Of a stretch of 64,000 bases of DNA, positions 1 through 64,000 are shown piece by piece; positions within the stretch are counted from its first letter, which is position 1, and each line of letters starts with the position of its first letter. The DNA lies in NCBI RefSeq assembly GCF_005233835.1, contig NZ_SZQA01000004.1, positions 62,001 to 126,000 on the forward strand. Direction: 5' to 3'. The position numbers and the translations under genes are program-made. The DNA comes from Herbidospora galbida. GTDB lineage: Bacteria > Actinomycetota > Actinomycetes > Streptosporangiales > Streptosporangiaceae. Under the pieces are notes generated by a model that saw only the letters and a program-made list of their open reading frames with translations, searched no databases and was not told the origin of the DNA.

Positions 1-388
1 CCAGGATCTTTACGTCCTCCTCCTCGATCACCCCGTCGACGATCCGGAACGACCGGAACTGGGTGAGCGCGGTGGAGTAGAGCACGTAGTGGGCGCCCGG
101 CTCGGAGGCGTAGGAGACGTCGGTGCGCGAGGGGTAGGCCTCGGTGGCCGTGTGGGAGTGGTAGATCACGACGGGCTCTTCGTCGTTGTCGTCCATGTCA
201 CGCCAGACGCGGAACTGCTCCATCGAGTCGAACCGGTAGAACGTGGGGGACCGCTCGGCGTTCTCCATCGGGACGAACCGCTCGGGCACCCCGTTGCGCC
301 CGGCGATGACGCCGCAGGCCTCGTCGGGGTGGTCGGCCGTCGCGTGGGCGATGATCTGGTCGACCAGTTCGCGCGAGATCGTCAGCAT
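1..388 (-). CDS. mec: Mec-type JAMM metallopeptidase (M67), 3' end outside window
   Basis: The first 129 codons are present; the stop lies beyond the left edge. The frame begins MLTISREL at 388. A complete JAMM zinc-peptidase signature is visible: Glu24 in PDEACGVIAG, then His77-Ser-His79, Ser87 and Asp90 in HSHTATEAYPSRTD. In mycobacteria Mec cleaves cysteine from the C-terminus of the sulfur-carrier protein CysO after CysM loads it. That the same role applies here is inference, supported by the upstream DUF2017 and ClpS genes, which flank mec in the same order in Mycobacterium. The gene starts 9 bp after the DUF2017 stop, so it is very likely co-transcribed with it. cysO and cysM would be expected just outside the window. 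Confidence 0.88.
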   Translation of the reverse strand, partial: MLTISRELVDQIIAHATADHPDEACGVIAGRNGVPERFVPMENAERSPTFYRFDSMEQFRVWRDMDDNDEEPVVIYHSHTATEAYPSRTDVSYASEPGAHYVLYSTALTQFRSFRIVDGVIEEEDVKIL

Positions 389-397
389 GCTCGGAAC

Positions 398-925
398 CTA
401 CCAAAGCGCCTGTACGAGGGTGTCCTGCAGGTAGGTCAGCCAGTCGTAGGTGACGAAGGCCGGGTAACGGGGGTCGTCGTCGCCCATTTCGGCGATCTCT
501 TCGTGGATCTCCTCGGTGACCTCAAGACGTACACCCAGCACCAGCCGGAGGTCGTTGAGGGCGCGCAACCAGGCCTGGGCCTGTTCGGTGGTCAGCGTCA
601 CCTTGCCGCCTGCGGCGGTCTCGATCAGCGTGAGCGCGTCGGCGCGCTTGGCGTCGCGCAGATCACCCTCGGTGTAGCGGCGGAACTCGGCCGAGGCGGC
701 GTCGTCGTCGGCGTAGGCCGAGGGGAAGAGGCGAGCGAGGACCGGGTCGGTCGGCTCGGTGGCGGGCCCGATGCGCAGCGCCCGCTCCAGCGGGTCGTCG
801 CCGGTCTCCCCCGGCTCGACCACGTCGAGCACCATGGCGGCCACCAGCGAGCGGAGCACGCTGGCCTCGGCCGTGTCGAGGTGGACGGACACGCCCTCGC
901 GCGTCGCCTTGAAACCGCGCCCCAT
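398..925 (-). CDS. DUF2017 family protein
   Basis: This 175-residue soluble protein begins [17 protein letters not shown] and is mostly helical, with a central acidic stretch (LFPSAYADDDAASAEFRRYTEGDL). It matches the actinobacterial DUF2017 family, which is consistently found next to clpS; the function is unknown. Its start codon overlaps the ClpS stop by one base (TGATG), so the two are translationally coupled. A role as a partner or modulator of ClpS/ClpP proteolysis is only a guess from the neighbourhood. Confidence 0.85.
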   Translation of the reverse strand: MGRGFKATREGVSVHLDTAEASVLRSLVAAMVLDVVEPGETGDDPLERALRIGPATEPTDPVLARLFPSAYADDDAASAEFRRYTEGDLRDAKRADALTLIETAAGGKVTLTTEQAQAWLRALNDLRLVLGVRLEVTEEIHEEIAEMGDDDPRYPAFVTYDWLTYLQDTLVQALW

Positions 926-1212
926 CAGCCGTCCTTCTGCAGGGTGGCCCAGAGGCCGTAGGAGTGGAGGGTCTGGACGTCCCGCTCCATCTCCTCCCGC
1001 GTGCCGCTCGACACGACGGCCCTGCCCTTGTGGTGGACGTCGAGCATGAGCTTCTCTGCCTTCTCGCGGGCGTAGCCGAAGACGCTCTGGAAGACATAGG
1101 TCACATAGGACATGAGGTTGACCGGGTCATTCCAGACGATGGTCACCCACGGCAAATCTGGGCGAACGTCAGCTATCGGACGCTCAACCTCGATCGGAGC
1201 GGTGCTACCCAC
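925..1212 (-). CDS. clpS: ATP-dependent Clp protease adaptor ClpS
   Basis: A 95-residue ClpS. The core has the family's [20 protein letters not shown] segment (about residues 22-41), VHHKGRAVV, and the C-terminal helix region ending LWATLQ. ClpS binds the N-domain of ClpA/ClpC and delivers N-degron substrates; the Asn-Asp pair in WNDPVN forms part of the N-degron pocket. The N-terminal extension (about 20 residues) is of normal length for actinobacteria. It is first in a minus-strand operon with DUF2017 and mec, and divergent from pncB with only about 50 bp between starts, so the promoters of the two units are close together or overlap. Confidence 0.93.
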
Positions 1213-1263
1213 ATCCCCAATCCTGCCTCACCGCGGTCGTACTCTCGACTCGTGCAAACGTCC

Positions 1264-2529
1264 ATGAGCTCGGCCTTGCTAACAGACATGTATGAGTTGA
1301 CCATGTTGCGGGCGGCCCTGGCCGGCGGCACCGCCCATCGCCGGGCGGTGTTCGAGGTCTTCGCCCGCCGCCTGCCCGCAGGCCGCCGCTACGGCGTCGT
1401 CGCAGGTACAGACCGGGTCCTCTCCGCAATCGAGACATTCCGCTTCGGCGAGCCGGAGCTGGAGTTCCTGGAGCGCGTCGTCGACCCGCCGACCCTGTCC
1501 TTCCTCGCCGACTTCCGTTTCTCCGGGGATGTGTACGGCTACCGCGAAGGTGAGACCTACTACCCGGGCTCCCCGATCATGGTCGTCGAGGGCACCTTCG
1601 CCGAGGCGGTGGTCCTGGAGACGGTCGTCCTGTCCATCCTGAACCACGACTGCGCGATCGCCTCGGCCGCCTCGCGCATGACCCAGGCGGCCCAGGGACG
1701 CCCGCTGATCGAGATGGGCTCCCGCCGCACCCACGAGAGGGCCGCCGTCGCCGCCGCCCGCGCCGCCTACCTGTGCGGCTTCGCGACCACCTCGAACCTC
1801 CAGGCGGGCCTCGAATACGGCATCCCCACGGCCGGCACCAGCGCCCACGCCTTCACCTTGCTCCACGACTCGGAGGAGGCCGCCTTCCGCGCCCAGATCG
1901 ACGCCCTCGGGGCCTCGACGACGCTGCTGATCGACACCTACTCCGTCGAGGAGGCCGTGCGCACCGCCGTGAAACTGGCCGGCGGCGACCTGGGCGCGGT
2001 CCGGATCGACTCGGGCGACCTGGGGGTGGTCGCCATCGAGGTCAGGCGTCAGCTCGACTCCCTCGGCGCCGACCGCACCCGGATCGTCGTCACCGGCGAC
2101 CTCGACGAACACGCCATCGCGGCCCTGGCCGCGGCCCCGGTCGACGGCTACGGCGTCGGTACGAAGCTGGTCACGGGCTCGGGCGCCCCGACGGCCAACC
2201 TGGTCTACAAGCTGGTCGACCGGGAGGACTCCACCGGGACCATGAAGCCGGTCGCCAAGACCTCGGTGGGCAAGCCGAGCAAGGGCGGCCGCAAGTGGGC
2301 CTACCGCTCCCTGTCCGACGGGATCGCGGCGGAGGAGATCGTCTCCACCCGTCCCGACGACTCCCTCGGACGTCCGCTGCTGGCCCCGCTGGTGCGCGGC
2401 GGCGAGATCGTCGGCCGCGAACCCCTCGACGCCGCCCGCGCCCGGCACCAGGAGTCGATGCGAGAATTGCCGCAAATCGCCCATAGCCTCTCGCCCGGCG
2501 ACCCGGCTGTGCCTAGTATTTTCTCCTGA
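1264..2529 (+). CDS. pncB: Nicotinate phosphoribosyltransferase
   Basis: A 421-residue enzyme converting nicotinate and PRPP to nicotinate mononucleotide (Preiss-Handler NAD salvage). Family signatures seen are the N-terminal TDMYELTMLRAAL, EMGSRRTHE with the conserved loop around residues 145-155, GTSAHAFTLLHDSEEAAF, and VRIDSGDLG of the phosphoribosyl-binding barrel. I start at ATG 1264 (MSSALLTDMYELTM). A GTG at 1252 in the same frame would add four residues; no clear ribosome binding site precedes either, so a leaderless transcript is possible. It is divergent from clpS and lies 61 bp before pncA, its pathway partner, on the same strand. Confidence 0.93.
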   Translation: MSSALLTDMYELTMLRAALAGGTAHRRAVFEVFARRLPAGRRYGVVAGTDRVLSAIETFRFGEPELEFLERVVDPPTLSFLADFRFSGDVYGYREGETYYPGSPIMVVEGTFAEAVVLETVVLSILNHDCAIASAASRMTQAAQGRPLIEMGSRRTHERAAVAAARAAYLCGFATTSNLQAGLEYGIPTAGTSAHAFTLLHDSEEAAFRAQIDALGASTTLLIDTYSVEEAVRTAVKLAGGDLGAVRIDSGDLGVVAIEVRRQLDSLGADRTRIVVTGDLDEHAIAALAAAPVDGYGVGTKLVTGSGAPTANLVYKLVDREDSTGTMKPVAKTSVGKPSKGGRKWAYRSLSDGIAAEEIVSTRPDDSLGRPLLAPLVRGGEIVGREPLDAARARHQESMRELPQIAHSLSPGDPAVPSIFS

Positions 2530-2590
2530 TCGCGGGAGAGCGGCGCATGAGGACGACGCCGGTCTCCCGCGATCTTCTAGATTGGGACGC

Positions 2591-3175
2591 ATGACCACCG
2601 CGCTTGTGATCGTCGACGTGCAGAACGACTTCTGCGAGGGCGGCAGCCTGCCCGTGACCGGCGGCGCGGGCGTGGCCGCGGCCATCAGCGTCCACGTGGC
2701 GCGCGGCGACTACGACCACGTCGTGGCCACCCGCGACTACCACGTCGACCCGGGCGCCCACTTCGCCCTCGACCCCGACTACATGACGACCTGGCCCGCC
2801 CACTGCGTCGTGGGGACGTCCGGAGCGGAGTTCCACCAGAACCTTGACACCGAACCCATCGAAGAGATCTTCAGCAAGGGCGCCCACGCGGCGGCCTACA
2901 GCGGGTTCGAAGGACATTCCACCGACGGAGTGGGGCTGGCGGCGTGGCTGCGTTCGCGCGGGGTCTCCCAGGTCGACGTGGTGGGCATCGCGACCGACCA
3001 CTGCGTGCGGGCCACCGCCATCGACGCACGGGCCCAGGGGTTCGACGTGCGGGTGCTGCTCGACCTGACGGCGGGCGTGCTGCCGGTCACGACCGAGGTC
3101 GCGATGACCGAGATGGCGGCGGTCGGGGTCGAGCTGACGGGCCGCCCGATCGTGGCCGATGACCCGGAAGACTGA
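2591..3175 (+). CDS. pncA: Nicotinamidase / pyrazinamidase
   Basis: A 194-residue isochorismatase-fold amidase that hydrolyses nicotinamide to nicotinate, the substrate of PncB encoded just upstream. The catalytic triad is intact: Asp9 (VDVQNDF), Lys96 (FSKGAHAA) and Cys138 (ATDHCVRATA). The metal ligands Asp49, His51, His57 and His71 are also present, at the positions known from Mycobacterium tuberculosis PncA. ATG 2591 is chosen because MTTALVIVDVQNDF matches the family N-terminus. By analogy the enzyme should activate pyrazinamide. Confidence 0.95.
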   Translation: MTTALVIVDVQNDFCEGGSLPVTGGAGVAAAISVHVARGDYDHVVATRDYHVDPGAHFALDPDYMTTWPAHCVVGTSGAEFHQNLDTEPIEEIFSKGAHAAAYSGFEGHSTDGVGLAAWLRSRGVSQVDVVGIATDHCVRATAIDARAQGFDVRVLLDLTAGVLPVTTEVAMTEMAAVGVELTGRPIVADDPED

Positions 3176-3187
3176 CCTTCGTCGCTC

Positions 3188-3227
3188 AGCGTAGGACTAC
3201 GCTTACCTAGCGTCATATCGTCTAGGT
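3188..3227. promoter_or_regulatory. Two inverted repeats in pncA/membrane-protein spacer
   Basis: A perfect dyad AGCGTAG-GA-CTACGCT occupies 3188-3203, and ACCTAG-N11-CTAGGT occupies 3205-3227. Both lie in the 64-bp spacer between pncA and the next gene and end 13 bp before its ATG. Either could be an operator or, for the first, a weak terminator of the pnc genes. No T-run follows. Confidence 0.35.
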
Positions 3228-3239
3228 CGGCGGCTGGTC

Positions 3240-3770
3240 ATGTTTGCTCTTGCTCTTGGTGTGTCGTGGTTGGTGCTGGCGCCCGTCTGCGTCTGGCTGC
3301 TCTTCGGGATCGGTCAACCGCTCCTCAACCGCCTCGGCGCCGTCGCGACGATCCTCGCCCTCGAAGGCGCGACGATCTTCCTCGCCTCCACCGCCCACCA
3401 CCCCGAACCCCCGCCCGTGGCGGCGATCATGTCGCCCCGTCCGGTCCCGTCGCCGACGAACGAGTCCTGCCCCGTGCGGCTTCCGCATCCCGACGAGGTA
3501 CGCCTGTCGCGCACCCACGTCACCATCCTCTGGCCCGCCGTCGTCGGCGAATGCGACACGGCGGCGGTCGTCCTGGGCGAGAAGGGCAACCGCCTGAAGG
3601 TGTGGGTCCACGAGGGCGCCCTGGTCGGCAACCACCGGGCGTCGGTGGTCCCGGTCAACATCGACGGCCACACGGCCTTCGTCGACGTCGCCCACAAACT
3701 GGCCCGGCACCGCTGGGTCGCGGTCGACGGCCGCAGCGGCGAGCGCATCCCCACGATCATCCACGGCTAG
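3240..3770 (+). CDS. Membrane-anchored hypothetical protein
   Basis: This 176-residue protein has two hydrophobic segments at the N-terminus (about residues 2-22, FALALGVSWLVLAPVCVWLLF, shown here shortened as a TM, and about 30-50), then an external or cytosolic domain of about 115 residues. The domain contains LWPAVVGECDTAAVVLGEKGN and KVWVHEGALVG, a compact beta-rich pattern. I recognise no family. It is 10 bp from the PP2C-like gene, so the two may be co-transcribed. Confidence 0.6.
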   Translation: MFALALGVSWLVLAPVCVWLLFGIGQPLLNRLGAVATILALEGATIFLASTAHHPEPPPVAAIMSPRPVPSPTNESCPVRLPHPDEVRLSRTHVTILWPAVVGECDTAAVVLGEKGNRLKVWVHEGALVGNHRASVVPVNIDGHTAFVDVAHKLARHRWVAVDGRSGERIPTIIHG

Positions 3771-3780
3771 TGTCCCGGTC

Positions 3781-4575
3781 ATGAAGGTGACCATGGCGAG
3801 CGTCGCCGCGCGGCCCGGCCGGCTGAACGAGGACTTCACCGGAGCCACCCCGACGGCGGCGGTCGTGGTCGACGGCGCCGGCATCCCCGGCGCCGAGCCG
3901 ACCTGCCGGCACGGCGTGGCCTGGTACGCCACCACGCTGGGCGGCGGCCTGCTGGCGCTGCTGTCACTGGCCCCGGGTTCGAGCCTGCCCGCCCTGCTCG
4001 CCGAGGCCATCACCCGGGTGACCGACGTCCACCGGCACACCTGCGACGTGACCAGCCCCATCAGCCCGTCGGCGGCGGTGGCGATCGTGCGGGTGTCGGG
4101 CGACGGCCTCGACCACCTGGTGCTGGGCGACGCGGTCATCGTCCTCGACCGGCCCGGCGGCCCGCCGATCGTCACCACCGACCCGCGCGAGGTGGCCATC
4201 GGCAGGATCTATGAGGCCAGACTGGCGGCGATCACGCCGGGGAGCGACGAACACCGCCGTCTCCTCGGCGAGCTGCGCGCCCACCGGAATCGGCCGGGCG
4301 GCTTCTGGGTGGCCAGAGACGACCCGCGCGCGGCGGACGAGGCGGTCACCGGCCGTCACCCGATCGCCGACCTGTCGGCCGCCGCCCTGCTCAGCAACGG
4401 AGCCGGCCGAATCGTCGACCGTTTCGAGCTCACCGACTGGCCCGGAACCCTCGCCTTCTTGGCCTCAGCCGGACCCGGCGCCGTCATCGACCAGGTCCGG
4501 CAGGCGGAGAGACGCCACGCCGCAGAACCAGACGACGCCACCATCGCCTACTGCGACGGCCTCGACGACCGCTGA
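3781..4575 (+). CDS. PP2C-like protein phosphatase, atypical
   Basis: A 264-residue protein with a degenerate PP2C layout. RPGRLNEDF at residues 12-20 corresponds to motif 1, VVVDGAG at about 28-34 to motif 2 with its metal-binding Asp, LGDAVIVL at about 116-123 to the GDS motif, LLSNGAGR to the usual SDG motif, and PDDATIAYC near the C-terminus to the final DD metal motif. The SDG Asp is replaced by Asn, so metal binding and activity may be altered. The family dephosphorylates Ser/Thr residues; the target here is unknown. It follows the membrane protein by 10 bp and converges on a GNAT gene. Confidence 0.65.
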   Translation: MKVTMASVAARPGRLNEDFTGATPTAAVVVDGAGIPGAEPTCRHGVAWYATTLGGGLLALLSLAPGSSLPALLAEAITRVTDVHRHTCDVTSPISPSAAVAIVRVSGDGLDHLVLGDAVIVLDRPGGPPIVTTDPREVAIGRIYEARLAAITPGSDEHRRLLGELRAHRNRPGGFWVARDDPRAADEAVTGRHPIADLSAAALLSNGAGRIVDRFELTDWPGTLAFLASAGPGAVIDQVRQAERRHAAEPDDATIAYCDGLDDR

Positions 4576-4579
4576 GGCC

Positions 4580-5080
4580 TCAGGGCACCCTGCGCACATA
4601 CTCGACCTGGTCGATCAGCCCGCCCTCGCCGAAGTCGTATCGCCGGTTCTCCCCCGACTCCACGAACCCCGTCTTCACGTAGAACCGGCGCGACCGCGGA
4701 GTGTCGCGGAACGTCCACAGATGAACCGACCCGAACCCGTCTCGCTCCATCCGCGACAACGTCGCCGCCATCAGCGCCGCCGCGATCCCCGACCCCCACC
4801 CGTCAGGATGACCGTAGAAGCCGTGGATCTCCGCGGCGAACGCCCGGTCGGCGGAGGGCCCGTAGTAGGAGAAGGCCAGCGGACGCTCCTCAATGCGGGC
4901 CAGGAGAACCGTCTCGGACCCCTCGGCCAGCACCTCGTGCCACTTCCCCCGCCGATGAGCCACCGCCTTCTCGTAGTAGGACGGTTCGAAGAACGGCTCG
5001 TAGACGACCCAGCCCGCAGCATGGATCTCCCCGACCGCGTCGCCGTCGTCGGCCCGCGCCACTCCGATCTCGATCGTCAT
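4580..5080 (-). CDS. GNAT family N-acetyltransferase
   Basis: A 166-residue acetyltransferase. The fold begins MTIEIGVARADDGDAVGEIH. The acetyl-CoA pyrophosphate-binding motif A is present as HPDGWGSGIAAALMAATL (about residues 90-108), followed by LWTFRDTPRSRRFYVKTGF, the usual beta-5/alpha-4 segment. The substrate is unknown. Its ATG overlaps the helicase stop by 4 bp, so the two genes form a translationally coupled pair with the helicase first. Confidence 0.82.
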   Translation of the reverse strand: MTIEIGVARADDGDAVGEIHAAGWVVYEPFFEPSYYEKAVAHRRGKWHEVLAEGSETVLLARIEERPLAFSYYGPSADRAFAAEIHGFYGHPDGWGSGIAAALMAATLSRMERDGFGSVHLWTFRDTPRSRRFYVKTGFVESGENRRYDFGEGGLIDQVEYVRRVP

Positions 5081-6825
5081 TTACGCCCGGCCGCCCACTT
5101 GCGGATCATCGCGATGCGCTCGCGGATCTGGTCGGCGGTCGCCTGCGCGATGGCCGGCCCGCCGCACGACCGCCGCAACTCGGCGTGGATGACCCCGTGG
5201 GGCTGCCCGGTGCGGTGGTTCCACGCCCCGACCAGCCCGTTGAGCTCCTTGCGCAGCTCGGCGATCTGCTCGTGGGGCGCCAGCTCTGGGGGCCCGGCCT
5301 TGGGCTTCTTCCTCGCGGCCGCCTGCTGGTCGGCCTGCCGCTTGCGCAGCAGCGAGGCCACCTGCTCGGGCTCCAGGAGCCCGGGAAGCCCGAGGAAGTC
5401 TTCTTCTTCGGGGGAGCCGGCGGCGGCGGCCGTGCCGAACTCACCGCCGTCGTAGAGGACCCGGTCGAAGGTCGCCGAGGCTTCGAGCGTCTGGAAGGGC
5501 AGCTCGTCGCCGAGGACGTCGGGCTGCTTCTGCTCGCGCTGGGCCTGCTCCAGGAGCAGGTCGTCGAGGCCGTCTTCGTCGCGCTTGCGGTTGAGGACGT
5601 GGTCGCGCTCGGCCTCCATCTCGGCCGCGAAGGTGAGCAGCAGCGGCACCGACGGGACGAACACCGACGCCGTCTCGCCGCGCTTGCGCATGCGGACGAA
5701 ACGGCCGATGGCCTGGGCGAAGAACAGCGGCGTGGAGATGCTGGTGGCGTAGATGCCGACGGCCAGGCGCGGGATGTCGACGCCTTCTGACACCATGCGG
5801 ACCGCGACGAGCCAGCGCTGCTGCGACGCGCTGAACTCCTTGATCTTCGCGGACGCCCCGGGGTCGTCGGACAGCACGACCGTCGCGCCCTCGCCCGTCA
5901 CCGCGCGCAGGTGCTTGGCGTAGGCGCGGGCCGACTCGTGGTCGGTGGCGATGATGAGGCCGCCCGCGTCGGGCATGCCCCGGCGCACCTCGGTGAGGCG
6001 GCGGTCGGCGGCCTGGATGACCTGGCGGATCCAGTCGCCCTTCGGGTCGAGGGCGGCCCGCCAGGCCTGGCCGAGCTGGTCTTTGGTCAGCGGGGTGCCG
6101 AGCGTGGCGGTGATCTCGTCGCCGGCGCGGGTGCGCCACTTCATCTCGCCGCTGTAGGCGAGGAAGATGACCGGCCGCACGACCCCGTCGGCCAGCGCGG
6201 GCCCATAGCCGTAGCTGTAGTCGGAGACGCTGCGCAGCGCGCCCTCGGCGTCTTCGGTGTAGCCGACGAACGGGATCGGGTTGTCGTCGGAGCGGAACGG
6301 GGTGCCGGTCAGCTGGAGGCGGCGGGTGGCCGGTTCGAACGCCTCGCGGACGCCGTCGCCCCACGACTTCGCGTCGCCCGCGTGGTGGATCTCGTCGAAG
6401 ATGACGAGCGTCTTGCGGCCCTCGGTGCGGGCGCGGTGGAGCGCGGGGTGCATCGCGACCTGGGCGTAGGTCACCGCGACGCCCGTGTAGTCGCGCGAGG
6501 TGGCGCCCTGGCTGTTCTTGAACTCGGGGTCGATGCCGATGCCGACCCGGCCCGCGGCGTCGGCCCACTGGCGCTTGAGGTGCTCGGTCGGCGTGACGAT
6601 CGTCACGGCCTTGATGACGCCCCGGCTCAGCAGTTCGCTCGCGATGCGCAGCGCGTAGGTGGTCTTACCGGCGCCCGGGGTCGCGACCGTCAGGAAGTCG
6701 CGCGGTTCGCGGGTGAAGTAGAGGTCGAACGCCTCCTGCTGCCACGCGCGCAGCTTCGGGGCGGTGCCCCAGGCGGCGCGGTCGGGATATGACGGCGACA
6801 GGTGGGACGCGGCCGACGTGCTCAC
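5077..6825 (-). CDS. DEAD/DEAH-box superfamily 2 helicase
   Basis: A 582-residue SF2 helicase. The Walker A motif is ATPGAGKTTYAL (residues 48-59), Walker B is FDEIHHAG (143-150), motif III is LTGTPFRSD, and the second RecA domain has WLVAVRMVSEGVDIPRL (motif V) and QAIGRFVRMRKRGE (motif VI), with the arginine finger. The C-terminal 170 residues are charged and contain a possible coiled coil. The motif pattern resembles restriction-type or UvrB-like DNA translocases (ResIII), but no nuclease or methylase lies nearby. The start is GTG 6825, preceded by GGGAGG with good spacing. Confidence 0.82.
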   Translation of the reverse strand: MSTSAASHLSPSYPDRAAWGTAPKLRAWQQEAFDLYFTREPRDFLTVATPGAGKTTYALRIASELLSRGVIKAVTIVTPTEHLKRQWADAAGRVGIGIDPEFKNSQGATSRDYTGVAVTYAQVAMHPALHRARTEGRKTLVIFDEIHHAGDAKSWGDGVREAFEPATRRLQLTGTPFRSDDNPIPFVGYTEDAEGALRSVSDYSYGYGPALADGVVRPVIFLAYSGEMKWRTRAGDEITATLGTPLTKDQLGQAWRAALDPKGDWIRQVIQAADRRLTEVRRGMPDAGGLIIATDHESARAYAKHLRAVTGEGATVVLSDDPGASAKIKEFSASQQRWLVAVRMVSEGVDIPRLAVGIYATSISTPLFFAQAIGRFVRMRKRGETASVFVPSVPLLLTFAAEMEAERDHVLNRKRDEDGLDDLLLEQAQREQKQPDVLGDELPFQTLEASATFDRVLYDGGEFGTAAAAGSPEEEDFLGLPGLLEPEQVASLLRKRQADQQAAARKKPKAGPPELAPHEQIAELRKELNGLVGAWNHRTGQPHGVIHAELRRSCGGPAIAQATADQIRERIAMIRKWAAGRK

Positions 6826-6954
6826 GCGCGCCTCCCGCCGGTCACTCGGACATTGCCGTATCTATCGGTTCCCCTCACGTGGCCACAGACTAGCCGGACC
6901 CACCGACAAGACGTGCCGAGGCCGCGAGATCCTCGCCATCGTGCCTGGTAACTG

Positions 6955-7611
6955 CTATCGCGCGCCCGTCATGATCGTGTCTATCTCGCGCCGCGAGACC
7001 GGGTCGTCGGGGTGCGCGAGGCCCAGCATGACCACACTGCGCCCCTCTTCGGCGGTGAGCACGGTGACCCGCAGGAAGGCCGGCTGGTTCACCACGTCGC
7101 GATACTCGGCCCGCACCGCGCGGGTGTGGCCGGTGCGTCCGCCGATCTCGACCTTCTCGTCGTCGACGACGTCGATCGTGTCGCCGTGCAGCAGCAGCCG
7201 CGAGTAGGTCTCGGCCAGCTTGAGCAGCGCGGGGCGCGGGTCGGCCGCGTCGAGCTTCTCCCCCGGCCGGGCCATCACGGTGGCGCGGTCGTCGTTGACG
7301 GCGACCGAGGTGAACCCGGTGACCGGCGCGAGCGCGCCCTCGTGCCACCCCGGCGGGATCGGGTAGGTGAGCCCGGCCAGCTCGTCGGTGACCAGCACCG
7401 TCTCGACCGGCGCCTCGGGGCGGCTCAGCACGAACAACACGATCCCCCCGATGACCGCACCGGCGCCCAGCGACACGATCGCGATCAGCAGGAGGCGGCG
7501 CAGCCCGCGCGGAATGCGGCGCGGCGGTGGAGCGGGCGTGCCGTACCAGCGGGCCGAAGGAGGCAGATCGTCGGCGTCGTCGGTGGGCGGCCAGACCCTC
7601 CGCTCGTCCAT
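6955..7611 (-). CDS. Single-pass membrane protein, unknown
   Basis: This 218-residue protein has a proline-rich cytosolic N-terminus (about 40 residues), one membrane helix (LLLIAIVSLGAGAVIGGIVL, about 41-62) and an extracytoplasmic domain. The domain has GLTYPIPPGWHEG and GRTGHTRAVRAEYR, a pattern often seen in actinobacterial surface-exposed proteins of unknown function. No catalytic motif is visible. A copy of the 64-bp dispersed repeat sits upstream of its start. Confidence 0.65.
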   Translation of the reverse strand: MDERRVWPPTDDADDLPPSARWYGTPAPPPRRIPRGLRRLLLIAIVSLGAGAVIGGIVLFVLSRPEAPVETVLVTDELAGLTYPIPPGWHEGALAPVTGFTSVAVNDDRATVMARPGEKLDAADPRPALLKLAETYSRLLLHGDTIDVVDDEKVEIGGRTGHTRAVRAEYRDVVNQPAFLRVTVLTAEEGRSVVMLGLAHPDDPVSRREIDTIMTGAR

Positions 7612-7686
7612 GCCGCCCAGTCAGTCACGCCGGAGCCCCAGCCGTCAACAACGATCACGGTTTCGCTATCACCAGAAGAGCCTCGT

Positions 7687-7750
7687 TCCGTTACGGCTCC
7701 GCCCACCCCGGCCCCGCCCGCCGACCCCGGCCCGCGCCGCATCCGGCGCC
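7687..7750 (-). repeat. 64-bp dispersed repeat, copy 1
   Basis: On the minus strand this reads GGCGCCGGATGCGG at its start and GTGGGCGGAGCCGTAACGGA at its end. It aligns without gaps to copy 3 (27516-27579). It lies between two minus-strand genes, outside any credible CDS. See the finding on the repeat family. Confidence 0.8.
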
Positions 7751-7782
7751 GACCGGTCTCGCAAGGCGACCGCCACGACGGC

Positions 7783-8799
7783 TCAGCCCCGGCCGCGCGG
7801 CAGGAACAGCGAGGCCGCCATCCCCATGTGGGGCCGAGGGGGCGCGATCGGCGCCTGGCCCGCCTGGGTGCCGAGCAGCCCGGAGACCATGCTCGACCGC
7901 GTTTGGATTCCCGCGACGCCGCCTCGGTAGGTCACCCACGCCTGCCGCATCCGCAGCCCCTGTCCGGCGGTGAACTGGTTCATGCAGCGGTCGTGGGCGT
8001 AGTCCATGAAGTTGTGGATCGGGTCCTCACCGGCCGCCGCGCACGAGTCCCGCCGATCGGGGCAGCCCTCGGTGGGGGTGGCCTGGAACGGGGTGTCGTC
8101 CACGGAGTCGCCCGGTTCGGAGCAGCCGTTCTCGAAGGTGTGGACGAGGCCCAGCCAGTGGCCGATCTCGTGGACGCCGGTGAAGCCGAAGTTGAAGTTG
8201 CGCAGCGCCCCACCGGGCAGGGTGCGCCAGTCGATCACGACGCCGTCCTGGCTGGGGTTGCCGGCGTACCAGTTGGGATAGGTCGCGTAGCCCAGCACCA
8301 GTTCGCTGAGCTGGGAGACGTACAGGTTGAGGGTTTCCGAGCCGCCCCTGCGCAGGCTGGTCTTCATGGGGTCTTCCATGCCGAGCGGGTTGCGGAACCA
8401 GTCGCGGTTCTCGGTGCGGGTGATGCCGCGCAGCGCGAACCGCACGCCCGTGTCGGCGCCGCCGTAGCCACCCGAGTAGGCCCGGTTGAGCACGTTGACC
8501 TGTTCGCGGACCGCCGCGTCGGGCGCGCCGGTGTGGCCGTCGGTGAGCACGTGGACCCACAGCGGCACGGTGACCGTCGGGGGGACCGGCCCGGGGTGGT
8601 TGCGCAGGGCCGCGTTCATCTGGGCGAACTCGGTGGCGGTCAGCGGCCGGGGCTCGGCGCGGCCGGAGGCGCGTTCGGGCGACGGGCAGTCGTGGTCGTG
8701 CCCGTGGTCATGCCCGTGCCTGTGATCGGCGCCTTCCGCGGGTGGGGCCGTCAGTGAAAAAAGGCATGCCAAAGAGACGGCGAGAAGACGCCGGGCCAT
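7783..8799 (-). CDS. Secreted M43 (pappalysin-type) zinc metalloprotease
   Basis: A 338-residue secreted protease. A signal peptide (MARRLLAVSLACLFSLTAPP, cleavage near residue 24) is followed by a His/Asp-rich stretch HRHGHDHGHDHDC. The catalytic zinc motif HEIGHWLGLVH (HExxHxxGxxH) lies near residue 205, and the Met-turn NFMDYAHDRCMNQF follows. Cysteines around SEPGDSVDDTP and GCPDRRDSC match the M43B subfamily, which includes cytophagalysin and ulilysin. These enzymes degrade extracellular proteins. The histidine-rich leader could gather zinc before folding, which is inference. A CRP-like dyad lies 71-86 bp upstream. Confidence 0.86.
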   Translation of the reverse strand: MARRLLAVSLACLFSLTAPPAEGADHRHGHDHGHDHDCPSPERASGRAEPRPLTATEFAQMNAALRNHPGPVPPTVTVPLWVHVLTDGHTGAPDAAVREQVNVLNRAYSGGYGGADTGVRFALRGITRTENRDWFRNPLGMEDPMKTSLRRGGSETLNLYVSQLSELVLGYATYPNWYAGNPSQDGVVIDWRTLPGGALRNFNFGFTGVHEIGHWLGLVHTFENGCSEPGDSVDDTPFQATPTEGCPDRRDSCAAAGEDPIHNFMDYAHDRCMNQFTAGQGLRMRQAWVTYRGGVAGIQTRSSMVSGLLGTQAGQAPIAPPRPHMGMAASLFLPRGRG

Positions 8800-8869
8800 T
8801 CGATTCCCCCGATGCGACCGGTCCGGACCAGAGTTCGAACGCTAGCCGCATCGGAGTCGATCAAGAGGT

Positions 8870-8885
8870 AGTGACACCCGTCACT
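8870..8885. promoter_or_regulatory. CRP-like perfect dyad upstream of M43 protease
   Basis: AGTGAC-ACCC-GTCACT is a perfect 16-bp inverted repeat with the GTGA-N6-TCAC spacing of CRP-family sites. It lies 71-86 bp upstream of the protease start and overlaps the stop codon of the DUF3039 gene. Binding is not shown. Confidence 0.4.
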
Positions 8886-9144
8886 TGTCGTCGCCCGACT
8901 CCCCCTTGGGGAGACCCTCGTAGATCTCCTTGCATTCGGGGCAGACGGGATACTTCTTCGGATCGCGGCTGGGCACCCACACCTTGCCGCAGATCGCCCG
9001 TACCGGCGCACCCGTGATGTAGCTCTCGGTGACCTTGTTCCGGTCGGCGTAGTGGCTGAACCGCTCGTGGTCGCCGTCGCCGCCGTGGGACGTGCGCGGG
9101 ACGACCTCGGTCTTCTGGTCGGGAAGAATCTTCGTACTGCTCAC
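8881..9144 (-). CDS. DUF3039 family protein, probable zinc-binding
   Basis: A small (87-residue) protein conserved in actinobacteria. It starts at GTG 9144 (MSSTKILPDQKTEVV); an upstream in-frame start would add 13 unconserved residues. The core has HERFSHYADRNKVTES, then VRAICGKVWVPSRDP and YPVCPECKEIYEGL. The single Cys of ICGK and the CPEC pair plausibly bind one zinc ion. The function is unknown. Confidence 0.8.
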   Translation of the reverse strand: MSSTKILPDQKTEVVPRTSHGGDGDHERFSHYADRNKVTESYITGAPVRAICGKVWVPSRDPKKYPVCPECKEIYEGLPKGESGDDK

Positions 9145-9166
9145 GGGAACCGAGTCTACAAACTGT

Positions 9167-9203
9167 GGTGGCTCCCACCCCAAAAAAAAGGAGGGGAGCC
9201 ACC
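9167..9203. terminator. Hairpin after the DHA2 exporter gene
   Basis: Ten-base arms GGTGGCTCCC and GGGAGCCACC enclose a 17-nt loop that contains an A8 run, which is T8 on the minus strand. It begins 13 bp past the exporter stop. The T-run sits inside the loop rather than after the stem, so this is an unusual terminator, if it is one. Confidence 0.5.
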
Positions 9204-9216
9204 GTTTGGGAGTTTC

Positions 9217-10782
9217 TCAGCCGATGTGCACCGCAGCGCCCTCGGTCTTGCGGCCGGCCCTGACGAGCAGGGCGATGACCGCCGCGAAGACCGCCACGCC
9301 GGCGCTGACCTCGAAGCCGAGGTGCAGGCCGTCCATGAACGACAGGTGCGAGGCGTTGGTGACCGCGCCGGCGATCTGCTCGGGCAGGCCGGTGGGGGCG
9401 GCGCCGTAGGAGGCGGCGTCCTTGAGACCCGCGAGCTGCTCCGGGGGGAACGACTGGGCGACGGGGCCGAGGTAGCCCTCGTACACCGACGAGACCTTCG
9501 CCGCGACGATCGCGCCGAGGATGGCGGTGCCCAGCGCGCCGCCGACCTGCATGGCCGACTGCTGGAGGCCGCCCGCGACACCCGAGAGCTCCTCGGGGGC
9601 GTTGCCGACGATGATCTCGGTGGCGCCGACGAAGACGGGCGACAGGCCGAAGGCCAGCAGCACGAACGGGATGGCGCTGTCGACGAACGCCGCGTCGATC
9701 GACAGGCGCGACATCAGGAACATCGCGACGGCGGTGATGAGCATGCCGCCCGAGATCATGATCCGCGGCCCGAGCTTGCCGATCAGGAACCCGGCCAGCG
9801 GCGAGGCGACGATCATGCCGGCGCTCATGGGCAGCATGCGCAGGCCCGACTCCAGCGGCGACAGGCCGTGGACGCCCTGGAAGAAGAAGGTCAGGAAGAA
9901 CATCGCGCCGAACATGGAGAACGCGGTGAGGATCATCAGGGTCGTACCGACCGAGAACGACGCGTTGCGGAACAGGCCGAGCGGCAGCAACGGCTGGGAG
10001 ACCCGGGTCTGCCACCAGAGGAACCCGACGAGGAACACGACGGCGACGGCGAGGGAGATCAGCGTGCCGGTGTCGCCCCAACCCCACTCGGGGGCCTTGA
10101 TGATCGCCCAGACCAGCGAGAACATCATGATCGACAGCAGCACCACGCCCAGCCAGTCGACCTTGGAGAGGTACTTGGCCTTGCTCTCGCTCAGCGCCCA
10201 CCAGCCCACCGCGAGGGCGATGACGCCGACCGGCACGTTGATGAAGAAGACCGACTGCCAGCTGACGTGCTCGACCAGCAGGCCGCCCACGATCGGGCCG
10301 GCCGCCGACGACAGGCCGATGATGCCGCCCCAGGCGCCCATCGCCATGTTGAGCCGGTCACCGGGGAAGGCCATGCGCAGCAGCGCCAGCGCGGCGGGCT
10401 GGAGCAGCGCGCCGAAGAGGCCCTGCAGCACACGGAAGGCGATCAGGGGGCCGATCGAGGAGGTCAGGCCGATCGCCAGCGAGGTCAGCGCGAAGCCGAC
10501 GACGCCGATCAGGAACACCCGCTTGTGCCCGAAGATGTCACCGAGCTTGCCGGCGGTGATGAGGAAGACCGCCAGGGCCAGCAGATATCCGCTGGTCACC
10601 CACTGGAGGTCGGCGAGCGAGGCCTGGAGTTCGGCCCCGATGACCGGGTTGGCGATGGCGACGACGGTGCCGTCGAGCATCACCATGATCACGCCGAGCG
10701 AGACGGCCAGCAGGGTCAGCCACGGCCGAGCTGGGCCGGCTTCGCCTTGCGCCTCCTTCGGCAGGGCGGTGGTCTGTGACAT
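9217..10782 (-). CDS. DHA2-family MFS drug exporter (14 TM)
   Basis: A 521-residue transporter of the EmrB/QacA type. Hydrophobic segments fit 14 helices. Motif A (GKLGDIFGHKRVF, after TM2) and the antiporter motif C (GLSSAAGPIVGG, in TM5) are present, as is the early LDGTVVAIANPVIG signature with an Asp in TM1 (MVMLDGT). Such proteins expel cationic drugs or dyes using the proton gradient. It is divergent from a TetR regulator, with a TGTCA-N5-TGACA dyad between them, so local repression by that regulator is likely. Confidence 0.9.
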   Translation of the reverse strand: MSQTTALPKEAQGEAGPARPWLTLLAVSLGVIMVMLDGTVVAIANPVIGAELQASLADLQWVTSGYLLALAVFLITAGKLGDIFGHKRVFLIGVVGFALTSLAIGLTSSIGPLIAFRVLQGLFGALLQPAALALLRMAFPGDRLNMAMGAWGGIIGLSSAAGPIVGGLLVEHVSWQSVFFINVPVGVIALAVGWWALSESKAKYLSKVDWLGVVLLSIMMFSLVWAIIKAPEWGWGDTGTLISLAVAVVFLVGFLWWQTRVSQPLLPLGLFRNASFSVGTTLMILTAFSMFGAMFFLTFFFQGVHGLSPLESGLRMLPMSAGMIVASPLAGFLIGKLGPRIMISGGMLITAVAMFLMSRLSIDAAFVDSAIPFVLLAFGLSPVFVGATEIIVGNAPEELSGVAGGLQQSAMQVGGALGTAILGAIVAAKVSSVYEGYLGPVAQSFPPEQLAGLKDAASYGAAPTGLPEQIAGAVTNASHLSFMDGLHLGFEVSAGVAVFAAVIALLVRAGRKTEGAAVHIG

Positions 10783-10825
10783 AACGGGTTCTCCCCCGGA
10801 TAGAAAGTCAACGCGACGTAGATTA

Positions 10826-10840
10826 TGTCAGTCCATGACA
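10826..10840. promoter_or_regulatory. Candidate TetR operator
   Basis: TGTCA-GTCCA-TGACA is a perfect dyad centred in the 134-bp gap between the divergent exporter and TetR genes, 44 bp from the exporter start. Position and symmetry suit a TetR dimer repressing the exporter and possibly itself. Confidence 0.5.
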
Positions 10841-10916
10841 GATGACAAAGTGTTTTATCCGACATATCCTGACAACTGGCAGCTGGTGAACTGAATGTTT
10901 CGAGGAGGTGACAGGG

Positions 10917-11522
10917 GTGGGTCTGCGTGAGCGCAAGAAGCTCAAGACACGCGTCGCGCTCATCGACGCGGCCCTCGACCTGTTCCTGGAGCAGGGCTAC
11001 GAGTCGACGACGATCGACCAGATCGCGGCGGCGGTCGACGTGTCGCCCCGCACGTTCTTCCGCTACTTCGGCTCGAAGGAGGAAGTGGCCCTGGCGCCCG
11101 CCACCGACGCGCAGGACGTATTTCTATCGGAGCTCCACGACCGTCCCGGAACCGAGTCCCCCTTTACGGCGCTCGCCCAGGCCATGCGGGGCGCGGTGGC
11201 GCTCCTGCGCGACGGCGAACCGGAGGACAAGCAGCGCTTCCTCAAGGCCAGGCAGGTCGTCGAGGCGACCCCGACCATCTTCGCGGGCCAGATGCGCCTG
11301 ATGCTCGCCAACGAGCGGCGCATCTTGGAAGAGGTGGCCAGACGCCGCGGAGCCGACGATCTGCGCAGCCAGTTCGTGACCGCGACGTTCACGAGCACGA
11401 TCAGAGTCGGCTTCGAGAACTGCACGGTCGAAGAACTGAGCGACCTCGAAGGCATGACCAAACGCCTGGAAGACACCTTCGCTCTGGTGGACGACCTGAT
11501 GACCCCCGACTGGGACCGCTGA
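10917..11522 (+). CDS. TetR family regulator of the adjacent exporter
   Basis: A 201-residue regulator. The N-terminal helix-turn-helix is YESTTIDQIAAAVDVSPRTFFRYFGSKEEV (about residues 24-53, typical TetR spacing); the C-terminal ligand domain is unspecific. I use GTG 10917 because GAGGAGG ends 8 bp upstream; a GTG at 10908 lies inside that ribosome binding site. It is divergent from the DHA2 exporter, the classic arrangement for a TetR repressor released by a drug or dye. Confidence 0.88.
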   Translation: MGLRERKKLKTRVALIDAALDLFLEQGYESTTIDQIAAAVDVSPRTFFRYFGSKEEVALAPATDAQDVFLSELHDRPGTESPFTALAQAMRGAVALLRDGEPEDKQRFLKARQVVEATPTIFAGQMRLMLANERRILEEVARRRGADDLRSQFVTATFTSTIRVGFENCTVEELSDLEGMTKRLEDTFALVDDLMTPDWDR

Positions 11523-11548
11523 CGACCCCGGCTTCCCGGGGTGTGCCG

Positions 11549-12127
11549 TCAGTTCTGGGAGGGGTCGTCGGGATAGCTGGCCACGAAGGCCAGTTCGCCC
11601 GGCTGTCTCCTGAGGACCGTTCGCCACAGTGACGACGGGTGCGGGTGGAAGGTGTCGCCCGGTTCGGAGTCGACGATGTACCAGGCGCCCTGGGCGACCT
11701 CGCCCGCCAGCTGGCCCTGCGTCCAGCCGGCGTAGCCGGCGAAGATCCGCATCTGGGATATCTCGCCCGCCAGGATCTCGGGGGGCGCGTCGAGGTCGAC
11801 GGTGCCGAGGCGGGAGACGCCCCGGCGGCCGGTGTGGAGGCGGCGCCAGCCGAGGGGTTCGGCGCCGCTCATGACGACGGCGAGGGCCAGGGCGCTGTCG
11901 GTCTGTACGGGCCCGCCCTCGAACAGGACCGACGGGCCGGTCACCAAAGGGTCCCAGGTGGGGAGTACCGACGTGACGCTGATGTCGCTGGGCCTGTTGA
12001 TCACCACACCGAGCGTGCCGCCGTCTTCGTCGTGCTCCAGGATGAGGACGACACTACGCCGGAAGTTCGGGTCGTCGAGCAGTGGCGTCGCCACCAGCAG
12101 CCCACCGACGTAGATCGACTCCGCCAT
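11549..12127 (-). CDS. yqgE: YqgE/AlgH family protein
   Basis: A 192-residue UPF0301 (YqgE/AlgH) protein. Hallmarks are GGLLVATPLLDDPNFRRSV at the N-terminus, LGVVINRPSDI, and later RIFAGYAGWTQGQLAGEV. The structure is known in the family but the biochemical role is not settled. The start is uncertain: ATG 12127 (MAESIYVGG) fits family length, but GGAGGG sits only 2 nt before it; ATG 12136 is the alternative. It converges on the TetR gene. Confidence 0.87.
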   Translation of the reverse strand: MAESIYVGGLLVATPLLDDPNFRRSVVLILEHDEDGGTLGVVINRPSDISVTSVLPTWDPLVTGPSVLFEGGPVQTDSALALAVVMSGAEPLGWRRLHTGRRGVSRLGTVDLDAPPEILAGEISQMRIFAGYAGWTQGQLAGEVAQGAWYIVDSEPGDTFHPHPSSLWRTVLRRQPGELAFVASYPDDPSQN

Positions 12128-12249
12128 ACCCTCCATGATGCGACAGGAAGGCCGATTCGCGCACGTCACCCCACCCCGTTACTCTGAGTTATGAAATTGG
12201 AGGACATGGGAACTCTCCGTACAAGAAAGATCTTGGCCGAGGGGGACCC

Positions 12250-13371
12250 GTGGGACAGAGCACACCGGCACGCAGGGCGTTCGCGCTGCTGGCCGCACCG
12301 ATCGGGGCGGCGTTGCTGCTGCCCGGCCAAGCGGCCGCGGCCCCGCCTCCGCTCCAGGTGAAGTACGACAAGATCGACTGCGCCTCCGGCGAGGTCCTGG
12401 TCAGCATCACCAACCCCGGTCCCGACGCCCACGAGTTCACCCTCTACCGCGACGACGACGTCATCGCCCGCGGCCGCTCGGCGGCCAACGAGACCGTCGA
12501 GGAGTCGGTACGGATCACCCGGAGCGCCCGCCTCAAGGTCCACGGCGACGGCGAACAGGTCTCCGAACGCTGGATCGACGCCTGCCTGCCGGCCACCACC
12601 CGTACGGCCGGCCGGCAGAGGGAGGACCAGCAGGGTTCCGAAGAGGTCCACCACGGCCTGTTCGACTTCGGCAAGTGGGGCCAGGACCGCGAAGACCGTC
12701 AAAGCGAGGGCGGCGACCGCCAGCAGGGTCTGTTCGACTCCGGGAAATGGGGCCAGGACCGCGAAGACCGCCAAAGTGACGGCGGCGACCGCCAGCAGGG
12801 TCTCTTCGATTTCAGCAAATGGGGCCAGGACCACCACGACCACCAGGGCGACCGGGGCCACGGCCTGTTCGACTTCGACAAATGGGGTCAAGGCCGCGAA
12901 GACCACCAGGGCGACCGCCACCACGGCCTCTTCGACTTCGGCAAATGGGGCCAGGATCACCACGACCACCACGACCACGGCGGCTGGTGGGACCACCACG
13001 GCGACCGGGGCCACGGCGGCTGGTGGAACCGGGAAGAGCACAACTGGTGGAACCGCGACCACCATCACCACCACGACAACTGGTGGAACCGCGACGACCA
13101 CCACCGCCACGGCGACCACCACGGCGGCTGGTGGGACCGCGAAGACGACCACGGCCCCGACCACGGCGGCTGGGGCGAACGCGAGGCCGAGAACATCGGC
13201 TGGTGGAACCGCGACCGCGTACACGACGAGGACGTGCTCCCCTACACCGGCCCGCCCGCCGACCTGTGGGGCAAGGTCGCCACGGCGGGCGGCCTGGTCA
13301 TCATGGGCGGCGTCTTCTGGTGGCTGGCCCGTATCTGGCCCCGCCGAACCTTCCCGGTGACCCCTCGCTAG
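12250..13371 (+). CDS. Sortase-anchored (LPYTG) His/Trp/Asp-rich repeat protein
   Basis: A 373-residue surface protein starting at GTG 12250. A signal peptide ends near AQAAAA (residue 31). Residues about 33-115 form a small domain (LQVKYDKIDCASGEVLVSITNPG, an Ig-like pattern with two cysteines). Five repeats with core GLFDF-KWGQ follow, starting at nucleotides 12655, 12727, 12799, 12862 and 12925, spaced 24, 24, 21 and 21 residues. Then comes a segment of alternating WWNRD/GGWWD and His-Asp runs. LPYTG at residues 330-334, a hydrophobic helix and the charged tail ARIWPRR form a sortase signal. No sortase is encoded here. I do not recognise the repeat; metal binding by the His/Asp runs is inference. 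Confidence 0.8.
   Translation: MGQSTPARRAFALLAAPIGAALLLPGQAAAAPPPLQVKYDKIDCASGEVLVSITNPGPDAHEFTLYRDDDVIARGRSAANETVEESVRITRSARLKVHGDGEQVSERWIDACLPATTRTAGRQREDQQGSEEVHHGLFDFGKWGQDREDRQSEGGDRQQGLFDSGKWGQDREDRQSDGGDRQQGLFDFSKWGQDHHDHQGDRGHGLFDFDKWGQGREDHQGDRHHGLFDFGKWGQDHHDHHDHGGWWDHHGDRGHGGWWNREEHNWWNRDHHHHHDNWWNRDDHHRHGDHHGGWWDREDDHGPDHGGWGEREAENIGWWNRDRVHDEDVLPYTGPPADLWGKVATAGGLVIMGGVFWWLARIWPRRTFPVTPR
12655..12990 (+). repeat. Five in-frame GLFDF-KWGQ coding repeats
   Basis: Copies begin at 12655, 12727, 12799, 12862 and 12925. The first two spacings are 72 bp and the last two 63 bp. The sequence also repeats at the DNA level, so recombination between copies could change the copy number. Confidence 0.85.
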
Positions 13372-13379
13372 CTCGAAAC

Positions 13380-13407
13380 GGCCCGGCCTGGAAACCCAGC
13401 CCGGGCC
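13380..13407. terminator. Hairpin between convergent genes
   Basis: GGCCCGG-C-CTGG and CCAG-C-CCGGGCC form a stem with a four-base AAAC loop. It lies between the convergent LPYTG-protein and malic-enzyme genes and could serve both strands. No T-run follows. Confidence 0.5.
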
Positions 13408-13458
13408 GGATCACACGCACCAGTCACGCCATCAGGCCGAAGCAGGTCGTACCGGAAA

Positions 13459-14868
13459 CTACGCCTCGGTGAAGCCGCGGGCCTTGCCGCCCGCCGATTC
13501 CCGGACCGCCGCCGCGACCGCGCCCGCCACGTCGGGGTGGAACACGCTCGGCACGATGTAGTTGGGGCCGAGTTCCTCAGGTGACACCACCGCCGCCAGG
13601 GCGCGGGCGGCGGCCAGGAGCATCTCCTGGGTGACCCCGTCGGCCTGGGCGTCGAGGAGGCCGCGGAAGACGCCGGGGAAGGCCAGCACATTGTTGATCT
13701 GGTTGGGGTAGTCGGAGCGGCCGGTCGCCACCACGGCCGCGTGTTCGCGCGCGTCGTCGGGCGACACCTCGGGCTCGGGGTTCGCGAGGGCGAAGACGAC
13801 CGCGTCGGAGTTCATCGTCGCGATGTCGTCGCCGGTCAGGATGCCGGGGGCGGAGACGCCGATGAACACGTCGGCGCCCTTGACGGCGCCGCGCAGGTCT
13901 TCGCTGTAGCCCTCGGCGTTGGTGTGCTCGGCGATCCAGCGCAGCGACTCGTCGAGGTCGTCGCGGCCCTGGTGGACGGCGCCCAGGTAGTCGCACACGA
14001 TGACGTTCCGCGCCCCGGCGGCGAGCAGCAGGCGCAGCACGGCGGTGCCGGCCGCGCCGGCGCCGGCGAGGGTGATGCGGACGTCGGGCAGTTCCTTCTT
14101 CACCACCCGCAGCGCGTTGGTGAGCGCGGCCAGCACGACGATCGCGGTGCCGTGCTGGTCGTCGTGGAAGACGGGGATGTCGACGAGTTCGCGCAGCCGG
14201 CGCTCGATCTCGAAACAGCGGGGCGCCGAGATGTCTTCGAGGTTGATGCCGCCGAACCCGGGCGAGATGGCCCGGACGATCTCGACGATCTGGTCGGCGT
14301 CCTGCGTGTCGAGGCAGATGGGCCACGCGTCGATGCCGGCGAACCGTTTGAACAGGGCGGCCTTGCCCTCCATCACGGGGAGGGCTGCGGCGGGGCCGAT
14401 GTTGCCGAGGCCCAGGACGGCGGAGCCGTCGGTCACGACCGCGACCGAGTTCCGCTTGATCGTCAGGCGGCGGGCGTCTTCGGGGTTGCGGGCGATCGCC
14501 ATGGAGACCCGCGCGACGCCCGGCGTGTAGGCCATCGAGAGTTCGTCGCGGTTGCGCAGCGGCACCTTCGACTTCATCTCGATCTTGCCGCCGAGGTGCA
14601 TCAGGAAGGTCCGGTCGGAGACCTTGTGGATCACCACGTCTTCGACCTCGCCCAGGCGGTCGACGATCGCCTGGGCGTGGTCGGTGTCACGGGCGGCGCA
14701 GGTCACGTCGATGCGCAGCTTCTCATGTCCGGCGTTGGTCACGTCGAGGGCGGTGACGACGCCTCCGGCGTTCTCGACCGCATGGGTGAGCTGGCTCACC
14801 GCCTTGCCCCCTGCGGGCACTTCCAGACGGACGGTGATCGAATAGGACACGCTGGGCACGGTAGCCAC
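13459..14868 (-). CDS. NAD-dependent malic enzyme with N-terminal ACT domain
   Basis: A 469-residue enzyme decarboxylating malate to pyruvate. Residues about 1-85 form an ACT domain (SYSITVRLEVPAGGKAVSQL), which usually binds an amino-acid effector. The malic core follows: MAYTPGVARV, then TDGSAVLGLGNIGP, EDISAPRCFEIERRL with metal-binding Glu/Asp, FHDDQHGTAIVV, and the dinucleotide motif GAGAAGTAVLRLL. I start at GTG 14868 because AAGGAG lies 9 bp upstream; an upstream in-frame start would add 11 residues. The gene is monocistronic, and regulation by ACT ligand binding is inferred from the family. Confidence 0.92.
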   Translation of the reverse strand: MATVPSVSYSITVRLEVPAGGKAVSQLTHAVENAGGVVTALDVTNAGHEKLRIDVTCAARDTDHAQAIVDRLGEVEDVVIHKVSDRTFLMHLGGKIEMKSKVPLRNRDELSMAYTPGVARVSMAIARNPEDARRLTIKRNSVAVVTDGSAVLGLGNIGPAAALPVMEGKAALFKRFAGIDAWPICLDTQDADQIVEIVRAISPGFGGINLEDISAPRCFEIERRLRELVDIPVFHDDQHGTAIVVLAALTNALRVVKKELPDVRITLAGAGAAGTAVLRLLLAAGARNVIVCDYLGAVHQGRDDLDESLRWIAEHTNAEGYSEDLRGAVKGADVFIGVSAPGILTGDDIATMNSDAVVFALANPEPEVSPDDAREHAAVVATGRSDYPNQINNVLAFPGVFRGLLDAQADGVTQEMLLAAARALAAVVSPEELGPNYIVPSVFHPDVAGAVAAAVRESAGGKARGFTEA

Positions 14869-14938
14869 GTCAATCCGCTCCTTTGCGCATTGGGTGTGCA
14901 TCCAATCGTGCCACCATCCAGCAGGTGATATGCCCGGT

Positions 14939-15874
14939 TCAGAAGAGCGCGGAGGCGAGACCGCGGCGCGCCTTGGCCACCGAGGGATCGTCGGCGGGCA
15001 GCGTCTCGAACAGGCTCAGCAGGTGGACGCGGGCCTTGTCGCGGTCGTCGCCGGCGCTCCGGCGGACCGTGGCGATGAGCCGGTCGAAGGCGGCGTCGAC
15101 CTGGCCGCCGAGCAGTTCGACGTCGGCGGCCTGGAGCTGCAGCGCCACGTCGGCGGGCGCGGCGGCGGCCCGGTTCAGCACGTCGGCGGGGTCGAGGTCG
15201 AGGGTGCGGCTGAGCAGGCCGACCCCGGCCAGGCCGATCTTGGCCTCTTCGTTGCCGGGCTGGCGGGCGAGCAGCCGCTGGAAGGCCTGGGCGGCGGCCT
15301 CGAGGTCGCCGTCTTCGATGGCCATGTCGGCGGCGAGCAGGTCGGGGTCGACGGCGGGCTCCTGCGGGGTGGCCTCGTCGTCTCCCTCGCCGGGCGGCGG
15401 CAGCGCGACGCCGAGCTGCTCGAAGACCTGGGCGATGGCCTGACGCAGCTGCGGCTCGGACAGCGGCCCCTCGAACAGCGGCATGAGCTGCCCCTGGAAG
15501 GCCAGGTAGACGGTGGGGATGGCGCGCATCCGCAGCGCCTGGGCCAGCTCGGGGTTGGCCTCGACGTCGACCTTGGCCAGCAGCCAGGCGCCCTTGGCCT
15601 CGGCGGCGAGCTTCTCGAGCGCGCGGCTGAACTCCTGCACCTGGGCGGCCCGCGGCACCGTCGCCTCGACGACGATCGGCACCCCCATCGACCGTTCCAC
15701 GACCTCGGTCGTGAAGGTCGCCGCCGTAGCGTCGATGATCTCGGGCGCCGCGCCGGGGGCGGCCGGGTTCTGCGCGGCGGCCTCCCGCCGGGCCTGCGCG
15801 TCGAGGGCTTGCTTACGGGCGCCGAGGTCGATGGCGCCGTAGAGCGATCCGGGTCGAGAGAAGTCCGCTGCCAT
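14939..15874 (-). CDS. YbbN-like thioredoxin-fold co-chaperone without cysteines
   Basis: A 311-residue protein with a thioredoxin domain (about residues 45-150) followed by TPR-like helices, the CnoX/YbbN layout. The usual CxxC is gone: aligned on LEKLA, the family CGPC corresponds to AAQV, and the whole protein has no cysteine. The cis-proline loop AIPTVYLAF is kept. A role as a redox-inactive holdase or adaptor is inferred. ATG 15874 (MAADFSRPGSLYGAIDLG) is chosen because the preceding frame carries the dispersed repeat rather than protein-like sequence. Confidence 0.85.
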   Translation of the reverse strand: MAADFSRPGSLYGAIDLGARKQALDAQARREAAAQNPAAPGAAPEIIDATAATFTTEVVERSMGVPIVVEATVPRAAQVQEFSRALEKLAAEAKGAWLLAKVDVEANPELAQALRMRAIPTVYLAFQGQLMPLFEGPLSEPQLRQAIAQVFEQLGVALPPPGEGDDEATPQEPAVDPDLLAADMAIEDGDLEAAAQAFQRLLARQPGNEEAKIGLAGVGLLSRTLDLDPADVLNRAAAAPADVALQLQAADVELLGGQVDAAFDRLIATVRRSAGDDRDKARVHLLSLFETLPADDPSVAKARRGLASALF

Positions 15875-15932
15875 AAGGCCAATCCTGCCGCATCGGCGAG
15901 GGCTCCCACTCCGCACCCCGGAAAACCTCTGC

Positions 15933-15998
15933 TCCGTTACGGCTCCGCCCACCCCGGCCACCTCCCGCCGCCCCCCGCGCCCACCGTCCATGGCGCCC
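15933..15998 (-). repeat. Dispersed repeat, copy 2 (diverged)
   Basis: The minus strand ends with the same GTGGGCGGAGCCGTAACGGA core as the other copies; the distal half has diverged and is about 66 bp overall. It lies between the mutase stop and the YbbN start, about 60 bp before the latter. Confidence 0.7.
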
Positions 15999-16071
15999 AG
16001 GACCGCGGGAGCACGCGCCGCGACGCCGGGCAGACCCGGCCGTCCGACGACGTCTGGGCGGCCCGAACGGT

Positions 16072-17733
<1,662 letters not shown>

Positions 17734-17753
17734 GTGACCTCCCGCCCAGATAC

Positions 17754-17765
17754 TAGGACGTCCTA
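17754..17765. promoter_or_regulatory. Palindrome upstream of icmA
   Basis: TAGGACGTCCTA is a perfect 12-bp palindrome 21 bp upstream of the icmA ATG; an overlapping ACTAG-N9-CTAGT dyad spans 17752-17770. It is a candidate operator for an acyl-CoA-responsive regulator; the MarR protein encoded nearby is one possibility. Confidence 0.4.
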
Positions 17766-17798
17766 CTAGTTATCGCCAGGGTTAGGGAGATCAACACC

Positions 17799-17815
17799 TC
17801 AATGTCACACATTGA
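17799..17815. promoter_or_regulatory. Palindrome upstream of the subtilase gene
   Basis: TCAATGT-CAC-ACATTGA has perfect 7-bp arms with a 3-bp centre, about 84 bp upstream of the subtilase GTG, in a locally AT-richer stretch. It is a candidate operator of unknown factor. Confidence 0.4.
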
Positions 17816-17898
17816 TTGCGAATTTCCACTGACCTATGACACGGGGCGTCAATCACCAAATATGAGCGTCGTCCCAATCTGCCTACAGGGAGGTGGCA

Positions 17899-19635
17899 GT
17901 GAAGCGCAGCATCGTCATCGCGTCCGCTGTGGTGTTAACCGCGGCGGCGCTGACGGCGCCCGCCACGACGGCTCAGGCCCAGGTGCCCACCGTCGCGGCC
18001 GACACCGCTAGCGAGTACGTCGTCCTTTACAAGGAGGGCGCCAGCACCGCCGAGGCCCAGAAGGCCGTCCAGGCGGCCGGCGGCTCCGTCGTGAAGGTCA
18101 ACACCGCCGTCGGCGTCGCCACGGTCAGCACCACGAACGCCGGTTTCGCGGCCGCCGTCTCGGCCAGCCCGCTGATCGAAGGGGTCGCCCACAACCGGGT
18201 GATCGGCCATGCCCCCGAGGTCAACGCCCGCGCCAAGGCCGCGCTCAAGAAGGTCGTCGAGTCGCGCGCCCTTGAGAAGGAAGGCCGCAACCACGGCGGC
18301 CAGATCAACAAGAAGTGGGGCAAGAAGCCCTCCGCCGAGCCGCTCGACGAGGCCCAGTGGGACCTCGACCAGATGAAGGCCAACGAGGCGCACAAGTACG
18401 AGACCGGCGACAAGCGGGTCCTCGTCGGCATCCTCGACACCGGCGTCGACGGCAGTCACCCCGACATCGCCCCGAACTTCAGCAACCGGCTGAGCCGCAA
18501 CTTCACCACCGACGTCCCCGTCGACGCCAACGGCGACGAGATCGACGGTCCGTGTGAGGCCGAGCCCGACCAGTCGTGCAACGACCCCGCCAACGTCGAC
18601 GAAGACGGCCACGGCACGCACGTCGCGTCGTCGATCGCCTCGCCGCTGAACAAGCTGGGCGTCGCGGGCGTGGCCCCGAACGTGACGATCGTCAACATCC
18701 GGGCCGGCCAGGACTCGGGCTACTTCTTCCTGCAGCCCTCTGTCGACGCCCTGACCTACGCCGGCGACATCGGCGTCGACGTCGTCAATATGAGCTACTA
18801 CATCGACCCGTGGCTGTTCAACTGCGTCGACAACCCGGCCGACTCCCCCGCCGCCCGCGCGGAGCAGGCGACCATCATCAAGGCCACCCAGCGGGCGCTG
18901 AACTACGCGCACCGCAAGGGCGTCACCCTGGTGGGCGCGGCCGGCAACGAGGCGATCGACTACACCAAGACCAACGTCGACTCGGGCAGCCCCGACTTCG
19001 CCAGCGAGCCGGGCGAGGCGCCCTACGACCGGACGATCCCGCCGAGCTGCATCTCGCTGCCCGGTGAGGGCGAGCACGTGATCTCCGTCTCCTCGACGGG
19101 CATCAGCAAGCGCAAGTCGTACTACTCCAGCTTCGGCAACGGGTACATCGACGTCGCGGCCCCCGGCGGCGACACCTACGACACGCCGGGCAACACCCGT
19201 GACGTCACCAGGGCGACCCTGTCGGCCTACCCCGAGTCGCTGGCCCGCGCCAACGAGGAGATCGACGAGAACGGCGTTCCGACGGTCGACTACGTGGTGC
19301 GCGACTGCAAGGGCTCGACCTGCGCCTACTACCAGTACCTCCAGGGCACCTCGATGGCCTCGCCGCGCGCCGCCGGCGTCGCCGCCCTGATCGTCAGCAA
19401 GTACGGCCGCGCCACGTGGGGCGGCGGCTTCGGCCTCGACCCCGACGTGGTGGAGGCCCGCCTGAAGGCGACCGCGGTCAAGACCCCGTGCCCGCCCGGC
19501 GGCAGCTACACCTACACCCGTCACCTGCCGACCGGTTCGACCGTGACCGCGACGCACACCTGTGAGGGCAACACCCTCCGGAACGGCTTCTACGGTTCCG
19601 GCATCGTGAACGCCCTGAGGGCCGTGGGCCACTAA
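17899..19635 (+). CDS. Secreted subtilisin-like serine protease (S8)
   Basis: A 578-residue pre-pro-protease. A signal peptide (MKRSIVIASAVVLTAAALTA, cleavage near TAQAQ) is followed by an I9-type inhibitor propeptide (SEYVVLYKEGASTAEAQKAV) and the catalytic domain from about residue 150. The triad is intact: Asp in LVGILDTGVDGSHPD, His in DEDGHGTHVAS, Ser in LQGTSMASPRAAGVAAL; the oxyanion Asn is in VGAAGNEA. The start is GTG 17899, 5 bp after AGGGAGG; GTG 17893 overlaps that site. It probably degrades extracellular protein. The gene is monocistronic with a hairpin 20 bp after its stop. Confidence 0.92.
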   Translation: MKRSIVIASAVVLTAAALTAPATTAQAQVPTVAADTASEYVVLYKEGASTAEAQKAVQAAGGSVVKVNTAVGVATVSTTNAGFAAAVSASPLIEGVAHNRVIGHAPEVNARAKAALKKVVESRALEKEGRNHGGQINKKWGKKPSAEPLDEAQWDLDQMKANEAHKYETGDKRVLVGILDTGVDGSHPDIAPNFSNRLSRNFTTDVPVDANGDEIDGPCEAEPDQSCNDPANVDEDGHGTHVASSIASPLNKLGVAGVAPNVTIVNIRAGQDSGYFFLQPSVDALTYAGDIGVDVVNMSYYIDPWLFNCVDNPADSPAARAEQATIIKATQRALNYAHRKGVTLVGAAGNEAIDYTKTNVDSGSPDFASEPGEAPYDRTIPPSCISLPGEGEHVISVSSTGISKRKSYYSSFGNGYIDVAAPGGDTYDTPGNTRDVTRATLSAYPESLARANEEIDENGVPTVDYVVRDCKGSTCAYYQYLQGTSMASPRAAGVAALIVSKYGRATWGGGFGLDPDVVEARLKATAVKTPCPPGGSYTYTRHLPTGSTVTATHTCEGNTLRNGFYGSGIVNALRAVGH

Positions 19636-19654
19636 GCCCGTCAGCCGTCAAAAG

Positions 19655-19686
19655 GGGGCCCGTTCCGCTACCGCGGGGCGGGCCCC
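19655..19686. terminator. Hairpin between convergent subtilase and marR
   Basis: GGGGCCCG and CGGGCCCC form the arms. The structure covers the stop codon of the MarR gene and lies 20 bp past the subtilase stop, so it can act for the plus-strand gene. Confidence 0.55.
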
Positions 19687-20189
19687 TCGCCGTCGGTGAA
19701 GTCGCCCGCCGCGACCCGGAGGGTGCGCAGGCTGTCGAACATGTCCTTGAGCGCGGTGTGGTCGTACATGCCGAGACCGAAGTCGGCCCCCATCAGGTCG
19801 GCCGTGGCCCCGCGCACGGCCTCGCGCCCCGCGTCGGTGATCTCGGCCAGGACGCCGCGCCCGTCGTTGGGGTTGCGCATGCGCCGGACCAGCCCCGCCT
19901 TCTCCAGGCGGTCGACGGTGTTGGTCACGCTCGTCGGGTGGACCATGAGGCGCTCGCCGATCTTCGACAGCGGCAGCGCGCCGGTCCGGCTGAAGGTGAG
20001 CAGCACCAGTGCCTCGTAGCGGGCGAAGGTCAAGTCATAGGGCTTGAGCAGCGCGTCCAGTTGCGCGATCAGGATCTGGTGGGCTCTCATGATCGAGGTG
20101 ACCGCGGCCATGGCGGACGACGGACCGAACCGCTCTCGCCAGGTCTCGGCGGCGCGCTCGATGGGGTCGAACGGCAGGTTGAGGGGCAC
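19668..20189 (-). CDS. MarR family transcriptional regulator
   Basis: A 173-residue regulator starting at GTG 20189 (MPLNLPFDPIERAAETWRERFG). The winged helix is clear: LTFARYEALVLLTFSRTGALPLSKIGERLMVHPTSVTNTVDRLEKAGL (recognition helix HPTSVTNTVDRL) and the wing MRNPNDGRGVLAEITDAG. This N-terminus and length are typical of the MarR protein found near acyl-CoA mutase genes in actinobacteria. Its target is unknown; the nearby dyads upstream of icmA and the subtilase are candidates. Confidence 0.87.
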   Translation of the reverse strand: MPLNLPFDPIERAAETWRERFGPSSAMAAVTSIMRAHQILIAQLDALLKPYDLTFARYEALVLLTFSRTGALPLSKIGERLMVHPTSVTNTVDRLEKAGLVRRMRNPNDGRGVLAEITDAGREAVRGATADLMGADFGLGMYDHTALKDMFDSLRTLRVAAGDFTDGEGPAPR

Positions 20190-20323
20190 GCGCCTACCGT
20201 AGCGCGGCGATAGTCCGCTTTGGGACTTCACGCACCGTGACCAAACTCAGTCCTTGACCAGAAGAAGCACCCCCCAAACATTACGCTCCGTTATGGTTAT
20301 CGGGGTTCGACGGGGGGTCCTAC

Positions 20324-21601
20324 ATGGGGCGTGAGCACAAGGGCGTGTCACGCGAGGAGCTGAAGCAGAGCGCGGTCGTGACGGTGACCGTGCTGCTCGC
20401 CCTCGGTCTGGTGACGGCCTGGACGGTGCTCATCCCCGGAGTGATGGCCTGGGACAACATCGTGATCGCGGTGATCGGCTCGGTCCGGCTGACCGGCCCG
20501 GTGGCGTGCGCGTTCGCGGCCTGGGTGGCGGTGCGCAAGCGCCGGTCGAAGAACCGCCCCGAGTCGTGGCGGGTGCTGAAGGCCCCGGTGGCGATCCTCG
20601 CGGTCGTGACCGGCTCGTTCGGGGCGACCGTGATGGTGCTGTCGCTGCGGGCCGTCGCCGACGAGCAGGCCGGGAAGCTGCTGCCCAGCGGCCTGGCCAT
20701 GGGCGCCGCCGGTCTGGTCCTGTACGTCGTCCTCGGCTGGGTCATCGGCTGGCTGATCCCCTACTCGATCACGCCGATGCTCGCCGGGTTCACCGTCTAC
20801 GCGGTCTTCACGTGGATCTCCACCCGCACCACCTGGGCCGACCGGCTCGCGCCGGGCACCCGCGAGCCCTACGACCTGTTCGAGGGCCTGAGCACCACCG
20901 CGTTCGTCGACCAGACCCTCTGGCTGCTGGGCCTCAGCCTGGCCCTGCTCATGGGCTGGACGGCCGCGGTGACCCGCCATTCGGTGGCGCTGGCGGCGGC
21001 GATGGTCGCGGTGCTGACGGCCGGGGTCGGGGTGGCCCGGCTGGTGTCCGACCACCGTCCCCACCCGGGCCAGGTGGCCTACTCGTGCCAGGACTGGCCG
21101 ATCACGGTGTGCGTCCACCCCGGCATGAAAGAGGGCCTGCCCGAGCTGGGCACCGCCTTCACCGGCATCGCGGCCCGGCTGAGCGGCACCCCGGCGGCCT
21201 TCAACCGGGTCGAGCAGCACTCCCGCAAGACCGGCGAGACCCTCCAGGGCGGGGTGGTCCCGATCCACGTCGACGACCTCGGCGCCGGCTACGCCGACCG
21301 CGCGGCCCGCGAGTTCGTCGAGCGCCTCTCCCGTCCGTGCCCGGCGCAGCGATCGGCCGGATACCGCGAGATCGTGCTGGCCTGGCTGCGCGGCGAACCG
21401 CTGCCGCCGGGCGACTACCCCGAGCACCAGACGGCCTCGGCCTGGTTCGCGGTGCTCACCGAGCAGCAGCGCCGCGAGTGGCTGCGCATGTACTACGCCG
21501 ACTTCGCCAACTGCCGCCTGCAGGCCGCCCACTTCGGCGCGGCGGCGTACACCCATCCCGTGCCGAGCCCCACGGTGATGTCTGGCCCACAGGCGAGGTG
21601 A
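20324..21601 (+). CDS. Polytopic membrane protein, unknown
   Basis: A 425-residue protein with about six membrane helices in the first 235 residues and a C-terminal soluble domain of about 180 residues. The domain opens with YSCQDWPITVCVHPGMKEGLPEL, a Cys-x(n)-CVHP pattern seen in permease-like proteins of actinobacterial exporter loci; no ATPase is adjacent. The function is unknown. It is followed 31 bp later by the DUF4230 gene on the same strand. Confidence 0.65.
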   Translation: MGREHKGVSREELKQSAVVTVTVLLALGLVTAWTVLIPGVMAWDNIVIAVIGSVRLTGPVACAFAAWVAVRKRRSKNRPESWRVLKAPVAILAVVTGSFGATVMVLSLRAVADEQAGKLLPSGLAMGAAGLVLYVVLGWVIGWLIPYSITPMLAGFTVYAVFTWISTRTTWADRLAPGTREPYDLFEGLSTTAFVDQTLWLLGLSLALLMGWTAAVTRHSVALAAAMVAVLTAGVGVARLVSDHRPHPGQVAYSCQDWPITVCVHPGMKEGLPELGTAFTGIAARLSGTPAAFNRVEQHSRKTGETLQGGVVPIHVDDLGAGYADRAAREFVERLSRPCPAQRSAGYREIVLAWLRGEPLPPGDYPEHQTASAWFAVLTEQQRREWLRMYYADFANCRLQAAHFGAAAYTHPVPSPTVMSGPQAR

Positions 21602-21632
21602 AACGGCGGGCTTTGCGGGAAGATGTCCCACC

Positions 21633-22316
21633 GTGACCGGACAGACTCGCGCACCGCTCGCTCAACCGGCCCCAGTGAGGCGCGGCCCCCGCCGCGCCTG
21701 GCGCTGGCTCGCCGGTTTGTTGTTCGTCGCGCTGCTCCTCGTGGTGGGCGGCCGACTGGCCTGGACGTGGCTCGACCCGTTCGGGGAGCAGAGCATCGAC
21801 CGCAGCCAGCCCGCGCTGCTGCAGTCGATCCAGAACATGAGCCGCTACCAGGCGGCCACCGGCAGCTTCCAGGTCATCGTCGACCTCGAGAAGGACGCCG
21901 CCTTCCTGCCCGACGCCGTCAAGGGCACCCGCACCCTGTTCGTCGGCGCCGGCACGGTCGACGCCTACGTCGAGTTCGGCGGCCTCACCGGCGAGGCCGT
22001 CTCGGTCTCCGAAGACCGCAAGTCGGTGACCGTGACCCTGCCGCACGCGGCGCTGGAGAAGCCCAGCCTCGACAACAGCCGCTCCTACGTCTACGCGCAG
22101 GAACGCGGCCTCATCGACCGCGCCCAGGACTTCCTGTCGTCGAACCCGCCCGACCAGAAGGAGCTCTACCTCCTGGCCGAGAAGAAGATCACCGAGGCGG
22201 CCACCGCCAGCGACCTGCGCAACCGCGCCGACCAGAACACCAAGGCGGCCATCGAGGGCATGATGAAGGCCCTCGGCTTCACCAACGTCACGGTGAAGTA
22301 CGGCCCCCAGCCGTAG
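21633..22316 (+). CDS. DUF4230 membrane-anchored protein
   Basis: A 227-residue protein with one N-terminal membrane helix (WRWLAGLLFVALLLVVGGRL, about 24-43) and an extracytoplasmic DUF4230 domain (IQNMSRYQAATGSFQVIVDLEKD, LTGEAVSVSEDRKSVTVTLPHA). The domain occurs widely but has no known activity. It starts at GTG 21633 and follows the polytopic protein closely, so the pair may work together. Confidence 0.8.
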   Translation: MTGQTRAPLAQPAPVRRGPRRAWRWLAGLLFVALLLVVGGRLAWTWLDPFGEQSIDRSQPALLQSIQNMSRYQAATGSFQVIVDLEKDAAFLPDAVKGTRTLFVGAGTVDAYVEFGGLTGEAVSVSEDRKSVTVTLPHAALEKPSLDNSRSYVYAQERGLIDRAQDFLSSNPPDQKELYLLAEKKITEAATASDLRNRADQNTKAAIEGMMKALGFTNVTVKYGPQP

Positions 22317-22321
22317 CGACG

Positions 22322-22349
22322 ACGAGGCCCTCCGATCGGAGGGCCTCGT
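22322..22349. terminator. Bidirectional terminator (28-bp palindrome)
   Basis: ACGAGGCCCTCCGA and its exact complement form a perfect 28-bp palindrome followed by TT on the plus strand. It separates the convergent DUF4230 and sulfotransferase genes. Confidence 0.8.
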
Positions 22350-22360
22350 TCACGCGCCCG

Positions 22361-23254
22361 CTAGATGTAGCCCCACTTCCGGGCCACGTCGCGGAGCATC
22401 TCGGGCACCTCTTCCGGCGCCGGCAGCTCCCGCCCCGGCTGCACCCGGCCGGACTGGATCTTGTCGCGCCAGTCGCCGATGCCCTTGGTGAAGTCGGTCG
22501 GCTTGTTGTGGCGGCCGTAGTCGAGCATCCCGTCTTCGAACGGGATGCGCAGCGTGGCGCACAGCGCCCGCAGCTCGTTCTCGGGGTCGGTCGTCAGCTT
22601 CTCGTAGGTGATCTCATGACCGGGCAGGCGGTGGCGGGCCTCCTCCAGGTACTTCATGTACTGGAAGGTGTGCCGCACCGCCTCGTGCATCGGCCGCTTG
22701 ACCGGGTCGGCCTCGTGCCACGAGCGGGCGATCGAGAGCGGGTGGCGCAACAGGAAGACGAACCGGGCGTCGGGCCAGCAGATCGACAGGCGCTTCCACG
22801 CGAACACGTTGCTGGGGGTCTTCTCCACCAGGGTCGGCTTGCCCGAGCGGATCAGCTCGCGGTGCAGCAGCCGGTCCCACAGCAGGTGCTCGACGTCACT
22901 CTGGTTGTGGCCGAGCGCCACGACGGCCTGGCGGACCGGGTCGGTGTTCAGGTTGGTCGAGATGCGCCGGAAGTGGGTCTCGATGGGCGAGTGCAATTGG
23001 GAGTGGCTGTTCATCATCGACCGCAGCAGGGTCGACCCCGAACGGGGCGGCGACAGGATGAACACCGGCGCGCGCAACAACCGGTCGGCTTCGAGGTCGG
23101 CGGGGGGACGCGCGACGTCGCCCTCGAGCCGGGCCGGCAGCGGGGGCGTCATGGGCTTCGGCGGCGAGACCGGCCGCACGGGCAACTTCTGACGCTGGAT
23201 CGTATAACCGGTCACGCCCTCAAGGGTCGTATTGACCACTTGCTTCCACTTCAT
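22361..23254 (-). CDS. Sulfotransferase family protein
   Basis: A 297-residue PAPS-dependent sulfotransferase. The 5'-phosphosulfate loop is FILSPPRSGSTLLRSMM (about residues 65-81) and the 3'-phosphate motif is FVFLLRHPLSIARSWHE. A second His/Arg-rich region, HTFQYMKYLEEAR, follows. The substrate cannot be told from sequence; non-pathway sulfotransferases act on glycans, lipids or small metabolites. ATG 23254 is used; an in-frame TTG at 23263 would add three residues. Confidence 0.85.
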   Translation of the reverse strand: MKWKQVVNTTLEGVTGYTIQRQKLPVRPVSPPKPMTPPLPARLEGDVARPPADLEADRLLRAPVFILSPPRSGSTLLRSMMNSHSQLHSPIETHFRRISTNLNTDPVRQAVVALGHNQSDVEHLLWDRLLHRELIRSGKPTLVEKTPSNVFAWKRLSICWPDARFVFLLRHPLSIARSWHEADPVKRPMHEAVRHTFQYMKYLEEARHRLPGHEITYEKLTTDPENELRALCATLRIPFEDGMLDYGRHNKPTDFTKGIGDWRDKIQSGRVQPGRELPAPEEVPEMLRDVARKWGYI

Positions 23255-23293
23255 GGCTGGCAACGTAGGGACACCAAGTTAATCGAGGGTGAA

Positions 23294-23315
23294 CTTCGAC
23301 TGGGAAACGTCGAAG
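23294..23315. terminator. Weak hairpin after meaB
   Basis: CTTCGAC-N8-GTCGAAG lies just beyond the meaB stop and before the sulfotransferase gene on the same strand. No T-run follows, so termination is uncertain. Confidence 0.4.
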
Positions 23316-23319
23316 TGCG

Positions 23320-24246
23320 TCACAGCTCCGCAATCACATTGTCAGCCGCAGTATAAGGGTCGGCAAGGCCGTCCAACACGTCTTGGGCGAGGCGGTATAG
23401 GCGCAGGTCACTGGCCGGATCGCCGAATCTGTCCCGCAATGCGCGCAGTGCGACCGCGGTGATTTCGTCGCGGGCCCGCGCAAGGCGTCTGGCCCTTCCT
23501 TCTCCGGTTTCACTCAGATGACGCGCGTGGTCGTCGAGCGCTTTCACGAGGTCGCCGATTCCCTCGTCGCGGACGGCCACCGTCGGCACCACCGGGGGCC
23601 GCCAGGCGGCGCCGCCGAGCGAGATCATGTTGCGCAGGTCGCGCACCGTCGACTGGGCGCCGTCGCGGTCGGCCTTGTTGACCACGAACACGTCGGCGAT
23701 CTCGAGGATGCCCGCCTTGGCGGCCTGCACCCCGTCGCCCATCCCGGGGGCCAGCAGCACGACCGTGGTGTCGGCGAGCGCCCGGACGTCGACCTCCGCC
23801 TGCCCGACCCCCACGGTCTCGACCAGGACGACGTCGAACCCGGCCGCGTCGAGCACGCGCAGCGCCTGCGGCACCGCCCACGACAGGCCGCCCAGGTGAC
23901 CGCGCGTCGCCATCGACCGGATGAAGACGCCGTCGTCGAGCGCGTGGTCCTGCATGCGCACCCGGTCGCCGAGCAGCGCGCCGCCGGTGAAGGGCGACGA
24001 CGGGTCGACGGCCAGCACGCCCACCCGGTCGCCCCGCGCGCGCAGCGCCTTGACGAGCGCGGCCGTCGTAGTCGACTTGCCGACGCCCGGCGAGCCGGTC
24101 AGGCCGACGACGCGGGCCCGGCCCGGCGCCTTCAGCAGCTTCGCCGCCTCCCGCAGCTCATTGTCGGAGCCGCTCTCGACCAGCGAGATGAGGCGCGCGA
24201 CCGCGCGGGCGTTGCCGGCGCGCGCCTTCTCTACGAGGTCGTTCAC
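23320..24246 (-). CDS. meaB: MeaB/ArgK-type mutase-associated GTPase
   Basis: A 308-residue G3E GTPase that loads adenosylcobalamin onto and protects acyl-CoA mutases. P-loop [14 protein letters not shown] (about 51-64), [18 protein letters not shown], the switch segment [13 protein letters not shown] and NKAD (guanine specificity) are all present. It overlaps the thiolase stop by 4 bp (ATGA), so the two genes are translationally coupled. Its partner may be the IcmA protein 6 kb away or a methylmalonyl-CoA mutase outside the window. Confidence 0.94.
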
Positions 24247-25400
24247 GCGGGGACGCTGATGATCAGGGCGTCGCCCTGTCCGCCGCCGCCGCAGAGGCCC
24301 GCCGCGCCGAGGCCGCCGCCCCGGCGGCGCAGCTCGTGGGCCAGGGCCAGCACGATCCGGGCGCCGGAGGCGCCGATCGGGTGGCCGAGCGCGATGCCGC
24401 CGCCGTTGACGTTCACCTTGTCGAGGGAGATGCCGAGCTCCTTCGCCGACTGGAGCACGACCTGGGCGAACGCCTCGTTGATCTCGACGAGGTCGAGGTC
24501 GCCGGCGTCGAGGCCCTGCTTGGCCAGCGCCTGGGCGATGGCGTTGGCGGGCTGCGACTGCAGCGAGTTGTCGGGGCCCGCCACGTTGCCGTGGGCGCCG
24601 ATCTCGGCCAGCCAGGTCAGGCCCAGCTCCTCGGCCTTGGCCTTCGACATGACGACGACCGCGACCGCGCCGTCGGAGATCTGCGAGGCCGATCCGGCGG
24701 TGATGGTGCCGTCCTTGGTGAAGGCGGGCCGGAGCCTCGCCAGCTTCTCGGCCGTGGTGTCGGGGCGCACGCCCTCGTCGGCGGTGAACTCGTCGACGGC
24801 GACGATCTCGTCGTCGAAGACGCCGTTCTTGATGGCGGCGGCGGCGAGCTGGTGGGACCGGGCGGCGAAGGCGTCCTGGTCCTCGCGGGAGATCTTCAGG
24901 CGGGCGTTGTGGCGCTCGGTCGACTCGCCCATGGCGATCTGGTCGTAGGCGTCGGTGAGGCCGTCGAAGGCCATCGAGTCGAGCACCTCGGCGGCGCCGT
25001 ACTTGACGCCCTTGCGCAGACCCGGCAGGAGGTGCGGCGCGTTGGACATCGATTCCATGCCGCCGGCGACGACGATGTCAAACTCGCCGGCGCGGATGAG
25101 CTGGTCGGCCAGGGCGATCGCATCGAGGCCGGACAGGCAGACCTTGTTGATCGTGAGCGACGGCACGCTCATCGGGACGCCGGCCTTGACGGCGGCCTGA
25201 CGTGAGGGAAGCTGCCCCGCGCCTGCCTGGAGGACCTGCCCCATGATCACGTACTGTACGTCGGAGGGGGCGACACCGGCCCGCTCGAGCGCGGCCTTGA
25301 TGGCGACGCCGCCCAGTTCGACGGCGGACAGACCGGAGAGGGCGCCGAGCAGACGGCCGATCGGCGTGCGAGCTCCGGCGACGATGACGGAACCGGACAT
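24243..25400 (-). CDS. Acetyl-CoA C-acetyltransferase (thiolase)
   Basis: A 385-residue thiolase condensing or cleaving acetoacetyl-CoA. The nucleophilic Cys is in [14 protein letters not shown] (about residue 85), the catalytic His in [17 protein letters not shown], and the second active-site Cys in [12 protein letters not shown] at the C-terminus. ATG 25400 is preceded by AGGAGG with 8-bp spacing. It heads an operon with meaB, and its start faces the epimerase gene across an 82-bp divergent promoter region. Confidence 0.94.
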
Positions 25401-25482
25401 TGGAGGGCCTCCTACGCGATATGGGGGCGACGGTGTCACCATACCCAGCAGCGTTCAGCGCCTAGTCAAGGAGGGCCTGCCA

Positions 25483-25905
25483 ATGTTTCTGCGAATCGAC
25501 CATGTGGGCATCGCGTGTCACAACCTCGAGGAGAAGATCGAGTTCTACGAGTCGACGTTCGGCCTCGTCGTGGTGAGCCGCGAGGTCAACGAGGCGCAGG
25601 GGGTCCGCGAGGCCATGCTCCACGTGGCCGACGGCGAGGGCGGGACGAGCTACGTGCAACTGCTCGAACCGCTGAGTCCGGAGACGGCCGTCGGCAAGTT
25701 CCTGGCCAAGCGCGGCGAGGGCGTGCACCACATCGGTTACGGGGTGGCGGACGTCAGCAAGGCAATGGCGGAAATCGCCGCAAAAGGTGTCAGGTTGATT
25801 GACGAACGCCCACGTCATGGCTCTATGGGTGCCTCAATCGCGTTTCTCCACCCCAAGGATGTGGGAGGAGTGCTGACAGAGCTGGTCGAGGCTCCGAGGG
25901 CGTAA
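25483..25905 (+). CDS. mce: Methylmalonyl-CoA epimerase
   Basis: A 140-residue vicinal-oxygen-chelate protein. It has the paired VOC modules: IDHVGIACHNLEEKIEFYESTFG (metal His near residue 7) and GVHHIGYGVADVSKAMAEI (His near 85), with the C-terminal GVLTELVE Glu. It interconverts (2S)- and (2R)-methylmalonyl-CoA in propionyl-CoA metabolism. AAGGAGG lies 8 bp upstream of ATG 25483. It is divergent from the thiolase-meaB operon, an arrangement known in Streptomyces next to filP/scy. Confidence 0.94.
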   Translation: MFLRIDHVGIACHNLEEKIEFYESTFGLVVVSREVNEAQGVREAMLHVADGEGGTSYVQLLEPLSPETAVGKFLAKRGEGVHHIGYGVADVSKAMAEIAAKGVRLIDERPRHGSMGASIAFLHPKDVGGVLTELVEAPRA

Positions 25906-25952
25906 TGGAACGTAAGAAAGGTTCATACGTAACAAGTCGCGCAGAAAGTCCG

Positions 25953-25964
25953 TGGAGGCCTCCA
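25953..25964. promoter_or_regulatory. 12-bp palindrome upstream of FilP-like gene
   Basis: TGGAGGCCTCCA is perfectly palindromic and sits 131 bp upstream of the coiled-coil gene in a 189-bp spacer. It is a possible operator, otherwise nothing in the spacer is recognised. Confidence 0.3.
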
Positions 25965-26094
25965 ACGGCGCACGCTCGGAGTACGCTGGCCTTCCACCGG
26001 ACGTGGATCCCACCCTAATGGGCTCCTCGCCTCGGATGTCCCAAACCCCCCGTCCGGCCCGTGTAGCCGTCTCGACAACCCAGGATCGAGCCTC

Positions 26095-27390
26095 ATGCAG
26101 TCCGACATCGATGCCCAGCTCAACAATTTCTTCGAAGACGCCCCCTCCCGGGAATTCGACGTGGTGCTTCGTGGCTATGACCGGCACCAGGTCCACGACC
26201 ACTTGAAGCAGCTCGACACCGATTTGCGGCAGGCGCGTGAGCAGGTCGGCTCGCTTCAGCGCGAGTTGTCCGACTCGCAGCGCCAGTTGCAGGAGCAGGA
26301 GCGTCCGACCTACTCGGGCCTCGGCGCCCGGATCGAGCAGCTCCTGCGTCTCGCTGAAGAGCAGGCCACCGAACTGGTGCAGGCGGCACGGTCGGAGGCC
26401 AACGAGATCAAGGCCGCCGCCAAGGTCGACGCCGCCGACACCCGGGCCGCCGCCGAGAACGAGGCCGCCGAGAAGCGGGCGCTCGCGACGCGTGAGGCCG
26501 ACGAGATGCGCACGGCCGCCGAGCGCGACGCCGAGGAGATCCGGGGCACGGCCAAGCGTGAGGCCGACGAGCTGACCAACACGACCGAGCGCGAGGTCGC
26601 CAAGCAGCGCGCCACCGCCGATCACGAGGTCGCCGAGAAGCGCGCCGACGCCGAGCGCGAGATCGCCAAGCTGCGCACCACCACCGAGCGTGAGGTCGCC
26701 CAGCTGCGCGCCAGCACCAAGCGCGAGCGCGACGAGATCCTCACCACCGCCAAGCGCCAGGCCGACGAGATGCGCGCCCAGGCCCAGCGGGTGCTCGAGG
26801 AGTCCGAGGCCAAGCGGGCCCAGGACGAAGCCGAGTTCGAGATCCAGCTCGCCAGCCGCCGCGAGGAGGCCGAGCGCCAGGAGGCCGAGCGCCACGCCAC
26901 CGCGCAGGCCAACACCCAGAAGCTGGTCGCCGAGGCCGAGCAGCGGGCGGCCACCGCCGAGCAGCGCGCCACCAAGGCCACCCAGCAGGCCGAGCAGACC
27001 CGGCGCGAGGCCGACACCCACGCCAAGCAGCTGCTCGCCAACGCGCGCAAGAACGCCGACCAGCTGGTCGCCGAGGCCAAGACGAGCGCCGAGTCGATCA
27101 CGACCGACGCGAAGAACGAGGCCGAGCGCACCCGCACTGCGATGCAGCGCCAGGTCGACGAGCTGACCCGTCAGCGCGACAGCATCACCAGCCACCTCGC
27201 CCAGCTCCGCCAGCTCCTCGGCGGCGCCGCCCTCCCGGGCATGGAGCCGGAGCCCGCGCCCGTCGTGGCCGCCGCCCCGGTCAAGCCCGCCCTGTCGGCG
27301 GCCCCGCCGGTCGAGCACAAGCCCGTGCCGAAGCCGGCCGAGCCCGTTGCGGCCAAGGCCGACGACGACGCGGAGTGGTGGCAGGAGTAA
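26095..27390 (+). CDS. FilP/Scy-like DivIVA-domain coiled-coil protein
   Basis: A 431-residue protein. The N-terminus has a DivIVA-type segment (REFDVVLRGYDRHQVHDHLKQLD, about residues 18-40). From about 60 to 365 it is an uninterrupted coiled coil with many Ala/Glu/Arg heptads and short imperfect repeats (EREVAKQRATA, EREIAKLRTTT, EREVAQLRAST). A Pro/Ala tail ends DDDAEWWQE. Position next to epimerase-thiolase-meaB matches filP/scy in Streptomyces, whose products build the polar growth scaffold. It is longer than FilP (about 310) and far shorter than Scy (about 1,300), so a single intermediate homologue seems to replace the pair here. Confidence 0.85.
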   Translation: MQSDIDAQLNNFFEDAPSREFDVVLRGYDRHQVHDHLKQLDTDLRQAREQVGSLQRELSDSQRQLQEQERPTYSGLGARIEQLLRLAEEQATELVQAARSEANEIKAAAKVDAADTRAAAENEAAEKRALATREADEMRTAAERDAEEIRGTAKREADELTNTTEREVAKQRATADHEVAEKRADAEREIAKLRTTTEREVAQLRASTKRERDEILTTAKRQADEMRAQAQRVLEESEAKRAQDEAEFEIQLASRREEAERQEAERHATAQANTQKLVAEAEQRAATAEQRATKATQQAEQTRREADTHAKQLLANARKNADQLVAEAKTSAESITTDAKNEAERTRTAMQRQVDELTRQRDSITSHLAQLRQLLGGAALPGMEPEPAPVVAAAPVKPALSAAPPVEHKPVPKPAEPVAAKADDDAEWWQE

Positions 27391-27433
27391 CCACTCGGCA
27401 TCGACTCGGGGCGAACGGCTACAGGACATGAGT

Positions 27434-27463
27434 AAGGCCCGGCGGATATCCGCCGGGCCTTTT
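27434..27463 (+). terminator. Rho-independent terminator after FilP-like gene
   Basis: AAGGCCCGGCGGAT and ATCCGCCGGGCCTT form a perfect 28-bp palindrome followed by TT-CTC. It lies 44 bp after the coiled-coil gene. Confidence 0.85.
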
Positions 27464-27515
27464 CTCGTGTGTCCCCGTGCCGGTCGTCGGCCGCATGTCA
27501 CCGGCGCGACCGGGT

Positions 27516-27579
27516 GGCGCCGGATGCGGCGGGCACTGCGTGCGGCGGGCGGCGCCGGAGTGGGCGGAGCCGTAACGGA
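27516..27579 (+). repeat. 64-bp dispersed repeat, copy 3
   Basis: It begins GGCGCCGGATGCGGCG and ends GTGGGCGGAGCCGTAACGGA, collinear with copy 1. It abuts the stop codon of the convergent minus-strand regulator gene (27584). Confidence 0.8.
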
Positions 27580-27583
27580 AGGA

Positions 27584-28531
27584 CTAGATCCAGCCCTTGC
27601 GCGCGGCCTGCACCCCCGCCTGGAAGCGGCCCGTCGCGCCCAGCCTGCTCAGGAGGGTCGCGATGCGGCGGCGCAGGGTGCGCTCCGACATGCCCAACTG
27701 GCGGAGGATCGCCTCGTCCTTCATGCCGACCGCGAGGAGTTCGAGGATCTGCTGGTCGACGCCGTCGATCGCGCCCGTGCCGTTGCCCCACACCGGGGAG
27801 GCCTCGCGCCAGAGGGTCTCGAAGAGGGCGACGAGGGCGTTGGTGAGGGCGCTGCGTCCGACCACTACCGAGGTGAACCGGACCCCTTCCTCCCGGTCGG
27901 TGAGCGGCAGCAGCGCGGTGGAGCGGTCGACCAGGATGAGCTTGATGGGGACTTCGGCCAGTATCCGGGCCTGCTCCCCCAGTGCGGTCACCTGGCGGAT
28001 CTCGTCGAGCTTCTTGGGTATGTCGAGCACCAGCGAGGAGTAGAGCGCCCGCACCCGCACGCCCCGGGCGAGCGCGGCCGACTCGGCGTCGATCGAGGTG
28101 CCGCTGGTGGCGTAGGGCGGGGTGTCGATGGCGAGGATCTCTTCCTGCGCCTGCGCGGCCAGTTCGGCGACCTTGCGCCCGGCGGCGGCGGCCCCTTCGA
28201 CGACCTCGATGACCCGCCCGGGGTCGGCCCGCAGCAGGCCTTCCTGGAAGTCGGTGGCCAGTTCCTCGGCCTCGACGGCGAGCCGGTCGAGTTCGGCGCG
28301 GCGGCGCCTGATCGCCGACCCGATCGCCATGCGGGGGTCGGCGGGCCGGAACCCGGACAGGGGGTCGGACTCCATGAGACCGGTCTCCTGCAGACGGGCC
28401 AGCGCGGCCCCGACGGTCTCCGGCGAGGACTCGAGGCGGCGGGCCGCCTCGTCCGGCGTGATCTTGGGGTCACGCAGGAGGAGCCGGTAGAGGCGCTCTT
28501 CGAGGGAGCTCAGGCCGATGGCTTCCCACAT
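27584..28531 (-). CDS. TrmB/LuxR-type transcriptional regulator
   Basis: A 315-residue regulator. The N-terminal winged helix (LSSLEERLYRLLLRDPKITPDEAARRLESSPETVGAALARLQ, shown in part) resembles TrmB, the middle is a sensor-like domain (EEILAIDTPPYATSG, ARGVRVRALYSS), and the C-terminus is a LuxR/GerE helix-turn-helix (DQQILELLAVGMKDEAILRQLGMSERTLRRRIATLL). This combination is common in Streptomyces and its relatives near secondary metabolism or mobile loci. I start at ATG 28531; an extension to ATG 28594 would add 21 residues with a CxxC-x11-CxxC pattern but has poor GC at third positions. Confidence 0.82.
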   Translation of the reverse strand: MWEAIGLSSLEERLYRLLLRDPKITPDEAARRLESSPETVGAALARLQETGLMESDPLSGFRPADPRMAIGSAIRRRRAELDRLAVEAEELATDFQEGLLRADPGRVIEVVEGAAAAGRKVAELAAQAQEEILAIDTPPYATSGTSIDAESAALARGVRVRALYSSLVLDIPKKLDEIRQVTALGEQARILAEVPIKLILVDRSTALLPLTDREEGVRFTSVVVGRSALTNALVALFETLWREASPVWGNGTGAIDGVDQQILELLAVGMKDEAILRQLGMSERTLRRRIATLLSRLGATGRFQAGVQAARKGWI

Positions 28532-28664
28532 GGGACAACCTTGGCAGATTCCGGTCACTGACCGGTACCGGCCACCACAATTCGCGCAATCCATGCGGAA
28601 TTCACGTCATCGTTGAAGCGTCTTCAGACCGGTCGCGCCGGTCCTTGAGGGAGGAAGACAGGTT

Positions 28665-28700
28665 CGGCCGGCGTTGAGGGAGGCGCCGGCCGTTCTTTTT
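28665..28700 (+). terminator. Plus-strand intrinsic terminator with no plus-strand gene
   Basis: CGGCCGGCG and CGCCGGCCG arms with a 10-nt loop are followed by TTCTTTTT. Both neighbouring genes are on the minus strand. The 10-mer TTGAGGGAGG occurs in the loop and again 30 bp before it. Confidence 0.6.
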
Positions 28701-28718
28701 GCCGGCGAACACCAGACC

Positions 28719-29114
28719 TCACATGGGCGCGTCGACCACTGCGTAGACCACCTTGCCGCCGGTGACGGGCCAGCGGTAGCCCCAGCGCCGGGTCAGCACC
28801 CCGACGAGCATGAGCCCCCGGCCGCCGATGTCGTCGGGGCCCGGGTCGAGCAGCCGCGGCGGCAGGCGCTCGCCGTCCCAGACCTCCACGACGACCGCGC
28901 CGCCGGCCCGGTAGACGCCCAGGCCGACCTGGCCGCCGGGCTCGCTCACCTTCACCGCGTTGGAGATCAGTTCCGCCGTGACCAGTTCGGTCGCGCCCGC
29001 CAGATCGGTCAGGCCCCAATCGGCGAGCAGGGCGCGGACCCGGTCGCGGGCCAGTGCGGCCGACCTCGGATGAGCGGGGAATAGTTCGTATCGCGTCGCG
29101 ACTTCGAGTGCCAT
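28719..29114 (-). CDS. SpoIIAB-like ATP-binding protein (HATPase_c_2)
   Basis: A 131-residue GHKL-type ATPase domain without any other module. The N-box ELVTAELISNAVKVS (about 43-57), G1 box VEVWDGERLPP and G2 box DIGGRGLMLVGVL are present. Many such stand-alone anti-sigma-like kinases exist in actinomycetes. Its gene is divergent from an XRE regulator 195 bp away, the pairing seen in AbaA-like regulatory clusters, where the third partner (a DUF397 protein) is missing here. Confidence 0.82.
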   Translation of the reverse strand: MALEVATRYELFPAHPRSAALARDRVRALLADWGLTDLAGATELVTAELISNAVKVSEPGGQVGLGVYRAGGAVVVEVWDGERLPPRLLDPGPDDIGGRGLMLVGVLTRRWGYRWPVTGGKVVYAVVDAPM

Positions 29115-29242
29115 GTGCGCATACCACCCGCCCGATCGAAAGCCTCGTTCTACGGCATTTGCCTCGAGGATTTACATTTCGCCGCTTGCCATATTCCTGA
29201 GCGTAAGCATCTCTACACTCGGAGTCAGCGTCCATTCACCGG

Positions 29243-29275
29243 CTGTCCAGTCGTGTCCGGTCAAGGACAGGACAG
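29243..29275. promoter_or_regulatory. TGTCC/GGACA repeats upstream of XRE regulator
   Basis: CTGTCC at 29243 pairs with GGACAG at 29265; TGTCC recurs in between at 29255 and a further GACAG follows. These repeats in the 195-bp divergent gap could be the operator of the XRE regulator. Confidence 0.35.
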
Positions 29276-29309
29276 CGTTCCCCCCTGACGGCAGGGAGCT
29301 GTGCGCACT

Positions 29310-30515
29310 ATGGAGTCATTCGGGGAGGCGCTTCGCCGCCTGAGAGGCGACCTCTCCATTCGTGGCCTCGCCCGCCGGGCCAACTGTTCTCCCAGTTACA
29401 TCTCCGCGCTCGAATTCGGGAAGAACATCCCGAGTTCGGCAGTGGTGTCGGCCTTGGATGCCGCACTGGGAGCCGGCGGTGAACTGATCAGGCTGCACGA
29501 CATGGAGGTGGGTCCGACGGAACGAAGAGAGGCGCTTGGCCTGATCGGAGTCGTGCTGGGGGGCGTGTCCGGGGCCCTTCCGGCGACCGACGGGCTGGAA
29601 CGCATCCGGATGCTGGTCGAACGCCGTCTGGGCGGTCCCGACCTGGGGTTCTGGGAAGAGGTCGCCTGGGAGCACGCCCACGGAGTCGGCGCCCACCCGG
29701 CCACCGACGGAATAGGGCGTCTGTCGGCCGACGTCCTGGCGCTGGAGACGGCGCTGACCCACGTCAAGGGCAACCCGCCGGCCTGGGCGCGGGTGCGCAC
29801 CCGGCTGCTCTACCTGCTGGCCTACGCGCTCGGCTCGGCCGGGCGGGAGCACGAGTCGCGGCACTGGTGGGCCGCCGCCCGCCGCGCCGCCGTCGCGGCG
29901 GGCGACGACATGCGGGCGTTCGTCGCCGCGCAGGAGGCCATCCAGGCCCTGTACGAGAAGAGGCCCCTCACCCTGGTGCTCTCGCGGGCCGGGCAGGCCC
30001 TCGCCGACGACCGCCCCTCGGTGGCACGGGCCCGCGCCCTGGGCGCACGGGCGCACGCGAAGGTGCTGCTGGGCGACCTCGCGGCGGCCTACGCCGACCT
30101 CGACGAGCAGGCCCGGGTCTTCGACCGCCTGCCCAGCGAGGTCACCGGCGACGCCGCCTCGGCCGAGGGCTGGCCGGTCACCCGCCTGCTGCACAGCCGC
30201 TCCCTCGTCTACACCCTGGCCGGGCATCCCGGCGCCGCGGCCGCCCAGGCGGAGGCCGTCGCGGCCTACCCGCCCGGTGCGGTCAGACCGGTCGCCCAGA
30301 TCAGAATGCACGAGGCGATGTCGGCGATACGCGGCGGCGAGGTGGTGGCCGGGCTCGCGCACGCGGAGAGGGCGCTGACGGTCGCGCAATCTGCCGGATA
30401 TTCCCACTATGTGGGGCAACTGGCGACTATGGTCGCGGATCAGGCGCCGGCCGGACACGAGGCACTGCACTCCTTCCGCGACCGGGTCGCCGGCTTACGC
30501 GGAGGCATGTCGTGA
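29310..30515 (+). CDS. XRE-family regulator with TPR-like C-terminus
   Basis: A 401-residue regulator. The N-terminal helix-turn-helix is FGEALRRLRGDLSIRGLARRANCSPSYISALEFGKNIPSS (about residues 3-42). The rest (about 130-400) is a series of helical pairs rich in Ala, with tandem helical segments such as ALGSAGREHESRHWWAAARR, characteristic of TPR-type sensor domains. ATG 29310 follows AGGGAG by 11 bp; GTG 29301 would lie almost on that site. It overlaps a GNAT gene by 4 bp, so both are translated together. Confidence 0.85.
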   Translation: MESFGEALRRLRGDLSIRGLARRANCSPSYISALEFGKNIPSSAVVSALDAALGAGGELIRLHDMEVGPTERREALGLIGVVLGGVSGALPATDGLERIRMLVERRLGGPDLGFWEEVAWEHAHGVGAHPATDGIGRLSADVLALETALTHVKGNPPAWARVRTRLLYLLAYALGSAGREHESRHWWAAARRAAVAAGDDMRAFVAAQEAIQALYEKRPLTLVLSRAGQALADDRPSVARARALGARAHAKVLLGDLAAAYADLDEQARVFDRLPSEVTGDAASAEGWPVTRLLHSRSLVYTLAGHPGAAAAQAEAVAAYPPGAVRPVAQIRMHEAMSAIRGGEVVAGLAHAERALTVAQSAGYSHYVGQLATMVADQAPAGHEALHSFRDRVAGLRGGMS

Positions 30516-31039
30516 ACGTCATCTTCACCCACCTGACCGGCCCCGACGCGGCCGTCGTCGTCGACGACGACTACACCGCCGTCTACACCCTCATCAGGGC
30601 CGAACCCCCGTACAACTCGGGCCCCCTCTACCACCCCGACCGCTATCGCGAACGGACCGGAAACCAGCTCGACCGCCCCGGCTTCACCCTGGTCGCCGTC
30701 GAAGACGGACCGACGCTGGCGGGCTTCGCCTTCGGCTTCACCATGCCGGCCGGCCGCTGGTGGGGCGGCGACACCACCCCCGGCCCGCCCGAGGTGGTCG
30801 CGGCCGACAAGTTCGCGGTGATCGAACTGAACCTGCGGATCGAATATCGCGGCCGGGGCATCGGCAAACGCCTTCTGGGCGAACTGCTCGACGGGCGCAC
30901 CGAGCCCTACGCGACGCTGCTGTCGCTACCGGAGGCGGCGGCCCACGACATCTACGAGCACTGGGGCTGGAAAGTGGCGGGCACCTGCCGCCCGGCCCCC
31001 GACACGATGCTCGCCGACGTCATGGTCTTGACCCGCTGA
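30512..31039 (+). CDS. GNAT family N-acetyltransferase
   Basis: A 175-residue acetyltransferase starting at GTG 30512, which overlaps the XRE stop (GTGA). Motif A is IEYRGRGIGKRLLGELLDGR (about residues 111-130), and the substrate end has LPEAAAHDIYEHWGWKVAG. The substrate is unknown. Its 3' end overlaps the convergent hydrolase gene by 20 bp. Confidence 0.83.
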   Translation: MNVIFTHLTGPDAAVVVDDDYTAVYTLIRAEPPYNSGPLYHPDRYRERTGNQLDRPGFTLVAVEDGPTLAGFAFGFTMPAGRWWGGDTTPGPPEVVAADKFAVIELNLRIEYRGRGIGKRLLGELLDGRTEPYATLLSLPEAAAHDIYEHWGWKVAGTCRPAPDTMLADVMVLTR

Positions 31040-31802
31040 AGGGGATCTGCTCGGCCAGGAAGCCCGCCACCTCGCGGTTGAAGGTTTCCGGAGTCTCGAT
31101 CGCCGACAGGTGGCCGGTGTGGCCGATCACCACCAGGCGGGCGTCGGGGAGGGCCTTGGTCATGGCCTCGGCGTCGCCTACTGGGGTGATCTTGTCTTCG
31201 TCGCCCGCGATGACCAATGCCGGCACGTTCAGGCCGCGCAGGGTGTCGAAGGAGTCGGGGCGGGCGGCCATGGCGCGCTGGGCCCAGGCCGCCGCCGGTG
31301 CCGGGGCCGAGCCGACCAGGCCGCGTACGCGGCCGACGACCATGCCTCGGCGTTCCAGTGACGTCGAGCCGAGCAAGTTGGGGACCGTGTCGAGGAGGTC
31401 GCCGCCGTCGAGGAGCCGTTGCGCGATCGTCTCGCGGTTGGCGGCGGCCTCCGGTGTGTCGGCGGAGGCCTTGGTGTTGGCCAGGATCACCCCCGACAGC
31501 CGCCCGGGATGACGCCGGGCCAGCGCCATCGCCACGTAGCCGCCCATGGACAGGCCGCCGACCACGGCCCTCTCCAGACCGAGGGTGTCGAGGAGCTCGG
31601 CCACGTCGTCGGCCATGGCGTCGACCGACGGTTCGTCGTCGCCGAGCCGTGAGCCGCCGAAGCCGCGCAGGTCGGGCGTGATGACGTGGGCGCCGGCGGC
31701 GAGGCCGCCGCGTTGGGCGAGCCACATCGCCGATGACAGCGGGAAGGCGTGCAGCAGCACGAGCGGGACGCCGGTGCCGGCCGTCCGGGTATACAACTTC
31801 AC
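31020..31802 (-). CDS. Alpha/beta hydrolase
   Basis: A 260-residue hydrolase of the classical fold. The oxyanion strand is LVLLHAFPLSS, the nucleophile elbow is GGLSMGGYVA (Ser about 93), Asp is in IAGDEDKITPV and His in GHTGHLSAIETP. The pattern resembles 3-oxoadipate enol-lactonase/BPHL relatives; the substrate is not known. It is 19 bp after the preceding minus-strand hydrolase gene, so the two probably form an operon. Confidence 0.85.
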   Translation of the reverse strand: MKLYTRTAGTGVPLVLLHAFPLSSAMWLAQRGGLAAGAHVITPDLRGFGGSRLGDDEPSVDAMADDVAELLDTLGLERAVVGGLSMGGYVAMALARRHPGRLSGVILANTKASADTPEAAANRETIAQRLLDGGDLLDTVPNLLGSTSLERRGMVVGRVRGLVGSAPAPAAAWAQRAMAARPDSFDTLRGLNVPALVIAGDEDKITPVGDAEAMTKALPDARLVVIGHTGHLSAIETPETFNREVAGFLAEQIPFSGSRP

Positions 31803-31820
31803 CGCGTCACCGTAACCCCG

Positions 31821-32525
31821 TCAGACCTCCGTGGGGAGCGGGACTGCCGACGGGTTGAGCCGCCGGACGATGTGGTCGAGGACGATCCGGACGTACGGCT
31901 CCCCCACCCACAGGTGCTTGGCGCCGTCGACGCCGACGACCTCGGCCTGCGGCACCCGCTTGAAACGGTCGGCCGCCTCGGCGGGACGCAGGTAGTCGTC
32001 GAACTCGGGCACCAGGGCGACCAGCGGCCGGCCGAACTCGGCCCAGGCGTCGAGGTCGGCGTCGGTGGCCCGCTTGAGCGGCGGCGACAGTAGGATCGCG
32101 CCCTCGACCAGCGGGTCGCGGCCCCACCGCAGCGCCAGTTCGGTGCCGAACGACCAGCCGAGCAGCCACGGCCGGGGCAGGTCGTTGAACTCGGCGAACT
32201 CCAGAGCGGCGGCGACGTCGAGCCGCTCCCCCACGCCCTCTTCGAACGCGCCCTGGGAGGTGCCGCGCTCGGAGGAGGTGCCGCGGGTGTTGAACCGCAG
32301 CACCGCGACGTCGGCCAGGGCGGGCAGCCGGAACGACGCCTTGCGCAGCACGTGGCTGTCCATCATGCCGCCGTGGGTCGGCAGTGGGTGGAGACAGATC
32401 AGCGTGGCGACCGGCGGCGCGCTCTCGGGCACCGCCAGCTCACCGACCAGGGTCAGTTCGTCGGCGGTCTGCAACTCGATGTCGGTGCGGCGGGCAGGCA
32501 GCACCGTCGAGGCCCGGATCTCCAC
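31821..32525 (-). CDS. Alpha/beta hydrolase (dienelactone-hydrolase-like)
   Basis: A 234-residue alpha/beta hydrolase. LICLHPLPTHGGMMDSHV follows the second strand, RFNTRGTSSERG is the typical arginine-glycine segment, LLGWSFGTELALRWG carries the nucleophile Ser and VDGAKHLWVGEP the histidine; Asp is probably in PEFDDYLRP. The KANL3/YqiA-like layout is seen in lipid- or peptide-ester hydrolases. It precedes the other hydrolase and follows the small zinc protein on the same strand with 16 bp between. Confidence 0.82.
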   Translation of the reverse strand: MEIRASTVLPARRTDIELQTADELTLVGELAVPESAPPVATLICLHPLPTHGGMMDSHVLRKASFRLPALADVAVLRFNTRGTSSERGTSQGAFEEGVGERLDVAAALEFAEFNDLPRPWLLGWSFGTELALRWGRDPLVEGAILLSPPLKRATDADLDAWAEFGRPLVALVPEFDDYLRPAEAADRFKRVPQAEVVGVDGAKHLWVGEPYVRIVLDHIVRRLNPSAVPLPTEV

Positions 32526-32541
32526 TGTCGTCGTCTCCTCT

Positions 32542-32835
32542 TCAGTAGCGGGTGCGGCCGGGGCCGCGGTTGAGGCGGTTGCGCCAGCAGGCGGTGTGCC
32601 AGTGGCGGCGCTCCTCCTCGCCGCCGGCCCAGTGGGGCCAGCTCACGATGTGGGGAACGCCCGGACGGATCGCCTGATCACATCCGGGGCATCGGTAGGG
32701 CCGGTCGGCGGAACCGCCGGTGACCGTGCGGACCAGCCAGTCGCCGTCGGCGGCCTCCTCGACGCGGTCGACCCCGGAGGGACGCAGGGGCCCTTTGGGG
32801 AACTCGTCGGCTCGGCGGGCACGGCGGGGGCTCAT
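32542..32835 (-). CDS. Small putative zinc-binding protein
   Basis: A 97-residue basic protein. Its C-terminal half holds YRCPGCDQAIRPGVPHIV, then RRHWHTACWRNRL, a CxxC...HxxC arrangement like a treble-clef zinc knuckle. It has no recognised family name to me. The start is ATG 32835, 5 bp after the 3-hydroxyacyl-CoA dehydrogenase stop, so it is co-transcribed with that gene. Confidence 0.7.
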   Translation of the reverse strand: MSPRRARRADEFPKGPLRPSGVDRVEEAADGDWLVRTVTGGSADRPYRCPGCDQAIRPGVPHIVSWPHWAGGEEERRHWHTACWRNRLNRGPGRTRY

Positions 32836-32840
32836 ACGTC

Positions 32841-33884
32841 CTATTCTTCCAGCTCGGGAAAACTGTCGAGCGAGCGCATCCGCAGGGCGGCGATGGTCTC
32901 GAACGGTCCCGACCGGTAGCCGCAGCCCAGCTTCATGGCCTCGTCGATGTCGTCCTGGGAGGCGTAGCCGCTGTTCGCCATCTCGATGGCGTCGACCAGG
33001 TAGGGCCGCAGCAGCACCATGGCGTCGAAGCCCTCCTCCGTCCCGGGCTTCCCGTCGTAGAAGCCGCCGCCCGACTTGCGGCCCAGGCGGCCCCGCGCGA
33101 CGAGGTCGGCGAGGATCCTGGCCGGTTCGTGCCGGGGGTCGCCGCCGTCGCGGTGGAGCACGGCGCAGATCTCGTACGCCGTGTCGAGCCCGATCAGGTC
33201 GAGCAGCGCGAAGGGGCCCATCGGCAGCCCGGCCTGGACGACCATCGCGGTGTCGATCACCTCCTTGGAGGCCACCCCCTGGTCGAGCAGCTGACAGGCG
33301 TGGTTGAGGTAGCCGAGCAGCAGCCGGTTGACCACGAAGCCGGGCCGGTCGCCGACGACCACGGGGCGTTTGCCGATGGCGCGGGCGAGGGCCGCGACCT
33401 CGTCGGTGACGGTGCTGTGGGCCGTACCGATCACCTCGACGAGCCGCATGACCGGCGCCGGGTTGAAGAAGTGCAGGCCCACGACCCGCGAGGGCCGGCC
33501 GGTGTGCGCGGCGAGCTCGGTGACGCTGAGGGACGAGGTGTTGGTGGCCAGGATCGCCGACGGCTTGCAGACCCGGTCGAGGTCGGCGAACAGGGGGAGC
33601 TTGAGCTCCATGAGCTCGGGGATCGCCTCGACGACGAGGTCGGCCTCGGCGAAGGCGGCCCGGTCGGTCGACAGGGTGATCCGGGCGAGGATCGCCGCCT
33701 GCTCCTCCGGGGTGAGCCGCCCCCGCTCGACGGCCCGGCCGGTCGACCTCTCCAGGTGCCCGCGACCGCGCGCCAGCGCCGCCTCGTCGGCCTCCACGCC
33801 GACGACCGCGAGCCCCGCGCGGGCGAAGACCTCGGCGATGCCCGCCCCCATCGTGCCGAGCCCGGCAACCCCCACCGTCTCCAC
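32841..33884 (-). CDS. 3-hydroxybutyryl-CoA dehydrogenase
   Basis: A 347-residue NAD(P)-dependent dehydrogenase of butyryl-CoA metabolism. The Rossmann motif is VGVAGLGTMGAGIAEVFARAG (positions 4 onward, GxGxxG). The catalytic His-Glu pair appears in VVGLHFFNPAPVMRLVEVI, and the helical C-terminal domain has GDRPGFVVNRLLLGYLNHA and LDLIGLDTAYEI. An additional C-terminal segment of about 60 residues continues after the usual end (RKSGGGFYDG). It heads a minus-strand operon with the zinc-binding protein and two hydrolases. Confidence 0.93.
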   Translation of the reverse strand: METVGVAGLGTMGAGIAEVFARAGLAVVGVEADEAALARGRGHLERSTGRAVERGRLTPEEQAAILARITLSTDRAAFAEADLVVEAIPELMELKLPLFADLDRVCKPSAILATNTSSLSVTELAAHTGRPSRVVGLHFFNPAPVMRLVEVIGTAHSTVTDEVAALARAIGKRPVVVGDRPGFVVNRLLLGYLNHACQLLDQGVASKEVIDTAMVVQAGLPMGPFALLDLIGLDTAYEICAVLHRDGGDPRHEPARILADLVARGRLGRKSGGGFYDGKPGTEEGFDAMVLLRPYLVDAIEMANSGYASQDDIDEAMKLGCGYRSGPFETIAALRMRSLDSFPELEE

Positions 33885-33940
33885 GAGACCACCTCCGGCT
33901 CCGAGTCTCCCAGAGCCGCTTTCGCCGGTAAGGTTCGGGC

Positions 33941-34603
33941 ATGCGGCTGGTCATCGCGCGATGCAGCGTGGATTACGTGGGACGGTTGACGGCACACCTG
34001 CCGATGGCGCCCAGGCTCATCCTCATCAAGGCCGACGGCAGCGTGTCGATCCACTGCGACGACCGCGCCTTCAAGCCCCTGAACTGGATGAACCCGCCTT
34101 GCAAGATCCGTGAGGACGACGGCACCTGGACGGTCACCCACAGCAAGACCGGCGAGAAGCTGATCCTCACGATGGACGAGATCATGCACGACTCCAAGCA
34201 CGAGCTCGGCGTCGACCCCGGCCTGCAGAAAGACGGCGTGGAGGCCCACCTGCAGGAGCTCCTGGCCGAGCACATCACCACCCTGGGCGCCGGCTACACG
34301 CTGGTCCGGCGTGAATACATGACCGCGATCGGCCCGGTCGACATCCTCTGCCGCGACCAGAGCGGCGCGACGGTCGCCGTCGAGATCAAGCGCCGGGGCG
34401 AGATCGACGGCGTCGAGCAGCTCACCCGCTACCTCGAACTGCTCAACCGCGATCCCCTGCTCGCGCCGGTACGCGGCGTCTTCGCCGCCCAGGAGATCAA
34501 GCCCCAGGCCAAGGTGCTGGCCATGGACCGGGGCATCGACTGCGTGACCCTCGACTACGACGGCCTGCGCGGCATCGAACCCGAGAACCCCACCCTCTTC
34601 TGA
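33941..34603 (+). CDS. nucS: Mismatch-specific endonuclease NucS
   Basis: A 220-residue NucS/EndoMS. It has the N-terminal DNA-binding beta-sandwich ([20 protein letters not shown]) and a RecB-like nuclease domain with the catalytic residues Asp in GPVDILCRD and Glu-Ile-Lys in VAVEIKRRG. Actinobacteria lacking MutS/MutL use this enzyme to cut both strands at mismatches, together with the beta-clamp. It is monocistronic and divergent from the dehydrogenase operon. Confidence 0.96.
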
Positions 34604-34609
34604 GCGGCG

Positions 34610-34904
34610 TCAGGCCGACCGGTCGCGCAGGATCGCGACGCCGGGGCCGTCGAGGTCGTCGAGGAAGGCCGGGCGCCCGGTCATCGCCATGATCAGCGCC
34701 AGCGTCGGCCCGGTGACGAGCGCGCCCGAGCCGGTCGCGAAGTCGCCGTCGGCCGCCTCCAGCCGCAGGCCGCCGATGCGGCCCTTGGCCTCGACGACCA
34801 TGTCGCTGCCCGCGTAATAACCGGCCACCAGGGTCAGCGCCGGCGAGGTCGCCGGCCAGGGCGGCCCGTTCGGCGTGGACGAGTGGCCAGATCTCCGACT
34901 TCAT
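34610..34904 (-). pseudogene. Deleted remnant of a TIGR03083/MDMPI-like gene
   Basis: The first 21 codons (MKSEIWPLVHAERAALAGDL) are the family N-terminus. They run directly, in a different frame, into the C-terminal part TLVAGYYAGSDMVVEAK ... GVAILRDRSA. The middle (about 120-140 residues with the metal-binding region in intact homologues) is missing and the frame shifts at the junction near 34840. I infer a single internal deletion that inactivated a maleylpyruvate-isomerase-like (mycothiol-dependent) protein. No other start rescues the downstream frame except a short 72-codon one. Confidence 0.75.
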
Positions 34905-34998
34905 CACCTTCGTCACCCTAGATGTCCATCGTTCGGAGGACATCGCGGTCGACCGGCCGGAGGTCCCCGGGGGCCGCGATTTCGCGGACGCTTTACCC

Positions 34999-35829
34999 AT
35001 GACGACAGCGATCCACGTTCGCGGCCTGACCAAGCGTTACGGTGAGGTCCAGGCCGTCGGGGGCCTGGACCTCGACATACACACCGGCGAGGTGTTCGCC
35101 ATCCTCGGCCCCAACGGCGCCGGGAAGTCCACCACGGTGGAGATCCTCGAGGGCTACCGCAAGCGCGACGCCGGCGAGGTCTCCGTCCTCGGCGTCGACC
35201 CGGGACAGGCCACCAGCGCGTGGCGGGCCAGGGTCGGCATCGTGCTGCAGACCGCCAACGACGCCGCCGAGCTCACGGTCCGCGAGACGGTCCGCCACTT
35301 CGCCCGCTACTACCCCCACAGCAAGGACCCCGACGAGGTCATCGCCAAGGTCGGGCTGACCGACAAGGCCGGGGCCCGGATCCGCCAGCTCTCCGGCGGC
35401 CAGCGCCGTAGGGTCGACGTCGCCCTGGGCATCGTCGGCCGCCCCGAACTGGTCTTCCTCGACGAGCCCACGACCGGCTTCGACCCGGAGGCCCGCCGGC
35501 AGTTCTGGGACCTCATCAGGTCGCTGGCCGCCGAGGGCACCACGATCGTGCTGACCACCCACTACCTCGACGAGGCCGAGGCGCTCGCCGACCGGGTGGC
35601 GGTCATCGCGAAGGGACGCATCGTCGCCGAGGGCACCCCCCAGACGCTGGGCGGACGCGCCACCGCCAGCGCCCGTGTCACCTGGGCCGACGGCTACGCC
35701 GAGACCGACACCCCCACCGCGCTCGTGCGCACCCTCGCCGACAAGTACGACGGCGAGATCCCCGGCCTGCAGATCGTGCGGCCCTCCCTCGAAGACATCT
35801 ACCTGGACCTGATCGGGGACGCCCAGTGA
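34999..35829 (+). CDS. ABC-2 transporter ATP-binding protein (DrrA-like)
   Basis: A 276-residue ABC ATPase. Walker A is GPNGAGKSTTVEIL, the Q-loop follows RVGIVLQTAND, the signature is QLSGGQRRRVDVALG, Walker B is LVFLDEPTTGFDP, and the switch histidine is in TTHYLDEAEALAD. It resembles DrrA-type exporters. Its stop overlaps the permease start by 4 bp. First gene of quartet 1: ATPase, permease, histidine kinase, response regulator. Confidence 0.93.
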   Translation: MTTAIHVRGLTKRYGEVQAVGGLDLDIHTGEVFAILGPNGAGKSTTVEILEGYRKRDAGEVSVLGVDPGQATSAWRARVGIVLQTANDAAELTVRETVRHFARYYPHSKDPDEVIAKVGLTDKAGARIRQLSGGQRRRVDVALGIVGRPELVFLDEPTTGFDPEARRQFWDLIRSLAAEGTTIVLTTHYLDEAEALADRVAVIAKGRIVAEGTPQTLGGRATASARVTWADGYAETDTPTALVRTLADKYDGEIPGLQIVRPSLEDIYLDLIGDAQ

Positions 35830-36623
35830 CCGCCACCCTGAACATCGGCCTCGCCCGCGCGTCGCTGGAGACCAAGCTCTTCTTCCGCCAGCGCGACGCC
35901 GTCATCTTCACCTTCTCCTTCCCGATCATCCTGCTGGTCCTGTTCGGCTCGATCTTCGAAGGCGACCTGGAGGGCACCGGCATCACGGTCGCCCAGCTCT
36001 ACTCGGCCGGGCTGATCGGCGCCGGCGTGATGGGCGTGGCGTTCCAGAACCTCGCGATCGGCATCGCCATCGACCGGGACGACGGCACGCTGAAGCGCCT
36101 GGCGGGCACGCCGATGCCGCGCGCGGCCTACTTCGTCGGCAAGCTGGTCAGCTCGCTGGTGCTCGCGGCGATCGAGGTGGCGCTGCTGCTGGCGGTGGCG
36201 GTGTTCCTGTTCGGCCTCGAACTTCCCACCGACGTCACCCGATGGGTGACACTGGTCTGGGTGCTCACGCTCGGCCTGGCCGGCGCGGCTCTCCTGGGGA
36301 TCGCGGTCAGCAACCTGCCGCGCAACGCCAAGAGCGCCTCGGCGGTGGTGTCCATGCCCTACGTGCTGCTCCAGTTCATCTCCGGCGTCTACATCCCCTT
36401 CACGGAGCTTCCCTCATGGCTGAACGACGTCGCGGCGATCTTCCCGCTGAAGTGGATGTGCCAGGGCCTGCGCTCGGTGTTCCTGGGCGACGCGGGGGCG
36501 GCGCTGGAACTGACGGGGTCGTACGAGCTGCCGAAGGTGGCGCTGGTGCTGGGACTGTGGCTGGTGGGCGGGCTGGTGCTCTGCCTGACGACGTTCCGGT
36601 GGACCAACCGCGGCGAAAGCTGA
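35826..36623 (+). CDS. ABC-2 type permease
   Basis: A 265-residue permease with six predicted helices. The N-terminal cytosolic part is ETKLFFRQRDAVIFTFSFPIILL, and the region SNLPRNAKSASAVVSMPYVLLQFISGVYIPF carries the typical ABC-2 fold. It partners the ATPase encoded just upstream (4-bp overlap). Substrate is unknown. Confidence 0.9.
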   Translation: MTATLNIGLARASLETKLFFRQRDAVIFTFSFPIILLVLFGSIFEGDLEGTGITVAQLYSAGLIGAGVMGVAFQNLAIGIAIDRDDGTLKRLAGTPMPRAAYFVGKLVSSLVLAAIEVALLLAVAVFLFGLELPTDVTRWVTLVWVLTLGLAGAALLGIAVSNLPRNAKSASAVVSMPYVLLQFISGVYIPFTELPSWLNDVAAIFPLKWMCQGLRSVFLGDAGAALELTGSYELPKVALVLGLWLVGGLVLCLTTFRWTNRGES

Positions 36624-37828
36624 GGGCCTTCCTGGGCAGGCGGCCCGAAGTGCGGGCCGCCTTCCCCGAGGAGACCAACGCCTGGGAGTCCTTCCGGGGC
36701 TGGGAGATCCTCTTCGCCCTGGCCTGGACGACGGCCCTCCTCTTCGTCCTGTACGACGAGGTGGCCTCCCCCCTCGAACGGACCGTCACGATCGGCCTGA
36801 TGCTCTGCTGCGCGGTGGCCTACCTGCTCATGGGCCGCAAGCTGATCATCGGCGACCAGGAGGACAGCCCCCGAGCGATCCTCTACGTGGCCCTGCTCTG
36901 CCTGGCGTTCATCCCGGCGACGCTGATCGTGCCGAACGCCTCGTTCGGGCTGTTCACGCTGTGCCCGCAGGTGTTCATGCTGCTCAGCGGGCGGCTGGCC
37001 GCCGCGGCGGTGGTGCTGCTCAACCTGTCTCCGGCGTTGTGGTTCGTCCAGCAGACCGATCTGCGGTTCCCCGACCTGCTCAGGTTCTCCGGCACCACCC
37101 TGATCGCGCTGACGTTCTCGCTGGTGTTCGGGCCGTGGATCACCCGGATCATCCGCCAGAGCGCCGAACGGGCCGACCTGATCCGGCAGCTGGAGGCGAG
37201 CGAGGCCGAGGTGACGCGGCTGTCGGTCGAGAAGGGCACGCTGGCCGAGCGCGAGCGGCTCGCCGGGGAGATCCACGACACGATCGCCCAGGGGTTCACC
37301 AGCATCATCATGCTCATCCAGGCCGCCCAGTCCGGGCGCGATCCGGCGCGGCACCTCGCGCTGGCCGTCCAGACGGCCCGGGAGAACCTGGCCGAGGCCC
37401 GCGCGCTGGTCGCGGCGCTCAGCCCGGCGCCGCTCGACGGCTCCACCCTCGATGACGCGCTGCGGCGGCTCTCGCTGCGGCTGTCGGAGGAGATCGGCGT
37501 CGCGGTGTCGCACGCGGTCGAGGGCGAGTCGCGCAAGCTGCCGCCGAGCAGCGAGGTGGTGCTGATCAGGACGGCGCAGGAGGCGCTGGCCAACATCCGC
37601 AAGCACGCCGGGGCCTCCTCGGTCCGGGTGACGGTCGGCTATGGCCGTAATGACGTCACTTTGACCGTCGCGGACGACGGTGCCGGCTTCGATCCCGCGG
37701 CCGGCGCCGGGTTCGGACTGCGCGGGATGCGCGCCAGAATCGAACAGCAGGGCGGCCGCCTCGACCTCGTGAGCGCGCCCGGAGAAGGGACCTCGGTCCA
37801 CGTGACGCTGCCGATGGGAGAACGATGA
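36599..37828 (+). CDS. Sensor histidine kinase (HisKA_3/NarX family)
   Basis: A 409-residue kinase. Four or five membrane segments occupy about residues 30-180, then the dimerisation/phosphoacceptor helix ERERLAGEIHDTIAQGFTSIIML with the His, and a C-terminal ATPase domain with N-box AQEALANIRKHA and G-box ADDGAGFDPAAGAGFGLRGM. GTG 36599 is the only good start in the frame and overlaps the permease by 25 bp. It pairs with the adjacent LuxR-type response regulator, overlapping it by 4 bp. Confidence 0.88.
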   Translation: MDQPRRKLRAFLGRRPEVRAAFPEETNAWESFRGWEILFALAWTTALLFVLYDEVASPLERTVTIGLMLCCAVAYLLMGRKLIIGDQEDSPRAILYVALLCLAFIPATLIVPNASFGLFTLCPQVFMLLSGRLAAAAVVLLNLSPALWFVQQTDLRFPDLLRFSGTTLIALTFSLVFGPWITRIIRQSAERADLIRQLEASEAEVTRLSVEKGTLAERERLAGEIHDTIAQGFTSIIMLIQAAQSGRDPARHLALAVQTARENLAEARALVAALSPAPLDGSTLDDALRRLSLRLSEEIGVAVSHAVEGESRKLPPSSEVVLIRTAQEALANIRKHAGASSVRVTVGYGRNDVTLTVADDGAGFDPAAGAGFGLRGMRARIEQQGGRLDLVSAPGEGTSVHVTLPMGER

Positions 37829-38442
37829 TCCGGCTCATGATCGTGGACGATCACCCCGTGGTCCGCGAGGGCCTGCGGGGGATGATCGACGGCAACGAGG
37901 GCATCACGGTGGTCGGCGAGGCCGGCTCGGGCGACGAGGCCGTCGTCCGGGCCCGCGACCTCGCGCCCGACGTGGTGCTGATGGACCTGCGCATGCCCGG
38001 CGGCGACGGCGTGGGGGCGACCAGCCGCATCCTCGCCGGGCAGCCGGGCGCCCGGGTGATCGTGCTGACCACGTACGAGACCGACCAGGACATCGTGCGG
38101 GCCGTCGAGGCGGGCGCGGCCGGTTATCTGCTGAAGGACACCTCTCGGGCCGACCTGCTGGGCGCGATCAAGGCGGCGGCCCGGGGCGAGACGGTGCTCT
38201 CCCCCAGTGTGGCGACCAGACTGGTGACGCGAATGAGAGCGCCCGTAATCGAGTCGCTGTCACCCCGGGAGACCGAGGTACTGTCTCTGGTGGCGCGCGG
38301 GCTGACCAACGCGGAGATCGGGCGGGAGTTGTTCATCAGCGAGACCACCGTGAAGACCCACCTGCTGCGGGTGTTCGGCAAGCTGGGCGTCTCCGACCGG
38401 ACCGCCGCCGTCACCACCGCGCTCAACCGAGGTCTGCTTTAG
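37825..38442 (+). CDS. NarL/LuxR-type response regulator
   Basis: A 205-residue regulator with an N-terminal receiver (MIVDDHPVVREGL; phosphorylated Asp in VVLMDLRMPGGDG; Lys in GYLLKDTSR) and a C-terminal GerE helix-turn-helix (LSPRETEVLSLVARGLTNAEIGRELFISETTVKTHL). It is the cognate partner of the preceding kinase and probably controls the adjacent ABC genes. Confidence 0.93.
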   Translation: MIRLMIVDDHPVVREGLRGMIDGNEGITVVGEAGSGDEAVVRARDLAPDVVLMDLRMPGGDGVGATSRILAGQPGARVIVLTTYETDQDIVRAVEAGAAGYLLKDTSRADLLGAIKAAARGETVLSPSVATRLVTRMRAPVIESLSPRETEVLSLVARGLTNAEIGRELFISETTVKTHLLRVFGKLGVSDRTAAVTTALNRGLL

Positions 38443-38489
38443 TGACATCCGATAACCAACTTGCATAAAAGAAGCTAATTTCCCGATAC

Positions 38490-38518
38490 TTCCGTTAAAA
38501 AGATCTTGCGTCCATAAT
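38490..38518 (+). promoter_or_regulatory. Candidate sigma70-type promoter for TetR gene
   Basis: TTCCGT-N17-CATAAT lies 39-67 bp upstream of the TetR GTG in an unusually AT-rich 114-bp spacer. The -10 matches consensus in 5 of 6 positions; the -35 is weak. Confidence 0.45.
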
Positions 38519-38556
38519 GGTGGCTTCTGGGGGGGCCAGGACGGCGAGGTGAAACG

Positions 38557-39162
38557 GTGACGGGACGAGAATATCGGGGGATGACGGCGGCCGAGCGGGT
38601 CGCCGATCGTAGGGAGCGGCTCATCACGGCCGCCTACGGCCTGTTCGCCAATCCCGGCTTCCACGCGACGACGATCGAGCGGCTCTGCTCGACCGCGCAC
38701 ATCTCCAACCGCGCGTTCTACGAGTGCTTCGCGGGCAGGGAGGAGCTGATGCGGGCCGTCTACGAACGCTGCGTCGACGACACCCTGAACGCGGTCGGCG
38801 CGGCCATCGAGGACGCCCCGCCCACGCTGGAGGGGCGCATCGTCGCCGGGATCACCGAGTACGTGCGCTTCGTGACGCTCGACGTCCGCCGCGCCCGCAT
38901 CATGCACTTAGAGGTGCGCCGCGCCGGCGACGTCCTGTCGGGGTCGCGGCAGAAGGCGGTCGCGGGGTTCACCCACATGATCGAGAGCTCGCTCAAGGGG
39001 CTGCAGGAAGAGCTGCCCGCCGAGCTCCACCTGCTGGCGCTGGCCTTGATAGGGGCGCTCACCGAGCTGCTCATCGAGTGGGTGCTCTCGGACGACCGGC
39101 CGGAGAAGGACCTGCTGGTCGCCACCGCCGTGCACGTGTTCCGGCGCTCGTTCCAGAACTGA
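38557..39162 (+). CDS. TetR family regulator
   Basis: A 201-residue TetR protein with helix-turn-helix FHATTIERLCSTAHISNRAFYECFAGREELMRAVYE (about residues 34-69) and an all-helical ligand domain. GTG 38557 is preceded by GAGG. It is sandwiched between two complete ABC/two-component quartets, on the strand of the first. Its target is unknown; control of one of the exporters is an inference. Confidence 0.85.
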   Translation: MTGREYRGMTAAERVADRRERLITAAYGLFANPGFHATTIERLCSTAHISNRAFYECFAGREELMRAVYERCVDDTLNAVGAAIEDAPPTLEGRIVAGITEYVRFVTLDVRRARIMHLEVRRAGDVLSGSRQKAVAGFTHMIESSLKGLQEELPAELHLLALALIGALTELLIEWVLSDDRPEKDLLVATAVHVFRRSFQN

Positions 39163-39177
39163 CCGGAAGTCCGCGGA

Positions 39178-39220
39178 CCCTGGCCCACCTGCAGAAGGAT
39201 CTGTGAGGGGCGGGCCAGGG
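39178..39220. terminator. Hairpin after TetR gene
   Basis: CCCTGGCCC and GGGCCAGGG form the arms around a 25-nt loop, between the convergent TetR and response-regulator genes. Confidence 0.55.
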
Positions 39221-39329
39221 GCCGCAAATATGTGAACACCGGGACCGGCGTCCCGGAGCGGGCGAAACGAGATCACGTTCCGTAGTCACACGATGACACA
39301 GAAAGGGGTCACGGGCCCGGAACGACCCG

Positions 39330-39923
39330 TCAGATCCAGCCCATGTCCTGAGCCGTCCGGATCGCCCCGATGCGGTTGACCGCGCCCAGCTTGGCGATCG
39401 CGTTGGACAGGTAGTTGCGCACCGTGCCCTCGCTGAGGTGCAGCGACGAGGCGATCTCGGTCACCGACGCGCCCGAGGCGGCCAGCGCGAGCGCGTCGCG
39501 TTCGCGGTCGGTCAGCGGCGACTCCCCGGCCATCATCGCCGAGGCGGCCATCTCGGGATCGAGGTAACGGCCGCCCGCGTGCACCTTCCGGATGGCGGCG
39601 GCGAGCTCCTCGGCGGAGGCGTCCTTCGGGACGAAGCCGCGCACCCCCGCCGCCAGCGCGCGGCGCAGGTAGCCGGGGCGGCCGAAGCTGGTGAGGATCA
39701 GCATCGCCTGGCCGGGCATCGACTCGGCGACGCTCAGTCCGTCCATGCCGGGCATCTCGACGTCGAGCACGAGCACGTCGGGGGCGTGCTCGGCCACGGC
39801 GGGCCCCACCAGGTCGCCCCTGCCGACCTGGACCACGACGGTGATGTCGGGCTCCAGGTCGAGGAGGGTGGCGATGGCCTGCCTGATGAGGTGCTGATCG
39901 TCGGCCAGCAGGACTCTGATCAC
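39330..39923 (-). CDS. NarL/LuxR-type response regulator (quartet 2)
   Basis: A 197-residue regulator: receiver domain (VLLADDQHLIRQAIATLL; Asp in VLVLDVEMPGMDG; Lys in GFVPKDAS) and a GerE helix-turn-helix (LTDRERDALALAASGASVTEIASSLHLSEGTVRNYL). It is last in the second quartet, overlapping the kinase by 4 bp. The layout is the mirror image of the first quartet. Confidence 0.93.
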   Translation of the reverse strand: MIRVLLADDQHLIRQAIATLLDLEPDITVVVQVGRGDLVGPAVAEHAPDVLVLDVEMPGMDGLSVAESMPGQAMLILTSFGRPGYLRRALAAGVRGFVPKDASAEELAAAIRKVHAGGRYLDPEMAASAMMAGESPLTDRERDALALAASGASVTEIASSLHLSEGTVRNYLSNAIAKLGAVNRIGAIRTAQDMGWI

Positions 39924-41104
39924 AACCGGCCCGCCAGCACCGGTTCCTGCACCCTCGGGGCGGCCGCCCTCAGCACGAAGCCGCCCTTCCTGTCGGGCTC
40001 GGCCGTCAGCTTCCCCCCGACGGCGCCGAGCCGTTCGGACAGCCCGGCCAGGCCGCTGCCCTCGCCGTTCTTGACCGCGTCCTTCTGGACGCCGTTGTTG
40101 CGCACCTCCAGGATCGTCTCCTCCTGCGTGAGCCGCAGGGTGATCTCGCAGGTGGTGGCGGTGCTGTGGCGGAGCACGTTGGTGACGGCCTCGCGGACCA
40201 CCCAGGCGAACACCGGGGCGGTGTCGCCGGGGGCCTCGCGGTAGGGCAACTTGAGGTCGCAGGTGATCCCGGCCGCCTCCAGCACCCCCCGCACGCTGGC
40301 CAGTTCGGCGGTCAGGTCGAGCTGGCGATATCCCTTGACGGCCTCGCGCAGCTCGCGCAGGGCGGTGCGGGCCAGACCGCGCACCTCGGCCATCTCGGCG
40401 CTCGCCGGGGTGTCGCCGCCGAGCCTGACGGCCAGTTCGCTCTTGACCGCGATGGCCGAGAGCTGGTGTCCGACCAGGTCGTGGAGGTCGCGGGCGAACC
40501 GCAGGCGCTCCTCGGCGACCGCCAGGCGGGCCTGCGCCTCACGGCCCTCGTGGGCCTCCTCGGCGATGCGCCAGATCCACACCCACAGGCGGTTGGCCCA
40601 GGGAAGGGTCCCGCACATCAGGGCGGTGTAGAGGAAGGAGCCGACCACCGCCCCGACCTGGGTGGCCGTGTCGGCGTCGCCGATGTAGTCGAGCATCCGG
40701 TAGCCGTTGAGCGGCGCCGTCACCAGCAGGGTGGCGAGCGACAGGATCCACGCGGTGCGCACCCGCACCCCGATCACGGCGACCGACAGCCAGGTGAAGG
40801 CGACGAACGACCACGAGGTCGGGGCGCCGGTGCCGAGGAGCGCGACCGCCAGCGAGACGACGGCGCCGGCGACCAGCTCACGCTGGGCGTAGCGCCGTTC
40901 GAGGATGGCCTTGGTGACGCGGAGGAACAGGGCGCTGAACACGACGACGAGGGCGAGCGCGGGGCCGAGCCGCCACCAGTTGACCGGCCCGGCCTCCTGC
41001 TCCGCCAAGAGGCCGAGCACGATGACGAACCAGACCAGCCCAAGAGTCGTGTTGAGCGTCCAGCGGACGACACGTCGGACTCTTTTGATCACTTTGTCCA
41101 TCAT
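39920..41104 (-). CDS. Sensor histidine kinase (HisKA_3 family, quartet 2)
   Basis: A 394-residue membrane kinase. Six or so hydrophobic segments (about 15-170) precede the phosphoacceptor helix RLRFARDLHDLVGHQLSAIAVKSEL, and the ATPase domain has the N-box REAVTNVLRHS and G2-like GEGSGLAGLSERL. It resembles DesK. It overlaps the response-regulator start by 4 bp. Confidence 0.9.
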   Translation of the reverse strand: MMDKVIKRVRRVVRWTLNTTLGLVWFVIVLGLLAEQEAGPVNWWRLGPALALVVVFSALFLRVTKAILERRYAQRELVAGAVVSLAVALLGTGAPTSWSFVAFTWLSVAVIGVRVRTAWILSLATLLVTAPLNGYRMLDYIGDADTATQVGAVVGSFLYTALMCGTLPWANRLWVWIWRIAEEAHEGREAQARLAVAEERLRFARDLHDLVGHQLSAIAVKSELAVRLGGDTPASAEMAEVRGLARTALRELREAVKGYRQLDLTAELASVRGVLEAAGITCDLKLPYREAPGDTAPVFAWVVREAVTNVLRHSTATTCEITLRLTQEETILEVRNNGVQKDAVKNGEGSGLAGLSERLGAVGGKLTAEPDRKGGFVLRAAAPRVQEPVLAGRL

Positions 41105-41125
41105 CGCCTGCCCATCTTAAGTGGG

Positions 41126-42235
41126 TCACTTCGTGCGGAGAACCTCGGAAACCTTCAGCCGCCTGCCGGTACGCAGCACCGCGCGCTCGTAGATGCGCCC
41201 GCCCACCATCAGCACCGCCGCGACCGCGATGACCATGAGGGCGCCCGACAGCAGACTCTCCCAGAGGGCCACCTCGGAGGCGGCCATCCGCACGGGCATG
41301 ACCATCGAGGAGAACGGCGGCACGAACGAGAGGATCTCCGACACCGGGTGGTCGGGGTTGGTGGAGGCGAAGAACGACACCCCGTACGAGATCAGGAACA
41401 GCAGCATCATCGGCTGCAGCACGTTGCCGACCTCCTCCTGCCGCGACACCAGCGAGGCGAGCGACCCGGCGAGGGCGGCGAAGAAGGCGTAGCCGAGGAT
41501 CCACCAGGCCACGGCGCTCACCACGATGCCGGCCATGCCGGGCGGGAAGTCGGTGGCGAAGCCGGACAGGAACGCGCCGACGAGCCCGGCGGCCACCACC
41601 GCCGTGAGGTTGACGAACCCGACGACGCCGAGCCCGAAGATCTTGCCGCCGAGCAGCTGCCAGGGCCTGATCGAGATGAGCAGGATCTCGACGATCCGGC
41701 TGCCCTTCTCCTCGACGACACCCATGGCGACGACCATGACCGAGCTCATGATCATGAAGAACAGGAGCAGCACCACCACGGTCGCGATGCCCTGCCGCGC
41801 CCCCTCGTAGCGGGTGTCGGCGCCGACCGACTGCATCTGGAGCGGCGTCACGGTCACCCCGGCCGCGCCGATCTGCGCCTCGCGGTTCGCGCTCTGCAGC
41901 AGCAGCCCGAGCTCGCTGTCGATCTCGCCGTTGGTCAGCACCCGCTTGGAGTCGACGAGCGCGACGTCGACGTCGCCGTCGAGGACCGCCTTGGAGGCGG
42001 CCTGCTCGTCGGGGAAGGTCTTCCAGATGATCTTCGCCTCGGGGGCGAGCGCCTGGACGGCCAGCTCCTGCCCCCCGACCCGGCCGAGGTTGTACTCGTC
42101 GGGCCCGCCGAAGAGCTTGGGCGCGAACGCGATGCCGCCGGTCAGCAGCGCCGAGACGATCAGGCTGATGACGAACGCCCGCGTCCTGACCTGGGTGCGG
42201 ATCTCCCGCCCCGCCACCATCAACAGGCCGTTCAT
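41126..42235 (-). CDS. ABC-2 permease (NatB-like, quartet 2)
   Basis: A 369-residue permease with an N-terminal helix, a large external loop (about 40-150, with VDVALVDSKRVLTNGEIDSEL) and five further helices. This architecture, unlike the small permease of quartet 1, is that of the NatB/YhaP class of sodium or peptide exporters. It overlaps the ATPase stop by 4 bp. Confidence 0.87.
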   Translation of the reverse strand: MNGLLMVAGREIRTQVRTRAFVISLIVSALLTGGIAFAPKLFGGPDEYNLGRVGGQELAVQALAPEAKIIWKTFPDEQAASKAVLDGDVDVALVDSKRVLTNGEIDSELGLLLQSANREAQIGAAGVTVTPLQMQSVGADTRYEGARQGIATVVVLLLFFMIMSSVMVVAMGVVEEKGSRIVEILLISIRPWQLLGGKIFGLGVVGFVNLTAVVAAGLVGAFLSGFATDFPPGMAGIVVSAVAWWILGYAFFAALAGSLASLVSRQEEVGNVLQPMMLLFLISYGVSFFASTNPDHPVSEILSFVPPFSSMVMPVRMAASEVALWESLLSGALMVIAVAAVLMVGGRIYERAVLRTGRRLKVSEVLRTK

Positions 42236-43110
42236 GCCACTGCCTCCCTGAAGATCTCGACCAGCGTGGGCCGCTCGACACCGAAGAACTCGACGTGCCC
42301 CGCTTCGACGGCCCGCCGCAGAACGGCCTGGTCGTCGCCGCCGACGACCGTCAGCACGTCGCGGTCGCCCTCCTTGCTCAACTCGCCCGGCAGGCCGTCG
42401 GCCCAGCCCGGCTTGGGGTCTCGGACGACCACCCGGAGCCGCCGCCCCTCGGCGTCGCGCAGCTCCTCGACCGACCCGCTCGCCACCATGCGCCCGGCCG
42501 ACACGATCCCGACGGAGTCGCAGAGCCGCTCGACCAGTTCGAGCTGGTGGCTGGAGAAGATGACCGGGACGCCGCCGCGCGCCCGCTCGTGCAGCACCTC
42601 GGCCAGCACGTCGACCGCGATCGGGTCGAGGCCCGAGAACGGCTCGTCGAGGATGAGCAGCTCGGGATCGTGGATGAGGGCCACGGCCAGCTGCACCCGC
42701 TGCTGGTTGCCGAGAGACAGCGACTCGACGGTGTCGTCGACCCGCTCGGTCAGCCCGAGCCGCCCGATGAGCGCGTCACGCGCCTTGCCGACCGACGCCG
42801 CGCCGAGCCCGTGCAGCCGCCCGAAGTAGTCGATCTGCTCCCCGACCCGCATCTTCTGGTAGAGCCCGCGCTCCTCCGGCATGTAGCCGAAGGTCCGCCG
42901 CTCGGCGAACGTCAGCGGACGCCCGTTCCAGAGCACGTCGCCCTCGTCGGCCTGCAGCACGCCCATGACGATGCGCATCGTCGTCGTCTTGCCGGCCCCG
43001 TTGGCGCCCACGAAGCCGAACATCTGCCCGGCGGGGACCGCGAAGCTCACCCCGTCGAGGGCGACCTTGCCGGCCCCGAATATCTTGCGCAAACCCCTGA
43101 TCTCCAACAT
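42232..43110 (-). CDS. ABC transporter ATP-binding protein (NatA-like, quartet 2)
   Basis: A 292-residue ATPase. Walker A GANGAGKTTTMRIV, signature SLSLGNQQRVQLAVAL, where Leu replaces the usual Gly (family LSGGQ), Walker B LLILDEPFSGLDP and switch histidine in SSHQLELVE are present. It begins MLEIRGLRKIFG. First gene of quartet 2, divergent from the adenosyltransferase gene. Confidence 0.9.
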   Translation of the reverse strand: MLEIRGLRKIFGAGKVALDGVSFAVPAGQMFGFVGANGAGKTTTMRIVMGVLQADEGDVLWNGRPLTFAERRTFGYMPEERGLYQKMRVGEQIDYFGRLHGLGAASVGKARDALIGRLGLTERVDDTVESLSLGNQQRVQLAVALIHDPELLILDEPFSGLDPIAVDVLAEVLHERARGGVPVIFSSHQLELVERLCDSVGIVSAGRMVASGSVEELRDAEGRRLRVVVRDPKPGWADGLPGELSKEGDRDVLTVVGGDDQAVLRRAVEAGHVEFFGVERPTLVEIFREAVA

Positions 43111-43222
43111 GAGACCATCCTGGCTTTACCCGCCGCTGACTCGTAGACGTCGATATCAGCAACCGGCCGGGGATTACGCAGCCGTTCGGGATGACATTTG
43201 CCACATGGCTACGCTTGGCCGC

Positions 43223-43813
43223 ATGACGCCTGACCACAACGACCAGCCGGTGGTGCTGTCGAAGATCTACACGAAGACCGGCGACGACGGCACGACCGCC
43301 CTCGGCGACATGTCCCGCACCGCGAAGACCGACCCACGGCTCGCGGCCTACGCGGACGTGGAGGAGGCCAACGCGGCCATCGGCGTCGCCCTCGCCATGG
43401 GCAACCCTCCGGAGGAGATCGGGGCGGTGCTGCTGCGCGTGCAGAACGAGATGTTCGACGTCGGCGCCGATCTGTGCACGCCGGTCGTGCCGGATCCGGA
43501 GTTCCCGCCCCTGCGGGTCGAGCCCTCCTACGTCGAGTGGCTGGAGTCGCAGTGCGACGAGTTCAACGCCCGGCTCAAGCCGCTGCGGTCGTTCATCCTG
43601 CCGGGGGGCTCACCGGGAACCGCGTTGCTGCACGTGGCCCGGACGGCCGTCCGGCGGGCCGAACGCTCGACGTGGGCGGCCCTTGCGGCGCACGACGACA
43701 TGAACCCGCTGACGGCGACCTACCTGAACCGGCTGAGCGACCTGCTGTTCATCCTGTGCCGGGTGTCGTCGGACGGGAACGAGATCCTCTGGAAGCCCGG
43801 CGGCACCCGCTGA
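43223..43813 (+). CDS. Cob(I)alamin adenosyltransferase (PduO-type)
   Basis: A 196-residue PduO-type ATR making adenosylcobalamin from cob(I)alamin and ATP. The ATP-binding N-terminus KIYTKTGDDGTTALGDMSRTAKTD, RVQNEMFDVGADLCTP and the signature FILPGGSPGTALLHVARTAVRRAER are all present. ATG 43223 gives the best N-terminus; ATG 43205 would add six residues. It supplies cofactor for IcmA and other B12 mutases in the genome. Confidence 0.94.
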   Translation: MTPDHNDQPVVLSKIYTKTGDDGTTALGDMSRTAKTDPRLAAYADVEEANAAIGVALAMGNPPEEIGAVLLRVQNEMFDVGADLCTPVVPDPEFPPLRVEPSYVEWLESQCDEFNARLKPLRSFILPGGSPGTALLHVARTAVRRAERSTWAALAAHDDMNPLTATYLNRLSDLLFILCRVSSDGNEILWKPGGTR

Positions 43814-43814
43814 C

Positions 43815-44498
43815 ATGCTGCCCAGGAACCGGATCGGCAACTTATTCGCCACCGGGATCGCCACGGGCGCGGTGGCCTGGGGCACGGTCGGCGCCTGGAC
43901 GGCCCTGACGGTCGGAAACTACCCGTGGAACCAGTGGATCCCGTTCACCAACGGCCTGACCAAGGGCGTCGTCCTCGGCCTGATCGCGGCCGGCGCCGCC
44001 GCGATCGCCGCGGCCCTGGGCGCGCGGACCTGGATCGTCTTCCTCACCGCGTTCGTCGGCGGCGTCTGGCACGGGACATACAGGGACCTCCATGGCGCGC
44101 CGGCCGCGATCCTCTACTTCGAGGACGCGATGCCGGACGAGGAGTGGTTCGGCACGACGATGCTGATCCACTGGGCGACCAAAGAGGTCCCGCCGGCCCT
44201 GGTGTGCGCGACGGCGATCACCCTGCTGGCGGCGCGCGCCCATCGGCGGACCCACACGATCGGCGCGGGCGCGGCACTCGTGCTCACCACCATCGCGCTC
44301 GCCCTCATCCCCGTGATCGCCGCAGATCTGGCCCCGCCGGTCGAGGGGAACGGCCAGCACACCAACGAAGGCGCCGTGGCCGCCTTCCGGTGCTGGTTCC
44401 TCGCCCTGCCGCTCCTGGTGGCGGGGGCGCGCAGGCTCGCGGTGACCTTAGCGACGTGGAACCTAGACGGCGTCGAGGTGGGCGCTCGGGGGGGCTGA
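43815..44498 (+). CDS. Polytopic membrane protein, unknown
   Basis: A 227-residue protein with about five hydrophobic helices (TGIATGAVAWGTVGAWTALT, GVVLGLIAAGAAAIAAALG, and three further ones). A short external loop contains FEDAMPDEEWFGTTMLIHWATKEVPP. No motif is known to me. It begins one base after the adenosyltransferase stop and overlaps the convergent DUF2550 gene by 36 bp. Confidence 0.65.
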   Translation: MLPRNRIGNLFATGIATGAVAWGTVGAWTALTVGNYPWNQWIPFTNGLTKGVVLGLIAAGAAAIAAALGARTWIVFLTAFVGGVWHGTYRDLHGAPAAILYFEDAMPDEEWFGTTMLIHWATKEVPPALVCATAITLLAARAHRRTHTIGAGAALVLTTIALALIPVIAADLAPPVEGNGQHTNEGAVAAFRCWFLALPLLVAGARRLAVTLATWNLDGVEVGARGG

Positions 44499-44840
44499 CT
44501 CCAGCCAGGCCAGGAAGCCCGTCAGCGCGTCTTCGCTCATCGCCAGGCTGACCGTTCCGGCCTCGACCGTCCAGTAACCCTCGGGGCCTTCGCCCGCGTC
44601 GAGGGGGCGGCGGCGGGAAACGACGAGGCCGCGCCTCGCTATCGCGTGGCGCGGCCTCAGACGGATTCCGGCGAAAGGCACCCAGTGGAGCTCTCCTCCG
44701 GCGTAGCGGGCTACTCCGCTCTGCCATTTACCGGTGCCGGTTCGTACACAACAGACGACCGTCCCCCGGCGAGACGCCAGGGCGACGACACGGATACAGA
44801 ACAGGGCAGCGAGCAGAGCCAACCCTATGAGTAGCTCCAC
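44463..44840 (-). CDS. DUF2550 membrane-associated protein
   Basis: A 125-residue protein with one N-terminal membrane helix (ELLIGLALLAALFCIRVVAL) and a PH-like domain of about 95 residues (KWQSGVARYAGGELHWVPF, LRPRHAIARRGLVV). DUF2550 sits directly downstream of atpC in many actinobacteria, as here, 21 bp after it. Function unknown. It overlaps the convergent membrane-protein gene by 36 bp. Confidence 0.88.
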   Translation of the reverse strand: MELLIGLALLAALFCIRVVALASRRGTVVCCVRTGTGKWQSGVARYAGGELHWVPFAGIRLRPRHAIARRGLVVSRRRPLDAGEGPEGYWTVEAGTVSLAMSEDALTGFLAWLESAPPSAHLDAV

Positions 44841-44861
44841 CGCTGCCCCTCCTTCTGAAAC

Positions 44862-45263
44862 TCAGACCTCTTCGCCGGCCGCCCGGAGGCGGGCCGCGTT
44901 GCGCTTGGCCTCCAGCTGGGCGTCCGCGTCGTCCTGGCTGGACTCGATCGCGGCCTGGGCCCGCTGGAGAGCGTCCTTGGCTGCCGCCACGTCGACCTCG
45001 GAACCGAGCTCGGCCGCTTCGGCGAGGACGGACACTTCGTTGGCGGCGACCGAGATGAAGCCCCCGTGTACGGCGGCGACCAGGTCGGCGTTGCCGTCAC
45101 GCTTGACGCGAAGCACGCCACCCTCGACGAGGACGCCGATAACGGGCGCGTGATTCGGCATAATACCGATCTCGCCCTCGACGGTCTTGGCAATCACCAT
45201 GTCGGCTTCGCCAGACCAGATCTCACGCTCCGGTGAGACCACGCCCACCTGCAGCTTTGCCAT
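44862..45263 (-). CDS. atpC: ATP synthase epsilon subunit
   Basis: A 133-residue F1 epsilon subunit. The beta-sandwich (LQVGVVSPEREIWSGEADMV, GEIGIMPNHAPVIGVLVEGG) is followed by the C-terminal helical hairpin (LGSEVDVAAAKDALQRAQAAIE). It is a rotor component that regulates catalysis. The gene is last in the atp operon and is separated from atpD by a 55-bp spacer holding a strong hairpin. Confidence 0.96.
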   Translation of the reverse strand: MAKLQVGVVSPEREIWSGEADMVIAKTVEGEIGIMPNHAPVIGVLVEGGVLRVKRDGNADLVAAVHGGFISVAANEVSVLAEAAELGSEVDVAAAKDALQRAQAAIESSQDDADAQLEAKRNAARLRAAGEEV

Positions 45264-45281
45264 CTCTTCCCTCCAAGAACA

Positions 45282-45307
45282 CCGGCGCGGCCACAGGGCC
45301 GCGCCGG
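45282..45307 (-). terminator. Intercistronic hairpin between atpD and atpC
   Basis: CCGGCGCGGCC-ACAG-GGCCGCGCCGG has perfect 11-bp arms. No T-run follows, so it may modulate rather than end transcription. Confidence 0.65.
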
Positions 45308-45317
45308 CGCCGCATGA

Positions 45318-47661
<2,344 letters not shown>

Positions 47662-47664
47662 CGG

Positions 47665-49314
<1,650 letters not shown>

Positions 49315-49336
49315 CTCTTCCTGTCTCCCTATTCGC

Positions 49337-50139
49337 CTAGCCGGCCAACCGGCGGCGGACTTCTTCAATACGTGCGGCGATCGTGGTGTCGATGATCTCG
49401 TCCCCGATCTTGATCGAGAACCCACCGAGCACCTTCGGGTCCACCTCGACATTCAGGTGGACGTCACGGCCGTAGGTGGCCCGCAGCCAGTTCGCCAGCC
49501 GCTGCTTCTGCGCGTCGGACAGCAGCACCGCGCTGGTGACGACCGCCACCAGACGCTGCCGCTGCAGGGCGACGAGGCGGCCGAACTCCTCCAGACCTCG
49601 CTCCAGGCTACGTCCGCGCGGGTGTGCGGCGACCTGGGAGACGAGGCGCAGGGTGGTCGGCGCGACCTTGGCCCCGAGCAGGTCGGCCAGGAGCGACTCC
49701 TTGCCGGTGGCGGCCGGGTCGGCCAGCGCGCGGCGCAGGTCGGGGTTGGCGGCGAGGATGCGGCCGAACCGGAACAGCTCGTCTTCGACGTCGTCGAGAC
49801 GGCCGCCCGCTTCGGCCTCGCTCGCGGCGGCGATCACGCCGAGCCGCTCGACGGCGTCGGCGAGGTCACCGGATCGCGACCACTTGGCCTCGACCGCGGC
49901 CACCGTCGTCTCCAGAGCCGCCTGCGAGACCTTGCCCTCGAGCAGGGCGCGGATGGTCTGCGCCTTCTGCTCGGCCGGACGCGACGGGTCGGAGAGCGAA
50001 CGGCGCAGACCGGGCTCCCGGTCGAAAAGCGAGGCGACCGCGAAGAGCTCATCGGCCAGCGTGCCCAGGTCGGCCGACCCGGCCACGCTGTTGAAACGCT
50101 CCTCGACGTCGACCAGAGAGGTCCTGCTCAGGCCCTGCA

Positions 50140-50140
<1 letters not shown>
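49337..50140 (-). CDS. atpH: ATP synthase delta subunit
   Basis: A 267-residue peripheral-stalk delta subunit. The N-terminal helical bundle and the C-terminal beta motif [33 protein letters not shown] (in part) are clear. It overlaps the atpF stop by one base. Confidence 0.96.
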
Positions 50141-50700
<560 letters not shown>

Positions 50701-50716
50701 TCAGTGGGTTAACGCG

Positions 50717-50989
<273 letters not shown>

Positions 50990-51011
50990 TCTGGTCACGT
51001 CAGTGGGTGGT

Positions 51012-51806
51012 TCAGTGGTCCGCGTGCAGCGAGCCGCCGATGTACATCGCGGCCAGCATCGTGAAGAGGAACGCCTGCAGGAACTGGATGAAGATCTCGA
51101 AGCCGGTCATGATCGTCGTCATGACCACGCCCACCAGACCGAGCGGCGCACCAAGCGGGGTGAGCTGCTCGAAGAGGAAGTGGAAGCCGACGCTCGCGAA
51201 GAAGGCCAGGATGAGGTGGCCGGCGAACATGTTCGCGAACAGTCGGACCGCGTGGGTGAACGGCGCGAGAACGAGGTTCGAAATGAGCTCCAGCGGCGCC
51301 ATCAGGACGTAGACGGGCTTCGGCAGGCCGGGCGGGAACATCATGTTCTTGAAGTAGCCGATGCCACCCTGGTGCTTGATGCCCAGGTAGATCTTGATGA
51401 CGTAGATCGTCACCGCGAAGATGATCGGATACGCGATGTGTGAGTTCACCGGGATCTGCAGCACCGGGATCACACCGAAGAAGTTCCACAGCAGGATCAG
51501 CAGGAACAGCGAAAGCAGCAGCGGCATCCAGCGCTCGGCGTCCTTGCCCAGGAACGGGCGGGCGCACTGGTCGCGGACGAACGTGTAGCCGTATTCACCG
51601 ATGTTCTGGATGCCGCGCGGCACCAGCTTCGGCTTGGCGAAAGCGGTCCAGGCCAGGACGCAGATGATCAGGGCACCGATGACCGCCAGGATTACGGGCT
51701 TGGTGAGCCAGACGGGCGCCCCGGAGTAAAGCGGAGGGAAATCGAAGATCTCCGGCCCGGGAGCCTGGAATTCTCCGTCAGCGGCGAGGAGCGTCAGCGT
51801 AGTCAC
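51012..51806 (-). CDS. atpB: ATP synthase a subunit
   Basis: A 264-residue a subunit with five or six helices. The essential Arg is in LAPFTHAVRLFANMFAGHLIL, and the C-terminal helix ends LQAFLFTMLAAMYIG. It forms the proton channel with the c ring. Confidence 0.96.
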   Translation of the reverse strand: MTTLTLLAADGEFQAPGPEIFDFPPLYSGAPVWLTKPVILAVIGALIICVLAWTAFAKPKLVPRGIQNIGEYGYTFVRDQCARPFLGKDAERWMPLLLSLFLLILLWNFFGVIPVLQIPVNSHIAYPIIFAVTIYVIKIYLGIKHQGGIGYFKNMMFPPGLPKPVYVLMAPLELISNLVLAPFTHAVRLFANMFAGHLILAFFASVGFHFLFEQLTPLGAPLGLVGVVMTTIMTGFEIFIQFLQAFLFTMLAAMYIGGSLHADH

Positions 51807-51867
51807 GCGGCGTTCCCTTCAACGTCGTGGACCATCATTGGAAGAATCAGAGCTTGTGCGGGCGCGT

Positions 51868-52083
51868 TCAGCGGCCGTGCTTGAGGTAGACGAGCCAGCA
51901 GGCCAGCCCTACCCCGATAACCACACCTATGGGGATGAACGCGTGCACGCCCGTCCAATGGCTCAGCAACCAGCCGAGGCCACCCCAAAGCAGCATTCCC
52001 GATAGCAGATAGCTGGGTACTGACCAGGCGGCGTCGGCGAAGTCGCGGCCGTCGTCCTCGGGCCTGCGCTGCTTCTCGCTCAT
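51868..52083 (-). CDS. AtpZ/AtpI-like small membrane protein
   Basis: A 71-residue protein (MSEKQRRPEDDGRDFADAAW) with two helices (VPSYLLSGMLLWGGLGWLLS and GVVIGVGLACWLVYL) around a Trp-Thr loop. Such small proteins, called AtpZ or similar, lie between AtpI and AtpB in actinobacterial atp operons and may help assemble the c ring. ATG 52083 is used; two upstream in-frame codons would add eight residues. Confidence 0.8.
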   Translation of the reverse strand: MSEKQRRPEDDGRDFADAAWSVPSYLLSGMLLWGGLGWLLSHWTGVHAFIPIGVVIGVGLACWLVYLKHGR

Positions 52084-52134
52084 CGCGGGCACGACGATAG
52101 CAGGCACCGCAAGGACTAGTCATATCGGACCCCA

Positions 52135-52554
52135 TCAGTTCCCCTGACCGGGAACTTTGGAGTCTGGTTCGACGTACAGGAGCCTCAGCTTCATGAAGCC
52201 GCGCATCTCGCCGAAGGTCCACACGACGGTGAGGACGATCACACTCCAAGCGAACGCTTTGGGGTTGAAGACGGTGGTCGTCTCGAATGCCCTGAGAGTG
52301 ATCATGATAGCGATCACCTTGACGAGATAGCTCAAAACCGCCGAGGCGAACATGGCCATCGGCGAGATCCGGCCCGCCCAGGTGACCACGATGAGCCCGA
52401 CGGTGAAGAACGCGGCCACCAGGCCCAGGGCGATGACGGCGCCGAGCGCGCCCTCGAATCCGGCGAAGATCGCCGACACGATGACCGCTATGACCCCGAC
52501 CGCCACCGTTGGCACGGCGGCGCCCTTGAGAACGCGCACGTCGTTGGCCTGCAT
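52135..52554 (-). CDS. atpI: ATP synthase protein I (AtpI-like)
   Basis: A 139-residue membrane protein with four helices (TVAVGVIAVIVSAIFAGFEG, AVIALGLVAAFFTVGLIVV, MAMFASAVLSYLVKVIAIMI, AWSVIVLTVVWTFGEM). It is the first gene of the atp operon. AtpI assists c-ring assembly and is often non-essential. A CRP-like dyad lies 63-78 bp upstream. Confidence 0.85.
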   Translation of the reverse strand: MQANDVRVLKGAAVPTVAVGVIAVIVSAIFAGFEGALGAVIALGLVAAFFTVGLIVVTWAGRISPMAMFASAVLSYLVKVIAIMITLRAFETTTVFNPKAFAWSVIVLTVVWTFGEMRGFMKLRLLYVEPDSKVPGQGN

Positions 52555-52616
52555 GGACGACTCCAGAACATGTTGTCAACCGAGCGTTTGCTTCGCCCAG
52601 GCTATGGGTTGCTGTT

Positions 52617-52632
52617 AGTGAAAGCTATCACA
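52617..52632. promoter_or_regulatory. CRP-like site upstream of atpI
   Basis: AGTGA-AAGCTA-TCACA matches the TGTGA-N6-TCACA consensus of CRP in 9 of 10 arm positions. It lies in the 119-bp gap between the WecA-like gene and the atp operon, 63 bp upstream of the atpI ATG. Confidence 0.5.
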
Positions 52633-52673
52633 AGCTCCGCGTCACGGGCTTTACCTGGCTTTTCGCGGCGAAT

Positions 52674-53837
52674 TCACCCGGTTGTCGCCCGATGGTGACC
52701 CGCCTGCGAGCTCTCCGGCCGGTCGGCGGCGTGCGCCCCCTTGCGCCCCTTGGGCCTCGACAGCACCACCAGCACCGCGATCGCGACCACGCTGATCAGC
52801 GGGAACAGGATCAGCGGCACCCCTTCGAGCGACAGGCCCACGATCGTGAACGCGAAGATGAACGTCCAGGCGTACATGATCAGGACGCTCCGCCGGTGGG
52901 AGTGGCCGATGTCGAGCAGCCGGTGGTGCAGGTGCCCCCGGTCGGGCGCGAACGGCGACAGTCCTTCACTCGTACGCCGGATCACCGCCATGATCAGGTC
53001 GGTCAGCGGCAGCACGACCACCGCGAGCGGCAGCAGCGGCAGCACCAGCGCGAACCGGTTCACGTCGAGCGCGGTCGTCGGCACCGACGACGTGATGGTC
53101 ACCAGCGAGGTGGCCAGGACCAGCCCGATCAGCATCGAGCCGGTGTCGCCCATGAAGATCTTGGCCGGGTTGAAGTTGTGCGGCAGGAAGCCCAGGCACA
53201 TGCCGACCAGCAGGGCCGCGACCACGGCGGTCAGGTTGATGCGGGTCTGCTGCTGGTCCTGCGACAGCACCATGGAGTAGACCAGTGTGGCCATCGCCGC
53301 GATGCCGACGATGCCGGCCGCCAGGCCGTCGAGCCCGTCGACGAAGTTGACCGCGTTGATGGCGACCACGACGACCAGGATCGTCATCACGGCCTGCAGG
53401 TTCGTGTCGAGGAAGACGTTGCCGCCCATGCTCTCGGGCAGCGGCAGCGACCGCAGCGACACCCCGTAGTAGACCAGCAGGCCACCGGCCGCGACCTGGC
53501 CGCCCAGCTTGACCAGGGCGTCCATGCCCAGCCAGTCGTCGAGGAAGCCGGTCACCACGATCAGACCACCGGCCGCGAGCAGCGCGCTCGTGGTCCGACC
53601 GGACTGTTCGCCGGCCAGCGCGGAACCGACCCATGGCAGGTGGGAGGCCGCCAGCAGCCCGGCGGCCATGCCGCCGAACATGGCCAGGCCGCCCAGCCGG
53701 GGCGTCGGCACCTTGTGGACGTCGCGCTCCCTGACCTCGGGAGCGGCGCCGATGCGCAGCGCGAAGGCCCGGACCGGAGGCACCAGCAGGTAGGTGACAA
53801 CGGCAGTGACAAGGCCCACGAAGAAGTATTCGCGCAC
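52674..53837 (-). CDS. WecA/TagO-type polyprenyl-phosphate GlcNAc-1-P transferase
   Basis: A 387-residue GT4 (MraY-superfamily) enzyme with about eleven helices. Catalytic motifs are FLDDWLGMDA, NAVNFVDGLDGLAAG, FMGDTGSML and the His-rich loop DRGHLHHRLLDIGHSHRR. It transfers GlcNAc-1-phosphate from UDP-GlcNAc to undecaprenyl- or decaprenyl phosphate for wall polysaccharide or arabinogalactan-linker synthesis. GTG 53837 (MREYFFVGLVTAVV) fits the first helix; the frame upstream does not look like protein. Confidence 0.9.
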   Translation of the reverse strand: MREYFFVGLVTAVVTYLLVPPVRAFALRIGAAPEVRERDVHKVPTPRLGGLAMFGGMAAGLLAASHLPWVGSALAGEQSGRTTSALLAAGGLIVVTGFLDDWLGMDALVKLGGQVAAGGLLVYYGVSLRSLPLPESMGGNVFLDTNLQAVMTILVVVVAINAVNFVDGLDGLAAGIVGIAAMATLVYSMVLSQDQQQTRINLTAVVAALLVGMCLGFLPHNFNPAKIFMGDTGSMLIGLVLATSLVTITSSVPTTALDVNRFALVLPLLPLAVVVLPLTDLIMAVIRRTSEGLSPFAPDRGHLHHRLLDIGHSHRRSVLIMYAWTFIFAFTIVGLSLEGVPLILFPLISVVAIAVLVVLSRPKGRKGAHAADRPESSQAGHHRATTG

Positions 53838-53919
53838 GGCACCAGTTTCCCGGATCAACGGACCAGTTGAGACGGGAGAAGTACACACACCGCCTCTTTG
53901 CGACGACGCTAGCGCAGCT

Positions 53920-54306
53920 TTACGAGTACGCGTGCGGCGCGCCGGCCTTGCTCGGCACCCATCGGGGGGTGTCGGCGGCCTCGTCGCTGATCGAGGTGAG
54001 CACGGCCTGCCGGTAGAGCCCCAGGCGGGTGCGCCACTCGGAGATCTGCTGGATGTACCGTTTGGCGACGTCGGCGTTCCACGTGTCGGTGCTCCGCGCC
54101 AGCGTGTAGGGCCGGTCGAGCAGCGTCGAGATCTTCTCCATCAGCGGCATGACCTGGAACCAGAGGTCGACCAGGCGCTGGTATTCGGGGTTGAACACCC
54201 AGGTCGTCGCCTGGCCGCCCGGAATCAGCAGGTCGCTCCCGTTCGCGGCGGGCGGGGTCTCCCCCGGCTGCAGCGGCCGGGGCGCGGGCGGGTCGAGATA
54301 GCTCAT
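53920..54306 (-). CDS. Hypothetical protein, partner of the repeat protein
   Basis: A 128-residue protein: a Pro-rich N-terminus (about 28 residues) and a helical domain with WFQVMPLMEKISTLLDRPYT, STDTWNADVAKRYIQQISEW and RTRLGLYRQAVLTSI. The Trp-containing helical pairs recall WXG100-like proteins, but no WXG motif or secretion tail is seen. It lies 9 bp after the 796-residue repeat protein, so both are made together. Confidence 0.6.
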   Translation of the reverse strand: MSYLDPPAPRPLQPGETPPAANGSDLLIPGGQATTWVFNPEYQRLVDLWFQVMPLMEKISTLLDRPYTLARSTDTWNADVAKRYIQQISEWRTRLGLYRQAVLTSISDEAADTPRWVPSKAGAPHAYS

Positions 54307-54315
54307 CGGATCTCC

Positions 54316-56706
54316 TTACGCGGGCTGACCGGGGGCGACGGAACCGGCGGGGCCGTCGGGCTCGATGTCCTCGGGCACCCATTCGCCCGTGCCCCACTCC
54401 CCTGCCGGTACGGAGACGCTCGGCATGTCGATCGGCTCGATCTGTGCGTGGACGTCCATCAGCGCGAGGATCGCCTCATCCGAGATCGGTTTCGCCGGGG
54501 CGGAGAGCACATCGCCCGGCTGCTCGGCGGCCAGCCGCCTGGGGTCGTCGGATTGGTCTGGACCACTCCCCTGCGCGGCACCCGCGCCGTCGCCCGACGC
54601 GCCGCCGGCCGGGCCCTGCGCGGGACCGCCCTCGGAGCCGGAACCCGCGCCGGCCATGGACGGCGTCTCCTGCGGGCCGATCTGGTCGTCGAACCCGAGC
54701 AGGGCGCCGAGCGCCTGGTCAGAGATGTGGTGGGCCGGAACCGACAGGACGTCACCGGGCTGTTCGGCGGCCAGTCTCCTCGGGTCGACGTCGCCGCCGG
54801 CGTGGCTCGCCGAGGGGGTCTGAGCGGCTGCGGGACCTGACGCGGATTGGTCTGAACCATTTCCACCGGGCCCGCCCTCCGCACCCGAGCCTCCGCCGGT
54901 CATGGACGGCATCTCCTGCGGACCGATCTGCGAGTCGATGTTCAGCAGCGCGCCGAGGGCCTGGTCGGAGATCGGGTTCGCCGGGGCGGACAGGACGTCG
55001 CCGGGCTGCTCTGCGGCCAGCTTCTTGGGATCGATCTCGGCCCCGGCCTGACCCGCGAGCCCCGACTGACCGTCCGCCGAGAGGCCCGCCGGGCCGTAGT
55101 GCGCCATGGTCGGACCGGTCGTGAGCCCGGCCTGGCCGTTGGCCGATCCGTTCGCCGCGGGTTTGTCACCGCCCTGCGGCCCGCACTGACCGTCGTTCCC
55201 ACCCTGCGGACTGGATGAATTGCCCGAGTTCCCCCCGGCGGACGGCTGCTGGGAGCCGCTGTCGTTGGTGCCCTCGCCGCCGATCGCCGCGGGCGGATTG
55301 CCGCCCCCGGCCGATCCGCTTCCGTCGGTGACCGTCGGCATGCCCTGCGGGCCGATCTGCGAGTCGTTGCCGAGGAGCGCGCCGAGGGCCTGGTCGGAGA
55401 TCGGGTTCGCCGGGGCGGACAGCACGTCGCCGGGCTGGGCGGCGGCCAGGGCCTTGGGATCGACGGCGTCGCCGCTCACCAGCGTCGTGTCCGCCGGGAG
55501 CTGGGGGGCGGAGGCCAGGAACGGGTCTTCCGGGACGTTGCCGGCGGTGCCCACGTTCGCGCCACTGGGATCGCCTGCGGGCGGGGTGACGGGGTTGCCC
55601 TTGAGGTAGGGGTCTTCGGTCACGTTGTCGGCGGCGGTGCCCACGTAAGCGCCCATCGGGTCACCCGGGGCCAGACCGGGCTGCGGCGGAGGCTGCGTGA
55701 CGGGGTTGCCCTTCAGGTACGGGTCCTCGGTCACGTTGTCGGCCGCCGTGCCCACATAGGCGCCCATCGGGTCACCCGGGGCCAGACCGGGCTGGGGGGC
55801 GGGCTGCGCGGCGGCCGGGTTGTTCTTCAGGTAGGGGTCTTCGGTCACGTTGTCGGCCGCCGTGCCCACGTAGGGGCCCATGGGGTCGCCGGGATCGAGG
55901 CCGGGCTGGGGAGCGGGGTGTTTGACCGTGGGCTCCAGCGGTTCGACGTAGCCGGGCTTGCCGTCGGGCTGGGGGCCGGTGGGGGGCTGGGCGGAGTCGA
56001 CCGGGCGGACCACGTCGAGGTCCTGGTTGAGCGGGTAGGACACCACCTTCGTCCCGTCGACGTCGAGCTCGACCCGGCCCTTCGTCTGGTCGATGTCGTC
56101 GGGATGGTCTTTCTTCGGGGTGTCGATCGGCGGCTCGCCGTCGCTCTTCTTGGGCGGCGGGTTCGAGTCGGTGTCGCCCTTCTTCGGCGACTCGGTCTCG
56201 CCCTCGGGCTTCTTGGGCGGCGGGTTCGAGTCGTCGCTTCGGTCCGGGGCGGCGGACTCGGTGTCGCCCTTCTTCGGCGGCTCGGTCTCGCCGTCGCTCT
56301 TCTTCGGGGGCGGGTTCGAGTCGTCGCTCCTGTTGGGAGCGGTCGTCTCGGTGTCGCCCTTCTTCGGCGGATCCGCGTCGCCGGAGGGCTTCTTCGGGGG
56401 TTCGGAGTCGCCCCCGGTCGGCTTGGGGGCCGGGTTGGCGTCGCCGGAGGTCGTGGGGTTCGGCTGGGTGCCGGGTTCGCGTTCGCGCTTCTCCAGGAGG
56501 GCCAGGCGGGCGGTGACGTCCTTGTCCATCTCGGCGATGGCGTCGGCCACCGCCGAGGGGCGGTAGGTCACCGCGGCGGGCACGCCCGCGTTGCGGACCG
56601 TGGTGGTCGCCTTGGCCTCGATGGTCTCCATCTCCTTGGCCGCGCTTCGCAGCTCGGCCAGGAGATCGCGGACCAGTTTGGGGTCCATCCCATCGATCTT
56701 GGGCAT
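54316..56706 (-). CDS. 796-residue multi-repeat protein, unknown
   Basis: A protein with a helical N-terminus (about residues 1-78, WXG-like without the WXG), a Pro/Lys/Asp linker with imperfect repeats (SNPPPKKSDGE and similar, about 100-200), then a beta-like stretch to about 265. Next come three near-identical copies and one degenerate copy of a motif with GDPMG-YVGTAADNVTEDPYLK (about 266-399) and, alternating with Gly/Ser-rich linkers, four copies of a 43-residue unit with core QPGDVLSAPANPISDQALG (416-458, 559-601, 641-683, 721-763). No signal peptide or membrane helix is seen, and only one Cys. The gene interrupts an otherwise conserved locus and is coupled to the small downstream gene. 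Confidence 0.75.
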   Translation of the reverse strand: MPKIDGMDPKLVRDLLAELRSAAKEMETIEAKATTTVRNAGVPAAVTYRPSAVADAIAEMDKDVTARLALLEKREREPGTQPNPTTSGDANPAPKPTGGDSEPPKKPSGDADPPKKGDTETTAPNRSDDSNPPPKKSDGETEPPKKGDTESAAPDRSDDSNPPPKKPEGETESPKKGDTDSNPPPKKSDGEPPIDTPKKDHPDDIDQTKGRVELDVDGTKVVSYPLNQDLDVVRPVDSAQPPTGPQPDGKPGYVEPLEPTVKHPAPQPGLDPGDPMGPYVGTAADNVTEDPYLKNNPAAAQPAPQPGLAPGDPMGAYVGTAADNVTEDPYLKGNPVTQPPPQPGLAPGDPMGAYVGTAADNVTEDPYLKGNPVTPPAGDPSGANVGTAGNVPEDPFLASAPQLPADTTLVSGDAVDPKALAAAQPGDVLSAPANPISDQALGALLGNDSQIGPQGMPTVTDGSGSAGGGNPPAAIGGEGTNDSGSQQPSAGGNSGNSSSPQGGNDGQCGPQGGDKPAANGSANGQAGLTTGPTMAHYGPAGLSADGQSGLAGQAGAEIDPKKLAAEQPGDVLSAPANPISDQALGALLNIDSQIGPQEMPSMTGGGSGAEGGPGGNGSDQSASGPAAAQTPSASHAGGDVDPRRLAAEQPGDVLSVPAHHISDQALGALLGFDDQIGPQETPSMAGAGSGSEGGPAQGPAGGASGDGAGAAQGSGPDQSDDPRRLAAEQPGDVLSAPAKPISDEAILALMDVHAQIEPIDMPSVSVPAGEWGTGEWVPEDIEPDGPAGSVAPGQPA
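54418..55461 (-). repeat. Four copies of the QPGDVLSAPA-ISDQALG unit (coding)
   Basis: The 43-residue units occupy 55333-55461, 54904-55032, 54658-54786 and 54418-54546. The first three are nearly identical; the last is diverged (IEPIDMPSVS at its end). Confidence 0.85.
55510..55911 (-). repeat. Four copies of the GDPMG-YVGTAADNVTEDPYLK unit (coding)
   Basis: Units begin about residues 266, 304, 341 and 375 of the 796-residue protein; the fourth has lost the GDPMG segment. Confidence 0.85.
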
Positions 56707-56793
56707 GCGCCAGCCTCCCGGGGTCGAAAACCTCGACTCACGCTAGGCCGCCACGCCCCCGGTGACCCGGTGCGATAGCCAGACGGTATGGAT

Positions 56794-57441
56794 CTACTCC
56801 TCGGTCGCGAGGTACCCCACGACGCCCCGGATCTTGTCGACCGGAACGCCGCCCTTGCGCAGCACCCGGGGCACCGAGGTGGTCAGGTCGAGGATGGTCG
56901 ACGGGGTGTTGTCGTTGCACGGTCCGGCGTCGAGGTAGACCGCCACCGACTGGCCGAGTTGCTCTTCGGCGTCGGCCGCCGTGGTGGCGGGCGGGTTGCC
57001 CGAGCGGTTGGCGCTGGAGACGGCCATCGGGCCGGTCTCCTTGAGCAGGTCGAGGGCCACCTGGTGGAGCGGCATGCGCAGGGCCACGGTGCCCTTGGTC
57101 TCGCCGAGGTCCCACTTGAGCGACCGGTTGGCCTTGAAGACGAGGGTCAGCGGGCCGGGCCAGAAGGCGTCGATCAGGTCCTGGCCGTGGGTGCCGAGCG
57201 ACTCGACGAGCGCCCCGGCTGCCCGGACGGTCCCGACGAGGACGGGGACCGGCATGTCGGGGCCACGGCCCTTGGCGGTCAGCAGGGCCCGCACGGCCGA
57301 GGGCGTGAAGGCGTCGGCGCCGATGCCGTAGACGGTGTCGGTCGGGAGGACGATCAGGTCGCCGGCTCTGATGACCGACGCGGCGTCGATGAGGCCCGAC
57401 TCGCGCTCGCCGGGGTTGGAACAGAGGTATCGGCGGGTCAT
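56794..57441 (-). CDS. tsaC: L-threonylcarbamoyladenylate synthase (Sua5/YrdC)
   Basis: A 215-residue YrdC-fold enzyme of the tRNA t6A pathway. The family signature IVLPTDTVYGIGADAFTPSAV is near the N-terminus, followed by KGRGPDMPVPVLVGT, FWPGPLTLVF and VSSANRSGNPPATT. It makes threonylcarbamoyl-AMP from Thr, bicarbonate and ATP. It is 13 bp after prmC on the same strand; a C-terminal Sua5 domain is absent, so it is the short form. Confidence 0.95.
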   Translation of the reverse strand: MTRRYLCSNPGERESGLIDAASVIRAGDLIVLPTDTVYGIGADAFTPSAVRALLTAKGRGPDMPVPVLVGTVRAAGALVESLGTHGQDLIDAFWPGPLTLVFKANRSLKWDLGETKGTVALRMPLHQVALDLLKETGPMAVSSANRSGNPPATTAADAEEQLGQSVAVYLDAGPCNDNTPSTILDLTTSVPRVLRKGGVPVDKIRGVVGYLATEE

Positions 57442-57454
57442 GTGATCTCCCTTG

Positions 57455-58309
57455 TCACTCCAGGCCGTACTTGGCCGTCACGAAGCGGTCGCGGCCGGTC
57501 AGATCCTGACGCAGGCGGGCGTCGCGCCAGCCGTTGCCCTCGGGGAACAGCCAGTAGACCGCGTTGCCCTGCTCGTCGGCGTGCTCCACCGCGACCAGGC
57601 CGCCGGGCCGCAGGAGCCGGCGGGCCGTGGCTTCGACCGCCCGGACCTCTCCCAGGCCGTCGTCGCCCGAACCGTAGAGGGCACGGCGAGGATCGTAGTC
57701 GCGCACCTCGGGGTCGCGGGGCACCGCCCCCGGCGGGATGTAGGGCGGGTTGCTGATGACCAGGTCGACCTGGCCTTCGAGTTCGGGCAGGCAGTCGGAC
57801 AGGTCCTCCGGGTGGAGGGAGGTCCGGCCCTGGCCGTGTTCGAGGATGTTGCGCTTGGCCCAGCGGTAGGCCGCCGGGTCGATCTCCACGGCGTGGACCT
57901 GCGCGAGCGCGACCTCCTGGGCGATCGACAGCGCGATCGCGCCCGATCCGGTGCCGAGGTCGACCACGATCGGCGAGGCGACGTCCATCTCGTTGAGGCG
58001 GTCGATGGCCCAGCCGACCACGACCTCGGTCTCGGGCCTGGGGATGAACACCCCGGGGCCGACCTCGAGCGACAGGTAGCGGAAGAAGGCGCGGCCGGTG
58101 ATGTGCTGCAGCGGCTCGCGCGACTCCCTCCTGGAGACGCCCTCCCAGAAGAGGGCGTCGAACTCGGAGTCCTTCACCGTGTGGAGGGTGCCGCGGGTCA
58201 CGCCGTGGACGAACGCCGCGATCTCCTCGGCGTCGGCGCGCGGCGACGGGACACCTGCCTCGGCGAGCCGGGCGGTGGCCAGCGCTATCTCGTCCAGGAG
58301 GAAGGTCAT
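57455..58309 (-). CDS. prmC: Release-factor glutamine methyltransferase
   Basis: A 284-residue class I methyltransferase. The S-adenosylmethionine motif VVDLGTGSGAIALSIA and the glutamine-binding NPPY (VISNPPYIPPGAV) are complete, as is the N-terminal helical domain with FFRYLSLEVGPGVFIPRPETE. It methylates the GGQ glutamine of RF1/RF2. It lies 4 bp after prfA. Confidence 0.96.
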   Translation of the reverse strand: MTFLLDEIALATARLAEAGVPSPRADAEEIAAFVHGVTRGTLHTVKDSEFDALFWEGVSRRESREPLQHITGRAFFRYLSLEVGPGVFIPRPETEVVVGWAIDRLNEMDVASPIVVDLGTGSGAIALSIAQEVALAQVHAVEIDPAAYRWAKRNILEHGQGRTSLHPEDLSDCLPELEGQVDLVISNPPYIPPGAVPRDPEVRDYDPRRALYGSGDDGLGEVRAVEATARRLLRPGGLVAVEHADEQGNAVYWLFPEGNGWRDARLRQDLTGRDRFVTAKYGLE

Positions 58310-58313
58310 CGGC

Positions 58314-59363
58314 TCAGGTCGCGGCGGCGGCGAGCTTCTCCGCGAGCTCGGCGTCGAGCAGGGCCTGGATCACCGCGTCGAGGTCGCCGTCGAGCACCTG
58401 GTCGAGGTTGTAGGCCTTGAACCCGACCCGGTGGTCGGAGATGCGGTTCTCCGGGTAGTTGTAGGTGCGCACCCGCTCGGACCGGTCCACCGTGCGGACC
58501 TGCGACTTGCGCTCGGCCATCGCGGCGGCGTTGGCCTCCTCCTCGGCGATGGCCTGCAGCCGGGCCCGGAGGATGCGCATCGCCGACTCCTTGTTCTGGA
58601 GCTGGCTCTTCTCGTTCTGGCACGACACCACGACGCCGGTCGGCATGTGGGTGATGCGCACCGCCGAGTCGGTCGTGTTGACGCTCTGGCCGCCGGGACC
58701 GCTGGAGCGGTAGACGTCGATGCGCAGGTCGTTGGGGTCGATCTGTACGTCGACCTCCTCGGCCTCGGGGTAGACGAGCACCCCGGCGGCGGAGGTGTGG
58801 ATGCGCCCCTGCGACTCGGTCGCGGGGACCCGCTGCACCCGGTGGACGCCGCCCTCGAACTTGAGCCGCCCCCAGGCGCCTTCGCGGCCCTTGATGGCGA
58901 CGGTGACGTCTTTGTATCCGCCGAGGTCGGAGTGCTGGGCGTCGATGATCTCGGTCTTGTAGCCGATGCGTTCGGCGTACCGCAGATACATGCGCAGCAG
59001 GTCGCCGGCGAACAGCATGGACTCCTGGCCGCCTTCGCCGGCCTTGATCTCCATGATGATGTCTTTGTCGTCGTTGGGGTCGCGGGGCACCAGCAGGTGG
59101 CGCAGCCGCTCCTCCAGCGCGGGGACGCGGGCCTCCAGCTCGGCCGCCTCTTCGGCGAACGAGGAGTCTTCGCCGGCGAGTTCGCGGGCCGCCTTGATGT
59201 CGTCGCGCACCTGACCGAGCTCGCGGTAGGTGCCGATGATCGGCGTGAGCTGGGCGTAGCGCTTCCCGAACTGCCTGGCCTTCGCCTGGTCGGCGTGCAC
59301 GGCCGGGTCAGCGAGCTTCAGCTCGAGATCGGCGTATTCGTTGATGAGCTCGTCGAGGTTCAC
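58314..59363 (-). CDS. prfA: Peptide chain release factor 1
   Basis: A 349-residue RF1. The GGQ loop is in [20 protein letters not shown], and codon-recognition regions follow [30 protein letters not shown] with the family PAT tripeptide (RF1 type). It terminates at UAA and UAG. The length is normal, and it precedes prmC in the same operon. Confidence 0.97.
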
Positions 59364-59474
59364 CGCGCGTCCCCTCCTGCTGGTCGAATCGAGTAAGCCC
59401 TTTCACCACGAACGCCGACCCGGGCGCGCCCCCTGCGAGAGGAGGACGGTTCCGAGCCGGCGTCTGGGAAGGAG

Positions 59475-59693
59475 CTACTTGCCCGCGGCCTTCTTGCCGA
59501 ACCGGGCCTCGAAGCGCGCCACGCGGCCGCCCGTGTCGAGGATCTTCTGCTTGCCCGTGTAGAACGGGTGGCACGCCGAGCAGACGTCGGCGTGAATCGT
59601 GCCGTTCTTGGCGGTGCTGCGCGTGGTGAACGTGTTACCGCACGAACACGTCACATTGGTGACGACGTACGTGGGGTGGATGTCGGGCTTCAT
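59475..59693 (-). CDS. rpmE: Ribosomal protein L31 (zinc form)
   Basis: A 72-residue L31 with the zinc-binding cysteines CSCG near residue 16 and [13 protein letters not shown] (C+ type). ATG 59693 ([11 protein letters not shown]) is preceded by GAGAGGAAAAAGG. The gene is transcribed towards prfA. In the 273-bp spacer upstream there is an imperfect dyad CCGGAACCG-CAA-CGGTTCGG at 59762-59781, a possible control element. Confidence 0.95.
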
Positions 59694-59761
59694 ACCTTTT
59701 TCCTCTCCGGGGCGCGGTCGCCGGATCGCCTCTGTCAGCCTGGAGACCAGGGGGGCGGGAA

Positions 59762-59781
59762 CCGGAACCGCAACGGTTCGG
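59762..59781. promoter_or_regulatory. Imperfect dyad upstream of rpmE
   Basis: CCGGAACCG-CAA-CGGTTCGG lies 69-88 bp upstream of the L31 ATG. It could be an operator or a leader stem. The rest of the 59694-59966 spacer holds nothing else recognisable apart from the promoter region of the next gene. Confidence 0.3.
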
Positions 59782-59966
59782 CTACCAGTGTGCCAGATCG
59801 GAGAACCCTCCCAGGCCATCGCGCATTCCCGGGGTCGTCGCTGAACGATGCCTGGGAAGTCCGTGAGAAGGTCACCGCGCATGTGGACTGGTCACAGGGG
59901 CCCCACTAGGCTCGCCCTGCTCAAACCCGAGCTTTTCCCTCAAAATTACCTTAGTTAGGGGATTCG

Positions 59967-61112
59967 ATGAGGAAAGGCCTGCGACTGCTCATTGCAGGCG
60001 CCAGCGGGGTGGCACTTTTCGCCAGCGGTGTGGCCATCGCCGCCTCCCCCGCTTCAGCCGAGCCCGTCACGGTGTCGAACGCCGTCGTCAACGACACGTT
60101 CATCCCGCCGGTCTCCCAGGACATCATGTCGTTCTCGTTCGATCTGGCGGACGCCTATCACGGGAAAGCCCCCGACAACTCCTGGTACCCCAAGTACAAG
60201 ATCTGGGCCCGCGTGACCCCGGACTACAACCCCGGAGCCGGCGTCACGGTGAACTGGCGCACCGCCAGCGTCACCCAGCTCGCCAAGGTGACCACCGACC
60301 CCGGCACGGGCGCGAAGAGGATCACCGGCAACTTCACCGTCCAGAACAACGACAAGCCCGGTGACCGGTGGAGACTGCAGATCTCCCCGGAGCTCCTTCC
60401 CGTAGCCGGGACTCCGTCGCCCACCGCGACGACCGCGCCCAACGCCTGGCAGGACGTGAAGACCTTCACGGTCACCCCCGCCACGCGGGTCACGAACGTC
60501 GGCATCGACCCGAACCCCGTCGTGCTCAAGGGCGCGACCGACGTCGGCTTCAGCGCGACGATCGAGAAGTTCGGCGGCGAGACGCTCAAGCAGGTCCGCG
60601 CGCTGCACCCGTCGAGCGGCGAGTACTACTCGCTCGGCACCTCGCTCGAGGGCGACGACAAGAGCTACTACAACTTCGTGACGATGGGGACCGACGCTCC
60701 GGCCGGCTCCTGGCAGATCAAGTTCACGATCACGCGCGGCACGAAGACCTACGCCTTCACCAAGGGCTTCACCGTCAGCAAGACCTCCGCTCCGGCGGCG
60801 AAGGCCAAGTCGAAGATCACGATGTCCATCGCACCCACCAAGGTGAAGAAGGGCAAGTCGATCAAGATCTACGGCAAGGTCTACCGCGGCGTTAAGTCGT
60901 GGGGCGTCTGGAAGAAGAAGGTCCTCAAGCTCTACTTCAAGAAGAAGGGCACCAAGAGCTGGAAGTTCGTCAGCTACGTCGGCGCCAACAACTCCGGGAA
61001 GTACAGCAAGACGATCAAGCCCAAGTACGACGGCTACTTCCGGATGGCGGCGACCGCCACGTCCCTGACGAAGTCCTCGTACTCGCCGTACAAGCTCGTC
61101 GACGTTCGCTGA
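59967..61112 (+). CDS. Secreted protein with Lys/Tyr-rich C-terminal domain (paralogue 1)
   Basis: A 381-residue secreted protein. Signal peptide MRKGLRLLIAGASGVALFAS with cleavage near ASAEP. Three beta-rich parts follow: a variable N-terminal domain to about 170, a middle domain (RVTNVGIDPNPVVLKGA ... SSGEYYSLG) and a C-terminal one of about 105 residues, extremely rich in Lys, Tyr and Gly (KVKKGKSIKIYGKVYRG, LKLYFKKKGTKSWKFVSYVG, ending SPYKLVDVR). The C-terminal domain resembles Ig-like modules and is strongly basic. The second paralogue follows. Function unknown; wall or polyanion binding is an inference from charge. Confidence 0.8.
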   Translation: MRKGLRLLIAGASGVALFASGVAIAASPASAEPVTVSNAVVNDTFIPPVSQDIMSFSFDLADAYHGKAPDNSWYPKYKIWARVTPDYNPGAGVTVNWRTASVTQLAKVTTDPGTGAKRITGNFTVQNNDKPGDRWRLQISPELLPVAGTPSPTATTAPNAWQDVKTFTVTPATRVTNVGIDPNPVVLKGATDVGFSATIEKFGGETLKQVRALHPSSGEYYSLGTSLEGDDKSYYNFVTMGTDAPAGSWQIKFTITRGTKTYAFTKGFTVSKTSAPAAKAKSKITMSIAPTKVKKGKSIKIYGKVYRGVKSWGVWKKKVLKLYFKKKGTKSWKFVSYVGANNSGKYSKTIKPKYDGYFRMAATATSLTKSSYSPYKLVDVR

Positions 61113-61117
61113 CCCTG

Positions 61118-61153
61118 TACGGCTCGCGCCACCAACCCCTGGCGCAAGCCGTA
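61118..61153. terminator. Hairpin between the secreted paralogues
   Basis: TACGGCT-C-GCGCCA pairs with TGGCGC-A-AGCCGTA (14-nt arms with one mismatch) around CCAACCCC. It follows the first paralogue by 5 bp; no T-run is present. Confidence 0.6.
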
Positions 61154-61164
61154 TAGGTGACGAA

Positions 61165-61192
61165 TGGGCCCATGTGTGCACACGTGGGCCCA
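61165..61192. promoter_or_regulatory. Near-perfect 28-bp palindrome upstream of second paralogue
   Basis: TGGGCCCATGTGTG and its complement form a 28-bp palindrome with one G-T type mismatch (TGGGCCCA outermost, GTGTGCACAC in the centre). It lies 61-88 bp upstream of the start. It is a strong operator candidate or a second hairpin. Confidence 0.55.
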
Positions 61193-61235
61193 TGTCACGT
61201 TATTCTCACAAGCTACATTTCTCCCAATAATCACT

Positions 61236-61255
61236 CATGTAAGGGGCCTTACATG
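61236..61255 (+). promoter_or_regulatory. Palindrome enclosing RBS and start codon of paralogue 2
   Basis: CATGTAAGG-GG-CCTTACATG has perfect 9-bp arms. It contains the ribosome binding site AAGGGG (61241-61246) and the ATG (61253-61255). In RNA the stem would hide both, suggesting translational control; it could equally be a DNA operator. Confidence 0.6.
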
Positions 61256-62341
61256 CGCAAGAGCCTGCGGCTCATGCTTGCGGCCGCCACGGGGGCGGCT
61301 CTCTTCGCCACCGGCGCCGTCGTTGCGGCACCCGCCTACGCCGCCGTCGGTGTCGACTCGGGCACCGGCCTCACCGACCTGTTCATCCCGCCGAGCGGCA
61401 GCGACAAGATTCCTTTCAAGGTGAAGGTCACCGACGCGTACGCGGCGGGCCTGGACAAGCCGGTCCGGGTACACGTGGAGTTCCGGAAGCCGGACGAGCC
61501 CGACTCCGCCACCCCCCATGAGGGCACCGCCGCCGAGATTCCCACGGTCACCGCCACACCGGCTCCGACCGCGACGGTTGACGTCGCCGCCTCTATCCCC
61601 GTGGCGGCGTCGGACAAGCCCGGTACGTGGAAGTACCGCGTCGGTTACGCGCCCAACGGCTCCACGACCAAGGAATGGAACAACTGGGTCACCTTCACCG
61701 TCGCCACGGCGACCCGGGTGACCTCCGCGACCGTCGACCCCGACCCGGTCAAGCTGAAGAAGGGCGAAGAGGTCGACGTCTTCGCCAACTTCAAACTTGA
61801 GAAGTACGGCGACGAGAAGGTCACCGCCGTCCGCTTCGAGCACGCCTCCTCGGGCGACTACTACTCGCTGAACAGCGGCCTCGAGGCCGACGACAGCTAC
61901 CACGGCTCGGCCTCGTTCGACGACCAGTCGCCGACGGGCAGCTGGCAGCTCAAGGTCAACGTGACCCGCGGCTCGAAGAGCTACAGCTTCGTCAAGGGCT
62001 TCTCGGTCAGCGGCTCCACCAAGGCCGCCAAGGCCAAGTCGAAGATCACGATCGCCGTCTCGCCCGCGAAGGTGAAGAAGGGCAAGACCGTGAAGATCTA
62101 CGGCAAGGTCTACCGTGGCACCAGCAAGTGGGGCGCGTGGTCGAAGAAGATCCTCAAGCTCTACTTCAAGAAGAAGGGCACCTCGACCTGGAAGTTCGTC
62201 GGCTACGTGGGCGCCAACTCGACCGGCAAGTACAGCAAGACCGTCAAGCCCAAGTACGACGGCTACTGGCGTCTCTCGGCGACCAGCACCAGCGCGACCA
62301 ACTCGTCGCTGTCGCCGTACAAGCTGGTCGACGTCCGCTGA
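61253..62341 (+). CDS. Secreted protein with Lys/Tyr-rich C-terminal domain (paralogue 2)
   Basis: A 362-residue paralogue of the preceding protein. Signal peptide MRKSLRLMLAAATGAALFAT with cleavage near AYAAV. Identity is highest in the last 105 residues (KVKKGKTVKIYGKVYRG, LYFKKKGTSTWKFVGYVGAN, ending SPYKLVDVR) and in the middle domain (RVTSATVDPDPVKLKKGE, SSGDYYSL); the N-terminal domain has diverged. Start is ATG 61253, 6 bp after AAGGGG. Confidence 0.82.
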   Translation: MRKSLRLMLAAATGAALFATGAVVAAPAYAAVGVDSGTGLTDLFIPPSGSDKIPFKVKVTDAYAAGLDKPVRVHVEFRKPDEPDSATPHEGTAAEIPTVTATPAPTATVDVAASIPVAASDKPGTWKYRVGYAPNGSTTKEWNNWVTFTVATATRVTSATVDPDPVKLKKGEEVDVFANFKLEKYGDEKVTAVRFEHASSGDYYSLNSGLEADDSYHGSASFDDQSPTGSWQLKVNVTRGSKSYSFVKGFSVSGSTKAAKAKSKITIAVSPAKVKKGKTVKIYGKVYRGTSKWGAWSKKILKLYFKKKGTSTWKFVGYVGANSTGKYSKTVKPKYDGYWRLSATSTSATNSSLSPYKLVDVR

Positions 62342-62373
62342 CGTCGTTCTAGCCGAACCCCTGCTCGCATACG

Positions 62374-62405
62374 GAAAGGGGCGTCCCGGAAGGGGCGCCC
62401 CTTTC
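62374..62405 (+). terminator. Terminator after second secreted paralogue
   Basis: GAAAGGGGCG and CGCCCCTTTC form 10-bp arms with a 12-nt loop, 33 bp after the gene. Confidence 0.7.
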
Positions 62406-62497
62406 TCGTGCCTGCCCTCTCTTCAAGCGGGGGCGCGAACGGCGTCAGCGGGTGTCTGCGACCTTGTCGCCGGCTGGCTCAACAGGTGCCGAGCGGT

Positions 62498-62506
62498 TAT
62501 CCACAG
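62498..62506. other. DnaA-box-like sequence
   Basis: TTATCCACA is a perfect DnaA box. Only one copy is present, near TTTCCACAG at 62670, so it is not an origin by itself. Confidence 0.35.
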
Positions 62507-63144
62507 GGCCTGGATGAGCCGGGCGGGAACGTCGGTCGCGGGGGCGAAGCTGGTCCGGCTCCCGGGTGGGCGGGCTCGGGCGGTTCCGCTCGGTCCGGGA
62601 ATTGCCCGACCCAGCCGACCAGCCCCTCGCCGACCTTGGTGGACAGGCCCGCTGCAGACTTTCCACAGTGGTCGGCCACACCTGGCAGATCGTCAGTCGC
62701 AGCGGCGAAACTGACTCGAACCCGGGTGGACGGGCCCGCGAGCTGCGCCCGCCCCACAAGCAGCACCGCCCTCGGGTAGGAGGGGCGGCGAGGGCCAGCA
62801 GCTCAAGGCTCGTCATCTCGGCAACCCCGCACCGCCATCTCAGCCCACAGGATCCAGGCGAATCGCCTTGGTGACCGCACTCAACCGCGTCAGCCGCAGA
62901 GACCCAGGCGAGTCGGCTCAGCATCCACACCTGACCATGCCCGCCACATAGGCTCCCAGCGATCTTCCCAGTGGCCGCACCTCACCGCGTCGGCCGTGGA
63001 TGCCTGGGCCAACGCCTCCATGACCACACGTGTCCCGTCTGCCCCGGAGGCCCGACCCTGGGCCTTGTCCTCCACGACAGTCCCTATTGCCGTTTCGCGC
63101 CAAACTTCTCCGTCGTTTCGGGGAGCGCCATGCGGGGCCGGGTT

Positions 63145-63208
63145 GCGCCGGATGCGAAGGCGAGCCGCCGACGGCGGGCGGTGCCTGGGTGGGCGGAGCC
63201 GTAACGGA
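63145..63208 (+). repeat. 64-bp dispersed repeat, copy 4
   Basis: It starts GCGCCGGATGCG and ends GTGGGCGGAGCCGTAACGGA, like copies 1 and 3 (one base shorter at the first junction). It lies 11 bp from the stop codon of the minus-strand response-regulator gene. Confidence 0.8.
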
Positions 63209-63218
63209 AAATGAACTT

Positions 63219-63863
63219 TCAGGGCCGGTGCCCGAGATAGGCCAAGACGGCGAGAACGCGCCGGTGGTCGTCGGGCGCGGGGTCGAGGGCCAGTTTCAGG
63301 AAGATGCTGGAGATGTGCTTCTCGACGGCGCCCTCCGAGACGACCAGGCGGGCCGCGATGGCGCTGTTGGAGCGGCCTTCGGCCATCAGGGCCAGGACTT
63401 CGGTCTCGCGGGCGGTCAGGCGTTCGCGTGGGAGCCGGCGGCGGCCCAGGAGCTGGACGACCACGTCGGGGTCGATCACCGCGCCGCCCGAGGCGACGCG
63501 ACGCACGGCGTCGAGGAACTCGGCCACTTCGGCCACGCGCTCCTTCAGCAGGTAGCCCACGGCCTGGGCGCCGGCGCCGAGCAGGTCGGTGGCGTAGCGC
63601 TCCTCCACGTACTGCGACAGGACCAGGATCGGGAAGCCCGGACGCCGGGACCTGACCTCCAGGGCGGCGCGCAGGCCCTCGTCGGTGTGGGAGGGGGGCA
63701 TGCGCACGTCGACGACGGCCAGGTCGGGGTTGTGTACGTCGACCGCCTCCACCAGCGAAGGGCCGTCGCCCACCGCGGCGACGGTCTCGATTCCGCCGTC
63801 GGCCAGGAGCCGGGACAGGCCCTCGCGCAGCAAAACCGAGTCTTCGGCGATCACGACACGCAT
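63219..63863 (-). CDS. NarL/LuxR-type response regulator
   Basis: A 214-residue regulator: receiver (MRVVIAEDSVLLREGL; Asp in LAVVDVRMPPSH; Lys in GYLLKERVAE) and GerE helix-turn-helix (LTARETEVLALMAEGRSNSAIAARLVVSEGAVEKHI). ATG 63863 is chosen; ATG 63875 or GTG 63872 would add up to four residues and overlap the kinase stop. It is the partner of the truncated kinase upstream. Confidence 0.92.
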   Translation of the reverse strand: MRVVIAEDSVLLREGLSRLLADGGIETVAAVGDGPSLVEAVDVHNPDLAVVDVRMPPSHTDEGLRAALEVRSRRPGFPILVLSQYVEERYATDLLGAGAQAVGYLLKERVAEVAEFLDAVRRVASGGAVIDPDVVVQLLGRRRLPRERLTARETEVLALMAEGRSNSAIAARLVVSEGAVEKHISSIFLKLALDPAPDDHRRVLAVLAYLGHRP

Positions 63864-63868
63864 GCCCG

Positions 63869-64000
63869 TCACCATACGCAGGGCAGCTCGGCCCTGATGC
63901 GGGTGGGACCGCCGGGCGGGCTGTCGACGGTGAGGTTGCCGTCGATGGTGGCCGCCCGGTCGGCCAGGCCGTTGAGGCCGCCGCCTGGGCGGATGACGGC
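63869..64000 (-). CDS. Sensor histidine kinase, C-terminal fragment (window edge)
   Basis: Only the last 43 codons are visible. They read GGGLNGLADRAATIDGNLTVDSPP and RIRAELPCVW, which match the G2 box and end of a HisKA_3-type ATPase domain (NarX/DesK family). The rest lies outside. It is the cognate kinase of the response regulator just downstream. Confidence 0.8.
   Translation of the reverse strand, partial: AVIRPGGGLNGLADRAATIDGNLTVDSPPGGPTRIRAELPCVW

Follow-up and report, generated by a model that had tools for sequence, protein, structure and literature searches.

A genus-specific aromatic repeat stalk on a putative sortase-anchored surface protein of Herbidospora

Sortase substrates are a known kind of surface protein in actinomycetes. 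SspA, CwpA, and CwpB of Actinoplanes missouriensis are sortase-anchored through an LPVTG signal and are predicted to be disordered, SspA over its whole length and CwpA and CwpB in part; they affect sporangium strength and, as proposed, surface hydrophobicity (PMC13293333; PMC13251363). The long chaplins (PF03777) are also sortase-anchored surface proteins of filamentous actinomycetes. A more distant parallel is offered by the histidine-rich proteins of the squid beak, which are disordered, are built of modular repeats containing histidine and aromatic residues, and demix by a route whose first step is histidine deprotonation (PMC6884462).

We analyzed a 64,000-nucleotide stretch of the Herbidospora galbida genome (hereafter the window), which encodes a protein that can be likened to each of these by description. 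With SspA, CwpA, and CwpB it would have in common the sortase-anchored type, predicted disorder, and a location at the actinomycete surface. However, CwpA and CwpB are reported to be hydrophobic, and the portions of these papers available to us mention neither repeats nor a His/Trp block for any of the three (PMC13293333; PMC13251363). The resemblance to the squid proteins is that of an analogous working principle only, as these are animal proteins for which tyrosine is the aromatic residue named (PMC6884462). A chaplin identity was rejected, the window protein having no PF03777 match in Pfam at E values up to 10. Among the papers listed in searches on Herbidospora, on sortase-anchored proteins of actinomycetes and Streptosporangiaceae, and on the GLFDF motif, we found no description of this protein, and the available part of a report on Herbidospora genomes held nothing bearing on it (PMC4599437).

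The gene (12250..13371, forward strand, like all features of the protein given below) encodes 373 amino acids from a GTG start to a TAG stop. This anatomy is secure. A signal peptide (residues 1–31, 12250..12342), recognized by eye and aligned in eight genomes, precedes a head domain with two cysteines, Cys44 and Cys112 (residues 33–112, 12346..12585), which is defined by a family profile. It is followed by a 217-residue stalk rich in G, D, H, R, and W (residues 113–329, 12586..13236). Five copies of a ten-residue motif lie in this stalk: GLFDFGKWGQ (12655..12684), GLFDSGKWGQ (12727..12756), GLFDFSKWGQ (12799..12828), GLFDFDKWGQ (12862..12891), and again GLFDFGKWGQ (12925..12954), Ser replacing the second Phe of the motif in repeat 2. 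They start at residues 136, 160, 184, 205, and 226, that is, at the spacings of 24, 24, 21, and 21 residues given in a previous sequence-only reading. Next come a block of WWNRD/GGWWD motifs and His/Asp runs (residues 236–326, 12955..13227), aligned in seven species, the LPYTG sortase motif (residues 330–334, 13237..13251), identified from sequence and alignment, and a membrane segment (residues 343–360) with a tail containing Arg 361, 365, 366, and 373 (13252..13368). The signal peptide, two-Cys domain, His/Trp/Asp block, and sortase signal announced by the earlier reading for 12250..13371 are thus all present. Residues 119–326 consist of 17.8% G, 16.8% D, 14.9% H, 9.6% R, and 8.7% W. In 2,000 shuffles of the stalk, GLFD occurred 0.003 times on average and at most once, versus five times in the real sequence, and WW, present six times, at most five times.

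This is a real gene, since six further Herbidospora genomes carry intact orthologues of it. A 352-aa ORF overlaps it on the opposite strand (12166–13224); the forward frame is favored over this antisense ORF because of its codon-position GC content and because dN/dS is below 1 in that frame. Third-position GC is 0.84–0.94 in the four gene parts tested, a normal value for actinomycete coding DNA. We deduced the precise start from the signal peptide and the preceding GAGGGGGA stretch, since the frame stays open 5′ of the GTG to give a 410-aa open frame.

The succession of LPYTG, hydrophobic segment, and basic tail is that of LPXTG substrates. LP.TGPP is present in 12 of 12 aligned sequences, an invariance that is partly built in, since 11 of them were found by scanning with patterns including that stretch. 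No curated sorting-signal profile of NCBIfam or Pfam matched at E values up to 10. The genome search for a sortase, called for by the earlier reading, gave seven genes above the Pfam cut-off. According to the best NCBIfam match of the matched stretch of each gene, one is of class E and six are of class F, one of these six falling below the NCBIfam cut-off. The sequence features and the sortases of the genome thus agree with the surface anchoring that had been claimed, and attachment itself stays at the level of a prediction. In the class E sortase, a GHRTTY stretch aligns with GHRRTY of solved relatives, and on our reading its tyrosine is probably the class E tyrosine discussed in PMC5148588. 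Class E sortase is described as specific for LAXTG, but SrtE1 of Streptomyces coelicolor reportedly tolerates either Ala or Pro at P3 (PMC5148588). SrtE of Actinoplanes seems to use LPVTG, and mutants of that organism lacking its four class F genes showed no phenotype (PMC13251363). For these reasons, class E appears the likelier anchoring sortase over class F.

Head domain and sorting signal belong to a family without a name, of which our searches gave no account and which we call here the Streptosporangiaceae head-domain LPxTG family. A head profile built from eight sequences (A3; seven Herbidospora and one Nonomuraea) matched 112 of 341 genomes and 13 of 68 genera of the Streptosporangiaceae, many of the matches being weak; E values for genomes outside the profile ranged from 4.7e-43 downwards in significance. 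A few, such as the two of genus g58, whose open frames are some 900 aa long, may be matches to the signal peptide only. The gene is present in each of the seven Herbidospora genomes searched. Beyond the family, a broader head profile (A5) gave weak matches (E 3e-6 to 9e-4) in 5 of 197 genomes of the class, besides the genome of the window and one Nonomuraea. A whole-protein profile searched at E values up to 10 matched only the present gene in its own genome. The window protein has no Pfam or NCBIfam family at E values up to 10. Among nine relatives, Pfam searches at E values up to 1 gave sub-threshold matches only, several of them Ig-like, and none whatever in three; four of the nine had a sub-threshold match to PF05506 (E 0.02–0.13). 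No convincing match came from sequence searches of the PDB (best E 0.059 and 0.012). That the head may be an Ig-like β-sandwich is a guess, since all these Pfam and PDB matches are sub-threshold.

The gene lies between a divergent gene for a YqgE/AlgH family protein (11549..12139, reverse strand; NF001270 above cut-off; ORF listed from GTG 12169) and a convergent malic enzyme gene (13459..14901, reverse strand; PF00390 and PF03949 above cut-off, NCBIfam NF009501 below its cut-off). Using these two proteins of the window as queries, we examined 48 loci, namely L009, L014, and the 46 loci read for linker length. Besides the window, yqgE is near the gene in all 48, which represent 43 distinct places. 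Malic enzyme is on the other side in the window, in the six other Herbidospora loci, in locus L009 of genome G015, and, G015 left aside, in 11 of the 13 other distinct places that belong to neither Herbidospora nor Nonomuraea; in L064 and L074 it is not within the stretch examined. In the Nonomuraea loci read it is not adjacent, lying outside the stretch examined except in L025, where it is about 2.2 kb off. As yqgE is found in every locus and malic enzyme in part of them, yqgE is the conserved neighbor. In Nonomuraea L022 and L025, a TetR-family regulator, not malic enzyme, adjoins the orthologue (L022:4164–4775 and L025:4161–4784, both on the reverse strand). In G015, only the membrane tail of an orthologue is recognizable between yqgE and malic enzyme (L009:1504–1629, forward strand), with no head match. 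Two tandem head-domain or LPxTG genes are seemingly present at the locus in genomes G260, G269, G276, and G308 and in loci L064, L067, and L074. Upstream of the gene, a block formed by GTTA and, 15 bases on, TGGGnAC (12188–12216) is kept in the eight aligned loci (three Herbidospora, three Nonomuraea, Sphaerisporangium, and NEAU-GS5) and is a candidate promoter or leader element.

The proteins of Nonomuraea, Sphaerisporangium, strain NEAU-GS5, and further relatives within the family have, as in Herbidospora, a two-Cys head, an LP[YF]TG-type signal, and yqgE nearby, but their linker is shorter and without the GLFDFx[KR]W pattern. We read 46 loci: 11 from a pattern scan, the 23 non-Herbidospora loci among 30 head-profile loci, and 12 picked from weaker matches. 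Four of them duplicate the place of another (L040 = L023, L041 = L022, L054 = L025, and L068 = L024), L063 and L071 were left out of the linker count because the sorting-signal pattern searched for does not occur in them, and second matches within the loci L051, L064, L067, and L074 (linkers of 0, 18, 29, and 78 residues) were not counted. The last Cys is at most 28 residues from LPxTG in 32 of the 34 distinct non-Herbidospora places, the two exceptions being L021 (56 residues) and L064 (137 residues, Ala/Pro/Ser-rich). In Nonomuraea (genus g4) the linker is 5–10 residues long in all 23 places read and is typically PWGHRRHG; in Sphaerisporangium, 56 residues follow the last Cys. Conversely, the stalk of the seven Herbidospora species is 185–256 aa long. 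Of the 341 family genomes, 7 have the repeat DNA pattern, and these are all Herbidospora; every one of its 25 sites lies within the present gene, and the GLFDFx[KR]W pattern is absent from the non-Herbidospora genera among these 341 genomes. A stalk that is genus-specific and constrained is what sets the Herbidospora protein apart. In the NEAU-GS5 protein, 28 residues follow the last Cys and about 47 follow the one aligned with Cys112, with WWKRSGGLFGHG among them; to see in this the origin of such a stalk is a guess. Since relatives combine this head and this signal with hardly any stalk, the basic role of the family does not need one, a point against the reading favored below. With the same head, signal, and yqgE neighbor but a linker of 5–10 or of 185–256 residues, Nonomuraea and Herbidospora provide a clean natural contrast that could reveal the contribution of a probably disordered stalk rich in aromatic residues and His.

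The reading that we favor, to which we give a probability of roughly 45%, is that this stalk is a disordered chain of stickers and spacers on a sortase-anchored protein, forming a cohesive surface layer that responds to pH or metal. The wall-anchored stalk would hold the small, possibly Ig-like head out from the peptidoglycan. Its GLFDFxKWGQ motifs and WW pairs would act as aromatic stickers, and the His/Asp/Gly/Arg spacers would set solubility and charge. Many stalks tethered to the wall might associate with each other, or with glycans of the wall or matrix, into a cohesive layer, whose cohesion could be altered by pH or by metal ions held by histidines. In proposing that pH or metal tunes a cohesive chain at the surface, we draw on the demixing of the squid beak proteins and on the disordered wall proteins of Actinoplanes; such a layer may have a role on hyphae or spores.

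A serious rival, since relatives use unrelated linkers, is that the stalk is a mere flexible spacer lifting the head through the wall, its length mattering and its sequence not, and that the repeats arose by slippage in a gene of high GC content. Low-complexity stretches unrelated to the Herbidospora stalk do occur in the family, either after the head, as in the two long-linker exceptions, or before it, as Pro/Thr/Ser-rich stretches in L065, L067, L069, L070, L072, L073, and L074. Repeat number also varies, as the regular spacing of the repeats had suggested to the sequence-only reading, with 2, 3, 5, 5, 5, 5, and 6 copies in the seven Herbidospora species. Spacer sequences are more alike within species than between them (0.55 vs 0.26, a difference reached by none of 2,000 label permutations), whereas motif DNA is no more alike at third positions within species (0.789) than between species for repeats of the same index (0.808). 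The repeat arrays therefore seem to have been turned over with their motifs retained.

It is this retention that speaks against the spacer hypothesis. Under four aligner settings, pN/pS is 0.23–0.26 in motif columns and 0.74–0.84 in spacer columns, although uncertain alignment of the spacers between species may inflate their pN, and no column permutation out of 2,000 reached the difference under any of the settings. In a gap-free alignment of 30 full motif units, pN/pS is 0.22. G1, F3, and D4 are invariant in these units, having been part of the pattern that picked them, while W8 is kept in 29 and F5 in 25. Jukes–Cantor dN/dS is 0.19 for the motifs and 0.78 for the spacers, compared with 0.37 for the WW/His block (residues 247–326), 0.45 for the head, 0.34 for the sorting signal, and 0.73 for the signal peptide. 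The pattern of conserved aromatic stickers between variable spacers is thus found for the array; repeat 1 by itself does not show it (pN/pS 0.99 on ten codons), as synonymous change is also low there, very little change of either kind having occurred. Furthermore, Trp and Phe are unusual in linkers, and the number of histidines in the stalk stays at 23–32 in all seven species whatever the repeat number. We therefore consider the plain spacer possible but on balance unlikely. The earlier reading would have been refuted by functionally characterized homologues whose blocks are low-complexity linkers without conserved position; this situation was encountered only in part, as no homologue of known function was found, the repeat pattern occurs in no other genus of the family, and within Herbidospora the motifs are conserved but the spacers are not.

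Composition bears on the favored reading and on a second alternative. The stalk lies on the disordered side of the charge–hydropathy plot, a crude test, in all seven species, and even spacing of its aromatic residues falls below the 0.05 level in only four of them. Its pI is 5.4–5.9, and its computed net charge goes from −19.3 to −25.3 at pH 7.5 to +4.7 to +10.7 at pH 5 in the seven species, a reversal that any composition with so much His and acid would give. Acidic at neutral pH, the stalk turns basic below about pH 5.5, so that a shift of cohesion with pH would be expected. Against the favored reading, the histidines of the WW block are no better kept than its other non-Trp residues (pN/pS 0.50 vs 0.44, or 0.56 vs 0.43 with one aligner setting). 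The sequence-only reading had suggested metal binding, and the His/Asp stalk could be a store or scavenger of Zn, Ni, or Cu at the wall. The 31 histidines among 217 stalk residues in the window protein, with HHDHH and HHHHH runs, and the 23–32 histidines in all seven species agree with this. However, the stalk has no Cys, the two direct neighbors YqgE and malic enzyme are not metal genes, and the GLFDFxKWGQ motifs are left unexplained. Among stalk columns represented in four or more other species, His columns are less conserved (0.72) than those of Phe (0.98) and Trp (0.93), Gln/Glu/Asn/Arg columns reaching 0.59–0.68. We regard a dedicated metal store as improbable. Binding of an aromatic or glycan ligand by the aromatic motifs, as in an adhesin to a plant polymer or chitin, would fit the regularly spaced F/W repeats and the repeat-number variation common in adhesins, but is more doubtful still, ten-residue motifs being short for carbohydrate-binding modules and the window protein having no domain match in the Pfam and NCBIfam searches.

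If the stalk self-associates, it would constitute a covalently tethered bacterial surface material, tunable by repeat number. By analogy, one could go further and imagine that a single genus turned a short wall-anchor linker into a covalently tethered condensate layer of stickers and spacers, switchable by pH or metal and similar in principle to the His-rich condensing proteins of animals; we see this as a long shot.

Several other proteins came to light during these searches. In genome G007 of the same family, a match was rejected as an orthologue, being a chaplin that aligned over a His-rich stretch and the sorting signal (L010:469–1779, forward strand). It has four PF03777 stretches and a stretch rich in His, Asp, Glu, and Cys before LPFTG, and is thus another sortase substrate of an actinomycete with a His-rich stalk. 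The genome of the window (G000) encodes on contig C23 a single 651-aa ORF with eight PF03777 matches in one chain and, by eye, no LPxTG (L095:211–2166, forward strand). A second protein of this genome, of 142 aa, has LPFTG but no stalk like that of the window protein (L098:1392–1820, reverse strand). Finally, the window carries a gene for a secreted M43-type metallopeptidase (PF05572; 7783–8799, reverse strand) that has a HRHGHDHGHDHD tract at its N-terminus, after the signal peptide.
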